Made by a program: the position numbers and the translations under genes
The notes under the pieces: model-generated
Told to the model about the DNA's origin: nothing
What the model saw: only the letters and a program-made list of their open reading frames with translations
The model's database searches: none
NCBI GenBank assembly: GCA_034670405.1
Contig: JAXDDX010000074.1
Coordinates: forward strand, 1-64,000
DNA: 64,000 nt
Direction of reading: 5' to 3'
Source: Hoplostethus atlanticus
Taxonomy: Eukaryota; Chordata; Actinopteri; Trachichthyiformes; Trachichthyidae
In this document: one piece after another, positions 1 through 64,000 of the stretch
Numbering within the stretch: position 1 is the stretch's first letter
How the letters are laid out: every line of letters starts with the position of its first letter

Positions 1-873
1 GAATAAAAAAAAAACAACCCCTAAGTACCAGTGGACAGTCAAAACATTCTTTTTGACCAAAAACTAAATTCTACTGTTAAGTAAAGTCAAAAGTGTCAGT
101 AACTAAATGACTTTAGACTGACAGTGAATGGTTCATTTGTACATTTCTGATGATTGATGGAGGGTGGTGGTGAAAGTTGGGTAGTACAGGTGGTGGTGAT
201 CGGTGGTGGTTGGTAGTCTGGGTATGGGGGTGATGGTGTGATTTCCTCCTCCACCTCCTCTCTTCTCCCTTCTTCTCCTTTTCTCTTTCCTCTGTGTCTC
301 TTCCTCTCCCTCTTTTTTCCTCAATTCCTCCTGCGCCCCCTTCTACTCTCTCTTTCTCCTCCTCCTCTACTTTGTCCTTTTCCGCCTCTCTCTTCCTCCT
401 TGAGTTTCTTGATTCAGACATGGCAGTGTTGTTTACTGACGCAATACATTGAAGTGCTGAAAATATGGTGAACGATATAAAGTATAAAAGATTCTTAATA
501 TGAACATCGTAATACCTTAAGATATCAAATATGGTACCGAATCAGTCAGGCCCTATTTAGGATCTGTTGGGGCCTCAAATAGAGAGAGGGTGAGAGAACG
601 AACAAGGGCAGGAGTGAGCCTCTGACTACCATGATTGTTGCAAAGTTTGTCTCCATGGCTTATCACCAACTCTAGATTTTGTATTATTTCCTATATTATG
701 ACCCCAAATCTTGATGATGATGCTGATGATGTTTAGCTGCTTTGCTGCAACAAGAGGCGATTCTGTTCTGTTGTGCAGAAGAAGCCTTTAGATTCAGATT
801 CAGGTTCTGCCTGAAAGTAAGCATGCTGTTTGTCCAACAATGGTGATGGTGATACACACTCACACTCTCACGC

Positions 874-875
<2 letters not shown>

Positions 876-909
<34 letters not shown>

Positions 910-922
910 ACACACACACACA
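876..922. repeat. (CA)n microsatellite
   Basis: Interrupted CA dinucleotide run, seen directly. Confidence 0.9.
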
Positions 923-1282
923 TCACTGCAGTACAGTATTTATATTATATAGTAGATTCCATAATCATTCATTTAATTGATTTTTTTATTGTAAAAAAAG
1001 GGAAAAGGGAGGGGGAAATGAGTTGGAGGTAGGTAAGGAAGGGTAGGGGTAGAGAGGATAGGATATGAAGGGAAGGGAGTCTAAATTAAGGTTAATCCAT
1101 TAAGTAACAAGGGAGGGTTAAGGTGAGGATAAGGGGTAGGGACAGGTTAAGGTAAGGGTTAGATTATAGGGGTAGGGGAATCATCTAAAGGTAGGAGTTG
1201 GGTTTAGGTAAGGGAAGGTTAAAAGGGATTAAGCTAAAAATAAATAAAAAAAATTCTGAGGTTTAAAGTTAGGAAAAATAAA

Positions 1283-1325
1283 ATCTAGGGTTAGGGTTAT
1301 GGGTTAGGTGTTAGGGTTATGGGTC
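1283..1325 (+). repeat. Degenerate telomere-like TTAGGG patch
   Basis: Several TTAGGG/TTATGGG/TTAGGTG words in a row on the plus strand, at the end of a longer G-rich tract. It is short and imperfect, so it is an interstitial telomere-like sequence rather than a chromosome end. Confidence 0.6.
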
Positions 1326-1474
1326 TGGTCGGTGATGGATCTTCATTCCTCAACAATGGCACAACAGCAACATAGACCCTTCATCAGCTTGGAGAACATT
1401 TCCTGGAACCTTTTCATTGGTTTGACCTCTGAAAATGACATAAAATGATCACGCTCACTCAATAGTAGGAACAA

Positions 1475-2078
1475 TTATGAAATGAAGCAGAAATAATACA
1501 GTTGTACAGATAAAGTTTGGCTTTGTTTCTTACTTTTCTCCTTTTTTTGAGCTGCTGGGACGGCGGTGGACAAGGATCTGTCATCAGACGCCTCGGTAGG
1601 CGAGGCTCTATCATCAGACGGCGCAGTAAACGTAGCACTACCGTCAGACCGGCCAGTGGACCGAGCACTACCGTCAGACCGGGCAGTGGAAGTAGCACTG
1701 CCGTCAGACCGGGCAGTGGAAGTAGCACTACCGTCAGACCGGGCAGTGGACGTAGCACTACCGTCAGACCGGGCAGTGGAAGTAGCACTGCCGTCAGACC
1801 GGGCAGTGGACGTAGCACTACCGTCAGACCGGGCAGTGGAAGTAGCACTACCGTCAGACCGGGCAGTGGACATAGCACTACCGTCAGACCGCCAGGCAGT
1901 GGACATAGCACTACCGTCAGACCGCCGGGCAGTGGACGGAGCACTACCGTCAGACCGGGCAGTGGACGTATCACTACCGTCAGATCGGGCAGTGGACGTA
2001 GCTCCAACGTCAGACAGGGCAGTGGACGGAGCTCTAAAGTTCTCCAGGGTATAGGTGAACAGGAATGAGGCCTTCTCC
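1475..2078 (-). CDS. Candidate C-terminal exon of HIPK-like kinase, decapeptide repeats
   Basis: On the minus strand an AG acceptor at 2080-2079 opens a frame that runs to a stop at 1477-1475. The preceding kinase exon ends with a strong donor (GTAAGT at 2297-2292) two bases into a codon, and joining 2298 to 2078 restores a Gln codon and keeps the frame. The exon encodes EKASFLFTYTLENF and then about 16 units of a 10-residue repeat (consensus ATSTARSDGS), decaying at both edges to PSDDRASPTEASDD and a basic KKEKSKKQ tail. Two units are 11 residues long because of 3-base insertions, so every length change keeps the frame. A second donor-like GTAAGA at 1533 would end the exon earlier. The same minisatellite is open in other frames and on the plus strand, so openness alone proves little; splice phase and flanking coding are the real support. 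Rich in Ser/Thr, it would be a disordered, phosphorylatable tail. Confidence 0.4.
1600..2050. repeat. 30-bp minisatellite, about 15 units
   Basis: Plus-strand unit of about 30 bp built on CACTACCGTCAGACC followed by GGGCAGTGGACGTAG. Central units are nearly identical, outer ones are diverged, and two are 33 bp. It probably varies in copy number between individuals. Confidence 0.95.
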
Positions 2079-2293
2079 CTGGATAATGTAATGAAGCAAT
2101 TAATCAAGCTATCTATCTATCAATTAAAAATGTAAACAATCTATCAATCAATTAATAAAATCAATTAATGATTAAATCAATCTATCAATTAATTAATGAT
2201 TAATTAATTCAGCCAATCAATCAATCAATCGTTCAATCAATCATCCATCCAGCCATCAAGCATCTATCCACACACACGCACACACACACACAC

Positions 2294-2297
<4 letters not shown>
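2079..2297 (-). other. Candidate intron 7 of the HIPK-like gene (AT-rich, TTAATCAATC tracts)
   Basis: Between the donor at 2297-2296 and the acceptor at 2080-2079 on the minus strand. It contains a (CA)n run at 2271-2294 and a long degenerate tract of ATTAATCAATC and CAATCAATC words at 2100-2250. If the kinase stops at 2294, this is 3' UTR or intergenic instead. Confidence 0.4.
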
Positions 2298-4204
<1,907 letters not shown>

Positions 4205-4240
4205 CTCAGGATGATAGACGAGATCCTGAAGAGATGTGGG
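4205..4240 (-). other. 5' extension of kinase exon 1 (UTR or coding)
   Basis: Minus-strand acceptor (CTCCGTTAG) at about 4249-4241 followed by 12 codons, PTSLQDLVYHPE, in frame with the ATG at 4204. The exon therefore begins at 4240. Whether these codons are translated depends on an upstream exon. Confidence 0.5.
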
Positions 4241-5508
4241 CTAACGGAGGGAACAGAGAGAAAAGAGTTACTTTCAACCCTAAATAGGCTCCAATCCATT
4301 TAACACAGATAACCCCTTGATGTTAACTTGTCATTCTTTGGTCATGTTAAAATAGGGGTTTTGATAATAGTGTTGATAAATGTTAGTAAATAAACTATAC
4401 ACCTAATTCAACTATAAATATACATTGTCACTGACTCTCAAAACATCTATTTCATGCCAAACCTGAACAAATATTGCACTAGAAAACCTCACCAGCATCT
4501 CTGAATTTACTTACTTGGTCTCTACCTATTGATAAATAACATATGGTTGCCAACCATTTTATGTCATGAAACCTAAAACCCCACAACTTGTCAACACTTG
4601 GTCAATGAATATGACTGAAACCTTTTAGATGCATTAAAAAGAGGCAATAATCATGTTAGTATCAAACTTTTCTTCAGTTCCAAACTTTTCTATAAGTGTT
4701 ACTACTCTTCCAGTTTACATTCACATTTAATATACCACTGCCAGGTTATTGGTCTGTTCGTTAAGCAGTGTTCCTCTAGATTAACTGTAGTCCTTGGTTA
4801 AAAGTCCTAAAGGCCTACAGTCAGATATTGGAAGTGGAAGTTGAAGTGGAAGTGAAAATTGTAGTCGTGTCTGACGTTAGAGCTCGTGTCTTGTCGAGTG
4901 GAAATTGGAAATAAGTGGAAATTCAAATTGATAGAATGTAAACATATAAATGATGTGTTGGCAAGTCAAATAAAAACGTTTGTTAAATGTACATCATTCT
5001 GATACACCACTATATACCCCTCTATCTATATGAACTACATTAGAAACTAAAATGTGAAGTAGTATCAGTAGTCTGCCAGTCGTAACTAGGAAATATTTCA
5101 GCACTCTATCCAACATTATCGCCAAACCTTTGCCACATAAAAGAGGAATTAGCTTACCTGAATCTTGTCTTCCTTCGTCTTCTTTCAAAAAAATCACCAA
5201 CCAAAACAAATATCCAAAACTATGCAGGTTTTATGGTAAAACTAGTTGCATAGCTTGAGTAATTTTGTGGATAAATAAAATCTCACTCGATTACTCACTT
5301 GAATAAATGTTGTAAAGTAACAAAAGTAAAATATTTCTCTTCAATATCGCTTTTCAATATCAAACACAGTCTTTCTCTCTCTAATACCAACCACGAACTG
5401 ACAAACCTCTTGATCTGTCACAGTGTGATGAAAGTGAGTGTTCTATAGACCCATTATGATGTCATAATGTTACAATTCATTACTGCTCATTGAATACTAA
5501 AAACTGGT
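4241..5508. other. Upstream region of the HIPK-like gene, possible leader exon
   Basis: AT-rich and without a convincing coding exon. On the minus strand a strong donor, ACAAGATTCAG then GTAAGC, sits at 5158/5157, so a leader exon may end at 5158 and splice to 4240. Its 5' boundary cannot be set from sequence. A CRE/ATF-like palindrome lies further upstream (5452-5469). Confidence 0.4.
5452..5469. promoter_or_regulatory. CRE/ATF-like palindrome
   Basis: CATTATGATGTCATAATG has two perfect 8-bp arms around a 2-base centre and contains a TGATGTCA core resembling ATF/CREB-type sites. It lies about 300 bp upstream of the candidate kinase leader exon. Function is inferred only. Confidence 0.3.
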
Positions 5509-6110
5509 CCAGACCCATAGACCTCCATGTATTTTGAACTCCCATAGACTTCAATGTATTTGTAATGCAACTGCATTCAACTTCATTCAACATTCTACTA
5601 CTAGTACTACTACAACGCAGCCATTTTGGATCTTGGCAGCCATTTTGGATCCAGACCCATAGACCTCCATGTATTTTGAACTCCCATAGACATCAATGTA
5701 TTTGTAATGCAACTGCATTCAACTTCATTCAACATTCTACTACTACGACTACTAGTACTACTACAATGCTGCCATTTTGGATCTTGGTGGCCATTTTGGA
5801 TCCAGACCACCATTTTAGATGCAGCTAGACCACCTTAGCAATCACATAGACATCAATGTATTTGTAATGCAACTGTATTCAACGTCATTCAACTTTCAAG
5901 TACTACTACTAGTACTACTACAAATGCCGCCATTTTGGATCCAGGAGGCCATTTTGGATCCAGGCGGCCATTTTAGATCCAGATAGTACACCTTAGCAAT
6001 CACATAGACGTCAATGTATTTGTAATTCAACTGCATTCAACTTCATACAACTTTCAATGCCGCCACTTTGGATCCAGGCGCCCATTTTTGATCCAGCTAC
6101 TACATCTTAG
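5509..6110. repeat. Tandem repeat with phased CCATTTTGGAT motifs
   Basis: About four diverged copies of a 130-165 bp unit: a CATAGAC..CAATGTATTTGTAATGCAACTG block, a (CTA)n-like spacer, then the motif cluster. Perfect CCATTTTGGAT occurs at 5621, 5640, 5772, 5791, 5930 and 5949, with CCATTTTAGAT at 5810 and 5968. Within each cluster the spacing is 19 bp. The GCC-GCCATTTTGG context resembles the YY1 recognition sequence. Confidence 0.85.
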
Positions 6111-6112
6111 CA

Positions 6113-6856
6113 ATGACATATTAGACCCTAGCAATGACTTATTAACAACACAGGAACCACCTAGGACACCCTAGCAACCAATTATGACACCCTAGCAATG
6201 ACCCTGGACACCCTAGCAACACCCTAGCAATGGCCCAGGACACCCTAGCAACACCCTAGTAACCGCCCAGGACACCCTAGCAACGGCCCAGGATACCCTA
6301 GCAACGGCCCAGGACACCCTAGCAACACCCTAGCAATGGCCCAGGACACCCTAGCAACGGCCTAAGACACCTAGCAACAGCCCAGGACACCCTAGCAACA
6401 GCCTAGGACACCCTAGCAACACCGTAGCAATGGCCTACGACACCCTAGCAACGGCCTACAACACCCTAGCAATGGCCCAGGACACCCTAGCAACACCCTA
6501 GCAATGGCCCAGGACACCCTAGCAACACCCTAGCAATGGCCTAGGACACCCTAGCAATGGCCCAGGACACCCTAGCAACACCCTAGCAATGGCCTAGGAT
6601 ACCCTAGCAACACCCTAGCAATGGCCTAGGATACCGTAGCAACACCCTAGCAATGGCACAGGACACCCTAGCAACGGCCTAGGACACCCTAGCAACACCC
6701 TAGCAATGACCTAGGACACCCTAGCAATGGCCCAGGACACCCTTGCAACGGCCCAGGACACCCTAGCAACAGCACAGGACACCCTAGCAACACTCTAGCA
6801 ACGGCCTAGGACACCCTAGCAACACCCTAGCAACCACCTAGGACACCCTATCAACC
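6113..6856. repeat. CCCTAGCAAC minisatellite, about 745 bp
   Basis: Compound tandem array of GACACCCTAGCAAC and ACCCTAGCAATGGCC-like words with GGCCCAG or GGCCTAG linkers, in roughly 11- and 21-bp steps. Dozens of AGCAAC/AGCAAT words are present, each matching an RFX half-site. No coding potential. Confidence 0.93.
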
Positions 6857-7454
6857 CTATAATATATACTTCGCAGTTTGCCCGTACAGCAATCCCACGC
6901 ATTTTCTGCAGGAAATGCATTTCTAGTTTTGCTTGCAGTTATACATCTGCAGGAAAAAGACAGTAGTTACATGGCAAAACAGCATTGTGATAACATGATA
7001 AACTGTAAAAGGGAGAATTCAGCCTAAAACAAAATTCACATATTACATGAATGATCATGGAAACAATAGTTGTGATTTGTGCTACCAAAAGAAACTAAAT
7101 CATGTTTGATCTCTTACAACATAGAAAGCAAAGGTCTTTAAAATTATATTTATCGTATTGATCATTGTACAGCACCAGAGTATTGTATGTGTCTCATTTA
7201 CACTAGAAAACATCTTGTCATTGTGATGCTGCGTTTCAGAGAAAATAACAAGTTAGAAGTAACTGCAGTAGAAGTAAGTTACAGTAACTGCAACATGTAA
7301 TTGAGAATCTACTAACGCAAGAAAATATTCAGATCTATAAAACCGTGCGGCGCACACCTTCTCTTTATAAATACCCACCTGCGGTGAATTGTGCGCTTGT
7401 GTACTCCTCCCAGTGTCCTCCCACTACTCCTCCCAGTGTCCTCCCACAATCATC
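6857..7454. other. Intergenic, no feature recognised
   Basis: AT-rich unique-looking sequence with no exon, RNA gene or clear repeat. About 7405-7445 has a short direct repeat of CTCCTCCCAGTGTCCTCCCA. Confidence 0.5.
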
Positions 7455-7697
7455 CATAAATGGTCAATGCTAAATAGGTTATGAATATGCCGACGTTGTT
7501 AAGGAGCCTTTGTTGGACTATCAATGAGGGAAAGACGGAGAGACGCCAACTGCAAGAAAGCCGAAATTTGCTGAGTGCGAGATCGAGGTGCTCATCACTG
7601 AGGTTGAGCGTCGTAAAGGTGTACTGTTTGGGGGTCAGTAGAGGCATCTGGGCTACATTGTGGAGAACAGCACAAGCCCTAATAATCCGGCACACCT
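7455..7697 (-). pseudogene. PIF/Harbinger (HARBI1-like) transposase C-terminal fragment
   Basis: The minus strand encodes VCRIIRACAVLHNVAQMP, matching the C-terminal motif of Harbinger DDE transposases (K-V-C-R-I-I-x-A-C-x-V-L-H-N), followed by a diverged tail ending QQRLLNNV. No catalytic domain, Myb-like partner or terminal inverted repeats are visible, so this is a fragment of about 80 codons. It is cut on its 5' side by a LINE-type tail at 7698. Confidence 0.7.
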
Positions 7698-7765
7698 TAA
7701 TAATAATAAAAATAAACTTTAGTTATATAGCACTTTTCAAAACAAAGTTACAAAGTGCTTAAGAA
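7698..7765 (-). mobile_element. LINE/SINE 3' tail with (TTA)n
   Basis: On the minus strand: AAAGTGCTATATAACTAAAG, then TTTATT and a TTATTA run. The AGTGCTATATAAA-type end plus short tandem tail matches four other ends in this window and is typical of fish L2-like retroelement 3' termini. Confidence 0.6.
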
Positions 7766-8728
7766 GACAAAATAAAAATGGTACACAAACTAATGATGAA
7801 CAAAATGAACTGACGGTGTGAACCTGGGTGATTTATGTTGGCGATCAAACATGGAATATGCATTCAGCCTCGCGACTGTATTATTGTCAAAAGCACCGCG
7901 TCCGGTACGAGCCAAGTTCTCCAAGTAACTCGGCTGACTTTAGATATTTTACAAACCGAGGTAGGAGCGAGCCGATGGAAGAAAACCTAACCGGTGTAGA
8001 AGCAGTGAGAGTCGCGAGCTGTTAATCCCTGTGGACAGAGTGGCTGTGACGATGGCAAGATAGTGTTGTGTGGCGCGGCAGCAGCAGTGAACTATGTATA
8101 GGCTCTGTGTAGTAGAACAGCTCCGTGTGTGGCTGGCCTATCGCGGAACGATGTGGACACAGCTACCCAATGAGGATTTTCCTTCATCACGAGTACAGAT
8201 ATTGACAAATTTTACTCGGATGATACTCGTGCTCGTAAAAAGTACATTATCCGTACCGGATACTCGTTTCATCCGAGTATTCGGCTCAACCCTATTATCT
8301 AGCTATATAATACATTTTGACATTATAACATCACTAGCTAGTATGTCAAACGATTGGGACATTTCCGGGAAACGGGGACGTCTGGTCACCCTATGCTAAT
8401 CTAACCTTGTTTGATTGTTTCTTGAAGGGCTTACTACCAAGAAAATTATTCTGACTGGTTCAGCCAGTACTGTAAGTACTGTAAGTAATCTGTCATTTTT
8501 GCTTAGGTGTGTGGGATGCTCTTCTGTTGGAGTTTGGCTACGCACTGCACATTAAAGACATTTGCCGTTGATGTGCACTCTCTTTCACACTAATATTCAC
8601 CATATTCAGTTCTATACTATATTATTACGTTATATTAGCCAAGGGACTCCGCATTTGATAGAATTTTACCCCGCAGACCTCCTTATTTCAAATTATTTCA
8701 ATTTATTTTATACATTACATTATGTACC
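7766..8728. other. Unassigned, with ACTCG-rich palindromic patch
   Basis: No gene recognised. Around 8185-8300 the words ACTCGGATGATACTCG, ATACTCG and CGAGTATTCGG form imperfect inverted repeats, suggesting the end of a decayed DNA transposon, family not identified. Confidence 0.35.
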
Positions 8729-8993
8729 CAGTGGCGGCTGGCCAATAGAGGGCGCTAGGGCGCCGCCCCACCACTCCCCACATCCTAGACTTCATTGAAT
8801 AAGACTTTAAAAATTACTTTCTTTTTTTTTTTTTTTAAATGAGCGAGGTAAATATTATATAGTTAGTGAGTAGAATGTATAATCTGCAATAAAATGTAGA
8901 TTAAAATTGTTCTATGTTGTCTAAAGTTACTGCTAGGTTGCGTATTTCCGGCCTGGGGCGCAAAAATCTTTGCCCATTGACTCTCGTTATAAG

Positions 8994-9083
8994 TTGTACA
9001 TGCGCAGTTCGCTCCTCTCAATACAAGAGATAGGAGCTTGGTGCAGCTTTCCTGCGCCCCACCAACGAACTGCGCATGTACAA
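8994..9083. repeat. 18-bp perfect inverted repeat (hairpin) inside the hAT element
   Basis: TTGTACATGCGCAGTTCG at 8994-9011 is exactly the reverse complement of 9066-9083. The loop has a smaller partial inverted repeat (GCTCCT..AGGAGC). CATGCGCAG resembles an NRF1 half-site, so this may be the element's promoter or a transposase-binding region. Confidence 0.85.
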
Positions 9084-9369
9084 ACAGCATTTATCTGAAT
9101 GCTGCTGATTTACACACCACCAACCACTGGTTGGCAGAAGAGAGCGAGGGGCTCGTGGTACATCTGACATAAAATGCGCCAGAATGAGACAATATAGTCG
9201 GCCGTTTTCAAGGAGCTGGTTTAGTAGGAAGGCTTGGCTAACTGTATGTAGTGCCACAAATGCTTTATTTTGCTTTCCCTGCACCCTTTTTCAAACGAGG
9301 TCTCAGACCCAGCATGGAGTCAGACAGGTTTGAATGATTTAAACCACATATCAGAAAAATCAAAAGCAA

Positions 9370-9600
9370 ATGTTTGGGAAAGTAAACATAGCTGCTCAGC
9401 TTGATGAAGGCTACAGGACAGGGATCTGTAAGCATAATGAAGAGGTTGACAAAAACAGGCACATCCTGTCTAAAATAATAAACTGTGTCAAGTTCTGTGG
9501 CGCCATAGAGTCATTGAGAAATCTGCATCTCTCAAGGAGAGAAGGGCAAAATTTATGTACAAAAAGTTTAAGCCACAAGGGCAAAGTCATATGGCTTTGA
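9370..9600 (+). pseudogene. hAT transposase fragment (ZMYM1-like)
   Basis: The frame encodes VNIAAQLDEGYRTGICKHNE followed by EVDKNRHILSKIINCVKFCG, matching the N-terminal part of the hAT transposases often annotated in fish as zinc finger MYM-type protein 1-like. It decays after CGAIESLRN and stops at about 9598. The region upstream (RFE.FKPHIRKIKSKC) looks like the preceding segment with a stop. The RNase H core and dimerisation domain are absent. Confidence 0.7.
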
Positions 9601-10009
9601 GCCAGTTCACTCAGCGTTTTGATGGCACTGGGTATTTCAAATGTAATAACATATTAATTTATTTTTTTCTTAAATGTTATTTTCTATTAGGTCTTATTGT
9701 GTTCATAGTTTTCTGCCATTGTCTCAGGGTTTTGTGTTGTCAGATTTCTGTTGCACTTATCGAGGCAATTTTCAGTTACTTTAGTCTTTCACCATTACAT
9801 ATTGTAGTATAAAAGATAATTATTATAAAGAATTTGCACTAATTGAAGTACCTTAACTTACCTTAAGCACGTTTCATTACAACAAATGTTCATTCAGCTC
9901 AGCAAATACAAATAAAGGCCTTTTCATTTATTTAAATACACTGATGATTTTTGTTTGTTTGATTTTTGGTATAGCCCCCCCTGGAGAAAAATGCACCAGC
10001 CGCCACTGA

Positions 10010-10855
10010 GTTCAGGCCAGGTGTGACTTTAAGGTGCTTTTACTTACATATAAATCATTACATGGGATGGCACCGTCCTATTTATCCGATCTGATTAAAC
10101 CATATAAACCGCCAGGCGCCCTCAGATCTCAGGACGCTGGCTACCTGTCTATCCCAGCAGTCAAAAAGAAAACTGCAGGTAACAGAGCCTTTTCTTACCG
10201 GGCTCCCCATCTCTGGAACAGTCTGCCTGCCTCAATCAGAGAGGCAGGCTCTATCGAAGTCTTTAAGTCAAGGCTAAAAACCTAGTTATTATTTTTATCA
10301 TTTGACCAGTCTTGAGGGAGTGGCTCAGTCTCTTCTCAGAGTAAGGCTAGACCAGTTAGCTCATCCTAGATCAGGGTCCTGCCGATGGATACTAGCATCC
10401 TGTCTACATGTCCTATTCTCCTGGTCTACCTGCTCCTGTCCACTGACGCTGGTCATGTTTGTCTGTGTGAGTGAGAGTGTGTGTATGGGTGTGTGTGGGT
10501 GTGTCTCCTATCTGTTCCAGGCTGCAGCCCGGCAGAGTTGGCGTCTGCGTGGTCCCGCCTCCTAGGACGATGCTGACTGAGCAGGCGTTTGCATTCTCCT
10601 ATCTGGGCAGTGTTGGCGCCTGCGTGGTCCCCTAGCCCTATGATGACGCTGGGAGTAGCCCCTCCCAAGGTTTCTCCCAATTTTCCCAATAAGGTTTTGT
10701 GGGAGTTTTTCCTTGTCCTCTGTGAGGGTCTAAGGCTGGGGGATGTCGTGTACTAACCATTTATTATTTTCACATGTTGGGCACTGTGAAGCCCTTAGAG
10801 ACTGTAACGGTGATTAAGGGCTATACAAATAAATGTGATTTGATTTGATTTGAAG
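10010..10855 (+). mobile_element. L2-like LINE 3' end (5'-truncated)
   Basis: The first 275 bp encode the C-terminus of an L2-like reverse transcriptase: DFKVLLLTYKSLHGMAPSYL, then AFSYRAPHLWNSLPASIREA and FKSRLKT, ending at a stop near 10285. The rest is 3' UTR ending GGGCTATACAAATAAATG plus a (TTTGA)n tail at 10835-10855. The palm domain and endonuclease are missing. It abuts the right terminus of the hAT element. Confidence 0.82.
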
Positions 10856-11354
10856 GTGATTATCAAATCAAAGAATGCCAAGTCCATACTTCTGTCCTCG
10901 TGGAGAACGTTCCACCCAACTTCCACCCAAAACGTCCTTACAGTCTGAGACGGGCTGTGTGTTTGACGCTTTCCCCATCTGTTTCAAGACTGTTGCACTG
11001 TTGCTCTGTTGTTTGGATGTGATTGCGCCATTCTCAAAATGAAATTTGGGGCTTCTCATTCATTTTCTAACGTGCCTAGATGAGACAGCTGATAGATATT
11101 ACACCAAACGCACCACGGAGGACACAGGAATGCACGGGAATGGATAGTGAGAAACACCTAGAGAGTATGTGTGCTTGAGAGCCACTAAAAAAATAGATTT
11201 CTATACGCTGATGATGTGGGCATCTTCACAGTTGTCCATGCAATTGGTGTGGGGTTGTGAGGGGTTACTCTCCTTTGCCCTTGGTCAGACATCTTCCATA
11301 GATTAAAGGATGTGATTGAGGAAGCATCTTAGCAGAGAACCAATCAGAGAGAGG

Positions 11355-11389
<35 letters not shown>

Positions 11390-13577
11390 CAAATGAAATA
11401 GTGTGAGACAGTTAAAATGATTCAAAGAGGTAGCATCGGAGGACAGGAAGAGGATGGAGGGGAGAAGATCTAAAGAATGATTGCTAACACGTTGTAGCCT
11501 GCTTTACACCGCGTTGAATTTCATGTGTCAGATCGGCCCCTTTGATCGTCGCTGAACCTTTTGCCAGTCTGTGTCGAGGCAATTCATCTCAATTTGCTCA
11601 GATGACAATGGCGACGCGAGACTTCCAGCCTCTCTCGCTCTCTCTTTACCATTTTTTATATTATTCCATCTCTTCCCCCACCCCCCCCTGCTTTTGCAGA
11701 TGCCATTTTAATGGAGGCTTTTATCCATGTTGTGTCACACCACCCAAAGTGCATGGGTGCATTTTCTAGAATGGGTTGCGCCCCAGTGGGAATCAAGCCC
11801 CTAATCCTGGCAGCGTTATGCCGCGTTCATGTCACATCGGATTTACTGTAAATACAAGCTGCCGGCTGGGAAGGACCGCTCACGTCAGCCTCCCAGTAGT
11901 AATTACAACTAGGACGTGGGATTTTTTTTGGGCATGTGTCATTTGTTTTTGGACATTTTGGACGTTTTGTAGGCTCCGATATCTCCCACTTGATGCCAGC
12001 AGTCCAAGATAATGAAAATCAAACAATAGGCCCACCATCAACACAAACTTCCTATAAGCTTATACGATTCCTGTGTGTGTTTTTTTTTTTTTTTACCAGC
12101 CTTGTTATTATATTATAATAGAATGGCACCAACTGTCCTGAATATCTTTTAGACACTGATTGGGTTCTCAGTGTGGTTCTCCGGCTCATGCATTTCAATC
12201 CTGCATACTTATTGTGGATTTTGCAGTTATCGAAGGCCTTTCTCAATGCAATGGTCAGAAATTCAAGACCGAGAGACAGAATCATCTTTAGTCTTGCGGC
12301 CGATTGCACTTCTGATTGCAAATTTCTCTATACTATGGTATTATTATTCAATCTGCTAAATCATGGACCATTATGTACCTGTCAGTATTTCCCCATATAT
12401 ATTGTGTGAGCTCTTACAGCTCCTCACATTTCACGCCGAACAGAAATGACGTGTGATGCTTAAGTCACCCATCCAAATGACAAATGCAATCAATCAATAA
12501 CAATTTCTCTGAAATATGGGGGAAAATTACATCACCAGAGCGTAGCGATGAAAGGATTAAAACAAATCTGAGGCACGTATGCCTGAAAAATAATGTGACA
12601 CCAAAGGACAAAATCTAAAAGTATAACAAAATAACAACAGAGAAATGAAACAGTAAAGAGGAAACAAATAGCTTTGACAGACTAAAAGGCACTGGCTGGT
12701 ACCTCCCACTGTTAGATGAATAGTTGCGGTGCGGCGCTAAATGATTGTGTACCTGGAGTTGCCAGTGAGACTTCCATTTACTAGAAGAATGATGTTTAAA
12801 TGGCAATCTATAAAACTGACACGTGGAAGAGAATGGAGAATAGTATATAGGTCCATTAGGCTTACAGTCTCTTTAAAACCAAAGAGGTGGTAAAATTAAA
12901 TATCTGGCCCAGGAGTTCTGACTTATGACCGCCGTTATCCTCTTCCTGCTGGAAATGGTCCTTGGTTCCTTTCTCTCTCGGAGATCCGATTTTACTTTAC
13001 CACCCAGTCAGGTCACATGAGACGTCGCTCACTCCACCAGCTTGTAACAGCCTCAATTATAAAACCCAAACTTAATAACCCCCCTAGTATCTCACGATCT
13101 AACTGGGCCGGCTCTATGAAAACACGGCTCGGCGGTTACATCGGTGTCGTTAACCGTCTGCCAAAGAGAAACAGAGATAATAAGGATTTTATGTGTACAT
13201 CTTTAAACATCGAATGAAAGAACACGCTGGCTGAAATTCGGTGGTTAAGAGTCACTGACAGGGTTAAACTCACATATTGGTTTGCCAATATATCGGGCTG
13301 ATGTTGACCTTTTACTAAATTGGATATTTGCGAGTCAATGTCAGCCTCCGATTTGACGATATCATGCTTGTTTACATAATCTTGGGAATTTGGCATAAAA
13401 ATAATACATTTAAAGATACTAGATATTGGTACAAATATTGGCAATCGGCCAATATTGCCATATTGTTGTCTTATCAGCCTTCAAAAAGCCATTTTGGTCA
13501 AACCCTAGTCACTGATATACATTAGAAGTAGGTGCAGCCTCTGTTATTTGTTCTTCAAATGCAGCTTGATGTAACTG
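10856..13577. other. Intergenic, (GA)n and homopolymer tracts
   Basis: No exon or transposon recognised. It holds a (GA)n run at 11347-11390, a C-rich run near 11677, and a T run at about 12081. The stretch 12900-13300 is unique-looking. Confidence 0.5.
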
Positions 13578-13735
13578 GTGCAGCTCCACCAATCAGAGGT
13601 GATGTAACACAAGCCTCATAGTTAGCTCCACCAGTGATGTAACATTAGCCTGTAGTCAGCTCCGCCAATCAGAAGCAATGTAACACTAGCCTGTAGTCAG
13701 CTCCACCAATCAGAAGTGATGTATGAACACAGGAG
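13578..13735 (+). repeat. 41-bp tandem repeat carrying CCAAT boxes
   Basis: About four units of roughly 41 bp (TAGCCTGTAGTCAGCTCCAC plus CAATCAGAAGTGATGTAAC). CCAATCAGA occurs at 13589, 13665 and 13706; the second unit lost it by a short deletion. CCAATCAGA is the classic NF-Y box. Confidence 0.85.
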
Positions 13736-15149
13736 TCAATCCCAGCTCACCTGGCCTGGTCCAAGATTGCAACAACTCAACAAGAAACTAGTGCATCGTG
13801 ATCTTCTTCCTGATTTGAAACTATTAGAGAATTAAATTGAGACACTGAAATGCAAAGTCAAGTCTTTGTATTATTGTCAAATTGCATGTTTACTGGCATT
13901 AGATTTGTATAAGTGTACGTTGGGGCTTGCGGAGTAGAGAGCACCCTGCAGCTCTTAGCTCTGTTCAGCAAAACCATTCAATTGCATGCTCTCATTCAAG
14001 GGTCCTCCAAAGCAATTCTTGGGAGCTCAAAGCGTCTTCAAGGTGTCATCCACTTAATTTCCAATGAACTGACGGTTTGACAAAAGGCAGTGTGTCTGGG
14101 AACGGATCAATACCAGGCGCCCTTCACTAGTTACTGGGCCAGTTGGACGAATTTAACCCTGTAACCAATGTAATTTTCTATTAGCATAGATTGGCTGAGT
14201 AGCATGAAACCACTTACAGGTCTATCTCGCACTGATTCCTTCATTCTCTCCTGTATACAAAACCGTACGGATAAACACACGCCGGTGGGCATGATGCTAA
14301 CACCCACACGCACACACACATCAAGATTAACCTTCAGATGTGCTGCATAAGCTGTTTGCCATGGTAACCTCGCTGGTAACCTTTTCACAAGTATCACTGC
14401 CTCTCTTTTTTTCCCCCCACAATGCCCTTGCAGCTTTTGGCTGTCAGCTTGGGGCCATTAAGAGCTGGCTGCCATCAAAAGGCTTCAATTATTCACACTG
14501 GCAAATCGTGCATAAAACTATGGGTTTTGCAGTACAGGTTGTTTTCAAGAATTTAATAAAAATACTTTATAATAATTAATAAAAACTATCAATATCTGCA
14601 TTTTTTTAAACAACACAATGAAGTTTGTTTTTGTCTTTCATTTATACTTTATTTATTTAAGTAGTCTCATTGAATTATCTTTTTCGACCAAAAGACAAAA
14701 ATACACAATTCCAACAGTCGAACAGTGTTTGGCGGTCTGCTCCATTTATAAGGTGCATAGTACAACAAAGTTGAAGATTTATTTCAAACTGGGCCCGGAT
14801 ATCATGAAACGTGCTCGGCACATGAAGACACACGTCACCTTTCAGTTCAATAAAAGAAATTGAGTTATTTTAAGAGACTTTCTTATAATAATACAGATAT
14901 CATAATCCAGAATTCACGTTGAGAATCACACGCTGATATCACGTTGATCAGCGTTCATAGCATTAATCTAAACACCTTAGGCTGAATTTACACGTGTTGA
15001 CAAAAGTTGTGATTTGAACTCTTTGTGCGATCCTCGTCATGGTTGTCTAAACAGAGGTGATCCACATCGGGTGTTTCCATGGGTGGACAGCATTTAAAAG
15101 ACCTAAAAGATCTGTGCCACAAAGAGTTAAAAGTCAGATTTTGTGACTG
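13736..15149. other. Intergenic, unique-looking
   Basis: No gene or clear transposon. An RFX-like word (GCCATGGTAACC) is at about 14357-14369, with another GGTAACC at about 14373-14379. AACTCTTTGTG near 15018 and CACAAAGAGTT near 15119 are inverted copies just before the Tc1 relic. Confidence 0.45.
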
Positions 15150-15690
15150 CGCAGAAGTGGGCTTCTCAATGCTGGTATTTATACCCTAGATCAACGCCCA
15201 AAGATGCATAAATTGGCGTAAGGAGCACAAAACCTGGAGCCCTGAGGAATGGAAAACTGTACTCTGGTCTGATGAGTGTTCTTTCACATTTTTTCCATCC
15301 TGGTTTCCCATTTGGAGAAAGCCTAAGGATGATGGTAGATCTGTAGTGGTTCATCTGTAGTGTAGCCATCTACTGGGAGTCATTAGGACCGGTGGCTCTG
15401 TATGGCTGTATTACGACCAAGGAATATGAACCCATTTCACATTTCACAGGATGCACCAGATTCATGAGCACCAGGCTGAAGTCCTTCCACGGCCTCTCCA
15501 ATCAGTAGATCTAAACATCTTTATGGGAAGCAGGTTTCCTCCTCCTCCGTCCCTCAATGGACTGGAGGCTTTCCTTCTTGGAGAGAGGTCCAGCATCACA
15601 CTGCACACAGGTCAGGCTGCAGGATGAGGAGGAGTGAAGCTGTTCTGAAGGCAAAGAGTGGCCCCGTCATATATTAAAAGGTATTTCTAT
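15150..15690 (+). pseudogene. Tc1-type transposase relic
   Basis: From 15235 the plus strand encodes WSPEEWKTVLWSDECSFT, the Tc1/mariner segment around the second catalytic Asp. Further on, degraded words include ATGCACCAGATTCATGAGCA, SRFPPPSSL-like coding near 15530-15560, and a C-terminal KAKSGP-like end near 15650. Stops and frameshifts throughout mean it is inactive. Terminal inverted repeats are not evident. Confidence 0.7.
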
Positions 15691-16654
15691 TTCTTGTCCA
15701 CCCCCTGCATAATGACATCTAAGATCTATTTCAAAAACTGAGCCCGGTTTGTGTTTCGGAGCAAAACTGGGGTAAATTACTACTTTAATTTCTCTACTAG
15801 TGGTGGCAGGTTCTGCTGTTGTGGAGTATGGGGGAAACACTTGATGAAACTTATGACCACCGTTGCCTTCTGCCTGCCGGAGCTTGACGACAATATTTTT
15901 CTCTTCTTTTTCTCTCTCTGTCTCACAAACACACTGTGTTACACACACGCTAAAAAAAAATACACCGGCCTTCATGGCTTGATCTATCTCTCCTAAGGTC
16001 TATGAAGCTAAGCCCAGACATAAAGACCCTTGAGAAAGCTGGCAGGGAATTGTGTGTGTGCGTGTGTGTGTTCTTTTGCTGCTACAAAGAGAGGCATAGA
16101 CATACAGGGTTTAGAAGAAGTGCAAAAGCGCCTAGGTCTGTGATGCCGAAGGGTCCATCCTAGAATACTGGAGCCCCTAAAATAAATACAACAATGAACA
16201 ATTTGCACCCATCATAACCCCCGTCTTCTAGGGGGTGTAAATAACTGCATAGTTACATTTACTGTCAAGGGACTGGTGGGCTGTAACATACCTGCAGCAT
16301 GCAACCAGCCATGGGCCATTTCTCTTTATTGCATTACAAAAAACACAGACAAACTATCTCATATCACAAAGTATCCTGCGGTTGATCATGTAGCATACAG
16401 TAGCTGCCAGCATTTGCTTATTTCCTTGGAGTTCCATTCATCTTGAGTTGAGTTTTAACATGATTTCAATGCTTTCCAAAAGAGTTTTCAAGAATATAAT
16501 GGAGAATCCTCCATTATTTTCACAAATACATGTTGGCAAAAAACGGTATTTAAAGCTTAAGTCACACATGGGGCTGCAACAGAGAAGAGCTTCCCATTCC
16601 CCGTTAATTGATCCACCCTATTTTGCCCAAATTCATTGAAATCTTCTCAGAGCC
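15691..16654. other. Intergenic, no feature recognised
   Basis: Short CT and GT tracts near 15900-15950 and 16050-16070 and an A run at 15951. No supportable gene. Confidence 0.5.
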
Positions 16655-16835
16655 CTAGGAAGTGACAAATCAAAAACTAAAGAGCGAAATACAAAAACGT
16701 CTCCGGAGAAAGCTGGACTCACCAACGACGGCTGTACCTCTTCACCACCTCCACCCCCACCAGACACTAAGAAGAAGACATGAAGGTGAGGGGTTTTCCA
16801 ATGATTTCTGGGTAATGAGGTACTTCAAACTGTTA
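16655..16835 (+). repeat. Interspersed repeat family 1, copy A
   Basis: Shares with 50200-50395, in the same orientation: AAGTGACAAATC, a GGACTCAC..AACGA.GGCTG.ACC.CTTCACC block, CCAGACAC..AAGA, and TTTCTGGGTAATGA followed by TTCAAAC. Divergence with small indels indicates an old dispersed repeat; class unknown. Confidence 0.6.
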
Positions 16836-17190
16836 TCTCCCGCTGCCACTTGGGGGCTCTAAAGAGCGATGTTGCCTGGTGCAAGTGTGAGGGTAGAGAA
16901 TTGCAATTGTGCAAAAGTGTTCACTGAGGCACATCAATGTAGGGATGGATTGCAAATGTTATCCATGCATTTTCTGTGTTTTGTACCCCTTGTCTTCACT
17001 CCTACAAATAATCTCTTCATTCGTGGACTCCGTTTTTTCCGCTATCTGCGTCTCTCACTTTCTTCCCTCCTTCTCACTTTTCCTCCCTTTCTCTCGGCTC
17101 TGCAGAGTGTCCCCCGTTAACGTCTAGGCTCTATTTGCCTGTCTCCGTCTGTTTCTCACTTCCCCTCTTTCTGCACTTCAGATTCCCTAT

Positions 17191-17230
<40 letters not shown>

Positions 17231-20200
17231 ATCTCTCTCTCTCCTTCTCACCCTTTCTCTCTTCGCTCCAGAGTATTCCCCATTTCACACCCTGCAGAGC
17301 ATGTTAAGCTTCTATCTCATCTGAACGGTGAGATATGCACTCAGGATATTGCGTGCCGTGAGAATAAGGCTGTTTTTATTCTCACCTTTGGCTCGTGCCT
17401 GCTTATGAAAGCATACGCAACATCTTTCGCTTTTCTCTTAGCAGCTTCACCTGTCATCAGGCATAAAAGAATATTTCTGGAGAACCGCTACTTGACCTTC
17501 TGCTATTGAAAATGTGGGTACAACGTAGTGAGGGTGTTATGAGCTCAGCATTCACGCTAGTGGATTTTTTTCCCCCCTCTCGACAAGTGAAACTGAAATC
17601 ACAAGAAAATGCCTCAGCTAGACCTTGGGTTTTTTCACAGATTGAAAAGAAATTTTTAATTGAAAGAGAAATAAAAAAGGCATTCACCAACAGGTAGATA
17701 CCAGGCTTAAAATGTTACCACAGCTCAGATCCATTGGGCATCATAACTTTTCTTAAATTATTTAGTAATTTTGTCGTATTTATGTGCGTAAGAAAATACC
17801 AATCATGAAACATGCGGGAAATCTCAATTTGTTCATAGAACAGGTGTATATTTGATGAATGCCAATCGTAAATTGGATGCGCGTGTCCATGTTTCCATGT
17901 GATCAACATATTACAAGTTGGATAATCTTGTGTTGTTATGAATGAGGACAGTTCGGCAAATACGCCATTTCAGCCTATTAGGTATTTTTTTTCTACAAGG
18001 CCACCGAAATATCTTGTTCTTGTTGAGGTTTGGTACTACTGCAATTGATTTTTCATAAAGAATAAGCCATTCTAAGAGCCTTCCCACATGTTTCCAAACA
18101 CACATAGGTTTTGATCGGACCAACAAACAAATTCAGATACGAACAAAATGATGAATCAGACTATCTTTGAGAAACATTCGTACAAACACTTTACGATCGA
18201 ATCTGATCTTACACACGTTTCGTGAATGAGGCCCATTGAGAATGAAATGCTTGACTCCAAAAAAAAAAAAAACACGAATTCAAGAAATGGTGGAAAAATG
18301 TGGAAAACTAATTGTAGATAATCCTATATCACAATTTTCCATAATTTTTAATTGTGTAATTTGGTGGTTTTGAAGTGTTTGTTATATTTTCAAGACGCCT
18401 GAGAGTCCCGGTGTGCACCCATGGGACCAAGAGGAAAGTTAAGTTGGAGAAGCATGCAGCTCTGGTGGGAAAGATAGAGAGAAACCTTACATAGACAAAC
18501 CATTGGAAAAAAAACGCAACAACCAGCAAAGTGGAGAAGAATGGATGGACGCAACTTTAGAGAGGAAAATCTTTCCCCCAAGGCCGAACATCAAGACGTT
18601 TCAGTTCCTAAAAGTGGATCATCATCTGTCATTTGGAGATGCTTTGGTTTTAAACTACATGACGAGCAAATACAGATTCTGTGAAAAGTTTTCCTTAGAG
18701 CTGCAACCCAATAAAGTTATTTATTATTTTATTATTTTGTAAATAAGGACTGAGACAAATCGTGACTCCTGATTGTCATCACAATATTAAGCTAAAAGGC
18801 TATCATTTCTGACGTGATCATGCAGCCCTAACTCCTACCCACTTAGATGAGTGCAAAATACCCAGTGTTTGAAACAAGGCCCAACAGTAAACATGTCGTA
18901 CGCCATTAATAATGCATTCCCCCTCTGGGCCAATCAGGAACAAACATTTAACCTTGTTTTGACCTGTAATTGTCACACCCCCCCTGGAGCCAGTCAGTGC
19001 CAGAACACAGTGATGGATGCTTCATTCCCCTAAGTTCGGCCAAAATCCGATCAGACAGACGACTGAAGTACACAGTAGCACACTCACATTTGATGCCGAA
19101 GTAACAGGTTGTTTATAGGTTTTCCTTATAGAATGCATGAAGTTCAGTATGGTGGCTTGTGAAGCCGAGCATTGTTTAAATCTCAAAGGTCTCATTTCTT
19201 TCAGTGAGGCAGCTGCAGCTCGGGGACGGACGGCGGAAGCTTAAAGGTTAGGGAAAACCTGGGCAGATGACCACCCTTTCCGAATTCCCCAACCAGCTGG
19301 AAAATCTGTGCAAAGAACATAATCTTCTCCCCACACTCCAGCACCATCAATGACACGGGCACGAGCAAGGCAAATTGATAACCAAATGCTCGCCTGGGGC
19401 TGCTGAGTGGTTCCAGCAGCAGAACACTGTGTTCCTACTGGACAGCTGAATGGGTGTAACTGTAAGAATGCTGAAAAAAAACATGCATGTTCTGGATTGA
19501 AGGTTAAAAGCTTGAAAAAACAAGTTACACTAATAATACAGTTTGATATAGATGAATTTTGGTGGGGAAATAGAGAAATGTTAAGCAGATTTGTGTCATA
19601 GTAAAAAAACATACTATTGGTTTTTTAAAGATTCATTAAAACTGAAGCCCCTCCCCCCTTGGGTCATTCCATATTCCATTGAACTAAATACTGTATCATT
19701 TATTTACAGGGAATTGTATTGTCAATAGCCTGCAAGAAAAAGGCAAATGATAAAACTGTGAGATAAACACATTTTGGCAGCTATTCCCTTCCAAACCTCA
19801 ACAGTAACTTTGAACATTTGAACAGTAACGGTATTAAACCGCTAACAGTAATCTAGAGGATCATTCTTTAGCCTTCGTTAAACATTGATGACCCGCACTG
19901 TATCTGGAACTCATTACCTGAACCCATAAATCATTACAGAGCTGTGCGGTTGCCCACCTGGGATCGATAGAACCACAATGCACTGGGGGTGACCCATGAC
20001 ACGGAAGGTCGCCCAGACTGATGTCACACCGGACGTCTATTGGCTACTTTGTTTCAATTCAAGTAAATCATAAATCAAAATCAATCAGACTTCTTTGTAA
20101 TTACTTACCATCTGAGAGGGTGTGCAGGTTGAGCTGGTTACTATTTCTGTATTGTATTGTGAAAAATGAAGACATCCGAGCGGTATTTGATTTGCTTTTC

Positions 20201-20504
20201 GTATCTTTTGTGTTTTCTTTACTGATAAGCACTATAGGAGGAAGATAAATGGAGAGGAAGAACCTGTGGGCAATTAAGTTAGTATGACCGCAATAGCTGT
20301 GTAATATGGGATCATTTTTCATTTTTGTCATATTTGAGTCATATTTTTCACATGAAATAAGTAACAGACTCTGTTGTTCTTCCTCATAATCCAACAAAAT
20401 TCAAATGTATATGTACATTAGATTTTTTTAGATTATTTTTTTAAAATCTTTATTTCCTTTTTTGAACATTTTGTCTAATAAAATGTATTTTATTTGCTGT
20501 TTTA
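16836..20504. other. Intergenic with simple repeats and one dispersed repeat
   Basis: Contains a (CT)n run at 17194-17243 and repeat family 2 at 18885-19030. The 17300-17480 stretch and 17700-18230 look non-repetitive. No exon could be supported. Confidence 0.5.
18885..19030 (+). repeat. Interspersed repeat family 2, copy A
   Basis: Shares the order GGGCCAATCAG.AA..AAA, TTTGACCTGTAATTGT, a run of Cs with CCTGGAGCCAGTCAGTG with copies at 50625-50790 and 46900-47000. Old, diverged copies; class unknown. Confidence 0.55.
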
Positions 20505-20611
20505 CACTGTAAAGCATCTTTGGGTACCATGAAAAGTGCTATATAAATGTGATTTATTATTACTATTATGATTATTATTATTATTATTATTATTGTTATT
20601 ATTATTATTAC
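20505..20611 (+). mobile_element. LINE/SINE 3' tail with (TTA)n
   Basis: ACCATGAAAAGTGCTATATA then AATGTGATTTATTATTA and a long TTA microsatellite. Same terminus type as 7698-7765 but opposite strand. No upstream coding remains visible. Confidence 0.6.
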
Positions 20612-21289
20612 ATATACACAAACCAGTTTCTCACAAATGTCCCAATTTTTTTTTCTTGCTGTGTTTTTAGGAATACAGCAAATCTTCTCGCTCTATTGGC
20701 AATGCTATAATAATGCCTCTTCAAACATAAAGCAGGATCGATACTGAACAATAAGGCGAGAGGTCAAGGGTCGCCGCATCAATAACAGAGCTCTCCATTA
20801 CTCTCAAATACTCCTGGCTCTCCCCGCTATCATTAGTAGGCACCATTTAAAGAAGCAATTTAGGCATTAAGCACCCATAAGCATGCCTTTAAGATGCTTT
20901 CACTGACAGAAAGGGAGGGAGGTTTCCATGGAAAAATCAGCTTTGCCTCGTTCATTACCGCAATTCACCCTTTCTTCGTTAGGGAAATAACTGCAGTTGA
21001 GCGGCCACTGGAGTGCGTGGAGAACTGATGTTTGCACTGGGATTTGGTTGTTTACAAGCTGTCTGTTTTCACATGGAGGAGGAGAGGAGCGATCTATCGG
21101 GAGCTGTCAGTTGTGTCCTTTAAAGGCCTATAAAACTAGACATCAGAGAGAGAGAGAGAGAGCAATAAAACAAACACATCCGAGTGGTGTTCACGCTACG
21201 GTGTTGCTCAGGAGGCATAAAAAGAGTCAGATTTTTTCACATGTAAGTACACTGTTCTCCTTTTTCCTCATCGGCCTACATGGAACCAG
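20612..21289. other. Non-repetitive intergenic stretch, CNE candidate
   Basis: About 20680-20990 has no simple repeat or transposon and is of even composition, as in conserved non-coding elements. A short (GA)n is at about 21148-21161. Conservation cannot be tested here. Confidence 0.3.
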
Positions 21290-21556
21290 TTGCTCATAAA
21301 TGTCCCAATTATTTATTTTTTTTACTTCATATGTTTTGCCTTTATCTCTTCATTCATAGATATTTTTTTTTTTAATTATTTTTTATTACACTTTCCTTTA
21401 CCTTGTTTTAGTTGCTCTTTATTTTATTTTATTTATTTATTTATTTATTTTAGTTTGTTTTTATTTTATTTATTTTATTCTGTATTCATGTGAAGCACTT
21501 TGAATTGCCTTTGTGTATGAAAGGTGCTACACAAATAAACTTGCCTTGCCTTATAA
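21290..21556 (+). mobile_element. Retroelement 3' end with (CTTGC)n tail
   Basis: T-rich and TTTA-rich sequence ending GAAGCACTTTGAATTGCC, then GTGTATGAAAGGTGCTACAC, AAATAAA and a CTTGCCTTGCC tail at about 21538-21550. Plus orientation, facing the opposite LINE tail at 21597. Confidence 0.6.
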
Positions 21557-21596
21557 ATATCGGTGATGAAGTACTGATAAGACTGATAATCATTAT

Positions 21597-22362
21597 CAAT
21601 CAATCAATCATGTTTATTTGTATAGCACATTTCATACACGGAGGCAATTCAAAGGGCTTTACATGAGATTTAAAAACATAAAACATGACCGCAGCAGCTG
21701 AAACAGTCCGTTGTTGGGGTGGTGAGGATCCTTCATGATCCTGCAGGCTCTGGTTCTGCACCTCCATGGTGGGGAGTGTAGTTCCAATAGTGCGTTTAGC
21801 CAAACGCACTACTCTCTGCAGAGCCTTCCTGTCCTGAGCGGAGCTGTTGCCAAACCAGGCAGTGATGCTTCCTGTCAGGATGCTCTCTACAGCTCCAGAG
21901 TAGAAGGACTGAAGGATCCTCCGAGAGACTTTAAATTTCCTCAGATGCCTGAGGTGGTAAAGGCGCTGCCTTGCCTTCTTCACCAGAGTGTCTGTGTGTG
22001 ACGTCTGTCCATGTCAGATCTTCGGTGATGTGGACTCCCAGGTATTTATACCTGCTCACACTCTCCACAGTAGTCCCATTAATCCCCAGTGGTGAGTACG
22101 TCCTCTGTTGTTGTGTCCTCCTAAAGTCCACAATCAGCTCCTTAGTTTTGGTGACATTCAAGAGGAGGCTGTTGTCCTGGCACCTAGAATGACAGATCAG
22201 CAACTTCCTCCAGGTAGGCCTTCTCGTCGTTGTCAGAGATCAGGCCCACCACCACTGTGTCATCCGAAACTTAATGATGGAGTTGGAGCTGAACCTGGCC
22301 ACACAGTCATGTGTGTACAGGGAGTACAGTAGGGGGCTGAGGACGCAACCCTGGGGGGATCC
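21597..22362 (-). pseudogene. LINE (Jockey/I-like) reverse transcriptase 3' half, frameshifted
   Basis: Minus strand, in order: GSPQGCVLSPLLYSLYTHDC at the 22362 end, DDTVVVGLISDNDE, LLLNVTKTKELIVDFRR, SRYKYLGVHIT, then RQRLYHLRHLRKFKVSRRIL and ILTGSITAWFGNSSAQDRKA. One base is missing before the Asp-Asp motif (AAGTTTCGGATGAC where AAGTTTGCGGATGAC is expected), and another frame break lies near 22010. It ends in a GTGCTATACAAATAAACATG terminus with a (TGATTGAT)n tail near 21597-21610. The copy is 5'-truncated exactly at the GSPQG motif, where LINE B begins. Confidence 0.82.
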
Positions 22363-23425
22363 AATATTTTAAAGTCGATTCTCTGACAAACTGGAAGCCA
22401 ATGCAGGGATCTGAGAATTGACGTTATGTGGTCAAACCTTTTCATCTTTGTTAGTAGTCTAGTAGCAGCGTTCTGAATGAGCTGTAGCTGTCTGAGTGCC
22501 TTTTTAGGGAGACCTGAGAGAAGACCATTAAAGTAGTCTAACTAATAAAGGCATGAATACGTTTTTCTAGGTCTTGATGTAACATGAAACCCCTGAGTCT
22601 TGCTATGTTTTTAAGGTGTTAGTAAGCTGATTTTGTCACTGACTTAGTGTGGCTGTTGAAGTTGAGGTCTGAGTCCATAATAACACCAAGGTTTCTAGCT
22701 TTGTCTTTGTCTTTTTGGCACCAAAGACAATTATCTCGGTTTTGTCATTATTTAGTTGAAGGAAATTTTGGCACATCCAGTCATTTACTTGCTTAATGCA
22801 CTGGCACAGCAGGTCTATAGGACGATAGTCATTTGGGGATAGAGCTATATAGATTTGGGTGTCGTCCGCGTAACAATGGTATGCAATGTTGTTGTCGTGC
22901 ATGATTCGGCCTAACGGGAGCATGTAGAGGTTGAAAAGGCACTGGTCCTAGAATTGAACCTTGGGGGACCCCACAGTTCACATCACACAGTTAGCTCAGA
23001 TACAAAGTTGCCAAGGGAAATAAAATAGTTAAACCAGTTTAGGACTGTGCCGGATAGTCCAACCCAGTTTTCCAATCTATCTAGCAGTATTGTATGGTCA
23101 ATAGTATCGAATGCAGCTCTGAGATACAATAACACCAGGATTTAAATTTTTCCCAGAGTCAGTGTTAAAGCGAATGTCATTAACAACTTTAATAAGAGCA
23201 GTTTCAGTGCTGTGGAGGGGCCGAAATCCTGATTGGAAGTTGTCATGGCAACCAGATGAGACTAAAAAACTGTTAAGTTGTTGGAAGACAGTTGTTGGCC
23301 TGTAGTTGTTAATTACAGAAGCATCTAGGCTCCCCTTTTTTAGCAGAGGTTTAATGACTGCAGTTTTTAAGGCCTCTGGAAAGGTTCCATTATATATTTC
23401 CATTATATATTCATATATCATGATA
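22363..23425 (-). pseudogene. L2-like LINE reverse transcriptase, interrupted
   Basis: Minus strand, in order: LKTAVIKPLLKKGSLD with INNYRP, FQSGFRPLHSTETALIKVVN, DHTILLDRLENWVGLSGTVL, AYHCYADDTQIYIAL with the catalytic YADD, and LQLIQNAATRLL followed by LRSLHWLPVCQRIDFKIL. Stops and frameshifts break the frame at several points. The coding stops abruptly at 22363, one junction from LINE A, and the missing continuation (VLLLTYKSLHG-type) is what copy 10010-10285 shows. Either LINE A inserted here with loss of the other side, or the two were joined by template switching. Confidence 0.82.
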
Positions 23426-26400
23426 TTCGCAAAATAACTTTCTATAATATAAGCAATGCGCAATAGTGTCCAATACTTGCAGAATGCATAATGTATTACA
23501 ATGCTTATTTGCTAGTGTGATTATAATAAGAATAAGAATAGTGCATGTAGGCTTGTGCTGTGTTTCTTCTGCCTCACAATGCTCACTGTAACGGTGCATC
23601 CCCTCTGTTTACAGAAGGCTCCGGCCATCTCTTCCCGAGGGATTGTTGACATGTCGGCCACGTGCCAGGCCGGTGGAAATATTGCCCCGGCCCGGAGGAA
23701 TATTTATCCCCTAGCCGTGACCTTTTGCGTGTCAGGGTTCAAGGGTTAACGCCACATCATAACTCAGTAGAGCCCGCGGTGCTGATAACGCAGTCTGCGG
23801 GGAGCAGAGATGGAGGGAAGACTGAAGGAGGGATGGAGTGATGGCGAGTTTAGAAGAGAGGATGTCAGGGTCAGGGGCTTTGCTGTAACACTAATGGGCT
23901 ACAGGGAATATTGGAATAAAGGAAGATTAAGTTATCGATCATGGCGGTTGCAAAAACAATTGTGTGTGTGCCAGAATATGATTGATGTAAGAAAATATAT
24001 GAACTAGAAGAAGACTGGAAGAATAGTTTCTGTTATATCTTTACTGTGTGTGTGACTGTAAATGTACCAGATCTGGAAATTAAACAGTATTTGGAAATTC
24101 CAGCTGTGAGCTGGTGATTTAAAAAATGACTGGTGTCACAGTCCCCCCTTTTTTTTCTTTGATTACGTCATGTCCCTTTAAGAAGACATTAAAAACATAC
24201 CTTTTTTTACTGCAGAAGTTGATTAAGTTAATTTAAGCATATTGATACTATAAAGCTGTCTCTTTGATGTTTTTTAATCATGTCTTTGAGTTGTATCATT
24301 GTATGAAACCTGTTCTTTAACTCAATTTGATTTTGACTTGACAAAGTGGGGAGGAATGCATAATACGCAAAAGGGCCCAGAGACAAAAGATGAGTGACAG
24401 AAAGTAACACGAGCGAACTGAGGAAGCGGCAAACGCTTCACGCAGGCAGTGGTTTGACCTCCCACTGGCGGAGGAGGTGCATGACAGATGGGCGGCTACC
24501 GCTGGGGATGACAGAGACAAGAGCGTTAGCTTTTGAGAGGCTGGCACGGTACGCTGTGTCGCTTATTGAGCCGTGATCACCCCGACAGATTAGAGGTGTC
24601 AGAGTCCGAGGGTCGCCGCGGCAATGAAGGATGGCGGCGTTAATCACTGCCGGCCTTCGTTTGTCGCACGCTTAACACACACACACACAGAAGTGACCAG
24701 CTCACAATGCACACACTTACGCCACTTCCTCTGAGCGATTTAAGAATTACATCCTCCAAGAATTACATCCTGTTTGTGTGCTTTCAGTGTGTCTGAGTAT
24801 CTTCACAACCATTTAATATTAAGCCGTGAAACAAAACCACACGAATGAATGAATCAAATTAATCCATGACCTTAACCTCAGGTCAGGGCTTGAGTGTTGG
24901 TGTCAGTGCTCACTACTCCAAAAAAAAAGGAATGTATACTTTTCAAAATAAAATAAATAAAATAAAAATGTTATTTTAAAAAAGTTTTTTAAAATGACTG
25001 AAATTACTCCCTAAGATCCATAATTTGTTACACTACTCATTGTGTTACTTTTCATGTCCAGAATCAGAATCTCATATCGCTCAATTACCTGACAAGCTCA
25101 ATTAACTCAATTATCTCCTGCCTGCCTCGGGATAAACAAACAGCAGTGCAATCAAAGGTGTTTACATTTCCGATGCATTTTTACACATTTATATATTTTT
25201 CTCTGCAGGAATGATTCTCCACCCCCTACACCCTGTAACAATACACACACCATTAAAGTTAAATGAAATAAACAATTGCCGCTAAAAAAGAAAATGTTTG
25301 ATCATATTCCTCTAGAACAGCAGCTCTCTACATGAAAGCCATTACGCCAAACAAGTTCATCACGCAGCGAATCAGCTTGTACAGGTCCCGGTTTCCTTGA
25401 AGGAACTCTCACGGTTTGCCTCCTTTGTCAGGGGAGATTAATGTTTCTGTGCAATTACGCTCATTTTTGTCTCCTCACTCTTAACAAGATGTAATGGCCG
25501 TAAATCTGCTTTAGTGCAGCTAGTGGAGTTCTCAAGCTGTCACTGGGGTAGCATGGGAGAGCAAATGGAGCGCACTGTCTCTGCCTCATTGCAAATGGTG
25601 TATGTTCACGTGAGCAAGGCCTTAAACTGATAATCCCTTACATTTTCATATCAATAAATGTCAGATTTGCTACTCTCTATCACCGATTGCTATAACACAA
25701 TATATATAACTGTTATATTAACTGTTCTAAACAGGTAGGAACTCTCCTGGGAAAAAAACCCTCTGGCAAACAGGAAGTGATGCCAGTGTTTCCAGTTTTT
25801 TGTAATAAACAGAAGAAGAACTGGGTAGTTAGCATGAGCAGCGATAGCCACCGTGGCTGAACAGACAAAGAAAACTTTATCAACGGAAAATTAAAAGGAG
25901 AAAGGCAAACATCGTTATTGCCTTTACAAGATGGAGAGCACTCAAAAATGAGAAGGGACTGAGGGGTGATGCAGATGTATTATATTGTATATATCTATTG
26001 TTATGTATTAATAATTAATGAAAAAAATGTTTTCTATTCAGTCCTCTTGTTAAATTTGGGTTGATCAGATTGTAGTAGTACTAGTAGTAGTATTAGTAGT
26101 AGTACTAAAGGATCAAATTGTATAAATGATAACACAGGTGAGAATATGCTTTCGCACCTGTCACCTGTCCTGTGAAACAGATGCAGCATGGGATTCCTTG
26201 GAGTAAAATTGTGTGTGTGTGTGTGTGTGTGTCTTCTGTCAGTTAATCAAGATACTTGACAGTGACAAGAGTGTGTCTGCCTGCAACGCCATCTAGGAGT
26301 CAGGACGCTGTGTTGCCACCTGCACTTTTCAACACCTACGACAGCCTGAAGCTATGGAGAAGACGATAAAGATGAGAAGAGAGAGACGGATACGAAGGAG

Positions 26401-29400
26401 CGCTGAAAGAGAGAAAAAGAGCAAGATGTACGGATGAAAACGAGAGCCATCGAAAGACGAGAGGGAAGAGTTGATAAGAGTCCCACCCGTCAGTCTTGTC
26501 AGATGTTATTGGTGGCTCATTCACACCCGTGTCAACACCCCGCTGCGTCCTATCACAGACTACACTCAACACAGCAAGACAGGAAACTGGAAAACAAGAT
26601 TACAAGACAAAGATTACACTGTGCATTTGTGCTACAGGTTTACACGTCATGTCAAAGCTACAATACGAGTACAATTAAAAATGAATGTACACAGTGAACG
26701 TAAGTGGCGTCGCCTCGTTTGTTTCCAGCCGGGTTTGGTCAGTGGTGCAGCTCTGCACTGATTCACTTCCCAGGTTGTCCTTTTGCTTACTGCGGACTGG
26801 TCTTGCTGTGAGGCCAACGACTGAGCCCCTTTTCAACTTAACATGCATCTTATAACTCAAGTACATCTTATTTTGGAAGTTTTTTATTCCCATAACCCTA
26901 CAGCACCTCACTTCCTGATCAGTTCAGACGCACACATACACACGGTCAACACACACAAGAAAATTAAAAAGCACAAACCATACAAACAGACGTTGTCATC
27001 TGTACAGTGTGTGTGTGTGTGTGTGTGTGTGTGTTAAGGGGCGGTGGAGGGTGTCTCGTGTTGCCATGGTAACCCCTGAGGCGAGCGGCCAGACCGAGCG
27101 TTTTGGCAGAGCTTGGCCGGAGAAGACGTATGGACGTATTCCCCGGGGCCGGGCTTCTCATGGCCAAAGCTGCACGCCATAAATCATCTTGTGTCCTTTT
27201 AGAAACACGAAGAATCAATTCGATATATTGTCACCGTACCGCACGGTGCGGAAGTACGCCTCAATCCTAATATGAATCAATGCTATTAGCGTATCTAAAA
27301 TTGTTTGGCGAGCTCAATTTTCTTATTGGATACAGATGGTGAATAGAATGTGGCCTTGATACGCTGAATACAGAAAAGATGAGATTTGATTGAAATCAAG
27401 TGCTGCTGCGTGTATCCCAAATTGATGACGATTCAGAACGAGTGTTGAGTCACATATTTAGCGGTAGGCTATGCAGCTTTACCGATGATCAAGGACACAT
27501 TCAATTGCCAGATTTTGAGAATGACACTTAACCAGGCTTGTCTGAGGGATGATTGTGACACCAGATGATACAATGAATGGATGAACAATGACAACCACAA
27601 AATAAAAAACCTGAACATCAACCTAAAAAACTTTATTGGCAGTGATATAAGTTTCCAATTACTTGCAGGTGAAACCAATGGCTGAACTCTGAAACCGTCA
27701 TAAGCTCATTACTTACCTTACTCACGCAAGGAACCCAGGGGAAAAAAACGGACACATTTCAGTTATTACGGCAACATCAGAGCACAAAAGCATCTCTGCC
27801 CGGTTTCCAATGCAACAAAGAAATGTTTGAATAAAGTGCTGAGTAGAGCACGCCCTCGCCAACGTGATGGGTTTGACTCTATGGGGAGTTTATTGTAAAG
27901 GGAATATGAACACGTGGTGGGTTTCTTTTGTTTTTGTTATATTCTTTCTTCTTATATTAGTTTGTTTTTATTGAAAGGTGAAAATCCTTCACCTTGAGTG
28001 AGTTGCACAAACACAGAAGAAAGGAGAAAAATCTTTTGAATGCAAGTCTTTTGGAAACGGTAGTGAAATCCAAAGCTCATTAATTTTCAGATATCTTTTT
28101 TAGTACTTAGCGCCTCTTGAAATGTCTGTCTCTCTTTTCTATGTGTTTTTTGTGTGGGGTGATTCATGTCCAGTTGAAGCTACTGGCTGAATAGATGAGA
28201 GCTGAGATGCAATCGTCTCGACTAATGATGATGCGTCATTGGTGGGCATACCAGACTCTTACAGTGAAGTTGAGTATTTGTACACCATATAAAAGGACGC
28301 AATTGAGGCGTCTGTATGTAATACTTTAGATAACAGCTCCCTTATTCTGTAATTAGGGTGCAAAACAACAAAAAATAATATATGGTAAATAATTATTATT
28401 ACATAGTTACAATTTATACATGCTGGATACTAATACTACTAATTGTATATAGTAAAAGATATAAAAGATATATATATAATATATAGAGTCCTTATATAAT
28501 CCTTAACTCACAGGATAAGAGACATGAGATGCTTGTCTTTTTTATTCATTATCTTTGTCTCTCAGCCTCATCACTGTGGTGTTTCTGCACTGCTCTTCCC
28601 AGAGATCAAACAGTGTGTCCAGTACTGTGACGTCTTTCTCCTTGGAAAAGTTCCAAGGAGTCTGTACAGTCAACGTACATTTATTTAGATGGAAATGTTG
28701 CTTTATTACTTTAAACCACGTATATACATAGTAGCACAGTAGCAGGTATTGTTGACTGTGGAACTAATTCACGCCCTGTTTACGATAGAAGCTACCACCA
28801 TTCGACGGTATTTCCCCTTTTACCGCTCAACCTCTCACCCTCACTGTTATCTCACCCCTCAACCGCTAATCTTTACTGAGGCATGACACCAGCACAGCAC
28901 ATGTCATCTCCAACAAAAGAAGATTTCACTCGAGACATTTGTTGCTACACGCCATGCTTTAGCAGTACAATACCCACGACACGAGACCCAACTGGCTGAT
29001 TGCAAGGACACTGAGTAACAATAAGCCAAATGGGAAATTATATTACCACAGCTAAGTTATGCTCAGTTCAGCGCTGGGATTTAGCATCCGATTCTGTCAG
29101 ACTAGTCTCGTTTTGCAGGCTTCTAATATTGCGTTTGGAATTCAGCACGAGGCTCTCCGCCTCAAAAGAGGTCATCACATACATTGTGAATAGAAATTCA
29201 AAGGAACGAGCTATTGGTGATCCATAATACTCTTGGCAATATGTCAATATCTCTTTGCCATGGAGACTTTTACACTGAGATGTGAAATGATCAGTGTCGT
29301 TTTGCTTTAAAACGCAGCCCAACCACTCAATAATCAGTGTGGGGCAACGGCATAAGTGTCACATTATATACATGGTGAATAAGGATTTGACAACTGTGCA

Positions 29401-30301
29401 ATGTCAAAGTAAAAGTCATCATTATTATATGAAGAATATATGAAGAATGTTGTGCAGGCAGGTATAAAGTTGTTGAAACCACATGAAACAATAGAGCCAC
29501 TTGGTGTAGAGTCACTTGTAAACTGAACTACTCTTGCTTTGCCCTTGCAATTGGATCCCGGGAATAAAACACAGGGCATCAATACACAATATATAACTAC
29601 TACAGGCAAAGTGCAGAGAATAATGTTTTTGCCTTTTGAAAAAATACCAATTAACACCAAAAAACAAAACTTTTAAATTGCAGTAATTGCAGTTGGTGTA
29701 ACGGAAGACGTAAATTCATTCCTTGAGACTCTATAATGAGCGTCTAGTGGCTGTAATTGGTATGGAGGGTTGTCACTGACAAAATGACACTGGCTTGACT
29801 GTAAACCTGTTTATGAAACAGTTTGCCAGGGTCACCCTGTGAGAAATCTCCTCCTCCAACACAGAAGCAAAGCAACGTGACCTTGGTGTTTCTTCCTAGC
29901 AGAATGTTTTATTCATGCGGTTCCATCTGACGCAAAATAGTCTTTTAACAAGAGCCGTTAATTAGCGACCTGGAGACGTCTAACGAGAAGAGTCCAGTCA
30001 ATTACTGTGGTTCACAAAGTGCTTAGCCAGGCAAAAGGAAGGTCCCCAAACCCATCCCTTCGCCCACCTCAGCAGAATGCAGCAAGTAGCCCCACACACC
30101 ATACACCTTGACTGGACAGCAGCCGATGATAGTACTCCAGCAGTACTCCAAGTGCTCACAATATTCTTAGGTATTAAAAGAGGTGCTGTCACTGAAGGCA
30201 ACACCAAGTATGTATCCTACAAGTATCCTAAGTAAAGTCAGCCAGTAGGGACCTGTGAAATGCTCATCAAGCTACTATACTATATATTACTACTATACTA
30301 T
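23426..30301. other. Gene desert, simple repeats, CNE candidates
   Basis: No exon supported. Simple repeats: (CA)n 24676-24690, A/T tracts 24920-24990, (GTA)n-like 26075-26107, (GT)n 26211-26232 and 27007-27033. Non-repetitive stretches with even composition: 23600-23800, 24380-24660, 25310-25640 and 27050-27320. The last contains a near-palindromic RFX site. Conservation is untested. Confidence 0.45.
27060..27073. promoter_or_regulatory. RFX X-box-like site
   Basis: GTTGCCATGGTAAC is an almost perfect X-box (two RFX half-sites with no spacer), in a GC-rich non-repetitive segment beside a (GT)n. No adjacent gene is visible, so an enhancer role is only an inference. Confidence 0.45.
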
Positions 30302-30519
30302 ATATTACTATATTTACTATATTTTTTTATAAAGTGCTCTTATTGTAAATATTGTGTTGTTTCTTTGACATTGTAAATATTGTGTTGGTTTATTGTAAAT
30401 AGTGTGAACCTGTTATTTTGCACATTTCTGCTGAGCATTGCCACTTTGCATTTCACTACACACCTCGTGTGTGTATGTGACAATTAAACTCTTGAATCTT
30501 GAATCTTGAATCTTGAAGA
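30302..30519 (+). mobile_element. Retroelement 3' end with (TTGAATC)n tail, copy A
   Basis: Runs ATAAAGTGCTCTTATTGTAA, ATATTGTGTTG, GTGTGAACCTGTTATTTTGC, CATTTCACTACACACCTCGT, CAATTAAACTC and then a TTGAATC tail. Nearly identical to the reverse complement of 49797-50030 apart from one indel of about 20 bp. A recently mobile non-LTR element or SINE; family not named. Confidence 0.75.
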
Positions 30520-31814
30520 TATAAACCTCCCCCAGTTGAATCCAGAACCTTCGACAGACAGCATTTTGATGAAGACTTGCCTTCGGAAGAAATAGGGCTT
30601 GCGTTGCCAGTTCTTTCTGGGCTGCAGTGTGGCCTGGTGGTTTACAGAGACCATCCCATAACTGAAAAGTCCCACAGCCAAAGTGTCCATTAATATCTGT
30701 GTGACTCATGAAAGCGTCCACGGTCGAGACACAGAACCCCTACCAGCTTAGTCGCAAGTTTCTCCGGATGAGTGTGAGCTAAATGTAAAAAATTGTGTGT
30801 TTTACATGATGTACTTTCATTTATGCCATTTTCATTCACTCTTGCTACCTTGGCCTCCATTGTTTGCACTGTTTGCATGTGAAAATCTTGTAACTTTTGG
30901 ACTTAGGAAGCCATTTCAATAACCCCTTAGGATGAACTTAAAAATGCATGGTCATCGAACTAAAATCAAGGCTGTTTTTCTTAGTCCCTGGAAAGTTGAC
31001 ACTTTGGAGATACAAGGTTTTTACCCAATGGCCACAATGAGCCCATTTCATGTGATTAATTAATGTTATTCTAGGACACAGGATAGGAAAAACCCTATGA
31101 ATAAAAATGAGGAAACCATGAAATAATAAAATAGCGAACAGCTCCACAGATACGTCGTAGCATTGTGGAAGCATAGGAGCAGCGATAATATGTATTCAGA
31201 GATAATAACAGGCTGAAACTATGCTGATTTCTCCCCATCCACCGAAAGATGAAGACTTTTGCATCCAAAGGGGCTCCGAGTGACTCCGAGAGTGTGCTCT
31301 ATGTCTCTCCATCGTGTCGTTAGAAGAATGAACTTGGCCAAGGTGATGTGGGAGCCCAGACTTGGAGAGGCATCCTAAACATTTCACAGCTCTGCACACC
31401 GAGACTTCTAATGAGGACTGAAACTGCCGAGTCATACCTCTCTCACGATCTTTGTCACTTTGCGTTGCTCCCGTCTCAGTTTCTCCCTGCAGTTTCTCTC
31501 TTCTGCAGCAGTAAATGACGTGACCGAAATAAAAGAGGATTGCATTGCACTGCTATTTTTTCATGCTAAAGGTAAAGGGGACTTCATTGGATATTTTTTT
31601 TGACGTGTGAGAAACAAAGTTGCTGCTTCCTACTTTGGATACAATCTAACATATTTTGATTAATGATTTTTTTTTTTTTTAAGTTTGACCAATCAAATCA
31701 TATAACGGATGGATTGTGTTACTGAGCCAACCAGACTGATTTAAGTACACAGACACACACACAGGAACCACCTTTCATTATACACACACTCACGGCACTT
31801 TCTTGAAAGCTATG

Positions 31815-31856
<42 letters not shown>

Positions 31857-31965
31857 GTCCAACAGTGTATCCCCAGTGAGTGTGTTGATTTATTTCCATG
31901 AGATTAAGTACATTGATTGTGGAGACCTGGTGGAGCTGAATGCTGGTTAGGACCCTGAGCTGTAT

Positions 31966-31966
<1 letters not shown>

Positions 31967-31999
<33 letters not shown>

Positions 32000-32043
32000 G
32001 GTACTGCTACTACTACTACTGCTGCTACTACTACTGCTACTAC
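31967..32043. repeat. (CTA)n trinucleotide repeat
   Basis: TAC/CTA trinucleotide run with CTG interruptions. Confidence 0.92.
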
Positions 32044-32137
32044 CCATTGTTATCGTCTAGTCACTGATCGACTAATTGTTTGGTTCTAGCTGTGGCTGTT
32101 TGATTTATGACCTTGCATGATTGAAAACGAATCTGCA

Positions 32138-32140
<3 letters not shown>

Positions 32141-32194
<54 letters not shown>
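32141..32194. repeat. (GT)n microsatellite
   Basis: About 27 uninterrupted GT units. Confidence 0.95.
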
Positions 32195-32196
<2 letters not shown>

Positions 32197-32410
32197 ATTA
32201 ATGCTTACATGCATGCATATATCTGTGCATGCTGGTGTGTATCTGTGTATTTAAAAGCAAGTAAGCATCAGAGTTTGTGTGTGGAAGCTAATGAAGCTGA
32301 TACAGTGCTAATTATAAAACTGTTTATCTGCCTCAAATGAACCGTCTCATCCTCCACTGCCCTCCCTGCAGCCTGCAGCTTACCCGCCGAAACAATGAGT
32401 TAGTGTGTGC

Positions 32411-32451
<41 letters not shown>

Positions 32452-32641
32452 CTGTACATGCATCATTGGTATTGGACTGAAAACAATAGAGTTACAGTGT
32501 TATAGGAACAAAGACTCTCTATTCCTGGCTTTTCTTTGAATAACTAATGGTAAAACCGGAGATTATATATCACAAGTTTGTGATTGAGTAGATGTACAGA
32601 TGAGCTGTGTACAGCAATACTCAGAAGCGCACTTTCTAGTT

Positions 32642-32645
<4 letters not shown>

Positions 32646-32703
<58 letters not shown>
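32646..32703. repeat. (GT)n microsatellite
   Basis: About 29 uninterrupted GT units. Confidence 0.95.
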
Positions 32704-32705
<2 letters not shown>

Positions 32706-33889
32706 AGTTCATTCTAATCTCCCATAGAGTCTCCAGCTCAGGACAGAGGTATTTATCCCATTTGGCCTACAGCCACAGTGGCCACATTCATACAGCACTC
32801 TTATTGATTACAGTTTGAATGAAATGGAGTCCCTCATTACGAGGCTATTGACAGCATTACCAGGCCACAACAATAACAACGGCAACAGATTTGTCTTGTG
32901 ATGCATCTAGGACAGTTTGTTGAAAACGCACTGATGCCCGGGATAGAATTTGTAGCCAGTAGTAACATGTACGAATGCCTGTGTGTGCATGTGTTCATGC
33001 TAGTGCATACAGGTGTAAAATGAAATGCAATATGAAATGAAACAACTTTTAAATATCAAACAGGACCCTACCAAAGTAGTTTCTTTGTTTTGTAAGCCAT
33101 TTCCCAGCAAATAAGAAAAAAATATGTTTTGTTACAAGACAAGTAAGCACTCAATCAGTATTAATATGTTTGAATTATGCCACACAGTTTTTCAAAGTAG
33201 CTAGCGTTGGGGTTCGATAATTGAAATTTCCACTTTGATCCACAAGTTGTATTGTTCTATCAATATGTATCAATGCACAACTCTGTTTTATTAATAGTTT
33301 TCAAAAAGTCAATATCCTTACCAAAAGTGAATGTCAGTGGTGTGAAATAGACGTAGGCCTTGGTTTAATAGTTGCTTCTCAATGCAGTTTAGCATCTCTT
33401 ACTTCTTTGGCAGGTTTTCTTTTAATCTGAAGGAGCAGCAGCCATTTTATCTATACACTAAAATGATATAGACCCTCTCCCCCTCAGTGCCAAACTGTCC
33501 TCTGTCATGCTGCTACTCCAGACAGTGAGTCACTCTGATTTGTAAGCTGGTGGAGTGCACACATCGAAGTGGTTAATATGAATGGCAGAGAAAGGAAAAT
33601 AGATACCCACACACTTTGACTAATTGCTCCCTTTGTCTCTGTCGTGCAAATCTGTCAAAGACAACCGGGTTTAAATTCTGCTGAACACGCCGCAAGAGGA
33701 GCAACAATCCATTGTACGGGTGTTTATGTTTTTGCTGAAGGGCAACCATTTCGCTTAGTCCCGAGTGACAAATAACCGCCGAGGTCTGAGTGATCACTGT
33801 AGACTGGTTCAGATCGGTGATGGAGTTTCAGTCTGCAGGAAACCAGTATCTTCCAATTTGACCATTTTCTTGCTGTAACTGTAGGTGTT

Positions 33890-34082
33890 TAGGGGAGACC
33901 GGGGCACTGTGGGACAGACTAAAAATAGAACGTTTCCATTGGTGAAACATGCTGTGTGGTGCTATGAAATCTTACCTAGGATCACCTCTTATCAGGTCTG
34001 TGATTGATTGACGGCATGTTTCACCAATGGAAATGTTTCTATTTTTACGTGCCCCTGTCCCACAGTGTCCCGGTCTCCCCTA
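33890..34082. mobile_element. Foldback MITE with long inverted repeats
   Basis: Left arm 33890-33957 and right arm 34013-34082 are inverted copies over about 65 bp: TAGGGGAGACCGGG, CACTGTGGGACAG, AAAAATAGAA and TTTCCATTGGTGAAACATG. They differ by a few bases and a short indel. A TA at each edge fits a TA target duplication, as in Tc1/mariner-type MITEs. No coding sequence. Confidence 0.85.
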
Positions 34083-34859
34083 CTGTCTCCCACTTGCAGA
34101 AAATATACCAGGACCCAACGAAAGCTTTGCAGACATATTGTAAAATGGCAAAAATGTGAAAATGAACCAGATTTGTTTCTCAAAGGTGCTGACTTTATTT
34201 TATATGTCAGTGAATTTATCTGCAAGGTGCTTTTCCACATAGATATAAACCTAGGGCCTGTTCACAAGTAGATGCATATCGGTATTCAGGTCATAGAAGA
34301 TGGCACATCTGGTTTTAAGTGCCTGGCTGAAGTCACAAACAACCTGACTAAACAGCCAGCAGCACTGTGCTGATATGAGAGGCTTCAAGGAGCTTCTCAC
34401 TGGCAGCAATATTAGTTATACATGAGTCGCAGCGCACGGGAGCCAGAATGGGGCGGTGGTTGCATTTAGAAGGGAGATCATCCATGAAACCCGTCTCGAT
34501 CCATCCTCGCCGAATTCACTTTGCAACACGGACTGGCAAGGGACAACAGCATAAATAAATTCAATATACCGACGATTCTCCGCTGCATCTCTGTAAGCTT
34601 TGTTTGGGATTGCGAGGGTGCAGTGGATGGAGGAATCTGGGATTCCCAACACTCAGTATGTTTCAACAGGAGGGACACTGAGGAGCCCATCCATCACCAT
34701 GGGAATCTCATTTCCACCATGTGTCTGATGCAAATGAACAGCTTTTGCAATCAGGGGCTGTTGTTTTGCCAATAGTGGCAGATCGGCGGGAGGGATGTTA
34801 GCTCATCCGTCTTCCCTTTGAGTAAACAAAGCGTTGCTCAGACAAGGGGCTCATTTTGC

Positions 34860-34867
34860 ATTTGCAT
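34860..34867 (+). promoter_or_regulatory. Octamer (POU) motif
   Basis: Perfect ATTTGCAT inside CATTTTGCATTTGCATAG in a non-repetitive AT-rich stretch. An 8-bp motif occurs by chance often, so the evidence is weak. Confidence 0.25.
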
Positions 34868-35708
34868 AGCAGAGGATCATATTTACCATTTGCTCATTTA
34901 TCAATATGCCTTTAAAAGGTTTTTTTTTTTGGGTTGTTCGGTGAATAATTACTTTTCAGAATCAAAGGCAATTAGTGAGCACAATAGTCTGCGTTTTAGT
35001 CTACTTTGGTGAGCTTTCTTTGTTTTTCTGCACCAGTTGGAGACAGATGGATGGAAGCAGGGAGGAGAGGACAGACATGATGTCATCCTTTTCTAATCCC
35101 TCTGTACTGTATAACCTTTTCATCAGTAATGGCAAGACCTTTTAGCAAGAAACCACCAAAAACATATTTGCAGGTGCAGCTTTTACGTGCTGAAATAATT
35201 AAAAGTGCTTTTCAGTTACTAGTATTCTATTCTTACACATGGGTGATTTGAAGACATGGGGGGGTGAGGTATGTACGGTGGCCAGGTCACCACCAGCTCG
35301 CTTCCGTTTGCTCTGGCAGGCTTCGCAGCCCAGTGTGTTTCTTGACATTGTTTTCAATATCTCTGCAGTTTTGCTTTTTGAATGATTTTCTCAAGAGCAA
35401 TAAGGAACTCTCTCTGAGTCGGTGAAGTGCTGCCTCCCCTCTATTTGTTTTTTTCCCTCACCCTCTCCTCCTCCCAGCAGAGTGGCATTTCTAAGATTGT
35501 GATCTGATTTCTTAAACACTGCGCGCCCCACGCAACCAACCAACCACACACACACACACTCATTTATACACACAGGTCCAGTGTCAGCCGCTGAGGGATC
35601 CGGGCTAGAGAATTGCAGGACAGCGGCGCCCCGGCTGAGGGATGAGAAAGCAATAAAGCTACCAAGACACTTTTTCATTCTCTGTCTTTCTCTTTCTCTC
35701 TCTTGGGT

Positions 35709-35713
35709 TGTGT

Positions 35714-35802
<89 letters not shown>

Positions 35803-35807
35803 TGTGT
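35709..35807. repeat. (GT)n microsatellite, about 100 bp
   Basis: Long GT run with two GTAT interruptions. Confidence 0.95.
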
Positions 35808-38800
35808 GCATGCACATGCATGAGTGTGTACACAGCGTGCACGTCACAGAAACCCAAATGCTCTTACACATGCCAAGTAGCTTCTCTAGTAATTTGTGAA
35901 AAATCACTAAAAATGATGGTCTGTCTGCTTGTTTGTGTTTAATTGCAGCATCATGCTGAGTGAATAAATGCCGGGAAGCAACACTGTTTGGGATTAATAC
36001 TCATCATTAATAATAATACTTACTTAATGATAGCACATTCATAATATTTATCATTGCAGAACATTTATTCCAAAGGTGAATTATGTATGAAAATATAAAT
36101 GACACCTCAACCTCTTTTATCACCAAATTAAATTCTAAATTGGATTGAAAATTCAAAGACTTTCAAGGCACTCTGTCATCACCAGAATAAAAAGCCTTTA
36201 TTGGATAATGCTCGTATCCGGATTGTGTCTAGATGTGATGTAGCTAGTTGATACTTACACCTAATGGTAAAATACATCTCTGGTATACACGTTGACATCC
36301 GATTTCGCTTTCCCTCACCAAAACGCTGCCTATGCGTCACTTCCTCTGATAATATTTACATCCTTTTGAATGGTCAGTGAACACCTCATCTCCCTTGTTC
36401 CCCATCCACCAGAATCCTAACAATCCTTTTCAATCCTTCAGATTGCGTGCTGCTTCTGCTTGCTGAGTCCGTTGGTGCACATGTGTGTGTTCACCAGGAT
36501 TAAGTGTCAGGGTCAGCGTGTCTCTTAATGATGTGGCATGATCACACACTAAGCGCTCTATAGTTAGCAACTCACTGCTGTCCGATGTAAACCCCCATGT
36601 TGTGTGATGTAGCTGTCCCATTACAGCATCGGGGCATGGTTTAATCATGTCCTGTATTGGTAAATGTCTGTTCAAATGTCTCTGAGACAAAGAAATGAAA
36701 ATTGTTTTCACCATTTTGCTGCAACACAGATAGAAGATAGTTCAAATTTTTGCTTAAGCTTCCATTTAAACTCTTCCTGCACCATTATTCTCCCTCACTT
36801 CATAATCTACAGTATAATTAGATGGTAGCAAAATACAATTATGAATCAATATACAAACAAACCACTGACAAGGAAGTATTGTATCTTGAAATCTTATTTT
36901 TCTTAAAAGAAATGAAAAAAATATGCCAATAAGGTAAGATAATTCCACTAGTATCCAAAGAAGATTCACTTGTTGCAGTTGAATTGTCTTGAATCACGTG
37001 CATTACAGAAACAAGGGAAACTGCATTGGAAACAAGTCGGATTCCCTCAGCCCATTGGCAGAATGGATCGCTTTTTTTTAATAGAAATAAGATAAGGATA
37101 TAAAACTAAATAAAATAAATGAAGCAGGCTCAATAATATCAATGCTTTAGTTCTTACAAGCTTTAACCAAATCCAGTAGGAAAAACGCAATCAAGCTCAA
37201 GCGAATTACAGTTTAAGTCTCTTGGAACCAATAGAATTTAGTTTAATACTGTCTGATAACACTGTAATTTCAGTAAAAGGGGCGCTGTAATCTGAAATGT
37301 CACCAAACAGTGGTATTATGCAGAATTCATTATACAACCAGGGGGTGCATCACGGCTAAACAAAACTCTATTTCAGCCAGGAAGGACAGAAACAGAGGGA
37401 GCAAAGAGGGATTTGGGACTTTTGATAGAACATTTCTGCCCGGAAAGAGGAAGAAATACCTTAAAAACTCATCAAAAACAACAAAAAAATGAATTTCCCA
37501 AGAAACTGCAGCGACAATTCACATTTCAAAACATACAACCTGACCCTCTTTGTACACCACAGCCAACACAACATTCATGATTTATTTTTCAGAGAGAAAA
37601 TGAGTTGTATTCCGCCGAAAGGTCCATCCCTTTCAGCGTCGCTACAGCGTCTACAGAGGGAGAAGGGGACAGAAAGGTCATTTGCGTGGATTATTTCATT
37701 ACTTCCTCAGTGCACAAAGCTCTTCCCTCTCTTATGTTTGGCTGCACATACAGTGCATGCATGTGTGTGTGGCCATGCATGGAGAGACCGCCTATCTCCC
37801 TATGTGTCAAGTCTCGATAATTGCTCTACTCATTTCTACATGATAAGTCTTAATTGTCGCTTCCCTCTATTGTCACGGGGTGCCTATTATAGCCCCGAGC
37901 CACTAGACTGAAGATGAGTCTTCGCCAGGAATAATCTCTCAATGGAGCGCTAATGCAGGAAGAGGACCGTGTGCTTTCGTGCTCTCTGTGCGTTAGGGTT
38001 AGGATTCTACATGGGTATCAGTTTTGACGGCAAAGCGTCAGAATTTCACAACTCAATTTATTTTCTTGGGAGCCAAAGTACGTTTTTTTTGGATATAATA
38101 TAGTGGCAAAGTGAGAAGTAGGACTTGAAAAAAAGAAAAGATTACAAGTGGTGATTAGAGTTATTTTCCAGCCCTGATTCTGGCAAAATACTCAAAATAA
38201 GTGTGTGCGTGTGCCATGGGTGTCAATTGGGTACGGCAAAGGTGTGGCACGAGTCAATCTTGTAGTTTTGTATTATAATGGAAACCAGAGACATCTATTT
38301 GGAAGCCAAATTGAAAAAACGTCACATCAAAGAAGCATTGAGGACCAGTGTTCCCTCTGAGCTGATAGCTTGGTGACCTACATCTAATAATTCATCACAT
38401 TGACCAAATAATAACATCTGGTCAGCCATCAGTCATCGCTCCACCGGATGTAAGCGAGTTTCAAAGTTTTGGTGGCAACTGCTATTCGCTGCAGGAACTT
38501 TGCCATGCCTTTGTTTTTCCTGGGGTTCTAGCACCTGACATGACTTCTTCATCTACAAGGAATAAATCTACAGCCTGACTATTCCCGTAGGGGCTTTGTC
38601 ACCATTCAGCCGATCACCGAAAGAGCACATTCGGTTCTCCGCAGGCGATATCAGCTGACAGCATGAGCAGAATGAATTCAATAGGCTGCCGTTGAGCGCA
38701 TCGAGTGATAACAGACTCAGAGTTAGTCGGATTCCGTCTAGCAGCGGGCATACTCCGATGTCGACGCAGCTGAAAGGGATGAACGCCTTCCCCGCTAGAT

Positions 38801-39650
38801 AGTAAAGTAACGGAGCGTAGCGGAGCAGCGGGGAAATAACGGTCAAAGTGAATGTGCGAAGTGAAGAGACTGCCACACACACACTCTCCGAACTTTCAAA
38901 AAACACACCCCATCTATTCCCACGAGGAGTTTTCATCCAAAATGAGATATCACCACATGGAAAGAAGTGACAAAAAATGATTGATGGGAACAAAGTTAGA
39001 ATAAATGTACCTTTTTATAATGTTATACTGTTTTTGGTAGCAGACACTGTGGCTTGTCAGTATACATTTCTGATACAAACTGACAAGTTGCAGTCGCCCC
39101 CAAACCACACACACACACACACACACAAAACACAAAACACACACTCCCCTGAGCTGAAAACATGTCCTGCATCATGGCTTGCTACCCCATCTGAAAGCAT
39201 CACGGAGGAAAAGAACATGTCACGTCTCGTCTTCTCAAGCCCCTCCCCCACCCGAGGAAACACACAACCAATCACGTGAGGCGATGCGAGCAGGTCATTT
39301 GACGTCACTTTTTTTTTTTTTTTTGCATCCCAATGTTCAACCACTGGAAGTGTTTCTGGATCAGCGATATTTGCAAAACCCACCATCCCTATATTCTCAG
39401 AGTACACAGATATTGTCCATTTCTCTCCAAATTCTCCAAAGTACTTGGGGCGCATTGCAGTGACTCCTGGGAAAATGAGTTTTCGTAGTCCAGTTTTTCA
39501 CAATTAGTGCGACCCAGTCACCGATGCAAAGCCCGGAAAAAACACTGATCATCACATCACGGCAGGAGAGTCTGGTACCACCATGATGGGGTCATGCTTC
39601 TGTTAGCCGGACAATTATGTAAGAACAAGCAGGGTCAATGAGGCAGAAAG

Positions 39651-39652
<2 letters not shown>

Positions 39653-39702
<50 letters not shown>

Positions 39703-39829
39703 GTGTGTGTGTAGGTGTGTGTGTGTGTGTGTGTTACATGATTTCTCCTTAGACTGTCCATATTGCCTGCACTGGGAGAGAAAGACAAAAAAAAGCTGGT
39801 ATCGTGTTAATGTGGTTGAGGTGGTAGGT

Positions 39830-39887
<58 letters not shown>

Positions 39888-39908
39888 TGTGTGTGTGTGT
39901 GTTTGCGT
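39653..39908. repeat. Two long (GT)n microsatellites
   Basis: 39653-39734 and 39831-39908, separated by about 95 bp of unique sequence. Confidence 0.93.
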
Positions 39909-40167
39909 GCATGAGCTAACATTATAATACATAGTCATGTGAGGCACTAATGCACACATGATATATGCCTACATGAAGCTTGACTGTCTGCCTCGCTGCC
40001 CATTCTGAGCAAAGAAAGAAAGCGAGTGACATCACACTTTCCCACGACTACATATCTGCATTGCCAGAGCCCAAAATAGGTCCATAGCCTCGGGGTTGGA
40101 AGTAGGAGGGCCCAAACAAATCCATGGCTTAATCACTTGAGCTGTAAAATCAGCCGGCGTTGATAAA

Positions 40168-40330
40168 ATGATATGGCATTGTATCATATCCATGCATTGT
40201 ATGATATCCTATAGTTTCATACAATGTGATACAATTTGATACGATATTGTATTGATGTCTTATCATATCATATTGTATCATATGGTATCATATTGTATTG
40301 TTTGTCATCATGCTGTATCATATCTTACAT
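40168..40330. repeat. Degenerate TATCATATTG tandem repeat
   Basis: Irregular repetition of TATCATA, TTGTATC and GATAC words on both strands for about 160 bp. Imperfect but clearly non-random. Confidence 0.7.
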
Positions 40331-41315
40331 AGCAATAATACCCCAAAAGGATGTTCTGTAATGTGATTGTGACGCAATATGTGCTGAACAATTACCAAGC
40401 CACATCTACTGACTAAAAACGTTTCATCAAAGTCGACCTCGTACATAACAATGAAAAAACAAACAGAAACAAGATAGATCGGCGACCGAGTCTCTGGTTA
40501 GAACGTGTCTTCGACCAATGGCATCGCTTAGTTGAAACTATATGCATTGTGTGGTCATAATTGAATCATTTCTAAGTGTTTCTAAAGTGTTGTCGGCATC
40601 CTGGTGGCTAAGCGGGCTAAGGCAACAGCTGCCACAGCGGGGTCCAATAGGGGCCCCAGGGTGTCCTCATTATTACTGTTGTTTTGTTCGCTAAATGGTA
40701 GCACGATAAGATCATTTACAGGAATTACTATATTGATCATAGGTGTAACTCTCTCCACTGTATAGCATTTTCAAATCAATACATCAGCGTCAAATGGACG
40801 CAATGCTTTGGTATAATTACTGTAAACAATGAGACCATGGTCGAGATGATTGGTAGCCTCTATCTCACACCAGTGGTATTGTTAGCGCTAGCGCTTCTCC
40901 AAATGAAGACCACATTTCCCATAAACCCCGTTGTTTCCAGTTGCAAAGTCGCTTCCAATCTTCTCGCCAATGATCTTGTTTGTTCACCGGTTATTATACT
41001 GATGTCTCAATGTATTCATCACATTAAGGGTCCATGACACCTGCCACACTCACTTTCCTGTCTAATAAGAAAACTGGAAGGCCTTTGAAAAAAAGTGATA
41101 CAAAAATTTTTTTTTAAAATGGAGAGATTTGCAAAGACAGATTGGTATTGTCAGATTCACGGACATGGAGACCGACAAGCAGACAGCAGCACTGACAAGC
41201 CAAGGCGGAATTGGGATGGACGGTTCTACTGGCAACGCTGACACTGCCTGCAGGCACGACGGGAAAGACAGAGCCACCGGGAGTCTACCGCTGCTGCATT
41301 GCAGAATGCAGGCAG

Positions 41316-41317
<2 letters not shown>

Positions 41318-41351
<34 letters not shown>

Positions 41352-41489
41352 GTGTGTGTGACAGAGAGAGAGAGAGAGAGAGAGAGTTTGTATACAAGTC
41401 CTGCTGAAAGTGACACCTTAATCAGCACACCACTCCCTCTATGTGTATGTGAGAGAGAATTATATAGAAGGTGTGGTATATTACTCTGC

Positions 41490-41564
<75 letters not shown>
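41318..41564. repeat. (GT)n, (GA)n and long (GT)n cluster
   Basis: (GT)n 41318-41360, (GA)n 41361-41386 and a long (GT)n of about 37 units at 41491-41564. Confidence 0.93.
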
Positions 41565-41568
<4 letters not shown>

Positions 41569-44050
41569 CATGGCTGAGCTCAGGGTGAACTGTGCGTGGG
41601 TGGCTTGTATTCAAATTGGTTTGATCCTTCGCCATCCCAGCTAATAAATAATAGGGGACCATTTCCTGTGGCAGCCAGCCAGCAAGAAATCAATCAGTTT
41701 ACTGTTATTGTGCACAGCTTTATGAACACACAAATACACACACACAGTGATATAGTAATACACACAAATACAGTAATGAAATGAGTAAATAAAGTATACT
41801 TGATCTGCTCACAATGAACACATTCTGTACACACACATACACTTTTATTGACAAGCTACCTGTGTGTGCACATTAAGCAAAGTCTCGCGGTGTCAGTGCG
41901 GGAGAGTGATCATCATAAAGCAGTATATATGGCAGCAATTGGGCACTGAATTGATCACGTATTTCATACCACAAGTAGTTTTCCCCAGACAGAGCCACCG
42001 AGCTGCCATGTTGCCGCTTCACTAAGAAGCACTGGGGTCAGAATCTCTGACAGCGTTGCAATACTTTGGGATGGAGCGGAGAGCTGCTGGTATATTCATA
42101 GTCTTCAGGTTTATTGGTGTAGCCCTTAGTCACAGATTCAGTCTTCACAATGCTCCACATTATGAAACGGTAAATGAAAACGCCCCACCCCCGCCCCATC
42201 CCCCAATCTGAGACCCTCAACGAGAACAAAGTAAAAAAATCCCCATCTATGACGCTCTGGTGTGAAATAGCTTTAAATTGAACCATTTTCATGCCCAAAA
42301 CCTTCCAATGACTTCACGTATCCAGTTTATTATTTATTATTTATGTTGCCAGGACAGAAAATCCTGTGAAAAAGCATTTAGACCATCATGGGACACTAAA
42401 ACTCTCCTCTGACACCCAGACTAATGAAATTCTTTTTAGGTGGGTTAGCAGCAGTGGAATCATTTCTCTGGTCAAGTTGTGGTCAGGGAGGAACCTCCGT
42501 CATATCAGAGGTGGACGACACTGACCGGACAATATCTGATTTTTAACAGAAGGCTCCGTATACATCGAAACAGCTTCTCTAGCATTAATAAGATGGTTAT
42601 ATGGTCCCATAACATCATTGGTGCCAAATCACAGGTTACCTACCAACGACCTGGCAACAGGTTGGGAAAGCTAAAATGGCTTCTGCTGTCCAGACATGGA
42701 TATCGACTGGCTCTCTCTATGTATTTATACAATGGTCCCAAGGGAAGAGGCCAAGAGACAATAAGCACAGGTTTGATTCAGACTTGCTGAGTTCCGCTTT
42801 TGCTCTGTGTTTTTATGATTTTCTTCTATTTTGATTCGTCTGGGGTTTCGATTATGCAGACTTTTCGCGCCCGTCAGCAGATAAAAAGTAATAAGAAGGA
42901 TTAGGAAGAAGGGATAACCATTTGCTCCGAGTCCTATCTCCTCCAGATGTCCTATTGCAGTGCAATGACACACAGTCCAAAACCTTGCTCTCATCATGTC
43001 AGGACTTATTGTGGTCATCAGATGGAGCCTGGGGTCAGTATCAACTTCCCTGAGCGCATGGCGGACGGGCCTTGCACTTTCCGGGCCGAATTAAAATTAA
43101 AAAAAATATCCAGCTTATTTATTTGACCGTGAAGTGTTATTTTTCTGAAAATAAGTGGAAAATTCGGCCAAGTGTGAGATACGTTCATGTTTCCGATGCG
43201 GCTTCACTTGAAACAAGGTAAAATAAGGCGCATCGTCCCACTAGTATCAAAAGATTCTTGAAACAAGTTTTGATTTTCATTGGGAAGAAGTGAAATGGTC
43301 ACACCGCTGGTTTTAAGAAAATGCGGCAGTTGGCAGACTGGCAGTTTAGATTTTTTTAATTTAACTTTATTGATTAATTCTATATTAGGTTATGTTATGT
43401 TATTCATAGTGATTTCATTCAATTTAAAAAACATCTGTTAAAGGCAATATTGGCCAAAAATCTCCATTACCTCACAAACTTTACTCAAACACTGAATGAA
43501 TATTTGAAATACTGTGAAACACATACACAGTACGTATGTGTGTGTGTATAAATGTGTGCGTGTCTGCGATATACAATAAAAGGTGCATTAAATGCTTTCA
43601 TAGGGGATTTCTTTTTTACGTAAAGACACTTTATTAGCTTATACATACACCTCTGGATATAATTAGTTATATAATACCAAGACGTCAAAAATAATAACTG
43701 TTGTTGTTATATATTTATAAAACTAAGCAGATATACTACTCTTGACTTTTTAAAAACATAAAGGTCTTTGATCATTTATTATAGTTCTTGTCTTGTTTCG
43801 TCACCAAAATCTTAAAAATCACAGGGAGAAGAGGTTATACAGTGTTAATTGGGGGTAAATGTGTGTGTTTACATATGTGTGTGTGTGTGTGTGTGTGTGG
43901 GTGTGTATCTGTGTGACTGTGTGTATGCACTCTTTAAAATAATATATCATTTTCAGCACATCCATGTAGTTTTGGGACAACACATCTTAATTGACTTGTA
44001 AACACAAAATGCAGTAAAGATATGATAGTAGTAACACTATGCTTTGCACA

Positions 44051-44563
44051 TCCACGTGTCCCCGGTAGATCGTTGGCTCCGGTGCTCCATGCTAACACTT
44101 TAGCATACACTATGTTGAATGATAGTAGGCTCCACTCAACATAGTGTATGCTAAAGTGTTAGCATGGGGCCTACTATCACTCAACATAGTGTATGCTAAA
44201 GAGTTAGCATGGAACCTACTATCACTCAACATAGTGTATGCTAAAGTGTTAGCATATAGCCTACTATCACTCAACATAATGTATGCTAAAGTGTTAGCAT
44301 GGAGCCTACTATCACTCAACATAGTGTACGCTAAAGTGTTAGCATGGAGCTTACTATCACTCAACATAGTGTACGCTAAAGTGTTAGCATGGAGCCTACT
44401 ATCACTCAACATATTGCATGCTAAAGTGTTAGCATGGAGCCTACTATCACTCAACATATTGCATGCTAAAGTGTTAGCATGGAGCCCACTATCACTCAAA
44501 ATAGTGCATGCTAAAGAGTTAGCATGGAGCACCGGAGCCAATGATCTACCAGGGAAACATGGA
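44051..44563. repeat. Foldback element enclosing a 45-bp minisatellite
   Basis: Nine direct 45-bp units begin at 44136 (starts 44181, 44226 and so on to 44496), consensus TCAACATAGTGTATGCTAAA plus GTGTTAGCATGGAGCCTACT plus ATCAC. The segment 44086-44134 is the same unit inverted. Outer arms 44051-44101 and 44513-44563 are reverse complements over 51 bp with about five mismatches (GGCTCCGGTGCTCCATGCTA perfect). The whole can fold into a long hairpin. Because 45 is divisible by 3 and the unit lacks stops, both strands show open frames of about 140 codons that are not genes. Confidence 0.9.
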
Positions 44564-45932
44564 TGATTTAGGTGTCTATGTTCCCGTCACTTAACGGGTA
44601 AGTGACTTACGGACCAATCTCCTTAAAAAAATTGTTTATTCCTTTAATATATATTGTGTTAAAAAGCAACACAAGACATGTCCATAACCAGATACCTGGG
44701 TGTGTTGAGAATAACGAGCACACAGCCGCCATGTATATGACTGAACTTTGACACGAGGTTTAAAGGACTATAACACTGTCAGTATAGGAATGGACCTTCA
44801 CACAAAAGCTGAACAGGGATTATGAAACCTTTCCTTCTCCCCTCAATAAGGACATACTCATATTGCTCCAGACATGCTTCCCTGTACAGCGCCCTTGGTA
44901 AATCCGTTATAATTACACAATAACAAAGTTTCACACAGAAACTACAAATACTTCAAAAGATGGCGACTGGAATTTATTTGTTTCTCTACTAGCAATAGCT
45001 TATTTTCCTCAAAGCTGAGGTGAACGCTAGGTGTGTTAGTACCGCCAGAACAAATTTGTGTCCAAATTGTATTCTTCTTTTGTTACTGTGTAATTGAAAG
45101 GTTTCATTCCAAAACACCATATCCATCCATGTTGTAAAAAACACCTTTTCAAGGATGGCTGTATCCTCAAGAAGAGAGCTATTTTGTTAAGTAGAGATTG
45201 TAAAAATGACACAGAAATGGAGTGGCAACCCCTAATGTGCTTTACCTACATGGCAGCATGGATTTTGTAAAAGTAAAGCGGGTGTTATTGACATCAAATG
45301 GCGGAAATCAAGTTTTGGAATGATCGATTTCATTTGTAAATATAGGAAAGAGGGTGCTGCAACCTCCAGTGTTACTCCATATACATTTCAGTCATTTCAC
45401 CCATAGGTTCTCTCTATCCAAAGAGGTAGGACTATTTTATTGGCAACAGAAGGATTCTCAGGTGTCTTTATATATATATATTTTTTTTTGTTTTTTCCTC
45501 TGTTGAGGCTTTGCCCGTTGCGATGACATTCGGTCTATTTTCCGGTGGTCCACAGGAAATGCATAGCAGCAGCAGCAGCCAGGGCAGAGTGAGAGTGTTG
45601 TACTGTAGCTTTGACAGGTTCAAGTGTTTCCAGTGTTTAGCCACCTCCTTTCACGTATCCATCCGTTTCGAGGATTCGCTCCCTCTCCCTTCACTGCTGG
45701 GTTTGCGGTCACATTTTTAAATCATCTATCCGTCCATTTATTCATCCATCCACCCACCCATCGGTCCATCCATCCATAGGTCCACCCATCCATCCATGCC
45801 TTTATCAACTCTCTCTCTCTCTCTCTCTCTCGCTCTGGGGTGTGTGTTGTCACAGCAGCATCTGATAAGGAGGCATGTCATAGTCAGGAGGCATCAAAGC
45901 TGAAAGACAAGGAAGAAACACTACAATTACTG

Positions 45933-45971
<39 letters not shown>

Positions 45972-46299
45972 ACCCTGTGCTCAGCAGAATGCAGGGAGCC
46001 TTCTTCTTCAGGTAAAGCCAGAGGCTGATTTATTCCCCCATTAAGAAGTGCTTCATCATTAAATATTAACCCACCACCATCACTCACCCTGCGGCCAATG
46101 CATTAAAGCTGGGGTCATGCCAGGGTGACCCCTGACACACACACACACACACACACACAATGATTTGCAAGCAGGGCCCCACCTCCACCAAGAGGGCCCT
46201 GTCTTGGCCTAAAAATTGATCAAAGCATTTATTTTTAGATAAAAAAAAGAAGAAAGTAACTAAGAATACATACTTTTTTTAAAAACCTATTTTTATTGA

Positions 46300-46340
<41 letters not shown>

Positions 46341-46549
46341 TGTGCATGTGACTCACCTGTCCCAAAGCTTTACACTCCTACAGGAGTTGGTGCAGCAGCC
46401 AGCAGATATCAGAGCTGCAATTGAAATCAATAGAAATAATCAATCATCACATTATGGCTGGTGCTCACAGTCTCAACATGAGAGGAGGTCAATATATTTG
46501 TAAGTAAGAGAGATGAGCTCATAATTGATGAGTAAGTTATCTAAAAACA

Positions 46550-46584
<35 letters not shown>

Positions 46585-48308
46585 GACAGGTGTGAAGCTT
46601 AACTCTGAATTTGTTGACCTGTATGAGACACACTCTCTCTCCCCTTGTCAATCCCCCTTGTTCTCTGTCACGCCACGGATGGGTAGCCCCCGGCAACACT
46701 TCCTGTTACCCATCATCCTCCCCTTTCCGAGCGTTTGTGACAGTTACCAAAGATATGTCTGTCTTTCTGCTTGTCTGTCATCCTGTCATCGTTACCCGGG
46801 CATCTGAAAAGCATCGACACGAGGTCGACTTAAGCTGACTTTAGCTAGCTAACTAGATCTAGACTCTGAAACTCCACCGGTCCGATTGATGATACATCTT
46901 GTTACAGATTGGCCCAAGGGGTACCTGCATCATTTGTGGGGGGGGGCGACAAGTTTGAAATTTTGAAATTTGACTTTTAATTGTAGCGTCCCCACCAGTC
47001 CAATCAATGAGTCACAATGAAATGGAAAATGATTTATGATATAAAGTGAAATATTTCATGTCATAACATACATCTATTTCAAAATAACTGCCCCAAAAAA
47101 ATTTTTACATTTTTATTTTCTTGTATTTTATATTGAAATCCACTTCCTTTTACTTCCTGGAAAACAGTGTGTTTTAGTGGTTACTTCATTCCAACCAATA
47201 ATATTGAACAATCCTGTCCCTCCAATCCCTTCCCACCAATTAAAACTGCCTCTCTCTCCCTAACGGACATCCCATTGGTTTACACAGTCGGCCACTTTCG
47301 AATGATCCCTCCCCAGGTTATGTCCCGCCCCGACATCCTGTTTCAACCAGAAATACATCTTTCAGTGTGACTTTAGACACCAGAACACCAGAACAACGGC
47401 AAAATCATCCTCAAGTTCATATCATGTTTAATTTTATTTTATTTTTTTAAAGTTTTTAAACGCTGCAACACAGTGAGAAAATGCATCATCCCAGCATTTT
47501 CACCGTTTTATATTTCCTAGCAGTAATTTTCCGACTTAAAGGAAAATTCCACCCACAGATCCTCTTGTATTTTTATGCATCATCAATCTGAGATGTCCGA
47601 TGCATTCTTTACTTATTATTTCCTGTTAAGGAGGCTTCTGTGTGCGCACTAGGAGGAAGAGGGAAACCGGAACAATGGTTTTCCCTTTCAGTGCACAAGG
47701 TGTAACCCAACCTGACAATCTCCACCAGAACATTTTCAATTGAATAACATGCCGACGGATAGGGACGTCAAACATTGTCACTGTCTTGCACATAATTACA
47801 CTGTGCTTACAGAAAGAAAAAGATCTGTGATCTAAATTGCGAGTGGATTCTCCTCGACGTCCCTGTCGACAGATCGTTTTTTTGTTTTTTTGTGGCGATA
47901 AAAGGATGTTCATTTGAGACAACTGGAGAGGGATTTGTGCTCAGTTTGATGGTGTGCATTTCTCATTATCCATCAAACAAACCCTGCCGGGCATTTTACA
48001 CATTGCAGAATCATTTCTCATGCCGTCCTTGAGCTGGAGATTTGAGTAGATCTGAGTTAAATGGATTCTACAAACTATTTCTTCCATACCCATGCCATCC
48101 CCATAATAGCCCTATAACAGTGAGTGTAGACGGGCAGAGAGAGGAAAGGATGGATAAAGGAATGAAAGTCCTCGGTTTGATTATGAAAGTCAGTCATGAT
48201 GGACAACTTGTGGCTGTAATGGGCCCATAAGACTAAATGTACCAATGACCAAATAACTTAAGATAGATTTTTTCGCAGTACGCACCACAACACAAACACA
48301 CACACACA

Positions 48309-48344
<36 letters not shown>

Positions 48345-48442
48345 GTGTTCTAAAACTAGCATGTGGCAGAGCAGCTGTTCAGAGGTAGAGCAAGCAAGAA
48401 GAGAATCTGACCAGTAACTGTGGTCATTTATCAACTCTCAAG

Positions 48443-48493
<51 letters not shown>

Positions 48494-48580
48494 GAATATT
48501 CTAATTAAAGAGTAAACACTGACAGTTCTTTGGATCAACCTGTCCTACCGCCCCACCACCGCACATACTCTCTCTTTCCT

Positions 48581-48619
<39 letters not shown>

Positions 48620-48998
48620 GACACACTCATTCTGCTCTCCTTCCCGTGTTGACCTGCTTTCGCCTCTGGTTGTGTCCCAGCGGTCCAGCCTGTCAGAGGA
48701 CAGGAGAGAGAGAGAAGGAGAAGGACAGGCCTCTGGGCTGGTCCACAGCTGTATGCTCTGCTTTGCTTCAATGCACCTCACTGTGTGTGTGTGTGTGTGT
48801 GTCAGACAGAATGATGGACAGAAAGGGGAAGGGAGGGATAGAGGAACAGAAAGCGTGTGTTTGTAAAAGAGAGAGGGACAGAGAGAGTATGTGTGTGTCG
48901 GTCATCCAGTATTTTGTTCTCAGCCTTACTGTGGAACGAACAGGGAGCGAACCGAAAAGGAGAAACTCTTTGAGCCTTTCTGTCCCAGCATCAAAGGA

Positions 48999-49050
<52 letters not shown>

Positions 49051-49624
49051 AACCGTGAGACAGAAGGACATAGCGGTGCCTTTTCTGAATTTAAACCACC
49101 ATTTCCGTGGTGCACAATCATAACCGCCCACGCAGCCACACACACACACACACACAGAAGGTGAATATGCTGCATAACACACCAAGCAAGCTGTGTATTC
49201 GTGTGTGCACGCTTCTGCAATGTGTGTGTGCATGCATTTTATTGATGTATCTTTTGTGTGTGTGTGTGTGTGTGTGTGTGATGAGTCTAGTAGTCTAGCA
49301 TGAATCTAAGCTCTATTAATATGCAAAATGTTCCTCTGTTGAAATAATAGGAAAAAGGGCTTCAAAGCTGAATGGAAATGAATTGCCAGGGAAGCAGCTG
49401 TTGGCCTAGTTAGCAGCCCTGTCCATAGCACAGGACCTCTGATCACACACAATACACAAGTTTGTGCACGCTATCACACACACACACACACACACATGCA
49501 CTTCCACACAACCACACAAGCTGCTGGCGTTGGCTTCAGCCTAACATTGCCAGGGACCTTCGTTGACTTCCCCCACCATCCTCGAATAGTGTGTGTGTGT
49601 GCTTGTATTCGTTCATCTGTTTCT

Positions 49625-49665
<41 letters not shown>

Positions 49666-49796
49666 TCTGACCTCCCTCCACCATCCCATAATCCACCAGG
49701 GCCCCAGGTCAACACTTAATGAGTTTCCCGCCAAGTTATCTGTCGGCTCCCACCACCTTGCCGACCCACTTCCTGAGACCGAAGGAGGAGGAAACC
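44564..49796. other. Intergenic, microsatellite-dense
   Basis: No exon supported. Simple repeats: (CT)n 45808-45831, (GT)n 45936-45970, (CA)n 46135-46160, (GT)n 46302-46337, (CA)n 46552-46581, (CA)n 48291-48341, (GT)n 48448-48490, (CT)n 48586-48615, (GT)n 48781-48802, (CA)n 49001-49048, (GT)n 49255-49280 and (GT)n 49627-49664. A CATCCATC tract is at 45722-45800. A diverged family 2 copy is at 46900-47000. Confidence 0.55.
46900..47000 (+). repeat. Interspersed repeat family 2, copy B (diverged)
   Basis: TTTGACTTTTAATTGTAGCG, then CCCCACCAGTCCAATCAATG parallels TTTGACCTGTAATTGT..CCCTGGAGCCAGTCAGTG at 18950-19000 and the copy at 50690-50730. Confidence 0.4.
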
Positions 49797-50040
49797 GAGA
49801 TTCAAGATTCAAGATTCAAGAAGTTTAATTGTCACATACACACACGAGGTGTGTAGTGAAATGCAAAGTGGCAATGCTTAGCAGAAATGTGCAAAATAAC
49901 AGGTTCACACTATTTACAATAACCAACACAATATTTACAATGTCACAGTTTTTAAGAGCTCTATATAAAAAACAACACAATATTTACAATAAGAGCACTT
50001 TATAAAAAAATATAGTAAAAAAAGGTTAAATTGTATGTAT
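49797..50040 (-). mobile_element. Retroelement 3' end with (TTGAATC)n tail, copy B
   Basis: Reverse-complement copy of 30302-30519, starting at its tail (GATTCAAGATTCAAG, 49799) and running through the same GTGTGAACCTGTTATTTTGC and ATTGTAAATATTGTG blocks. One insertion of about 20 bp (ATATAGAGCTCTTAAAAAC) distinguishes it. Confidence 0.75.
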
Positions 50041-50199
50041 AATATAATATAAATTATAAATTATGTGTAGTCTTTACCTAAGTGTGTGTGACGTGATGAT
50101 GAGACATTTCACCGGCTTTGTCTAAAACTTCACACTGCCTGTTGTTTAAGCTGCACTTGCGTCGTCAGGTACGGCCGCCGGTGGGAAATCTCATCAGCG

Positions 50200-50395
50200 C
50201 ACTGGGAAAGTGACAAATCGTCCAGAGAAAGCAGGACTCACGAACGATGGCTGCACCGCTTCACCGCCTCCGCCACGCCAGACACGCAGAAGAGGCCGTT
50301 TAGGTCCGCGGAGGGCGTAGTCTGACAATTTCTGGGTAATGAAGTCCTTCAAACTTGCAGAAATTCCAACAGTTGTCTCTCACTTCCAGCAAAGT
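50200..50395 (+). repeat. Interspersed repeat family 1, copy B
   Basis: Parallel to 16655-16835: AAGTGACAAATC, GGACTCACGAACGATGGCTG, CACCGCTTCACCGCCTCC, CCAGACACGCAGAAGA, ATTTCTGGGTAATGAAGT and CTTCAAAC, with indels between. Confidence 0.6.
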
Positions 50396-50624
50396 GAGTC
50401 CAAATATGACATCGTAGACACTGTAGTTGGATTGAGTTCAGTGACTTACACTGAATGAGCAGGCAGGGATCTGCTGTCTGGCTCAAGGATACATGAGCAT
50501 GACTGTTGCTGGGATCTAACCTGTGACCTTTAGGTTACGGGAGAGTCACTAAAATGTCCAACCTGCTACCCTGCTACTTTATAGTAGACAGTAGATCAAA
50601 AACAACAGAAGACAAGGCAACAGT

Positions 50625-50790
50625 AAACAAGTCAACCCCCATTGAATGATGCAGCCCCCAGGGCCAATCAGAAAAAAATGTCACATGTTTTGATCTGTAA
50701 TTATAGCGCCTCCCTGGGGGGCTAGTCGGCGTATTTTTAAAAACGGTGAGATGCATCACTCCCCCCAAGTTTTCAAAGATTGTGAGACCG
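50625..50790 (+). repeat. Interspersed repeat family 2, copy C
   Basis: ACAGTAAACAAGTC, CCCCAGGGCCAATCAGAAAA, GTTTTGATCTGTAATTATAG and CGCCTCCCTGGGG match 18885-19030 in order. Confidence 0.55.
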
Positions 50791-53418
50791 AAATACAACA
50801 GCGGGGGACACACTCTTCCACAACCAAACCGAACAGAGTGTAAAATGGTAAGAAATACTAACTTTGTGTGAGAGAGCAATGCTAGCAGGTTAACTCGCCC
50901 CCACTCTGAATGGCTCTTGCGCAATACATAAATGCAGCTTGAACATTCCCACAAAGTTGCTGAGAAATGCACAAATGCACAAAGATATTTTATGCTACAT
51001 TTTGAGAAAATGTATTGTCTAACACGTACGGGCTCCTCTCTCAGTCTCCTGATTTATCTCTCTTTCAAAATAAAATGCTTCATGCTCTTCACTCACTACA
51101 GAAAAATCTGTCTCTTTCTTTAGAAGAACCGTTCCTTAAAATAAACTGCCCTGGACAAAGTGCTGCTCTCTCACTCTTTGTGTGGTAAATGCAGTAAAAA
51201 GGACATGCTTGGATTGAATTACACTGAGGTAAAACAGTACTGGAGGAGCATAAACTGCTGTATACAAAGCTGACACACACACACGTACACACACACACAG
51301 CCTCTGGCAGGAAATTAGAGTGTCATCACTAGTTCAGCCCAGAGAATACACCCACATACTGCATTCTGTTTCTCCGTCCGTCTCTCTCTCTCTCTCTCTC
51401 TCTCTTTTCTCCATCAGTATCTCTCACTCAGTCTCCGTTTCCTGCAGTTGCTTCCCTTGATCAAATGACTATGGAAATGGCCATATTAATCGTTAGTAAA
51501 AAAAATTCTCTTACAGTTACAACATAGAACAATGCATTGATGCTATTGTCAAATTAATTTTCTCCTCCGTCGGCAAAGATTCAAGTCTGCATGTTTGGGG
51601 TATCCACACACACACACGGAGTACAGTAGGTTGGATAGTGCTTTTTTCCCGCCTAGTCCATATTTGGTGCAATGACCATGAAAGGAGTGTGATTTTAGTA
51701 AAATAAAGATCCAGTTATTATTATGTATTATCGTTATTATCACGTGCATATTCTGTGCAGAAGAAACAAAAGTGCATTTCAGATGTGATTCAGGTGTGAT
51801 TTATAATATGAGAATGGTTATAATATGAGAATGGTTTACTTAGAGGTGTATTGTAGGTGCAGTATCGTGTGCTATTGCATGTTTTTTGCAAACTTATTTT
51901 TGTGTGCAAAAGTTGAGGAAAGGCTAATTATCGCTGTCTGCGCCAACACGTTTCAATCAATCAATCAATCAATCAATACATTTTGGTGGGCAGAAACAGT
52001 TAGCCTAGCACAATATTCCTCTGTAGTTTTTGCTACTTCCTGTCTGGTCCATGATTTGATGTACACGTTGCAAAAATCTGTATTATAGGCTTGAAGCATG
52101 GGGTCATTCTGTGAGTTTAAAAACTAAGACAGCAACTGGAAGAAGACAGGAGCCTCTCTGCCATAGGGATCCTGCTACTTCAGCAGTACAGGCATCTCTG
52201 GAATGCTACGTCCTGCAACTGTGTGGTGCCTTGGCCTGAGTCGAGAGGTACATCTTGGAGGAGAGGGAGGAGAGTGTCCGGCAGTTGGACCACAGGACAA
52301 CACGTTTGTGAATCCAAGATTGAAAGGAGGGAACTCATGGATTCAACAGTTTCCAAGCTTGTGCTGTGTTTCATTGTGGTTGCACCTGTCCATGTAATCC
52401 CGAATGCAGCCCGGCTCATCCCTACTTGCACTTGACACACCTTTCATGTCAACAAGAAGCCTGACTGACAAAACAGGAAGTGAATGGCATGCTGACATCA
52501 CACACAACCCCCACCCCCACCCCGACCCCCCCACCCTTCCCAGCTTTCTCCCTGCACTGCTTGTTTCGTAGCTTTGCCACTTCAGCCGGGCTCCAATCCC
52601 AGCCTTAAAAATATCCCAACGCTAAACCCTGGGGAATAAACAACGGTCTCATACACACACACATGCATGGATACACACATACTGCACACACACACACACA
52701 CACACACATTTACTGTACGCGCACACACCTGCAATACACAACCTGACGTTTATTCTCTCATCTCTCCCTGTCTCTCACCTACACACACCTACACACACAC
52801 ACACACACACACACACCATGCATGCTTCCATCTCTGTACAGGGAGCAGATGCAGGTGTGTTTAACCCTTTAAGGTCGGGGAGAAGCAGTCAGTCACGTAA
52901 CGTTCCAGTACATTTATACCCTGATCAGACCACAGGCCATGTCACCTGACCACTGTAACCTCCAAGACCTGCTGAGTATTTACGAACACAACACATCTTT
53001 CTCTTCAAAATCAGAATCAGAGCTACCAATCGTGTGACACTGCAGACAAACTGCCGGCGGTCCTGCAGTAAGGGGCCGGTGCGTGGGGAATTTGACTAGT
53101 TGGGCCAGCAAACCTGTGCACACTGCGGAATCCGAAGCCAATGTCAAGCACCTGGCTGGGGTTGGTAGTGTTCATTTCCAGCCCTGATTATATACCAAGA
53201 ATATTAAAAATCAATGCTTGCTCCTTGAGATGCTATTAGGATGGAACCTGTGAATCTTGGGTCTGTTAAGTTATCTATAATTCATTCAATACATTTTGCA
53301 TGCGGCATCAGTCCAAATTTTTTTTTTTTATCATTATAATGGAGAGCAAAGCTCAAGCAAATGTCACCAGAAATGTATTTGAAAGCCTAAAGGGACAATC
53401 AGTCATTGCTCGTCATTG

Positions 53419-53464
<46 letters not shown>

Positions 53465-53630
53465 CAATTTGTCATCAGTGTGTCATCACCTGAGTATTGG
53501 AGGTCTTGTTTAGTTGTCTCCCTGCTTTCTGGAGCCGTGTTTCTGTCTGCGTGAACAAGTTCTTAAATAGGAGTAGGGCCGCGAGGCCAATGCTGATAAC
53601 AGAGGGAAAAAGAAAAAAAAATCTGGAGCA

Positions 53631-53690
<60 letters not shown>

Positions 53691-53949
53691 TTTTTTTTTT
53701 TTTTTAAGAATACTTTATTTAGCTCACATGATTCTCAAAACAAACAATATACAAAACAATTCAGTTCAACAAAGCAGGAAACAAAGGAAACAACTAAAGA
53801 CATGGCCAAAGCTCAAGTCTTCATTTACTACAGAACAGATTTGCGTCCGAGAAGCACCATTGATTTATAAAGCCATCGAGGTCACTCATTGCTTTATAAA
53901 ACTTGAAATCAATCCAGACCCTGGCTCTTACTAGTGCAAGAAACAGCGG

Positions 53950-55555
53950 CACTACTTCCTGACCAGGCACGCTTTCTAGTTTGCTCTTTCGACTTTTGTA
54001 GATTGCCAGTTTTGCCTCCCCCCACTATAAAATTAAGTAGTTGCCACTTTGACACGTTTGCCCTCTTGTAACCGGCTCCAAAAATACAAGCCAAGTCTCA
54101 CTAAAATTAAAAACATCTTTTAAAATCTCAAATAAGACTTTGAGTCTTTTGCACTCAATAAAACAGTGAAAGATGGTCCCCTTCTTCCACTTAGCTTTCT
54201 TTCGTTTAATGATTTCACACAGAATGCATACAATACCTTACCAGTCACCATGTACAGGTCTGGATTTACTACGTTCTTACTCCCTAGTAAAACACCTGTT
54301 AGACCATCTAAATCCAGAGTCATCTTTGTCAGCAACTTCTTCTCCACTGCAGTACTCCCGCAGCGATGCAAGCTCCCCTTCAGTCAGTCTTATCACGCCA
54401 CAAATTTAAAATGTTCCCAGTGTGGCGCATCAACCTCAGACCTAGACGAGTTGCCACTGCTTCTGTGTTGTGTAGCCCAGGTCCTGCTATGTCCACTATG
54501 TGCTGAAGAGTGTCACATAACCTGTGTGTGAGCCCTGGTGTGGTTACTGTCCTGCACATCCAGCCTGGCTCCATTTATGAGAGGCTCCTCCAATAGCCGG
54601 TGCAGTGAAGCTGTAGGCTCCAGCTTCTCCCACTTGAACAAAGCCCAAGCTTTAAAAGTGTGGTAATCCACGAAGTTCTAAAAACTTAAAATCCATTAAA
54701 AATGAAGAGTAATCCAAACCCACAACCGCTCCCTTCCTTAAAATGAAACTTGCTACATGTCTCCATACCACATCAGTTGGGCCCGTAAGAAACTTCTGTA
54801 TGAATTGTAGTCTAAAAGCGTCTATTCTGCTTGACAGATGTACCAAACCTTGCCCCCCCCCCCCCTCCTCCTTGGGCAGAAAAAGCACACTCTGAGGTAC
54901 CCAATGTAATTTGTCCCAGAAAAAGTTCACCAACATAGACTGTACCTGCTGTACTAAACCCATAGGTGGCTCCATGCATACTAGTTGGTGCCCTAGTACA
55001 GAGGCTACCAGATCACTGATGACCAGTATTCTGCCTCTAAAAGACATTTGTGGCAGCAGCCATCTCCACTTTGCTAGCCTCCCCTCTATCTTCTCCACTA
55101 CATCCTCCCAGTTCTGCTTGACTGTTGCTTCATCGCCCAGATATACCCCTAAGTACCTCAAAGCATTCTTTCTCCAAACTAACCCTCCCGGTAATTTGGG
55201 AAGACCAGCGATCCAGCTCCCAACTGCTAAGGCTTCACTTTTCCCCCAATTTACTCTTGCTGAAGATAATCTTCCAAATTCTTCGACAAATTCCTTCTAG
55301 TTCCTGAATGTTCTGAGACCGAACTCTCCATAGTTTTCCATAAGTAGAGGTGCTCAACCCCATCAAAAGCAGATTCCTGGTCCAATGAAATAAGACCAGT
55401 ATCTATGCCCAAAGAACCAGAGATTTTCCAAAACATGTTTCTTGTAAAACCATGACTTCAATGCCTTTCAACTTTAGCATCTCGAACAAACTTGCCCTCT
55501 TTCTGACATCCCTTGCACCATTAAGGTTCAGAGTACCAATTTGAAACTCACTCAT
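53950..55555 (-). pseudogene. Tx1-like LINE ORF2 (endonuclease-RT), internally deleted
   Basis: Begins MSEFQIGTLNLNGARDVRKR and VMVLQETCF, the N-terminus of an APE-type endonuclease. At about 55440 the endonuclease frame is joined directly to a reverse-transcriptase piece (LISLDQESAFDGVEHLYLWK), deleting the catalytic endonuclease and the RT N-terminus. A second deletion follows. From 55161 a long open stretch reads RYLGVYLGDEATVKQNWEDV, RLAKWRWLLPQMSFRGRILV, VNFFWDKLHWVPQSVLFLPK and EEGGGGQGLVHLSSRIDAFR, typical of the Tx1 ORF2 C-terminal domain. The remaining C-terminus is broken by frameshifts. The catalytic YxDD motif is not seen. Confidence 0.82.
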
Positions 55556-55729
55556 GGTGAAAGAGATTAAAATCACAACACATAACACTGTAAAACGAAG
55601 GGGACCCATGGATTCAGACCCATCATCATTATTTAGTTCTTGTCTAACTTTCTGTATGATTTTCCTGAGTCGATAAACTTCCTGATCGATGACACCACCC
55701 TTTCCTTTGTTGCTCATTTGAAACATGGC

Positions 55730-56941
55730 AGAATTAAAAAAAACAATTCTCTGTCTGAGAAATGATCCTCAACTCTCACGCCTTTCATGTTTTTGGTTTT
55801 CTGTAAGAACTGTTTTATTTTTCCAACACCACACAAACGCTTACTCTCGCACTTTGTTTTGACATCAGAGACTTGTTTGTTTCTGACTGTCGCTGTCAGC
55901 AGCAGAGTCATCCTCCACACTGGTCTCAGACTCAGTTCCCTTCTGTCCCACTGGCTGCTTTCCTTTGGTCGTCCTTGCTGCTCCTTTCTTTACCTGTGAG
56001 CTACTGACTTTACTTTCAAGTTTCCTTTTAAAACCTGACACTCTGAGTGCCCTCTCATCTTCCATCCTGTCTGCATCTTCCTGTCTCTCTACTGCCACAT
56101 CTTCATCCACAGCAATCACAATTCCTTCCTGTTCTTGATTCCCCTTTTCCTTTCCCTCAGTTGTCCCAAGCTGCACCAGAACTATCCTTCTGACCATCTA
56201 CATCACCTAGACTACTGAACCCCGTCTTGTTCTGTTTCTTACTCTGTCCTCCTGTCTCACTACTGTTTGTCCCAGCCTGGTTCTGTCCTCCTGTCTCTCC
56301 ATTGTTTGCCCCAGCCCAGGCCTGTCCCCCCATTACCCCACTGTTTGTCTTGCTCTGAGACTGCTCTCCTGTATTCCCATTATTCCCCCTATCAGACTCT
56401 TTGTCAGGGCAGGCCCTTATGAGATGCCCATCTCTGCCAGAGAGAATCTGAGGTGACATATAGAATATAATCAAACTCATCCACTCTAATTTTAAATGTT
56501 AAGTTCAGTTCATCATCTCTTCTATTCAGAGTCATGTACACATGTCTTCTATGAGAGACAAAGTGCTTAAGCTGCGGCGATTTGCAGCCAGAGTGACCCT
56601 TTTTAATGGGCGACAACTTTTCCATGCTTAGATAACTCCCTATGCAGAATTTCGTCACCAATGAACGGAGGAACATTAGATAAGGTAACCCTTTTTGCTG
56701 GTGTAATGAGAGGCAGCACGGATACAAACTTATCGTTAACTCTGATGCCGTTCTCAACCACCGCATCCACCTTTTCTATCGCGTCTAGGAATAAAACCAC
56801 CGCGCTGTTCATTCAGGCAGCGGACTTGATGCAACTATGCCCGACAACCTCCGCTACAGCTAAGCTGCATTCTTCCACTGAACAAGGAAAGCCAGGCGAT
56901 ATTTTGATGCCATGTTTCCTTGTTAAGTTAGTCAAGTCCAT
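55730..56941 (-). pseudogene. Tx1-like LINE ORF1 (nucleic-acid-binding), disrupted
   Basis: ATG at 56941 starts MDLTNLTRKHGIKISPGFPC and EECSLAVAEVVGHSCIKSAA, then an in-frame TGA and, still in frame, MNSAVVLFLDAIEKVDAVVE and VTLSNVPPFIGDEILHRELS. A frameshift follows, then GCKSPQLKHFVSHRRHVYMT, DDELNLTFKIRVDEFDYILY, and a zinc-knuckle remnant GHLIRACPDKESD. The tail is low-complexity Gly/Gln/Asn-rich and then acidic and Lys-rich. This order matches ORF1 of fish Tx1-like LINEs. At least one nonsense and two frameshift lesions make it a pseudogene. Confidence 0.8.
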
Positions 56942-57030
56942 GACCGCAATAACCATGCCAACCAGCAAACACCGGCGGACCCCTTACCACCCAAAAAACT
57001 CTACACCCCTGCTATTTACACAATATAACC

Positions 57031-57342
57031 TACCACCGTGAAAAAGAATATATAGTAAATAGATAGAAAAAAAAAGAAAGGGAGGTTTTGGGGAGAGGAA
57101 CTGGTGGAGGAAGGAGGGAAAGAGGGTTAGAGAGGACAAAGGGGGATCGGGAAGAGAGGGAAAAAATGACAAGAAAAGAGTGAGAGAGTGAGAAAGAAAC
57201 AGAGAGAGAGAGAGAGAGAGAAGAAAGAGGGAGGAATGTGCTTTACCCAAAGTTACTCATAGCGATCCTGAAAGACACGGCGACCTTCAGCTTGGCACAT
57301 AGCTCTTATGACACATCACTAAGGTAAATACTCATTGTTCGT

Positions 57343-57377
<35 letters not shown>

Positions 57378-59166
57378 AGCCTGCATCAGCCTGTAAATGT
57401 GCGTCACACACACATTGTTATTCTTCCCACACTCTGCTATTCAGTTAGACTCCAGTCCAAAAGTCTCAGCGGTGGAGTTGCATGTTCCCACTCTGTCTCT
57501 TGCTTCCGGCCACACACACACACACACACATACACACAGGCATGTGGGCTGTGAAGGCATGCACACACACACACACTGCAATCTGATTTCCAATTTTTAA
57601 TCAAACACACACACACACACATAACAGTTGTCACTAGCTGGGTGAACAGATTGCAGTAGCTTAGCTGGCATGGAGGGTCATGAACTCCCTCCACGGGGCA
57701 TCAAAACTGGGATGCGAGCCAGTGAACTCTCCCTTCCTCCTGCCATGTTGGACCTTTATCCTGACAGACCACTGCTGGATGATGCAGAGACACATATCGC
57801 CATGGTGATGGAGATGGAGACCAAATTAAACTTTAATAATCCAATTTCATCACTGCAGCAGTGATATCTGCTTCATGGTCCCTGGCATCATTTCCTAGAG
57901 GACAAAGTCAATGTTTGTCGTTACCGGCATAATGATTTTGAGCAAAGGAGGAAAATGCCATCTCTCAGAAATCTCTCATTGACGGCCAATCAGGACCCTA
58001 TCTGATTATTGAGAGGGACTTAGCATATGACTCATATCATTACCATCCTCCTCAATTCCACCGGTGCATTGCCATCCTGCAAGACATCGCCCACGTCGAG
58101 ACAGAAATGCATCATGGGAGGAAGGTCATCACCCAGAATCATTATGCCGGTAATTATTTAGAAAGTCCTCTCAGGGATTCTATCCAGAACCTGTGACGGG
58201 ATTTTATACTTTTCCCTTTTTTGCAAAGACAAAAAGAGGGCTGCTGTGCAAGGCAAGGGTGTTTAACTCACCCATAGTTTCTGGTTGATTCTAGTCTGAA
58301 TGGACAGCTGATAGCCCCAATCAGGAGCCGTTTAGGAGCACCCAGACTGGAAATCTTGAGGTGCAGCCAAGTGAAAAAAGAAAATCCATCTCAGTGTCAG
58401 TGTGCTGTTCTGTCTTGGCAAGGCTAGACACTAATGAGAAAGGAATATGGAGCCCCGTTTAAAAATAAATCTTGTGTACTTGCGTTTTTATTTCCAGACA
58501 TATCCAAATACATTTTTATCCCAGGTATTACCATCCAGTTGATAAAAGCAGACATGCCATTTATGCTGTATATGCATATGAATGATCATATACTCTTAAC
58601 AAAATGGGTTCTATGTACCAGGACATGGTGCTTTAGGTCTGTACCATAGTAGAACCCTATTTTAGAAAGGTTCTCTATTGCACCATGCTCAAATGATTCT
58701 AGAGAGGACCTTTAGGAATGCATGAAATGCTCCGAACCAGCACTAGAAGAAGTTTTAACTGGGTTATTTGTTCTGATGTGCCAGTGAGTTTTTTTTTGTC
58801 ATATCGGTTCTATATAGAGCCGTTATGACCAAACCAAAGAACCCTTGAGAAACCCTCCTTTTCTGAAGATATACGAGACAACGTTGGGTAAAACTGCTCC
58901 AGACTGACCATTTTCTCATGATGATTTCTTCATAAATCGGAACTTTAACTTGAAGAAGAATTTGTCATAGGATCTAATCTGCACGTAAGAAAGTTTAATT
59001 TATGACAACCCAGGTCTCTCTGCAATAACTTCTCTGTTAGACCTCAGCAAGATACTACATTATAGTTCCAAACACACTTTGAATACTTGTTGTATTCAAG
59101 TTTAAAGGTGCTGTGTGAAGCATTTTTAAACATCAGTATTATCAAATTAATTGTGATATCTTGGTA
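57031..59166. other. Intergenic, low-complexity then unique
   Basis: 57060-57240 is purine-rich (AGAG, GGGA). CA runs are at 57344-57375, 57511-57538, 57562-57576 and 57605-57622. 57660-58430 is non-repetitive apart from a perfect 17-bp inverted pair. 58590-58860 has GGTTCTATGTACC-like words. No exon supported. Confidence 0.5.
57921..58153. repeat. Perfect 17-bp inverted repeat pair, 199 bp apart
   Basis: TTACCGGCATAATGATT at 57921-57937 is exactly the reverse complement of 58137-58153. The 199 bp between is non-repetitive. No transposon-like flanking duplication was found. Confidence 0.85.
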
Positions 59167-59556
59167 CACTGTAAATTCTAATAGCTGTCATGACTTACAT
59201 AAATTAGTTAACTTTACTCGGTTATCAACAATATGTACTTCTTACTAGTTTTTATGAAGTTACAGTTAATTGCAGGGTGAAAAATACAATGTACTTATTG
59301 TTTTGAGCGAAGATAACTTTAAACAATCAAGTAGCAACAAAGGCTGGGGTGTGAGCATGCGCAATAGCCACGTTCAATCACTCTCTCCCGCTCAGGACAG
59401 GGTAGATTGGTGCCGACTTAGAGTGGAAGCTGAGGAAAGAAACAAACCGTTTGGATTTTGACCATTTCGTTATCTTTTGAAGAATAATAAGGTAAGTTAT
59501 CAAGCAAGCAATAATTGTGTGTGAATTGTTGTTTCTGACTGCTGCCAATGTTAGTT

Positions 59557-59804
59557 AGCGTTAGCTAACGTTTTTAGCTAGCGTTTTTAGCTAACGTTTT
59601 TAAGCTAACGTTTTTAGTTAACGTTTTTAGTTAACGTTTTTTAGCTAACGTTTTTTAGCTAACGTTTTTAGCTAACGTTTTTAGTTAACGTTTTTTAGCT
59701 AACGTTTTTTAGCTAACGTTTTTAGCTAACGTTTTTAGTTAACGTTTTTAGTTAACGTTTTTTAGCTAACGTTTTTAGCTAACGTTTTTAAGCTAACGGG
59801 CACT
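59557..59804. repeat. Subterminal array of TTAGCTAACG-type units
   Basis: About 18 units of 13-14 bp, TTTTTAGCTAACG or TTTTTAGTTAACG, partly organised in a higher-order pattern (two TTAAC units then several GCTAAC units). Each unit carries a palindrome, TTAGCTAA or GTTAAC. Its position about 390-640 bp inside the CACTG end suits a transposase-binding subterminal repeat. Confidence 0.9.
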
Positions 59805-60252
59805 GCACAATATTCGACTGGCAGAACTTGTTCAGGCATGTTTTGGCGGTATAGCTTTTTCCCCTCTTCACCGAGTATTTTGATGTCAGAAATATTTATT
59901 TTATTGACATTTTAGATTTGTTTCCACTGAGATATTATTGAGTTTAAATAGTGAATTTGCTGTTGTAAACATTACTGGTGTTGCTCTAGAAACAATATTT
60001 ACTTATATTTAAAATATAAATCAATTCTAACCCTGTTCTGAATTTGGATTACTTCAGATCATAGCGCTTACTTCATCAGTGAGCATATTTGTTTCACTTT
60101 TCCACTTGCTAATGTCTGAGTGTACTGTGAAAAACTACAAGCTGTGTTGTTTTTTTATAATAATGTAATGATAATGGTTCAAAATTATGTGAAAATGCAT
60201 AGTTTTCAGTCAAATAACATCAAATTGTCTTGGGGGAGAAGCACTAACCCCC

Positions 60253-60287
<35 letters not shown>

Positions 60288-60612
60288 TGTTGAGGCCCTT
60301 CTGGTGAGTTAATTAGTTAACTCTCAAAGTGCACCAGATTGATGCATTTAACTTTAAAATGTACAAAATTTTCTTCCGGGGGACCATGCCCACTACTGCT
60401 AAATTAAGACAGAGGAAATGCTGTTTTTGAATTGTCTTTATGACTGAGGCCTCAAATAGATATTTATATAAATATATTTACATTCATATCAAAAAGTATT
60501 TTCCTGTAATGCCTGTAAAGCATGCACATATCAAGGAATGTGTCTCTAATCTACAAACCACAACACTAAGTGGAACTTCCTTTTAACTAAAAAAATTCTT
60601 TGTCCTTTTCAG

Positions 60613-60693
60613 AAGAAGTGCTCGTGGCGGCAACTGCCTAAGGGCTCTTCACTGAACAGCTGCTTCGTCAACGCGGGCCTCAGTACACTGGAG
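60613..60693 (+). other. Candidate leader exon of the CACTA transposase
   Basis: Acceptor TCCTTTTCAG ends at 60612 and donor GTGAGA starts at 60694. The 81 bp is an open set of 27 codons (KKCSWRQLPKGSSLNSCFVN and AGLSTLE) that would join in phase to the ATG at 60860. It may be coding or 5' UTR. An earlier exon ending at 59490 (donor GTAAGT) may precede it. Confidence 0.45.
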
Positions 60694-60859
60694 GTGAGAT
60701 GCCAGTAGCCTATATTTTGGAGGATATTTTGGATTCAGCTTAAGGAGTTATAACCAGCAGTAGAGCAGTTTTTGACAAAGTGTTCACTATGCTACACTTT
60801 AATTAGAATTAATTTGAGAGACTATCCTTAAAATCTCCACTTAAAATCATTCCTTGCAG

Positions 60860-63292
60860 ATGCAGTGGACCTGTAAGCAGTGCATTTTTTCTGCAGACAA
60901 AAGAGGACAGTTGTTAAAACACTATCGCCTAAAACATGGAGGCTTCACTCGGCAACAGCCAATATCATGTCTTCATGAGGATTGCTTGTGCACTTTCAAA
61001 TCTTTTAATGCACTCAAAGTGCATTTATCTGTTTGGCACTCTCAATCAGACATTGGGCAAGCAAGTAAACCCACAGTTGCGTTTCACTGCCAGATATGTG
61101 AATACATAGAGCCCTGCACTGAAGCTGAGTTTTTCACACACTTACGCAGCCATTTAAAACTTAAACAAAGAGTTCTATGTCCATATGAAGGCTGTCATTT
61201 CCAGAGCAATGTATATTCAACGTTTAATGCACACAAAAGTAAAGTACATAGTGGGAGTGCTACAACGCAATTTAAAACTGCAATAATATCAAACATTGAA
61301 CGTCCAGATCAGCTGACTGAAGTGGAGGAAGAGGTTTCTTTACAGGATGACATTGAGTGTGAGTTTGAGGAGTCTGTAGATGACATACAGGACTTGGAAA
61401 TTCAGCTGGAACGTAACCTGGCTGCACTATTTTTGAAAATGCAAACAATCCTGCACATATCCGAAAGTGCTGCACAAGAAGTAATTCAGCAGATTAACCA
61501 GATCCATTTACTTTCACAGCCATTACTACAAAGTGCAGTCCAGAAGATTATCAGTCAGCATTGTGGTGATGTGGATAATTCCATAGTGAGTGACATTGTA
61601 AGTGTAGTTACACAAAGTAATGTCCTGCTGAAATTCACCAATACAGGAGGATCCCTATCAACAGCTGGCAGGAGAGCATCTTATATACTGCGAGAATTTC
61701 CAGTTGTTATGCCAGTTGAGTTTCTTCTTGACAGAGATAGTTCTGTTGTATATGTCCCCACACTGAAAATGCTGCAGGCTTTGTTAAGCAATAATGATAT
61801 TTTGGATAAGGTGCTGCGTGTAGAGACTATTTCATCAGAAGGATACCACTCATTCAGAGACGGCTCTCATTTCAAAGAAAATGTTCTTTTGAATGTGGAA
61901 GAATTTAGGATTGCTCTTGGGCTATATTTAGATGATTTTGAAGTGGCTAATCCACTGGGAACATCCAAGAAAAAACACAAACTATGTGCCGTATATTGGG
62001 TACTTGCTAATCTTGACTCCAAATATCGGTCAGCTCTTCACTCTATTCAACTTGCACTTTTGTGTAAGGTTAACACTGTGAAAGAACATGGCTATGCAGA
62101 AGTTCTTCGTCCTCTCATTCAGGATCTTGCAACTCTTGAGGAACATGGTGTGTATGTTGAACAACTAGCAGAAAGTGTTAAAGGCACTGTATTGTATGTA
62201 GCAGCGGACAACTTGGGGGCTCACTCTTTGGCAGGATTCCAGGAGAGTTTTGCAGCAGATCACTGTTGTCGGTTTTGTATGTGTAAGCGAGATGACATAC
62301 AGGATAAGGAGGTCCGATCAGGTCTACACCAGCCAAGGACAAGAGAGAACCATGATAGACATGTGCAAGAGGTTATACATGACCATACTATGGCCAGACA
62401 TCTTGGTGTTAAAAGGGGGTGTCCATTGAATGAAAACTTGACAAACTTTCATGTGGTGGATGGTTTTCCACCTGACATTCTGCATGATTTTTTGGAGGGT
62501 ATAGTACCAGCAGAATTTTCACTATGTCTTCAGGATTTGATTACCAAGAAGTATGTTTCTTTGGACTCTTTGAATAAGGCTATTAGGCAGTTTCCTTACA
62601 CGTTTTCTGATAAAGCTGACCAACCACAGATCATTCCAAAGACCTTCATCTCTAAGAGAACCATTGGGGGAAATGGCCATGAAAATTGGTCTCTCCTGAG
62701 GCTGCTTCCATTGATGATAGGCCACAATATCCCAGAGGGAGACCAAACATGGGAGATACTGATGCTTCTAAAAGATATACTGGAGTTGGTAATGTCATCA
62801 CACTTTACTGAAGAGTTAATCCACTTCCTGGATTGCAAAATCTCAGAACATAGAGAGTTACTGCAGAAAACTTTTCCGAACTACAAACTTCGTCCAAAAC
62901 ATAATTTCATTGAACACTACCCTCAAATGATAAAAACCTTTGGCCCACTAGTAGATGTATGGACGATGCGTTTTGAAGGGAAGCACAAATTTTTCAAAAA
63001 GGTTGTACATGACACTTGTAATTTCAAGAATGTAGCACATACCTTGGCTGTAAGACACCAGAAGATGATGGCCTTCCATTTAGATTCCTCAACATTCTTC
63101 AAGCCTCCTTTGGAAATTTATAAAGTGAGGTCAGTTATGGTCACATCTTTCCCTGAAAATGTTCAGAGTTCGCTACATCAGCGAAATGCCAAGCAAAATA
63201 CAGTGCTGGTTGCATCTTCTGCATGTGTTCATGGTGTTAAATACAGTGCAGATATGATCATTTCAGTTGACAGTTGCTCAGGTCAGGTCTGA
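60860..63292 (+). CDS. C2H2 zinc-finger CACTA/EnSpm-like transposase
   Basis: Single open frame of 810 codons; ATG at 60860 lies directly after a splice acceptor (CCTTGCAG), so it is the first codon of the last exon. Residues 3-131 hold four C2H2 fingers (CKQC..HYRLKH, CLHEDC..HLSVWH, CQIC..HLRSH, CPYEGC..HKSKVH), likely for DNA binding. After an acidic segment (155-180) comes an RNase H-like core in the order seen in plant tnp2 transposases: GLYLDDFEVANPLG (first Asp about 358-359), YVAADNLGAHSLAGF (Asp450) followed by a CCRFCMC zinc knuckle (469-475), DILHDFLEG (542-543), EHYPQMIKTFGP (686-697) and MRFEGKHKFFK (Glu706). These would catalyse excision and integration. No stop or frameshift breaks the core. 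The C-terminus seems cut by a frame change at about 63280, since about 75 further coding-like residues follow in another frame. Family placement rests on motif order. Confidence 0.8.
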   Translation: MQWTCKQCIFSADKRGQLLKHYRLKHGGFTRQQPISCLHEDCLCTFKSFNALKVHLSVWHSQSDIGQASKPTVAFHCQICEYIEPCTEAEFFTHLRSHLKLKQRVLCPYEGCHFQSNVYSTFNAHKSKVHSGSATTQFKTAIISNIERPDQLTEVEEEVSLQDDIECEFEESVDDIQDLEIQLERNLAALFLKMQTILHISESAAQEVIQQINQIHLLSQPLLQSAVQKIISQHCGDVDNSIVSDIVSVVTQSNVLLKFTNTGGSLSTAGRRASYILREFPVVMPVEFLLDRDSSVVYVPTLKMLQALLSNNDILDKVLRVETISSEGYHSFRDGSHFKENVLLNVEEFRIALGLYLDDFEVANPLGTSKKKHKLCAVYWVLANLDSKYRSALHSIQLALLCKVNTVKEHGYAEVLRPLIQDLATLEEHGVYVEQLAESVKGTVLYVAADNLGAHSLAGFQESFAADHCCRFCMCKRDDIQDKEVRSGLHQPRTRENHDRHVQEVIHDHTMARHLGVKRGCPLNENLTNFHVVDGFPPDILHDFLEGIVPAEFSLCLQDLITKKYVSLDSLNKAIRQFPYTFSDKADQPQIIPKTFISKRTIGGNGHENWSLLRLLPLMIGHNIPEGDQTWEILMLLKDILELVMSSHFTEELIHFLDCKISEHRELLQKTFPNYKLRPKHNFIEHYPQMIKTFGPLVDVWTMRFEGKHKFFKKVVHDTCNFKNVAHTLAVRHQKMMAFHLDSSTFFKPPLEIYKVRSVMVTSFPENVQSSLHQRNAKQNTVLVASSACVHGVKYSADMIISVDSCSGQV

Positions 63293-63521
63293 GTTCCGGC
63301 AAATAACACATATTGTTGTGATCAACACAGAAATCCTGTTAGTCTGCAGCCTTTTGACCTCATGGTACGTTGAACATTTACGTGCTTATGGGTTGTGCTT
63401 CAGTGGGGGAGGGTCTCTCACAGTCACCCAGCTGTCCGAGCTGAATGATGTTTTCCCCTTATCCTCCTACCGAGTGAAAGGCAATGTGTATGTGACACTA
63501 AAGCATTACATATTATGCTGA
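63284..63521 (+). pseudogene. Out-of-frame C-terminal segment of the transposase
   Basis: Directly after the stop at 63292 a different frame encodes SEFRQITHIVVINTEILLVC, SLLTSWYVEHLRAYGLCFSG, GSLTVTQLSELNDVFPLSSY and RVKGNVYVTLKHYILC, ending at TGA. The coding-like composition, short distance and lack of its own start suggest it was once the end of the 810-codon ORF and was separated by a small indel near 63280, where CAGGTCAGGTC is locally duplicated. A splice event is the alternative. Confidence 0.55.
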
Positions 63522-63567
63522 ATGACAGTATGTGGATGGGCACTTAAGTGATATTCACTCTTTCTAG

Positions 63568-64000
63568 GACCATGGAAAGCTATAAACTAAGAGTCATCAT
63601 AACTGAACAGGACATACGGAAAGTGTCACTGGATGGAAAACCAGAAACGGTTGAAGAGCTGAAGATAAAAATCAATGAAAAAATGCAAGCTGCAGTTACA
63701 GTATGACTTCAGTCTTATGTATGAAGACCCTGACTTCGATAATGCCCTCAGCAACCTTGATGACATAGGAGACTTGCCAGCTACAAGAGCTACTGTTGAA
63801 GGTCATTCCATTGGTTGACACTGGTACCTGCCTCCACCAGCAGCATGTCTGATGCCTCCAATGCCTCGTGATACAGAATTTGTCCACACAAAGTCATATC
63901 ATCAAAAACAAGAGCGATGGCCAAGTTTTTTGAATTCCAATTTCTCGTTGATGTGGATTCGACTGAGACAGCTAATCTTCATGTCTAAACCAAACATCCT
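63568..64000 (+). pseudogene. SAMD3-like protein with PB1/ubiquitin-like start, frameshifted, partial
   Basis: Acceptor CTCTTTCTAG ends at 63567; ATG at 63572 starts MESYKLRVIITEQDIRKVSL and ETVEELKIKINEKM, then a frameshift near 63690, then LQYDFSLMYEDPDFDNALSN, LDDIGDLPATRATVE, another shift, VIPLVDTG, and later ERWPSFLNSNFSL and RLRQ. The order (beta-grasp/PB1-like segment, DPDF-NAL-L-DI-DLP, then WP-F) matches fish proteins annotated as sterile alpha motif domain-containing protein 3-like. At least three frame changes within 430 bp indicate decay. It follows the transposase by about 280 bp on the same strand and continues beyond the window. Confidence 0.6.

What the first reader, a model, noticed from the sequence alone, without database searches (positions are those of the whole stretch)
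59167..64000. A CACTA-type transposon carrying a zinc-finger transposase and a second PB1/SAMD3-like gene
Seen: a CACTG terminus, a subterminal repeat array, splice-compatible leader exons, an intact 810-codon C2H2 plus RNase H-like ORF and a second same-strand ORF similar to fish SAMD3-like proteins. Known: CACTA/EnSpm elements have CACTA/G termini, subterminal repeats and a tnp2 transposase; plant En/Spm also makes a second protein. Inferred: the SAMD3-like family, usually annotated as host genes in fish, may be the accessory protein of this transposon.
Basis: partly seen in the sequence, partly recalled or inferred. Interest (0 to 1): 0.85.

Follow-up and report, generated by a model that had tools for sequence, protein, structure and literature searches.

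The report
Fish jumping gene with SAMD3-like partner
A fish "cut-and-paste" jumping gene of the CACTA type carries, next to its transposase, a second gene of the SAMD3-like kind, which suggests that fish genes of this kind may often be parts of mobile DNA rather than ordinary genes.

Summary
Beyond the window the element continues to C74:70538 (11,372 bp). It ends in an inverted CACTG terminus with a TA target duplication. All 15 copies (of 19 loci) with both ends found carry a 2-bp duplication (TA, TG or CA). The transposase has the D...D...C(2)C...H(3-4)H...E signature of the CACTA/EnSpm group.

Exons of a SAMD3-like gene lie downstream, inside the same termini, here and in three further elements. 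Of 133 transposase clusters, 89 have one downstream on the same strand, against 1, 3 and 3 in control positions. Three transposase lineages (about 30% identical) carry it, with PB1, SAM-like or SAM heads on a shared body. The SAM-type gene is under purifying selection between families.

Corrections: the window copy is decayed. Its transposase is truncated by a frame change and duplicated in tandem, and its second gene is broken. Also, 129 of 219 SAMD3-like loci have no transposase found.

Best reading: a two-gene CACTA element whose second protein is a self-assembling, TnpA-like accessory, perhaps alternatively spliced. That role is inferred. No paper linking SAMD3 to transposons was found in the library.

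The parts
59165..59166 (+). left copy of the 2-bp target site duplication (TA); the right copy is at C74:70539-70540, beyond the window
59167..59184 (+). left terminal inverted repeat CACTGTAAATTCTAATAG; partner at C74:70538 (complement strand)
59167..64000 (+). the part of the 11,372-bp CACTA-type element that lies in the window; it continues to C74:70538
59167..59491 (+). terminus plus putative leader exon 1 (transcription start not determined), ends at a GT donor (AAG/GTAAGT)
   Evidence: splice letters only; no RNA
59560..59800 (+). minisatellite of GCTAACGTTTTTA-type units in the putative first intron of the leader
   Evidence: AACGTT 16 against 0.7 in shuffles in the first 1500 bp
60613..60693 (+). 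putative leader exon 2, AG...GT borders
60860..63292 (+). transposase ORF: N-terminal C2H2 fingers (Pfam matches below cut-off), then catalytic core D358, D450, C470xxC473, H681x4H686, E706; C-terminal tail lost by a frame change
63300..63521 (+). remnant of the transposase C-terminus in another frame
60636..63450 (+). unit of a tandem duplication (2,815 bp, 99.6% identical to C74:64751-67565)
63572..63689 (+). first coding exon of the SAMD3-like gene (PB1 domain, N-terminal half), ATG 4 bases after an AG acceptor; frame lost afterwards
   Evidence: (PB1 in the C139 homologue)
63670..63780 (+). continuation of the PB1 exon in another frame
63912..63950 (+). start of the W exon (ERWP...), truncated; the rest of this exon was not found in this copy
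   Evidence: read by eye against the C139 gene; end approximate; tblastn of the W exon found no further piece

Best explanation
This is a decayed copy of a two-gene CACTA-type cut-and-paste transposon. Gene 1 is a zinc-finger DDE transposase. Gene 2, downstream on the same strand, is a SAMD3-like protein: an N-terminal PB1, SAM-like or SAM domain, a conserved central body, and a conserved C-terminal domain. Shown here: termini, target duplications, catalytic signature, physical linkage in three lineages, purifying selection on the SAM-type gene 2. Inferred: both products come from one 5' leader by alternative splicing. In this scheme the gene-2 protein assembles head to tail through PB1 or SAM, binds the subterminal repeats and brings the two ends together for the transposase, and/or counters silencing. 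This is the part that TnpA plays in maize En/Spm.
For: Element structure and TSD. Three further two-ended elements with both genes: C139, C263 with only the last two gene-2 exons, C372. Linkage: 89 of 133 transposase clusters have gene 2 downstream on the same strand within 12 kb; same-strand upstream 1, opposite strand upstream 3, opposite strand downstream 3 (smaller sets: 32 of 40, and 50 of 59). Lineage match: with PB1-type queries 0 of 19 distant transposase loci had a partner; with SAM-type and third-lineage queries 16 of these 19 did, 12 and 4. Homology of PB1-type and SAM-type: last exon blastp E 1e-10 and 3e-9, C226 body E 3e-5, pairwise. Domains: PB1 E 4.7e-4 (C139) and 0.011 (C226); SAM_TNK E 2.4e-4, 3.2e-3, 0.012 and 0.15, all under the curated cut-off. 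In C122 PB1 and W form one open frame of 316 residues. Selection on SAM-type gene 2: dN/dS 0.33 (bootstrap 95% 0.24-0.49, 200 replicates) and median 0.112 (0.06-0.18, 139 usable of 200, dS near saturation); transposase 0.11. Splicing: the gene-2 ATG lies 0-4 bases after an AG with a pyrimidine tract in 6 of 8 copies looked at (4 of 6 distinct families).
Against: No RNA or protein data, so the splicing model and the function are inference. 44 of 133 transposase clusters have no gene 2 found: some are fragments, but one group of eight at 33-34% identity (C90, C5:2425300, C19, C63, C21:89779, C106, C291, C985) may lack it. 129 of 219 gene-2 loci have no transposase found, including 25 of the 60 matched by two or more queries. 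The C139 W exon against the C372 body gave no similarity (best E 3.1), so body homology rests on C226 and on the last exon. PB1-type gene 2 could not be tested for selection between families (dS saturated). SAM and PB1 matches are below Pfam's cut-offs; no solved relative was found. Transposase matches to PF02992 and PF18759 are also sub-threshold, and the C139 transposase matched no Pfam family. A subterminal motif shared by both ends is clear only in C372; in the window's own family the array is 5' only. Near-identical copies give dN/dS from 0.28 to 2.2 on very few changes, which is uninformative.
Confidence: 0.78

Rival explanations
1. Gene 2 is a true transposon gene, but not an end-binding architectural protein: it works on the host side (anti-silencing, chromatin, or nuclear import) or represses the transposase.
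For: No DNA-binding domain is recognised in the body. In plant Spm the second protein also controls promoter methylation (passages of PMC1636069). PB1/SAM only say that it could self-assemble (recalled).
Against: Subterminal repeats shared by both ends exist at least in C372, which calls for a binder, though the C2H2 fingers of the transposase could be it.
Confidence: 0.3
2. SAMD3-like genes are host genes that were captured once or several times by these transposons, or that neighbour them by chance.
For: 129 of 219 gene-2 loci, and 25 of the 60 matched by two or more queries, have no transposase found. Lone last-exon matches at C68 and C4 (32-33% identity) could be host genes.
Against: Three lineages of transposase (about 30% identical) each pair with their own type of gene 2, nearly always downstream and on the same strand (89 of 133 against 1, 3 and 3). 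One apparent orphan, C226, the only one of its kind that was read, has broken transposase pieces upstream, 22-63% identical, most about 50%. Fourteen loci without transposase lie inside two-ended non-autonomous copies. Five others have near-equal scores, as a multicopy set would.
Confidence: 0.05
3. Two unrelated transposons are nested or fused: one carries the transposase, another the SAMD3-like gene.
For: The window copy is rearranged (tandem duplication).
Against: C139, C263 and C372 each have one pair of matching termini and one TSD around both genes. The same order is seen at 89 clusters.
Confidence: 0.03
4. An ordinary, already catalogued EnSpm family of fish whose second ORF is known to repeat curators but not linked to SAMD3 in open papers.
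For: EnSpm elements are catalogued in zebrafish (EnSpm-N1, N4, N6, N7_DR; passages of PMC3485254). Repbase reports are not in the library.
Against: Searches for SAMD3(-like) with transposon, transposase or domesticated, and for CACTA/DNA transposon with SAM or PB1 domain, listed nothing on this link.
Confidence: 0.25

Closest known systems
En/Spm (CACTA) of maize, TnpA and TnpD
   Same: CACT termini (recalled), DDE transposase plus a second protein from one element; products by alternative splicing (passages of PMC1636069); subterminal repeats (recalled)
   Different: TSD is 2 bp here (3 bp in plants, recalled). The second protein carries PB1 or SAM plus a SAMD3-like body; no relation to TnpA was tested or is claimed. 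N-terminal C2H2 fingers on the transposase.
SmTRC1 of Schistosoma and related animal/fungal CACTA elements
   Same: CACTA-superfamily transposase with conserved CxxC, 2-bp direct repeats at the ends in 7 of 14 copies, two ORFs in tandem in one cDNA clone (passages of PMC1636069)
   Different: Its accessory protein SmTRC-PrA had no detectable relatives in other elements. Here the accessory gene is recognisable across three lineages (SAMD3-like).
Fungal EnSpm, ESTA and Plavaka elements carrying a TET/JBP dioxygenase
   Same: CMCT-clade core with C(2)C and H(3-4)H between second D and last E, TSD of 2 or 3 bp, an extra protein carried along (passages of PMC12730594)
   Different: Plavaka termini (TGT..ACA or CATCA..TGATG) do not match CACTG..CAGTG. 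The extra protein there is an enzyme; here it is a SAM/PB1 protein.
Zebrafish EnSpm-N6_DR and other fish EnSpm non-autonomous families
   Same: fish EnSpm elements, described there as short non-autonomous copies (passages of PMC3485254)
   Different: the passages seen describe no coding partner; sequence not compared here
MUSTANG B genes of plants (PB1 next to a transposase domain)
   Same: PB1 domain associated with a DNA-transposon protein (PMC3435246, seen only as a search listing; the detail is recalled)
   Different: MULE superfamily, PB1 fused to a domesticated transposase, plants (recalled)
Vertebrate SAMD3
   Same: name-giving architecture SAM plus a body of this kind (recalled; not tested)
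   Different: single host gene in mammals (recalled); no SAMD3 sequence was available to compare

Membership tests
CACTA/EnSpm (CMC group) DNA transposon | terminal inverted repeats beginning CACT(A/G) | tested here: met
   CACTG...CAGTG at both ends in C139, C263, C372 and in the 15 two-ended copies of the window's family, C74 included; termini of the third lineage (C150) were not found
CACTA/EnSpm (CMC group) DNA transposon | 2-3 bp target site duplication | tested here: met
   2 bp in 15 of 15 two-ended copies; 4 of 19 loci lacked one end by the strict pattern; TA at C139, C263, C372
CACTA/EnSpm (CMC group) DNA transposon | DDE transposase with C(2)C and H(3-4)H between second D and last E (criterion from PMC12730594) | tested here: met
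   D358, D450, C470xxC473, H681 or H682 with H686, and E706 in 6 of 6 aligned transposases of three lineages (two of the six are the window's tandem copies). That these residues are the catalytic ones is inferred from their order.
CACTA/EnSpm (CMC group) DNA transposon | match to Pfam Transposase_21 (tnp2) | tested here: inconclusive
   3 of 6 members match, best E 0.034, all below the curated cut-off; Plavaka PF18759 2 of 6, best E 2.4e-4, also below; C139 matches neither
CACTA/EnSpm (CMC group) DNA transposon | subterminal repeats at both ends | tested here: inconclusive
   clear in C372 (GAATTTACTG 3 in the 5' 1500 bp, 0 in the middle, 4 in the 3' 900 bp; shuffle means 0.03 or less); in C74 the array is 5' only
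En/Spm two-product organisation | second protein made by alternative splicing of one transcript | not testable with these tools
   leader donors and acceptors fit but no RNA data
En/Spm two-product organisation | second protein homologous to TnpA | not tested
   no TnpA sequence was available; not claimed
Plavaka | termini TGT..ACA or CATCA..TGATG (PMC12730594) | tested here: not met
   termini are CACTG..CAGTG
SAMD3-like protein family of fish | PB1 or SAM at the N-terminus plus the shared body and C-terminal domain (recalled) | tested here: inconclusive

The most novel reading that the evidence does not exclude
The whole SAMD3/SAMD3-like protein family descends from the accessory gene of CACTA-type transposons. 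The conserved body is an end-recognition or anti-silencing module that has been fitted at least twice with a head-to-tail polymerising domain (PB1 in one lineage, SAM in others). Vertebrate SAMD3 itself is then a domesticated accessory protein, a counterpart to RAG1's origin from a CMCT-clade transposase, but from the partner gene rather than from the transposase.
Probability: 0.35. Interest if true: 0.85.

Novelty: new variant of a known kind. Interest (0 to 1): 0.7.

Why it matters
Animal CACTA elements were described in 2006, but the accessory protein of the element studied there had no recognisable relatives (PMC1636069, passages). A conserved accessory gene with SAM/PB1 domains gives a handle on how animal CACTA elements assemble their ends. 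It also makes the origin of vertebrate SAMD3 directly testable.

Tried and rejected
Chance neighbours: rejected by strand and side controls. 'Distant transposase families lack gene 2' (0 of 19): rejected for 16 of the 19, because the query type was wrong; SAM-type and third-lineage queries found their partners. 'Orphan SAMD3-like genes are host genes': rejected for the one such orphan that was read (C226), open for 25 loci matched by two or more queries and for most of the 104 matched by one. A host SAMD3 in this genome: none identified; the 91 listed SAM_1 matches (150 of 200 candidates scored) have no SAMD3-like locus within 30 kb downstream on the same strand, and lone last-exon matches at C68 and C4 could not be read. 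Fold of the window transposase from a single sequence: mean pLDDT 33.5, worthless; no fold search was made. Solved-structure searches by sequence: nothing convincing. A general AAGTWA subterminal motif: weak and uneven. dN/dS among near-identical copies: uninformative.
Full report
WHAT IS THERE. The window is C74:1-64000 of a 632.8-Mb genome, G000; fish is inferred, the record has no name. Taking the contig past the window end shows that the CACTG terminus at 59167 has an inverted partner ending at C74:70538, flanked by TA on both sides; the element is 11,372 bp. The left terminus has 24 matches in the genome, some partial. I fetched 18 further stretches, so with the window's own element 19 loci were examined. 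Fifteen of the 19 have both ends by a strict pattern, and all 15 have a 2-bp duplication of the target and none a 3-bp one: 9 TA, 3 TG, 3 CA. Fourteen of these are non-autonomous copies of 2.7-3.3 kb that share both ends and lack the transposase.

THE TRANSPOSASE. The 810-codon ORF (60860-63292) has N-terminal C2H2 fingers (Pfam matches below cut-off) and a catalytic core. Across six aligned transposases of three lineages (two of them the window's tandem copies) the residues D358, D450, C470-x2-C473, H681 or H682 with H686, and E706 are conserved. [quoted passage not shown] Pfam matches point the same way but stay below curated cut-offs: Transposase_21 in 3 of 6 members, best E 0.034; Plavaka in 2 of 6, best E 2.4e-4; the C139 transposase matches no family. 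In the window the protein is C-terminally truncated: the tail present in C139 and C263 continues in another frame at 63300-63521. A 2,815-bp unit holding the transposase is repeated in tandem at 99.6% identity; the second copy ends at the same place.

THE SECOND GENE. In the window only its beginning is seen: a PB1-like start at 63572 whose frame breaks, and a remnant of the next exon. The later exons lie at C74:67651-67818, 68067-68150 (with a stop) and 69167-69487, inside the right terminus. The gene is whole in kind, though with frame changes, in C139: L031:514-8445, 7,932 bp, TSD TA. There a PB1 exon, a long W exon, two short exons and a last exon follow the transposase on the same strand, with mostly GT/AG-like borders. 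In C122, PB1 and W form one open frame of 316 residues. PB1 is matched at E 4.7e-4 in C139 and 0.011 in C226. C263 holds the transposase and the last two exons between CACTG termini with TSD TA.

LINKAGE, WITH CONTROLS. The full-length window transposase, the C139 transposase and a 137-residue segment of the window transposase found 64, 59 and 150 matches. Four gene-2 queries (PB1-type last exon, PB1-type W exon, SAM-type body, third-lineage last exon) found 140, 118, 44 and 26 matches. Entered by hand and merged, these give 133 transposase clusters and 219 gene-2 loci. Of the 133 clusters, 89 have a gene-2 locus downstream on the same strand within 12 kb. The counts in the other positions are 1 (same strand, upstream), 3 (opposite, upstream) and 3 (opposite, downstream). 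Earlier smaller sets gave 32 of 40 (close transposases, PB1-type queries; other positions 1, 1 and 2) and 50 of 59 (all lineages; other positions 1, 3 and 2).

WHAT DOES NOT PAIR. Forty-four of 133 transposase clusters have no gene 2 found, and 129 of 219 gene-2 loci have no transposase found. Of the 60 gene-2 loci matched by at least two of the four queries, 35 have a transposase and 25 do not. The genome search scores only its best candidates (56 of 455, 52 of 460 and 150 of 198 for the three transposase queries), so missing partners may be unscored or decayed. Fourteen of the 129 lie inside the two-ended non-autonomous copies described above. The single other orphan that I read, C226, has broken transposase pieces directly upstream, 22-63% identical, most about 50%.

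THREE LINEAGES, SWAPPED HEADS. Nineteen distant transposase loci (30-34% identical to the window's) first seemed to lack gene 2 (0 of 19). Reading one copy, C372 (9,160 bp, TSD TA), showed a second gene with a SAM-like first exon. Its last exon matches the PB1-type (pairwise blastp E 1e-10 and 3e-9), its body matches that of C226 (E 3e-5) but not that of C139 (best E 3.1). Other SAM-like heads match Pfam SAM_TNK at E 2.4e-4, 3.2e-3 and 0.012, C372 itself at 0.15; all are below the cut-off. A third lineage (C150) has half a SAM_1 match (E 0.19), what look by eye like parts of the body, and a related last exon downstream of its transposase. Its termini were not found. SAM-type gene 2 goes with 14, and the third type with 4, of the 59 transposase loci; 16 of the 19 distant loci now have a partner. 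By recall, PB1 and SAM are both domains that can assemble head to tail; the sequence does not show that they do so here.

SELECTION. Between families the SAM-type gene-2 body evolves with dN/dS 0.33 (C127 against C96; bootstrap 95% interval 0.24-0.49, 0 of 200 replicates at 1 or above) and median 0.112 (C372 against C120; 0.06-0.18, 139 usable of 200, dS near saturation). The transposase gives median 0.109 (C139 against C263; 170 usable of 200; dS near saturation). PB1-type gene 2 could not be tested between families because dS was saturated. Near-identical copies give 0.28 to 2.2 on very few changes. This fits a gene needed for spreading but free to decay after insertion.

HOW IT PROBABLY WORKS. 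In the window the transposase ATG follows a splice acceptor. The gene-2 ATG lies 0-4 bases after an AG with a pyrimidine tract in C74, C139, C122, C226, C372 and C152, and less clearly or not at all in C392 and C381. The simplest scheme is one leader spliced alternatively to either exon, as in Spm (PMC1636069, passages). C372 has GAATTTACTG three times near the 5' end and four times near the 3' end, and none between. Lineage A has AACGTT sites in the 5' leader (16, 3 and 6 in C74, C263 and C139 against 0.7, 0.57 and 0.45); C372 is not clearly enriched (3 against 1.26). I propose that a self-assembling gene-2 protein binds such repeats and pairs the ends for the transposase. An anti-silencing or regulatory role is the main rival. 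Neither has been tested.

WHAT IS KNOWN. The library searches on SAMD3-like/transposon, CACTA with SAM or PB1, SAMD3/domesticated, SAMD3/zebrafish, SAMD3/transposase, PB1/DNA transposon and sterile alpha motif/DNA transposon listed no paper that makes this link; I judged this from titles and abstract openings. The wider EnSpm/CACTA searches were also seen as listings only. Repbase and most subscription papers are not covered. The 2006 SmTRC1 paper found two tandem ORFs in an animal CACTA element but no relatives of its accessory protein (passages).

VERDICT. Confirmed and widened: a known kind of transposon with a recognisable second gene shared by three lineages. The window copy itself is decayed. 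In this one genome the SAMD3-like gene is well supported as a transposon gene. That fish SAMD3-like genes at large are such genes, and that vertebrate SAMD3 is domesticated from one, are untested predictions.

Noticed in passing
window 60636-63450 and C74:64751-67565: 2,815-bp tandem duplication of the transposase inside one element, 99.6% identical; either real or an assembly error.
   Followed up: partly
L032:~870-970 and ~2770-2870: A stretch of the C372 transposase ORF is repeated inside the 5' subterminal repeat array of the same element; could be passive or a source of self-matching RNA.
   Followed up: no
15 two-ended copies (L009 with L010, and 14 of L011-L028): Target dinucleotide is always pyrimidine-purine: TA 9, TG 3, CA 3.
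   Followed up: partly
C3:222961-223198 and C3:225284-225521: Two left ends of the same family lie head to head about 2 kb apart.
   Followed up: no
C1:7411874, C116:111036, C125:1199251, C21:4034266, C91:744102: Five SAMD3-like loci with near-equal match scores and no transposase found; perhaps a multicopy derivative that kept gene 2 and lost the transposase. Judged by scores, not by reading the DNA.
   Followed up: no
C68:1772182-1772415 and C4:3833879-3834169: Lone matches to the last exon at 32-33% identity; candidates for host SAMD3-like genes.
   Followed up: no
L011-L028: Many non-autonomous 3-kb copies keep the last gene-2 exon open at 95-97% identity; probably youth rather than function.
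   Followed up: partly
C90, C5:2425300, C19, C63, C21:89779, C106, C291, C985: A multicopy transposase group at 33-34% identity without any gene 2 found.
   Followed up: no
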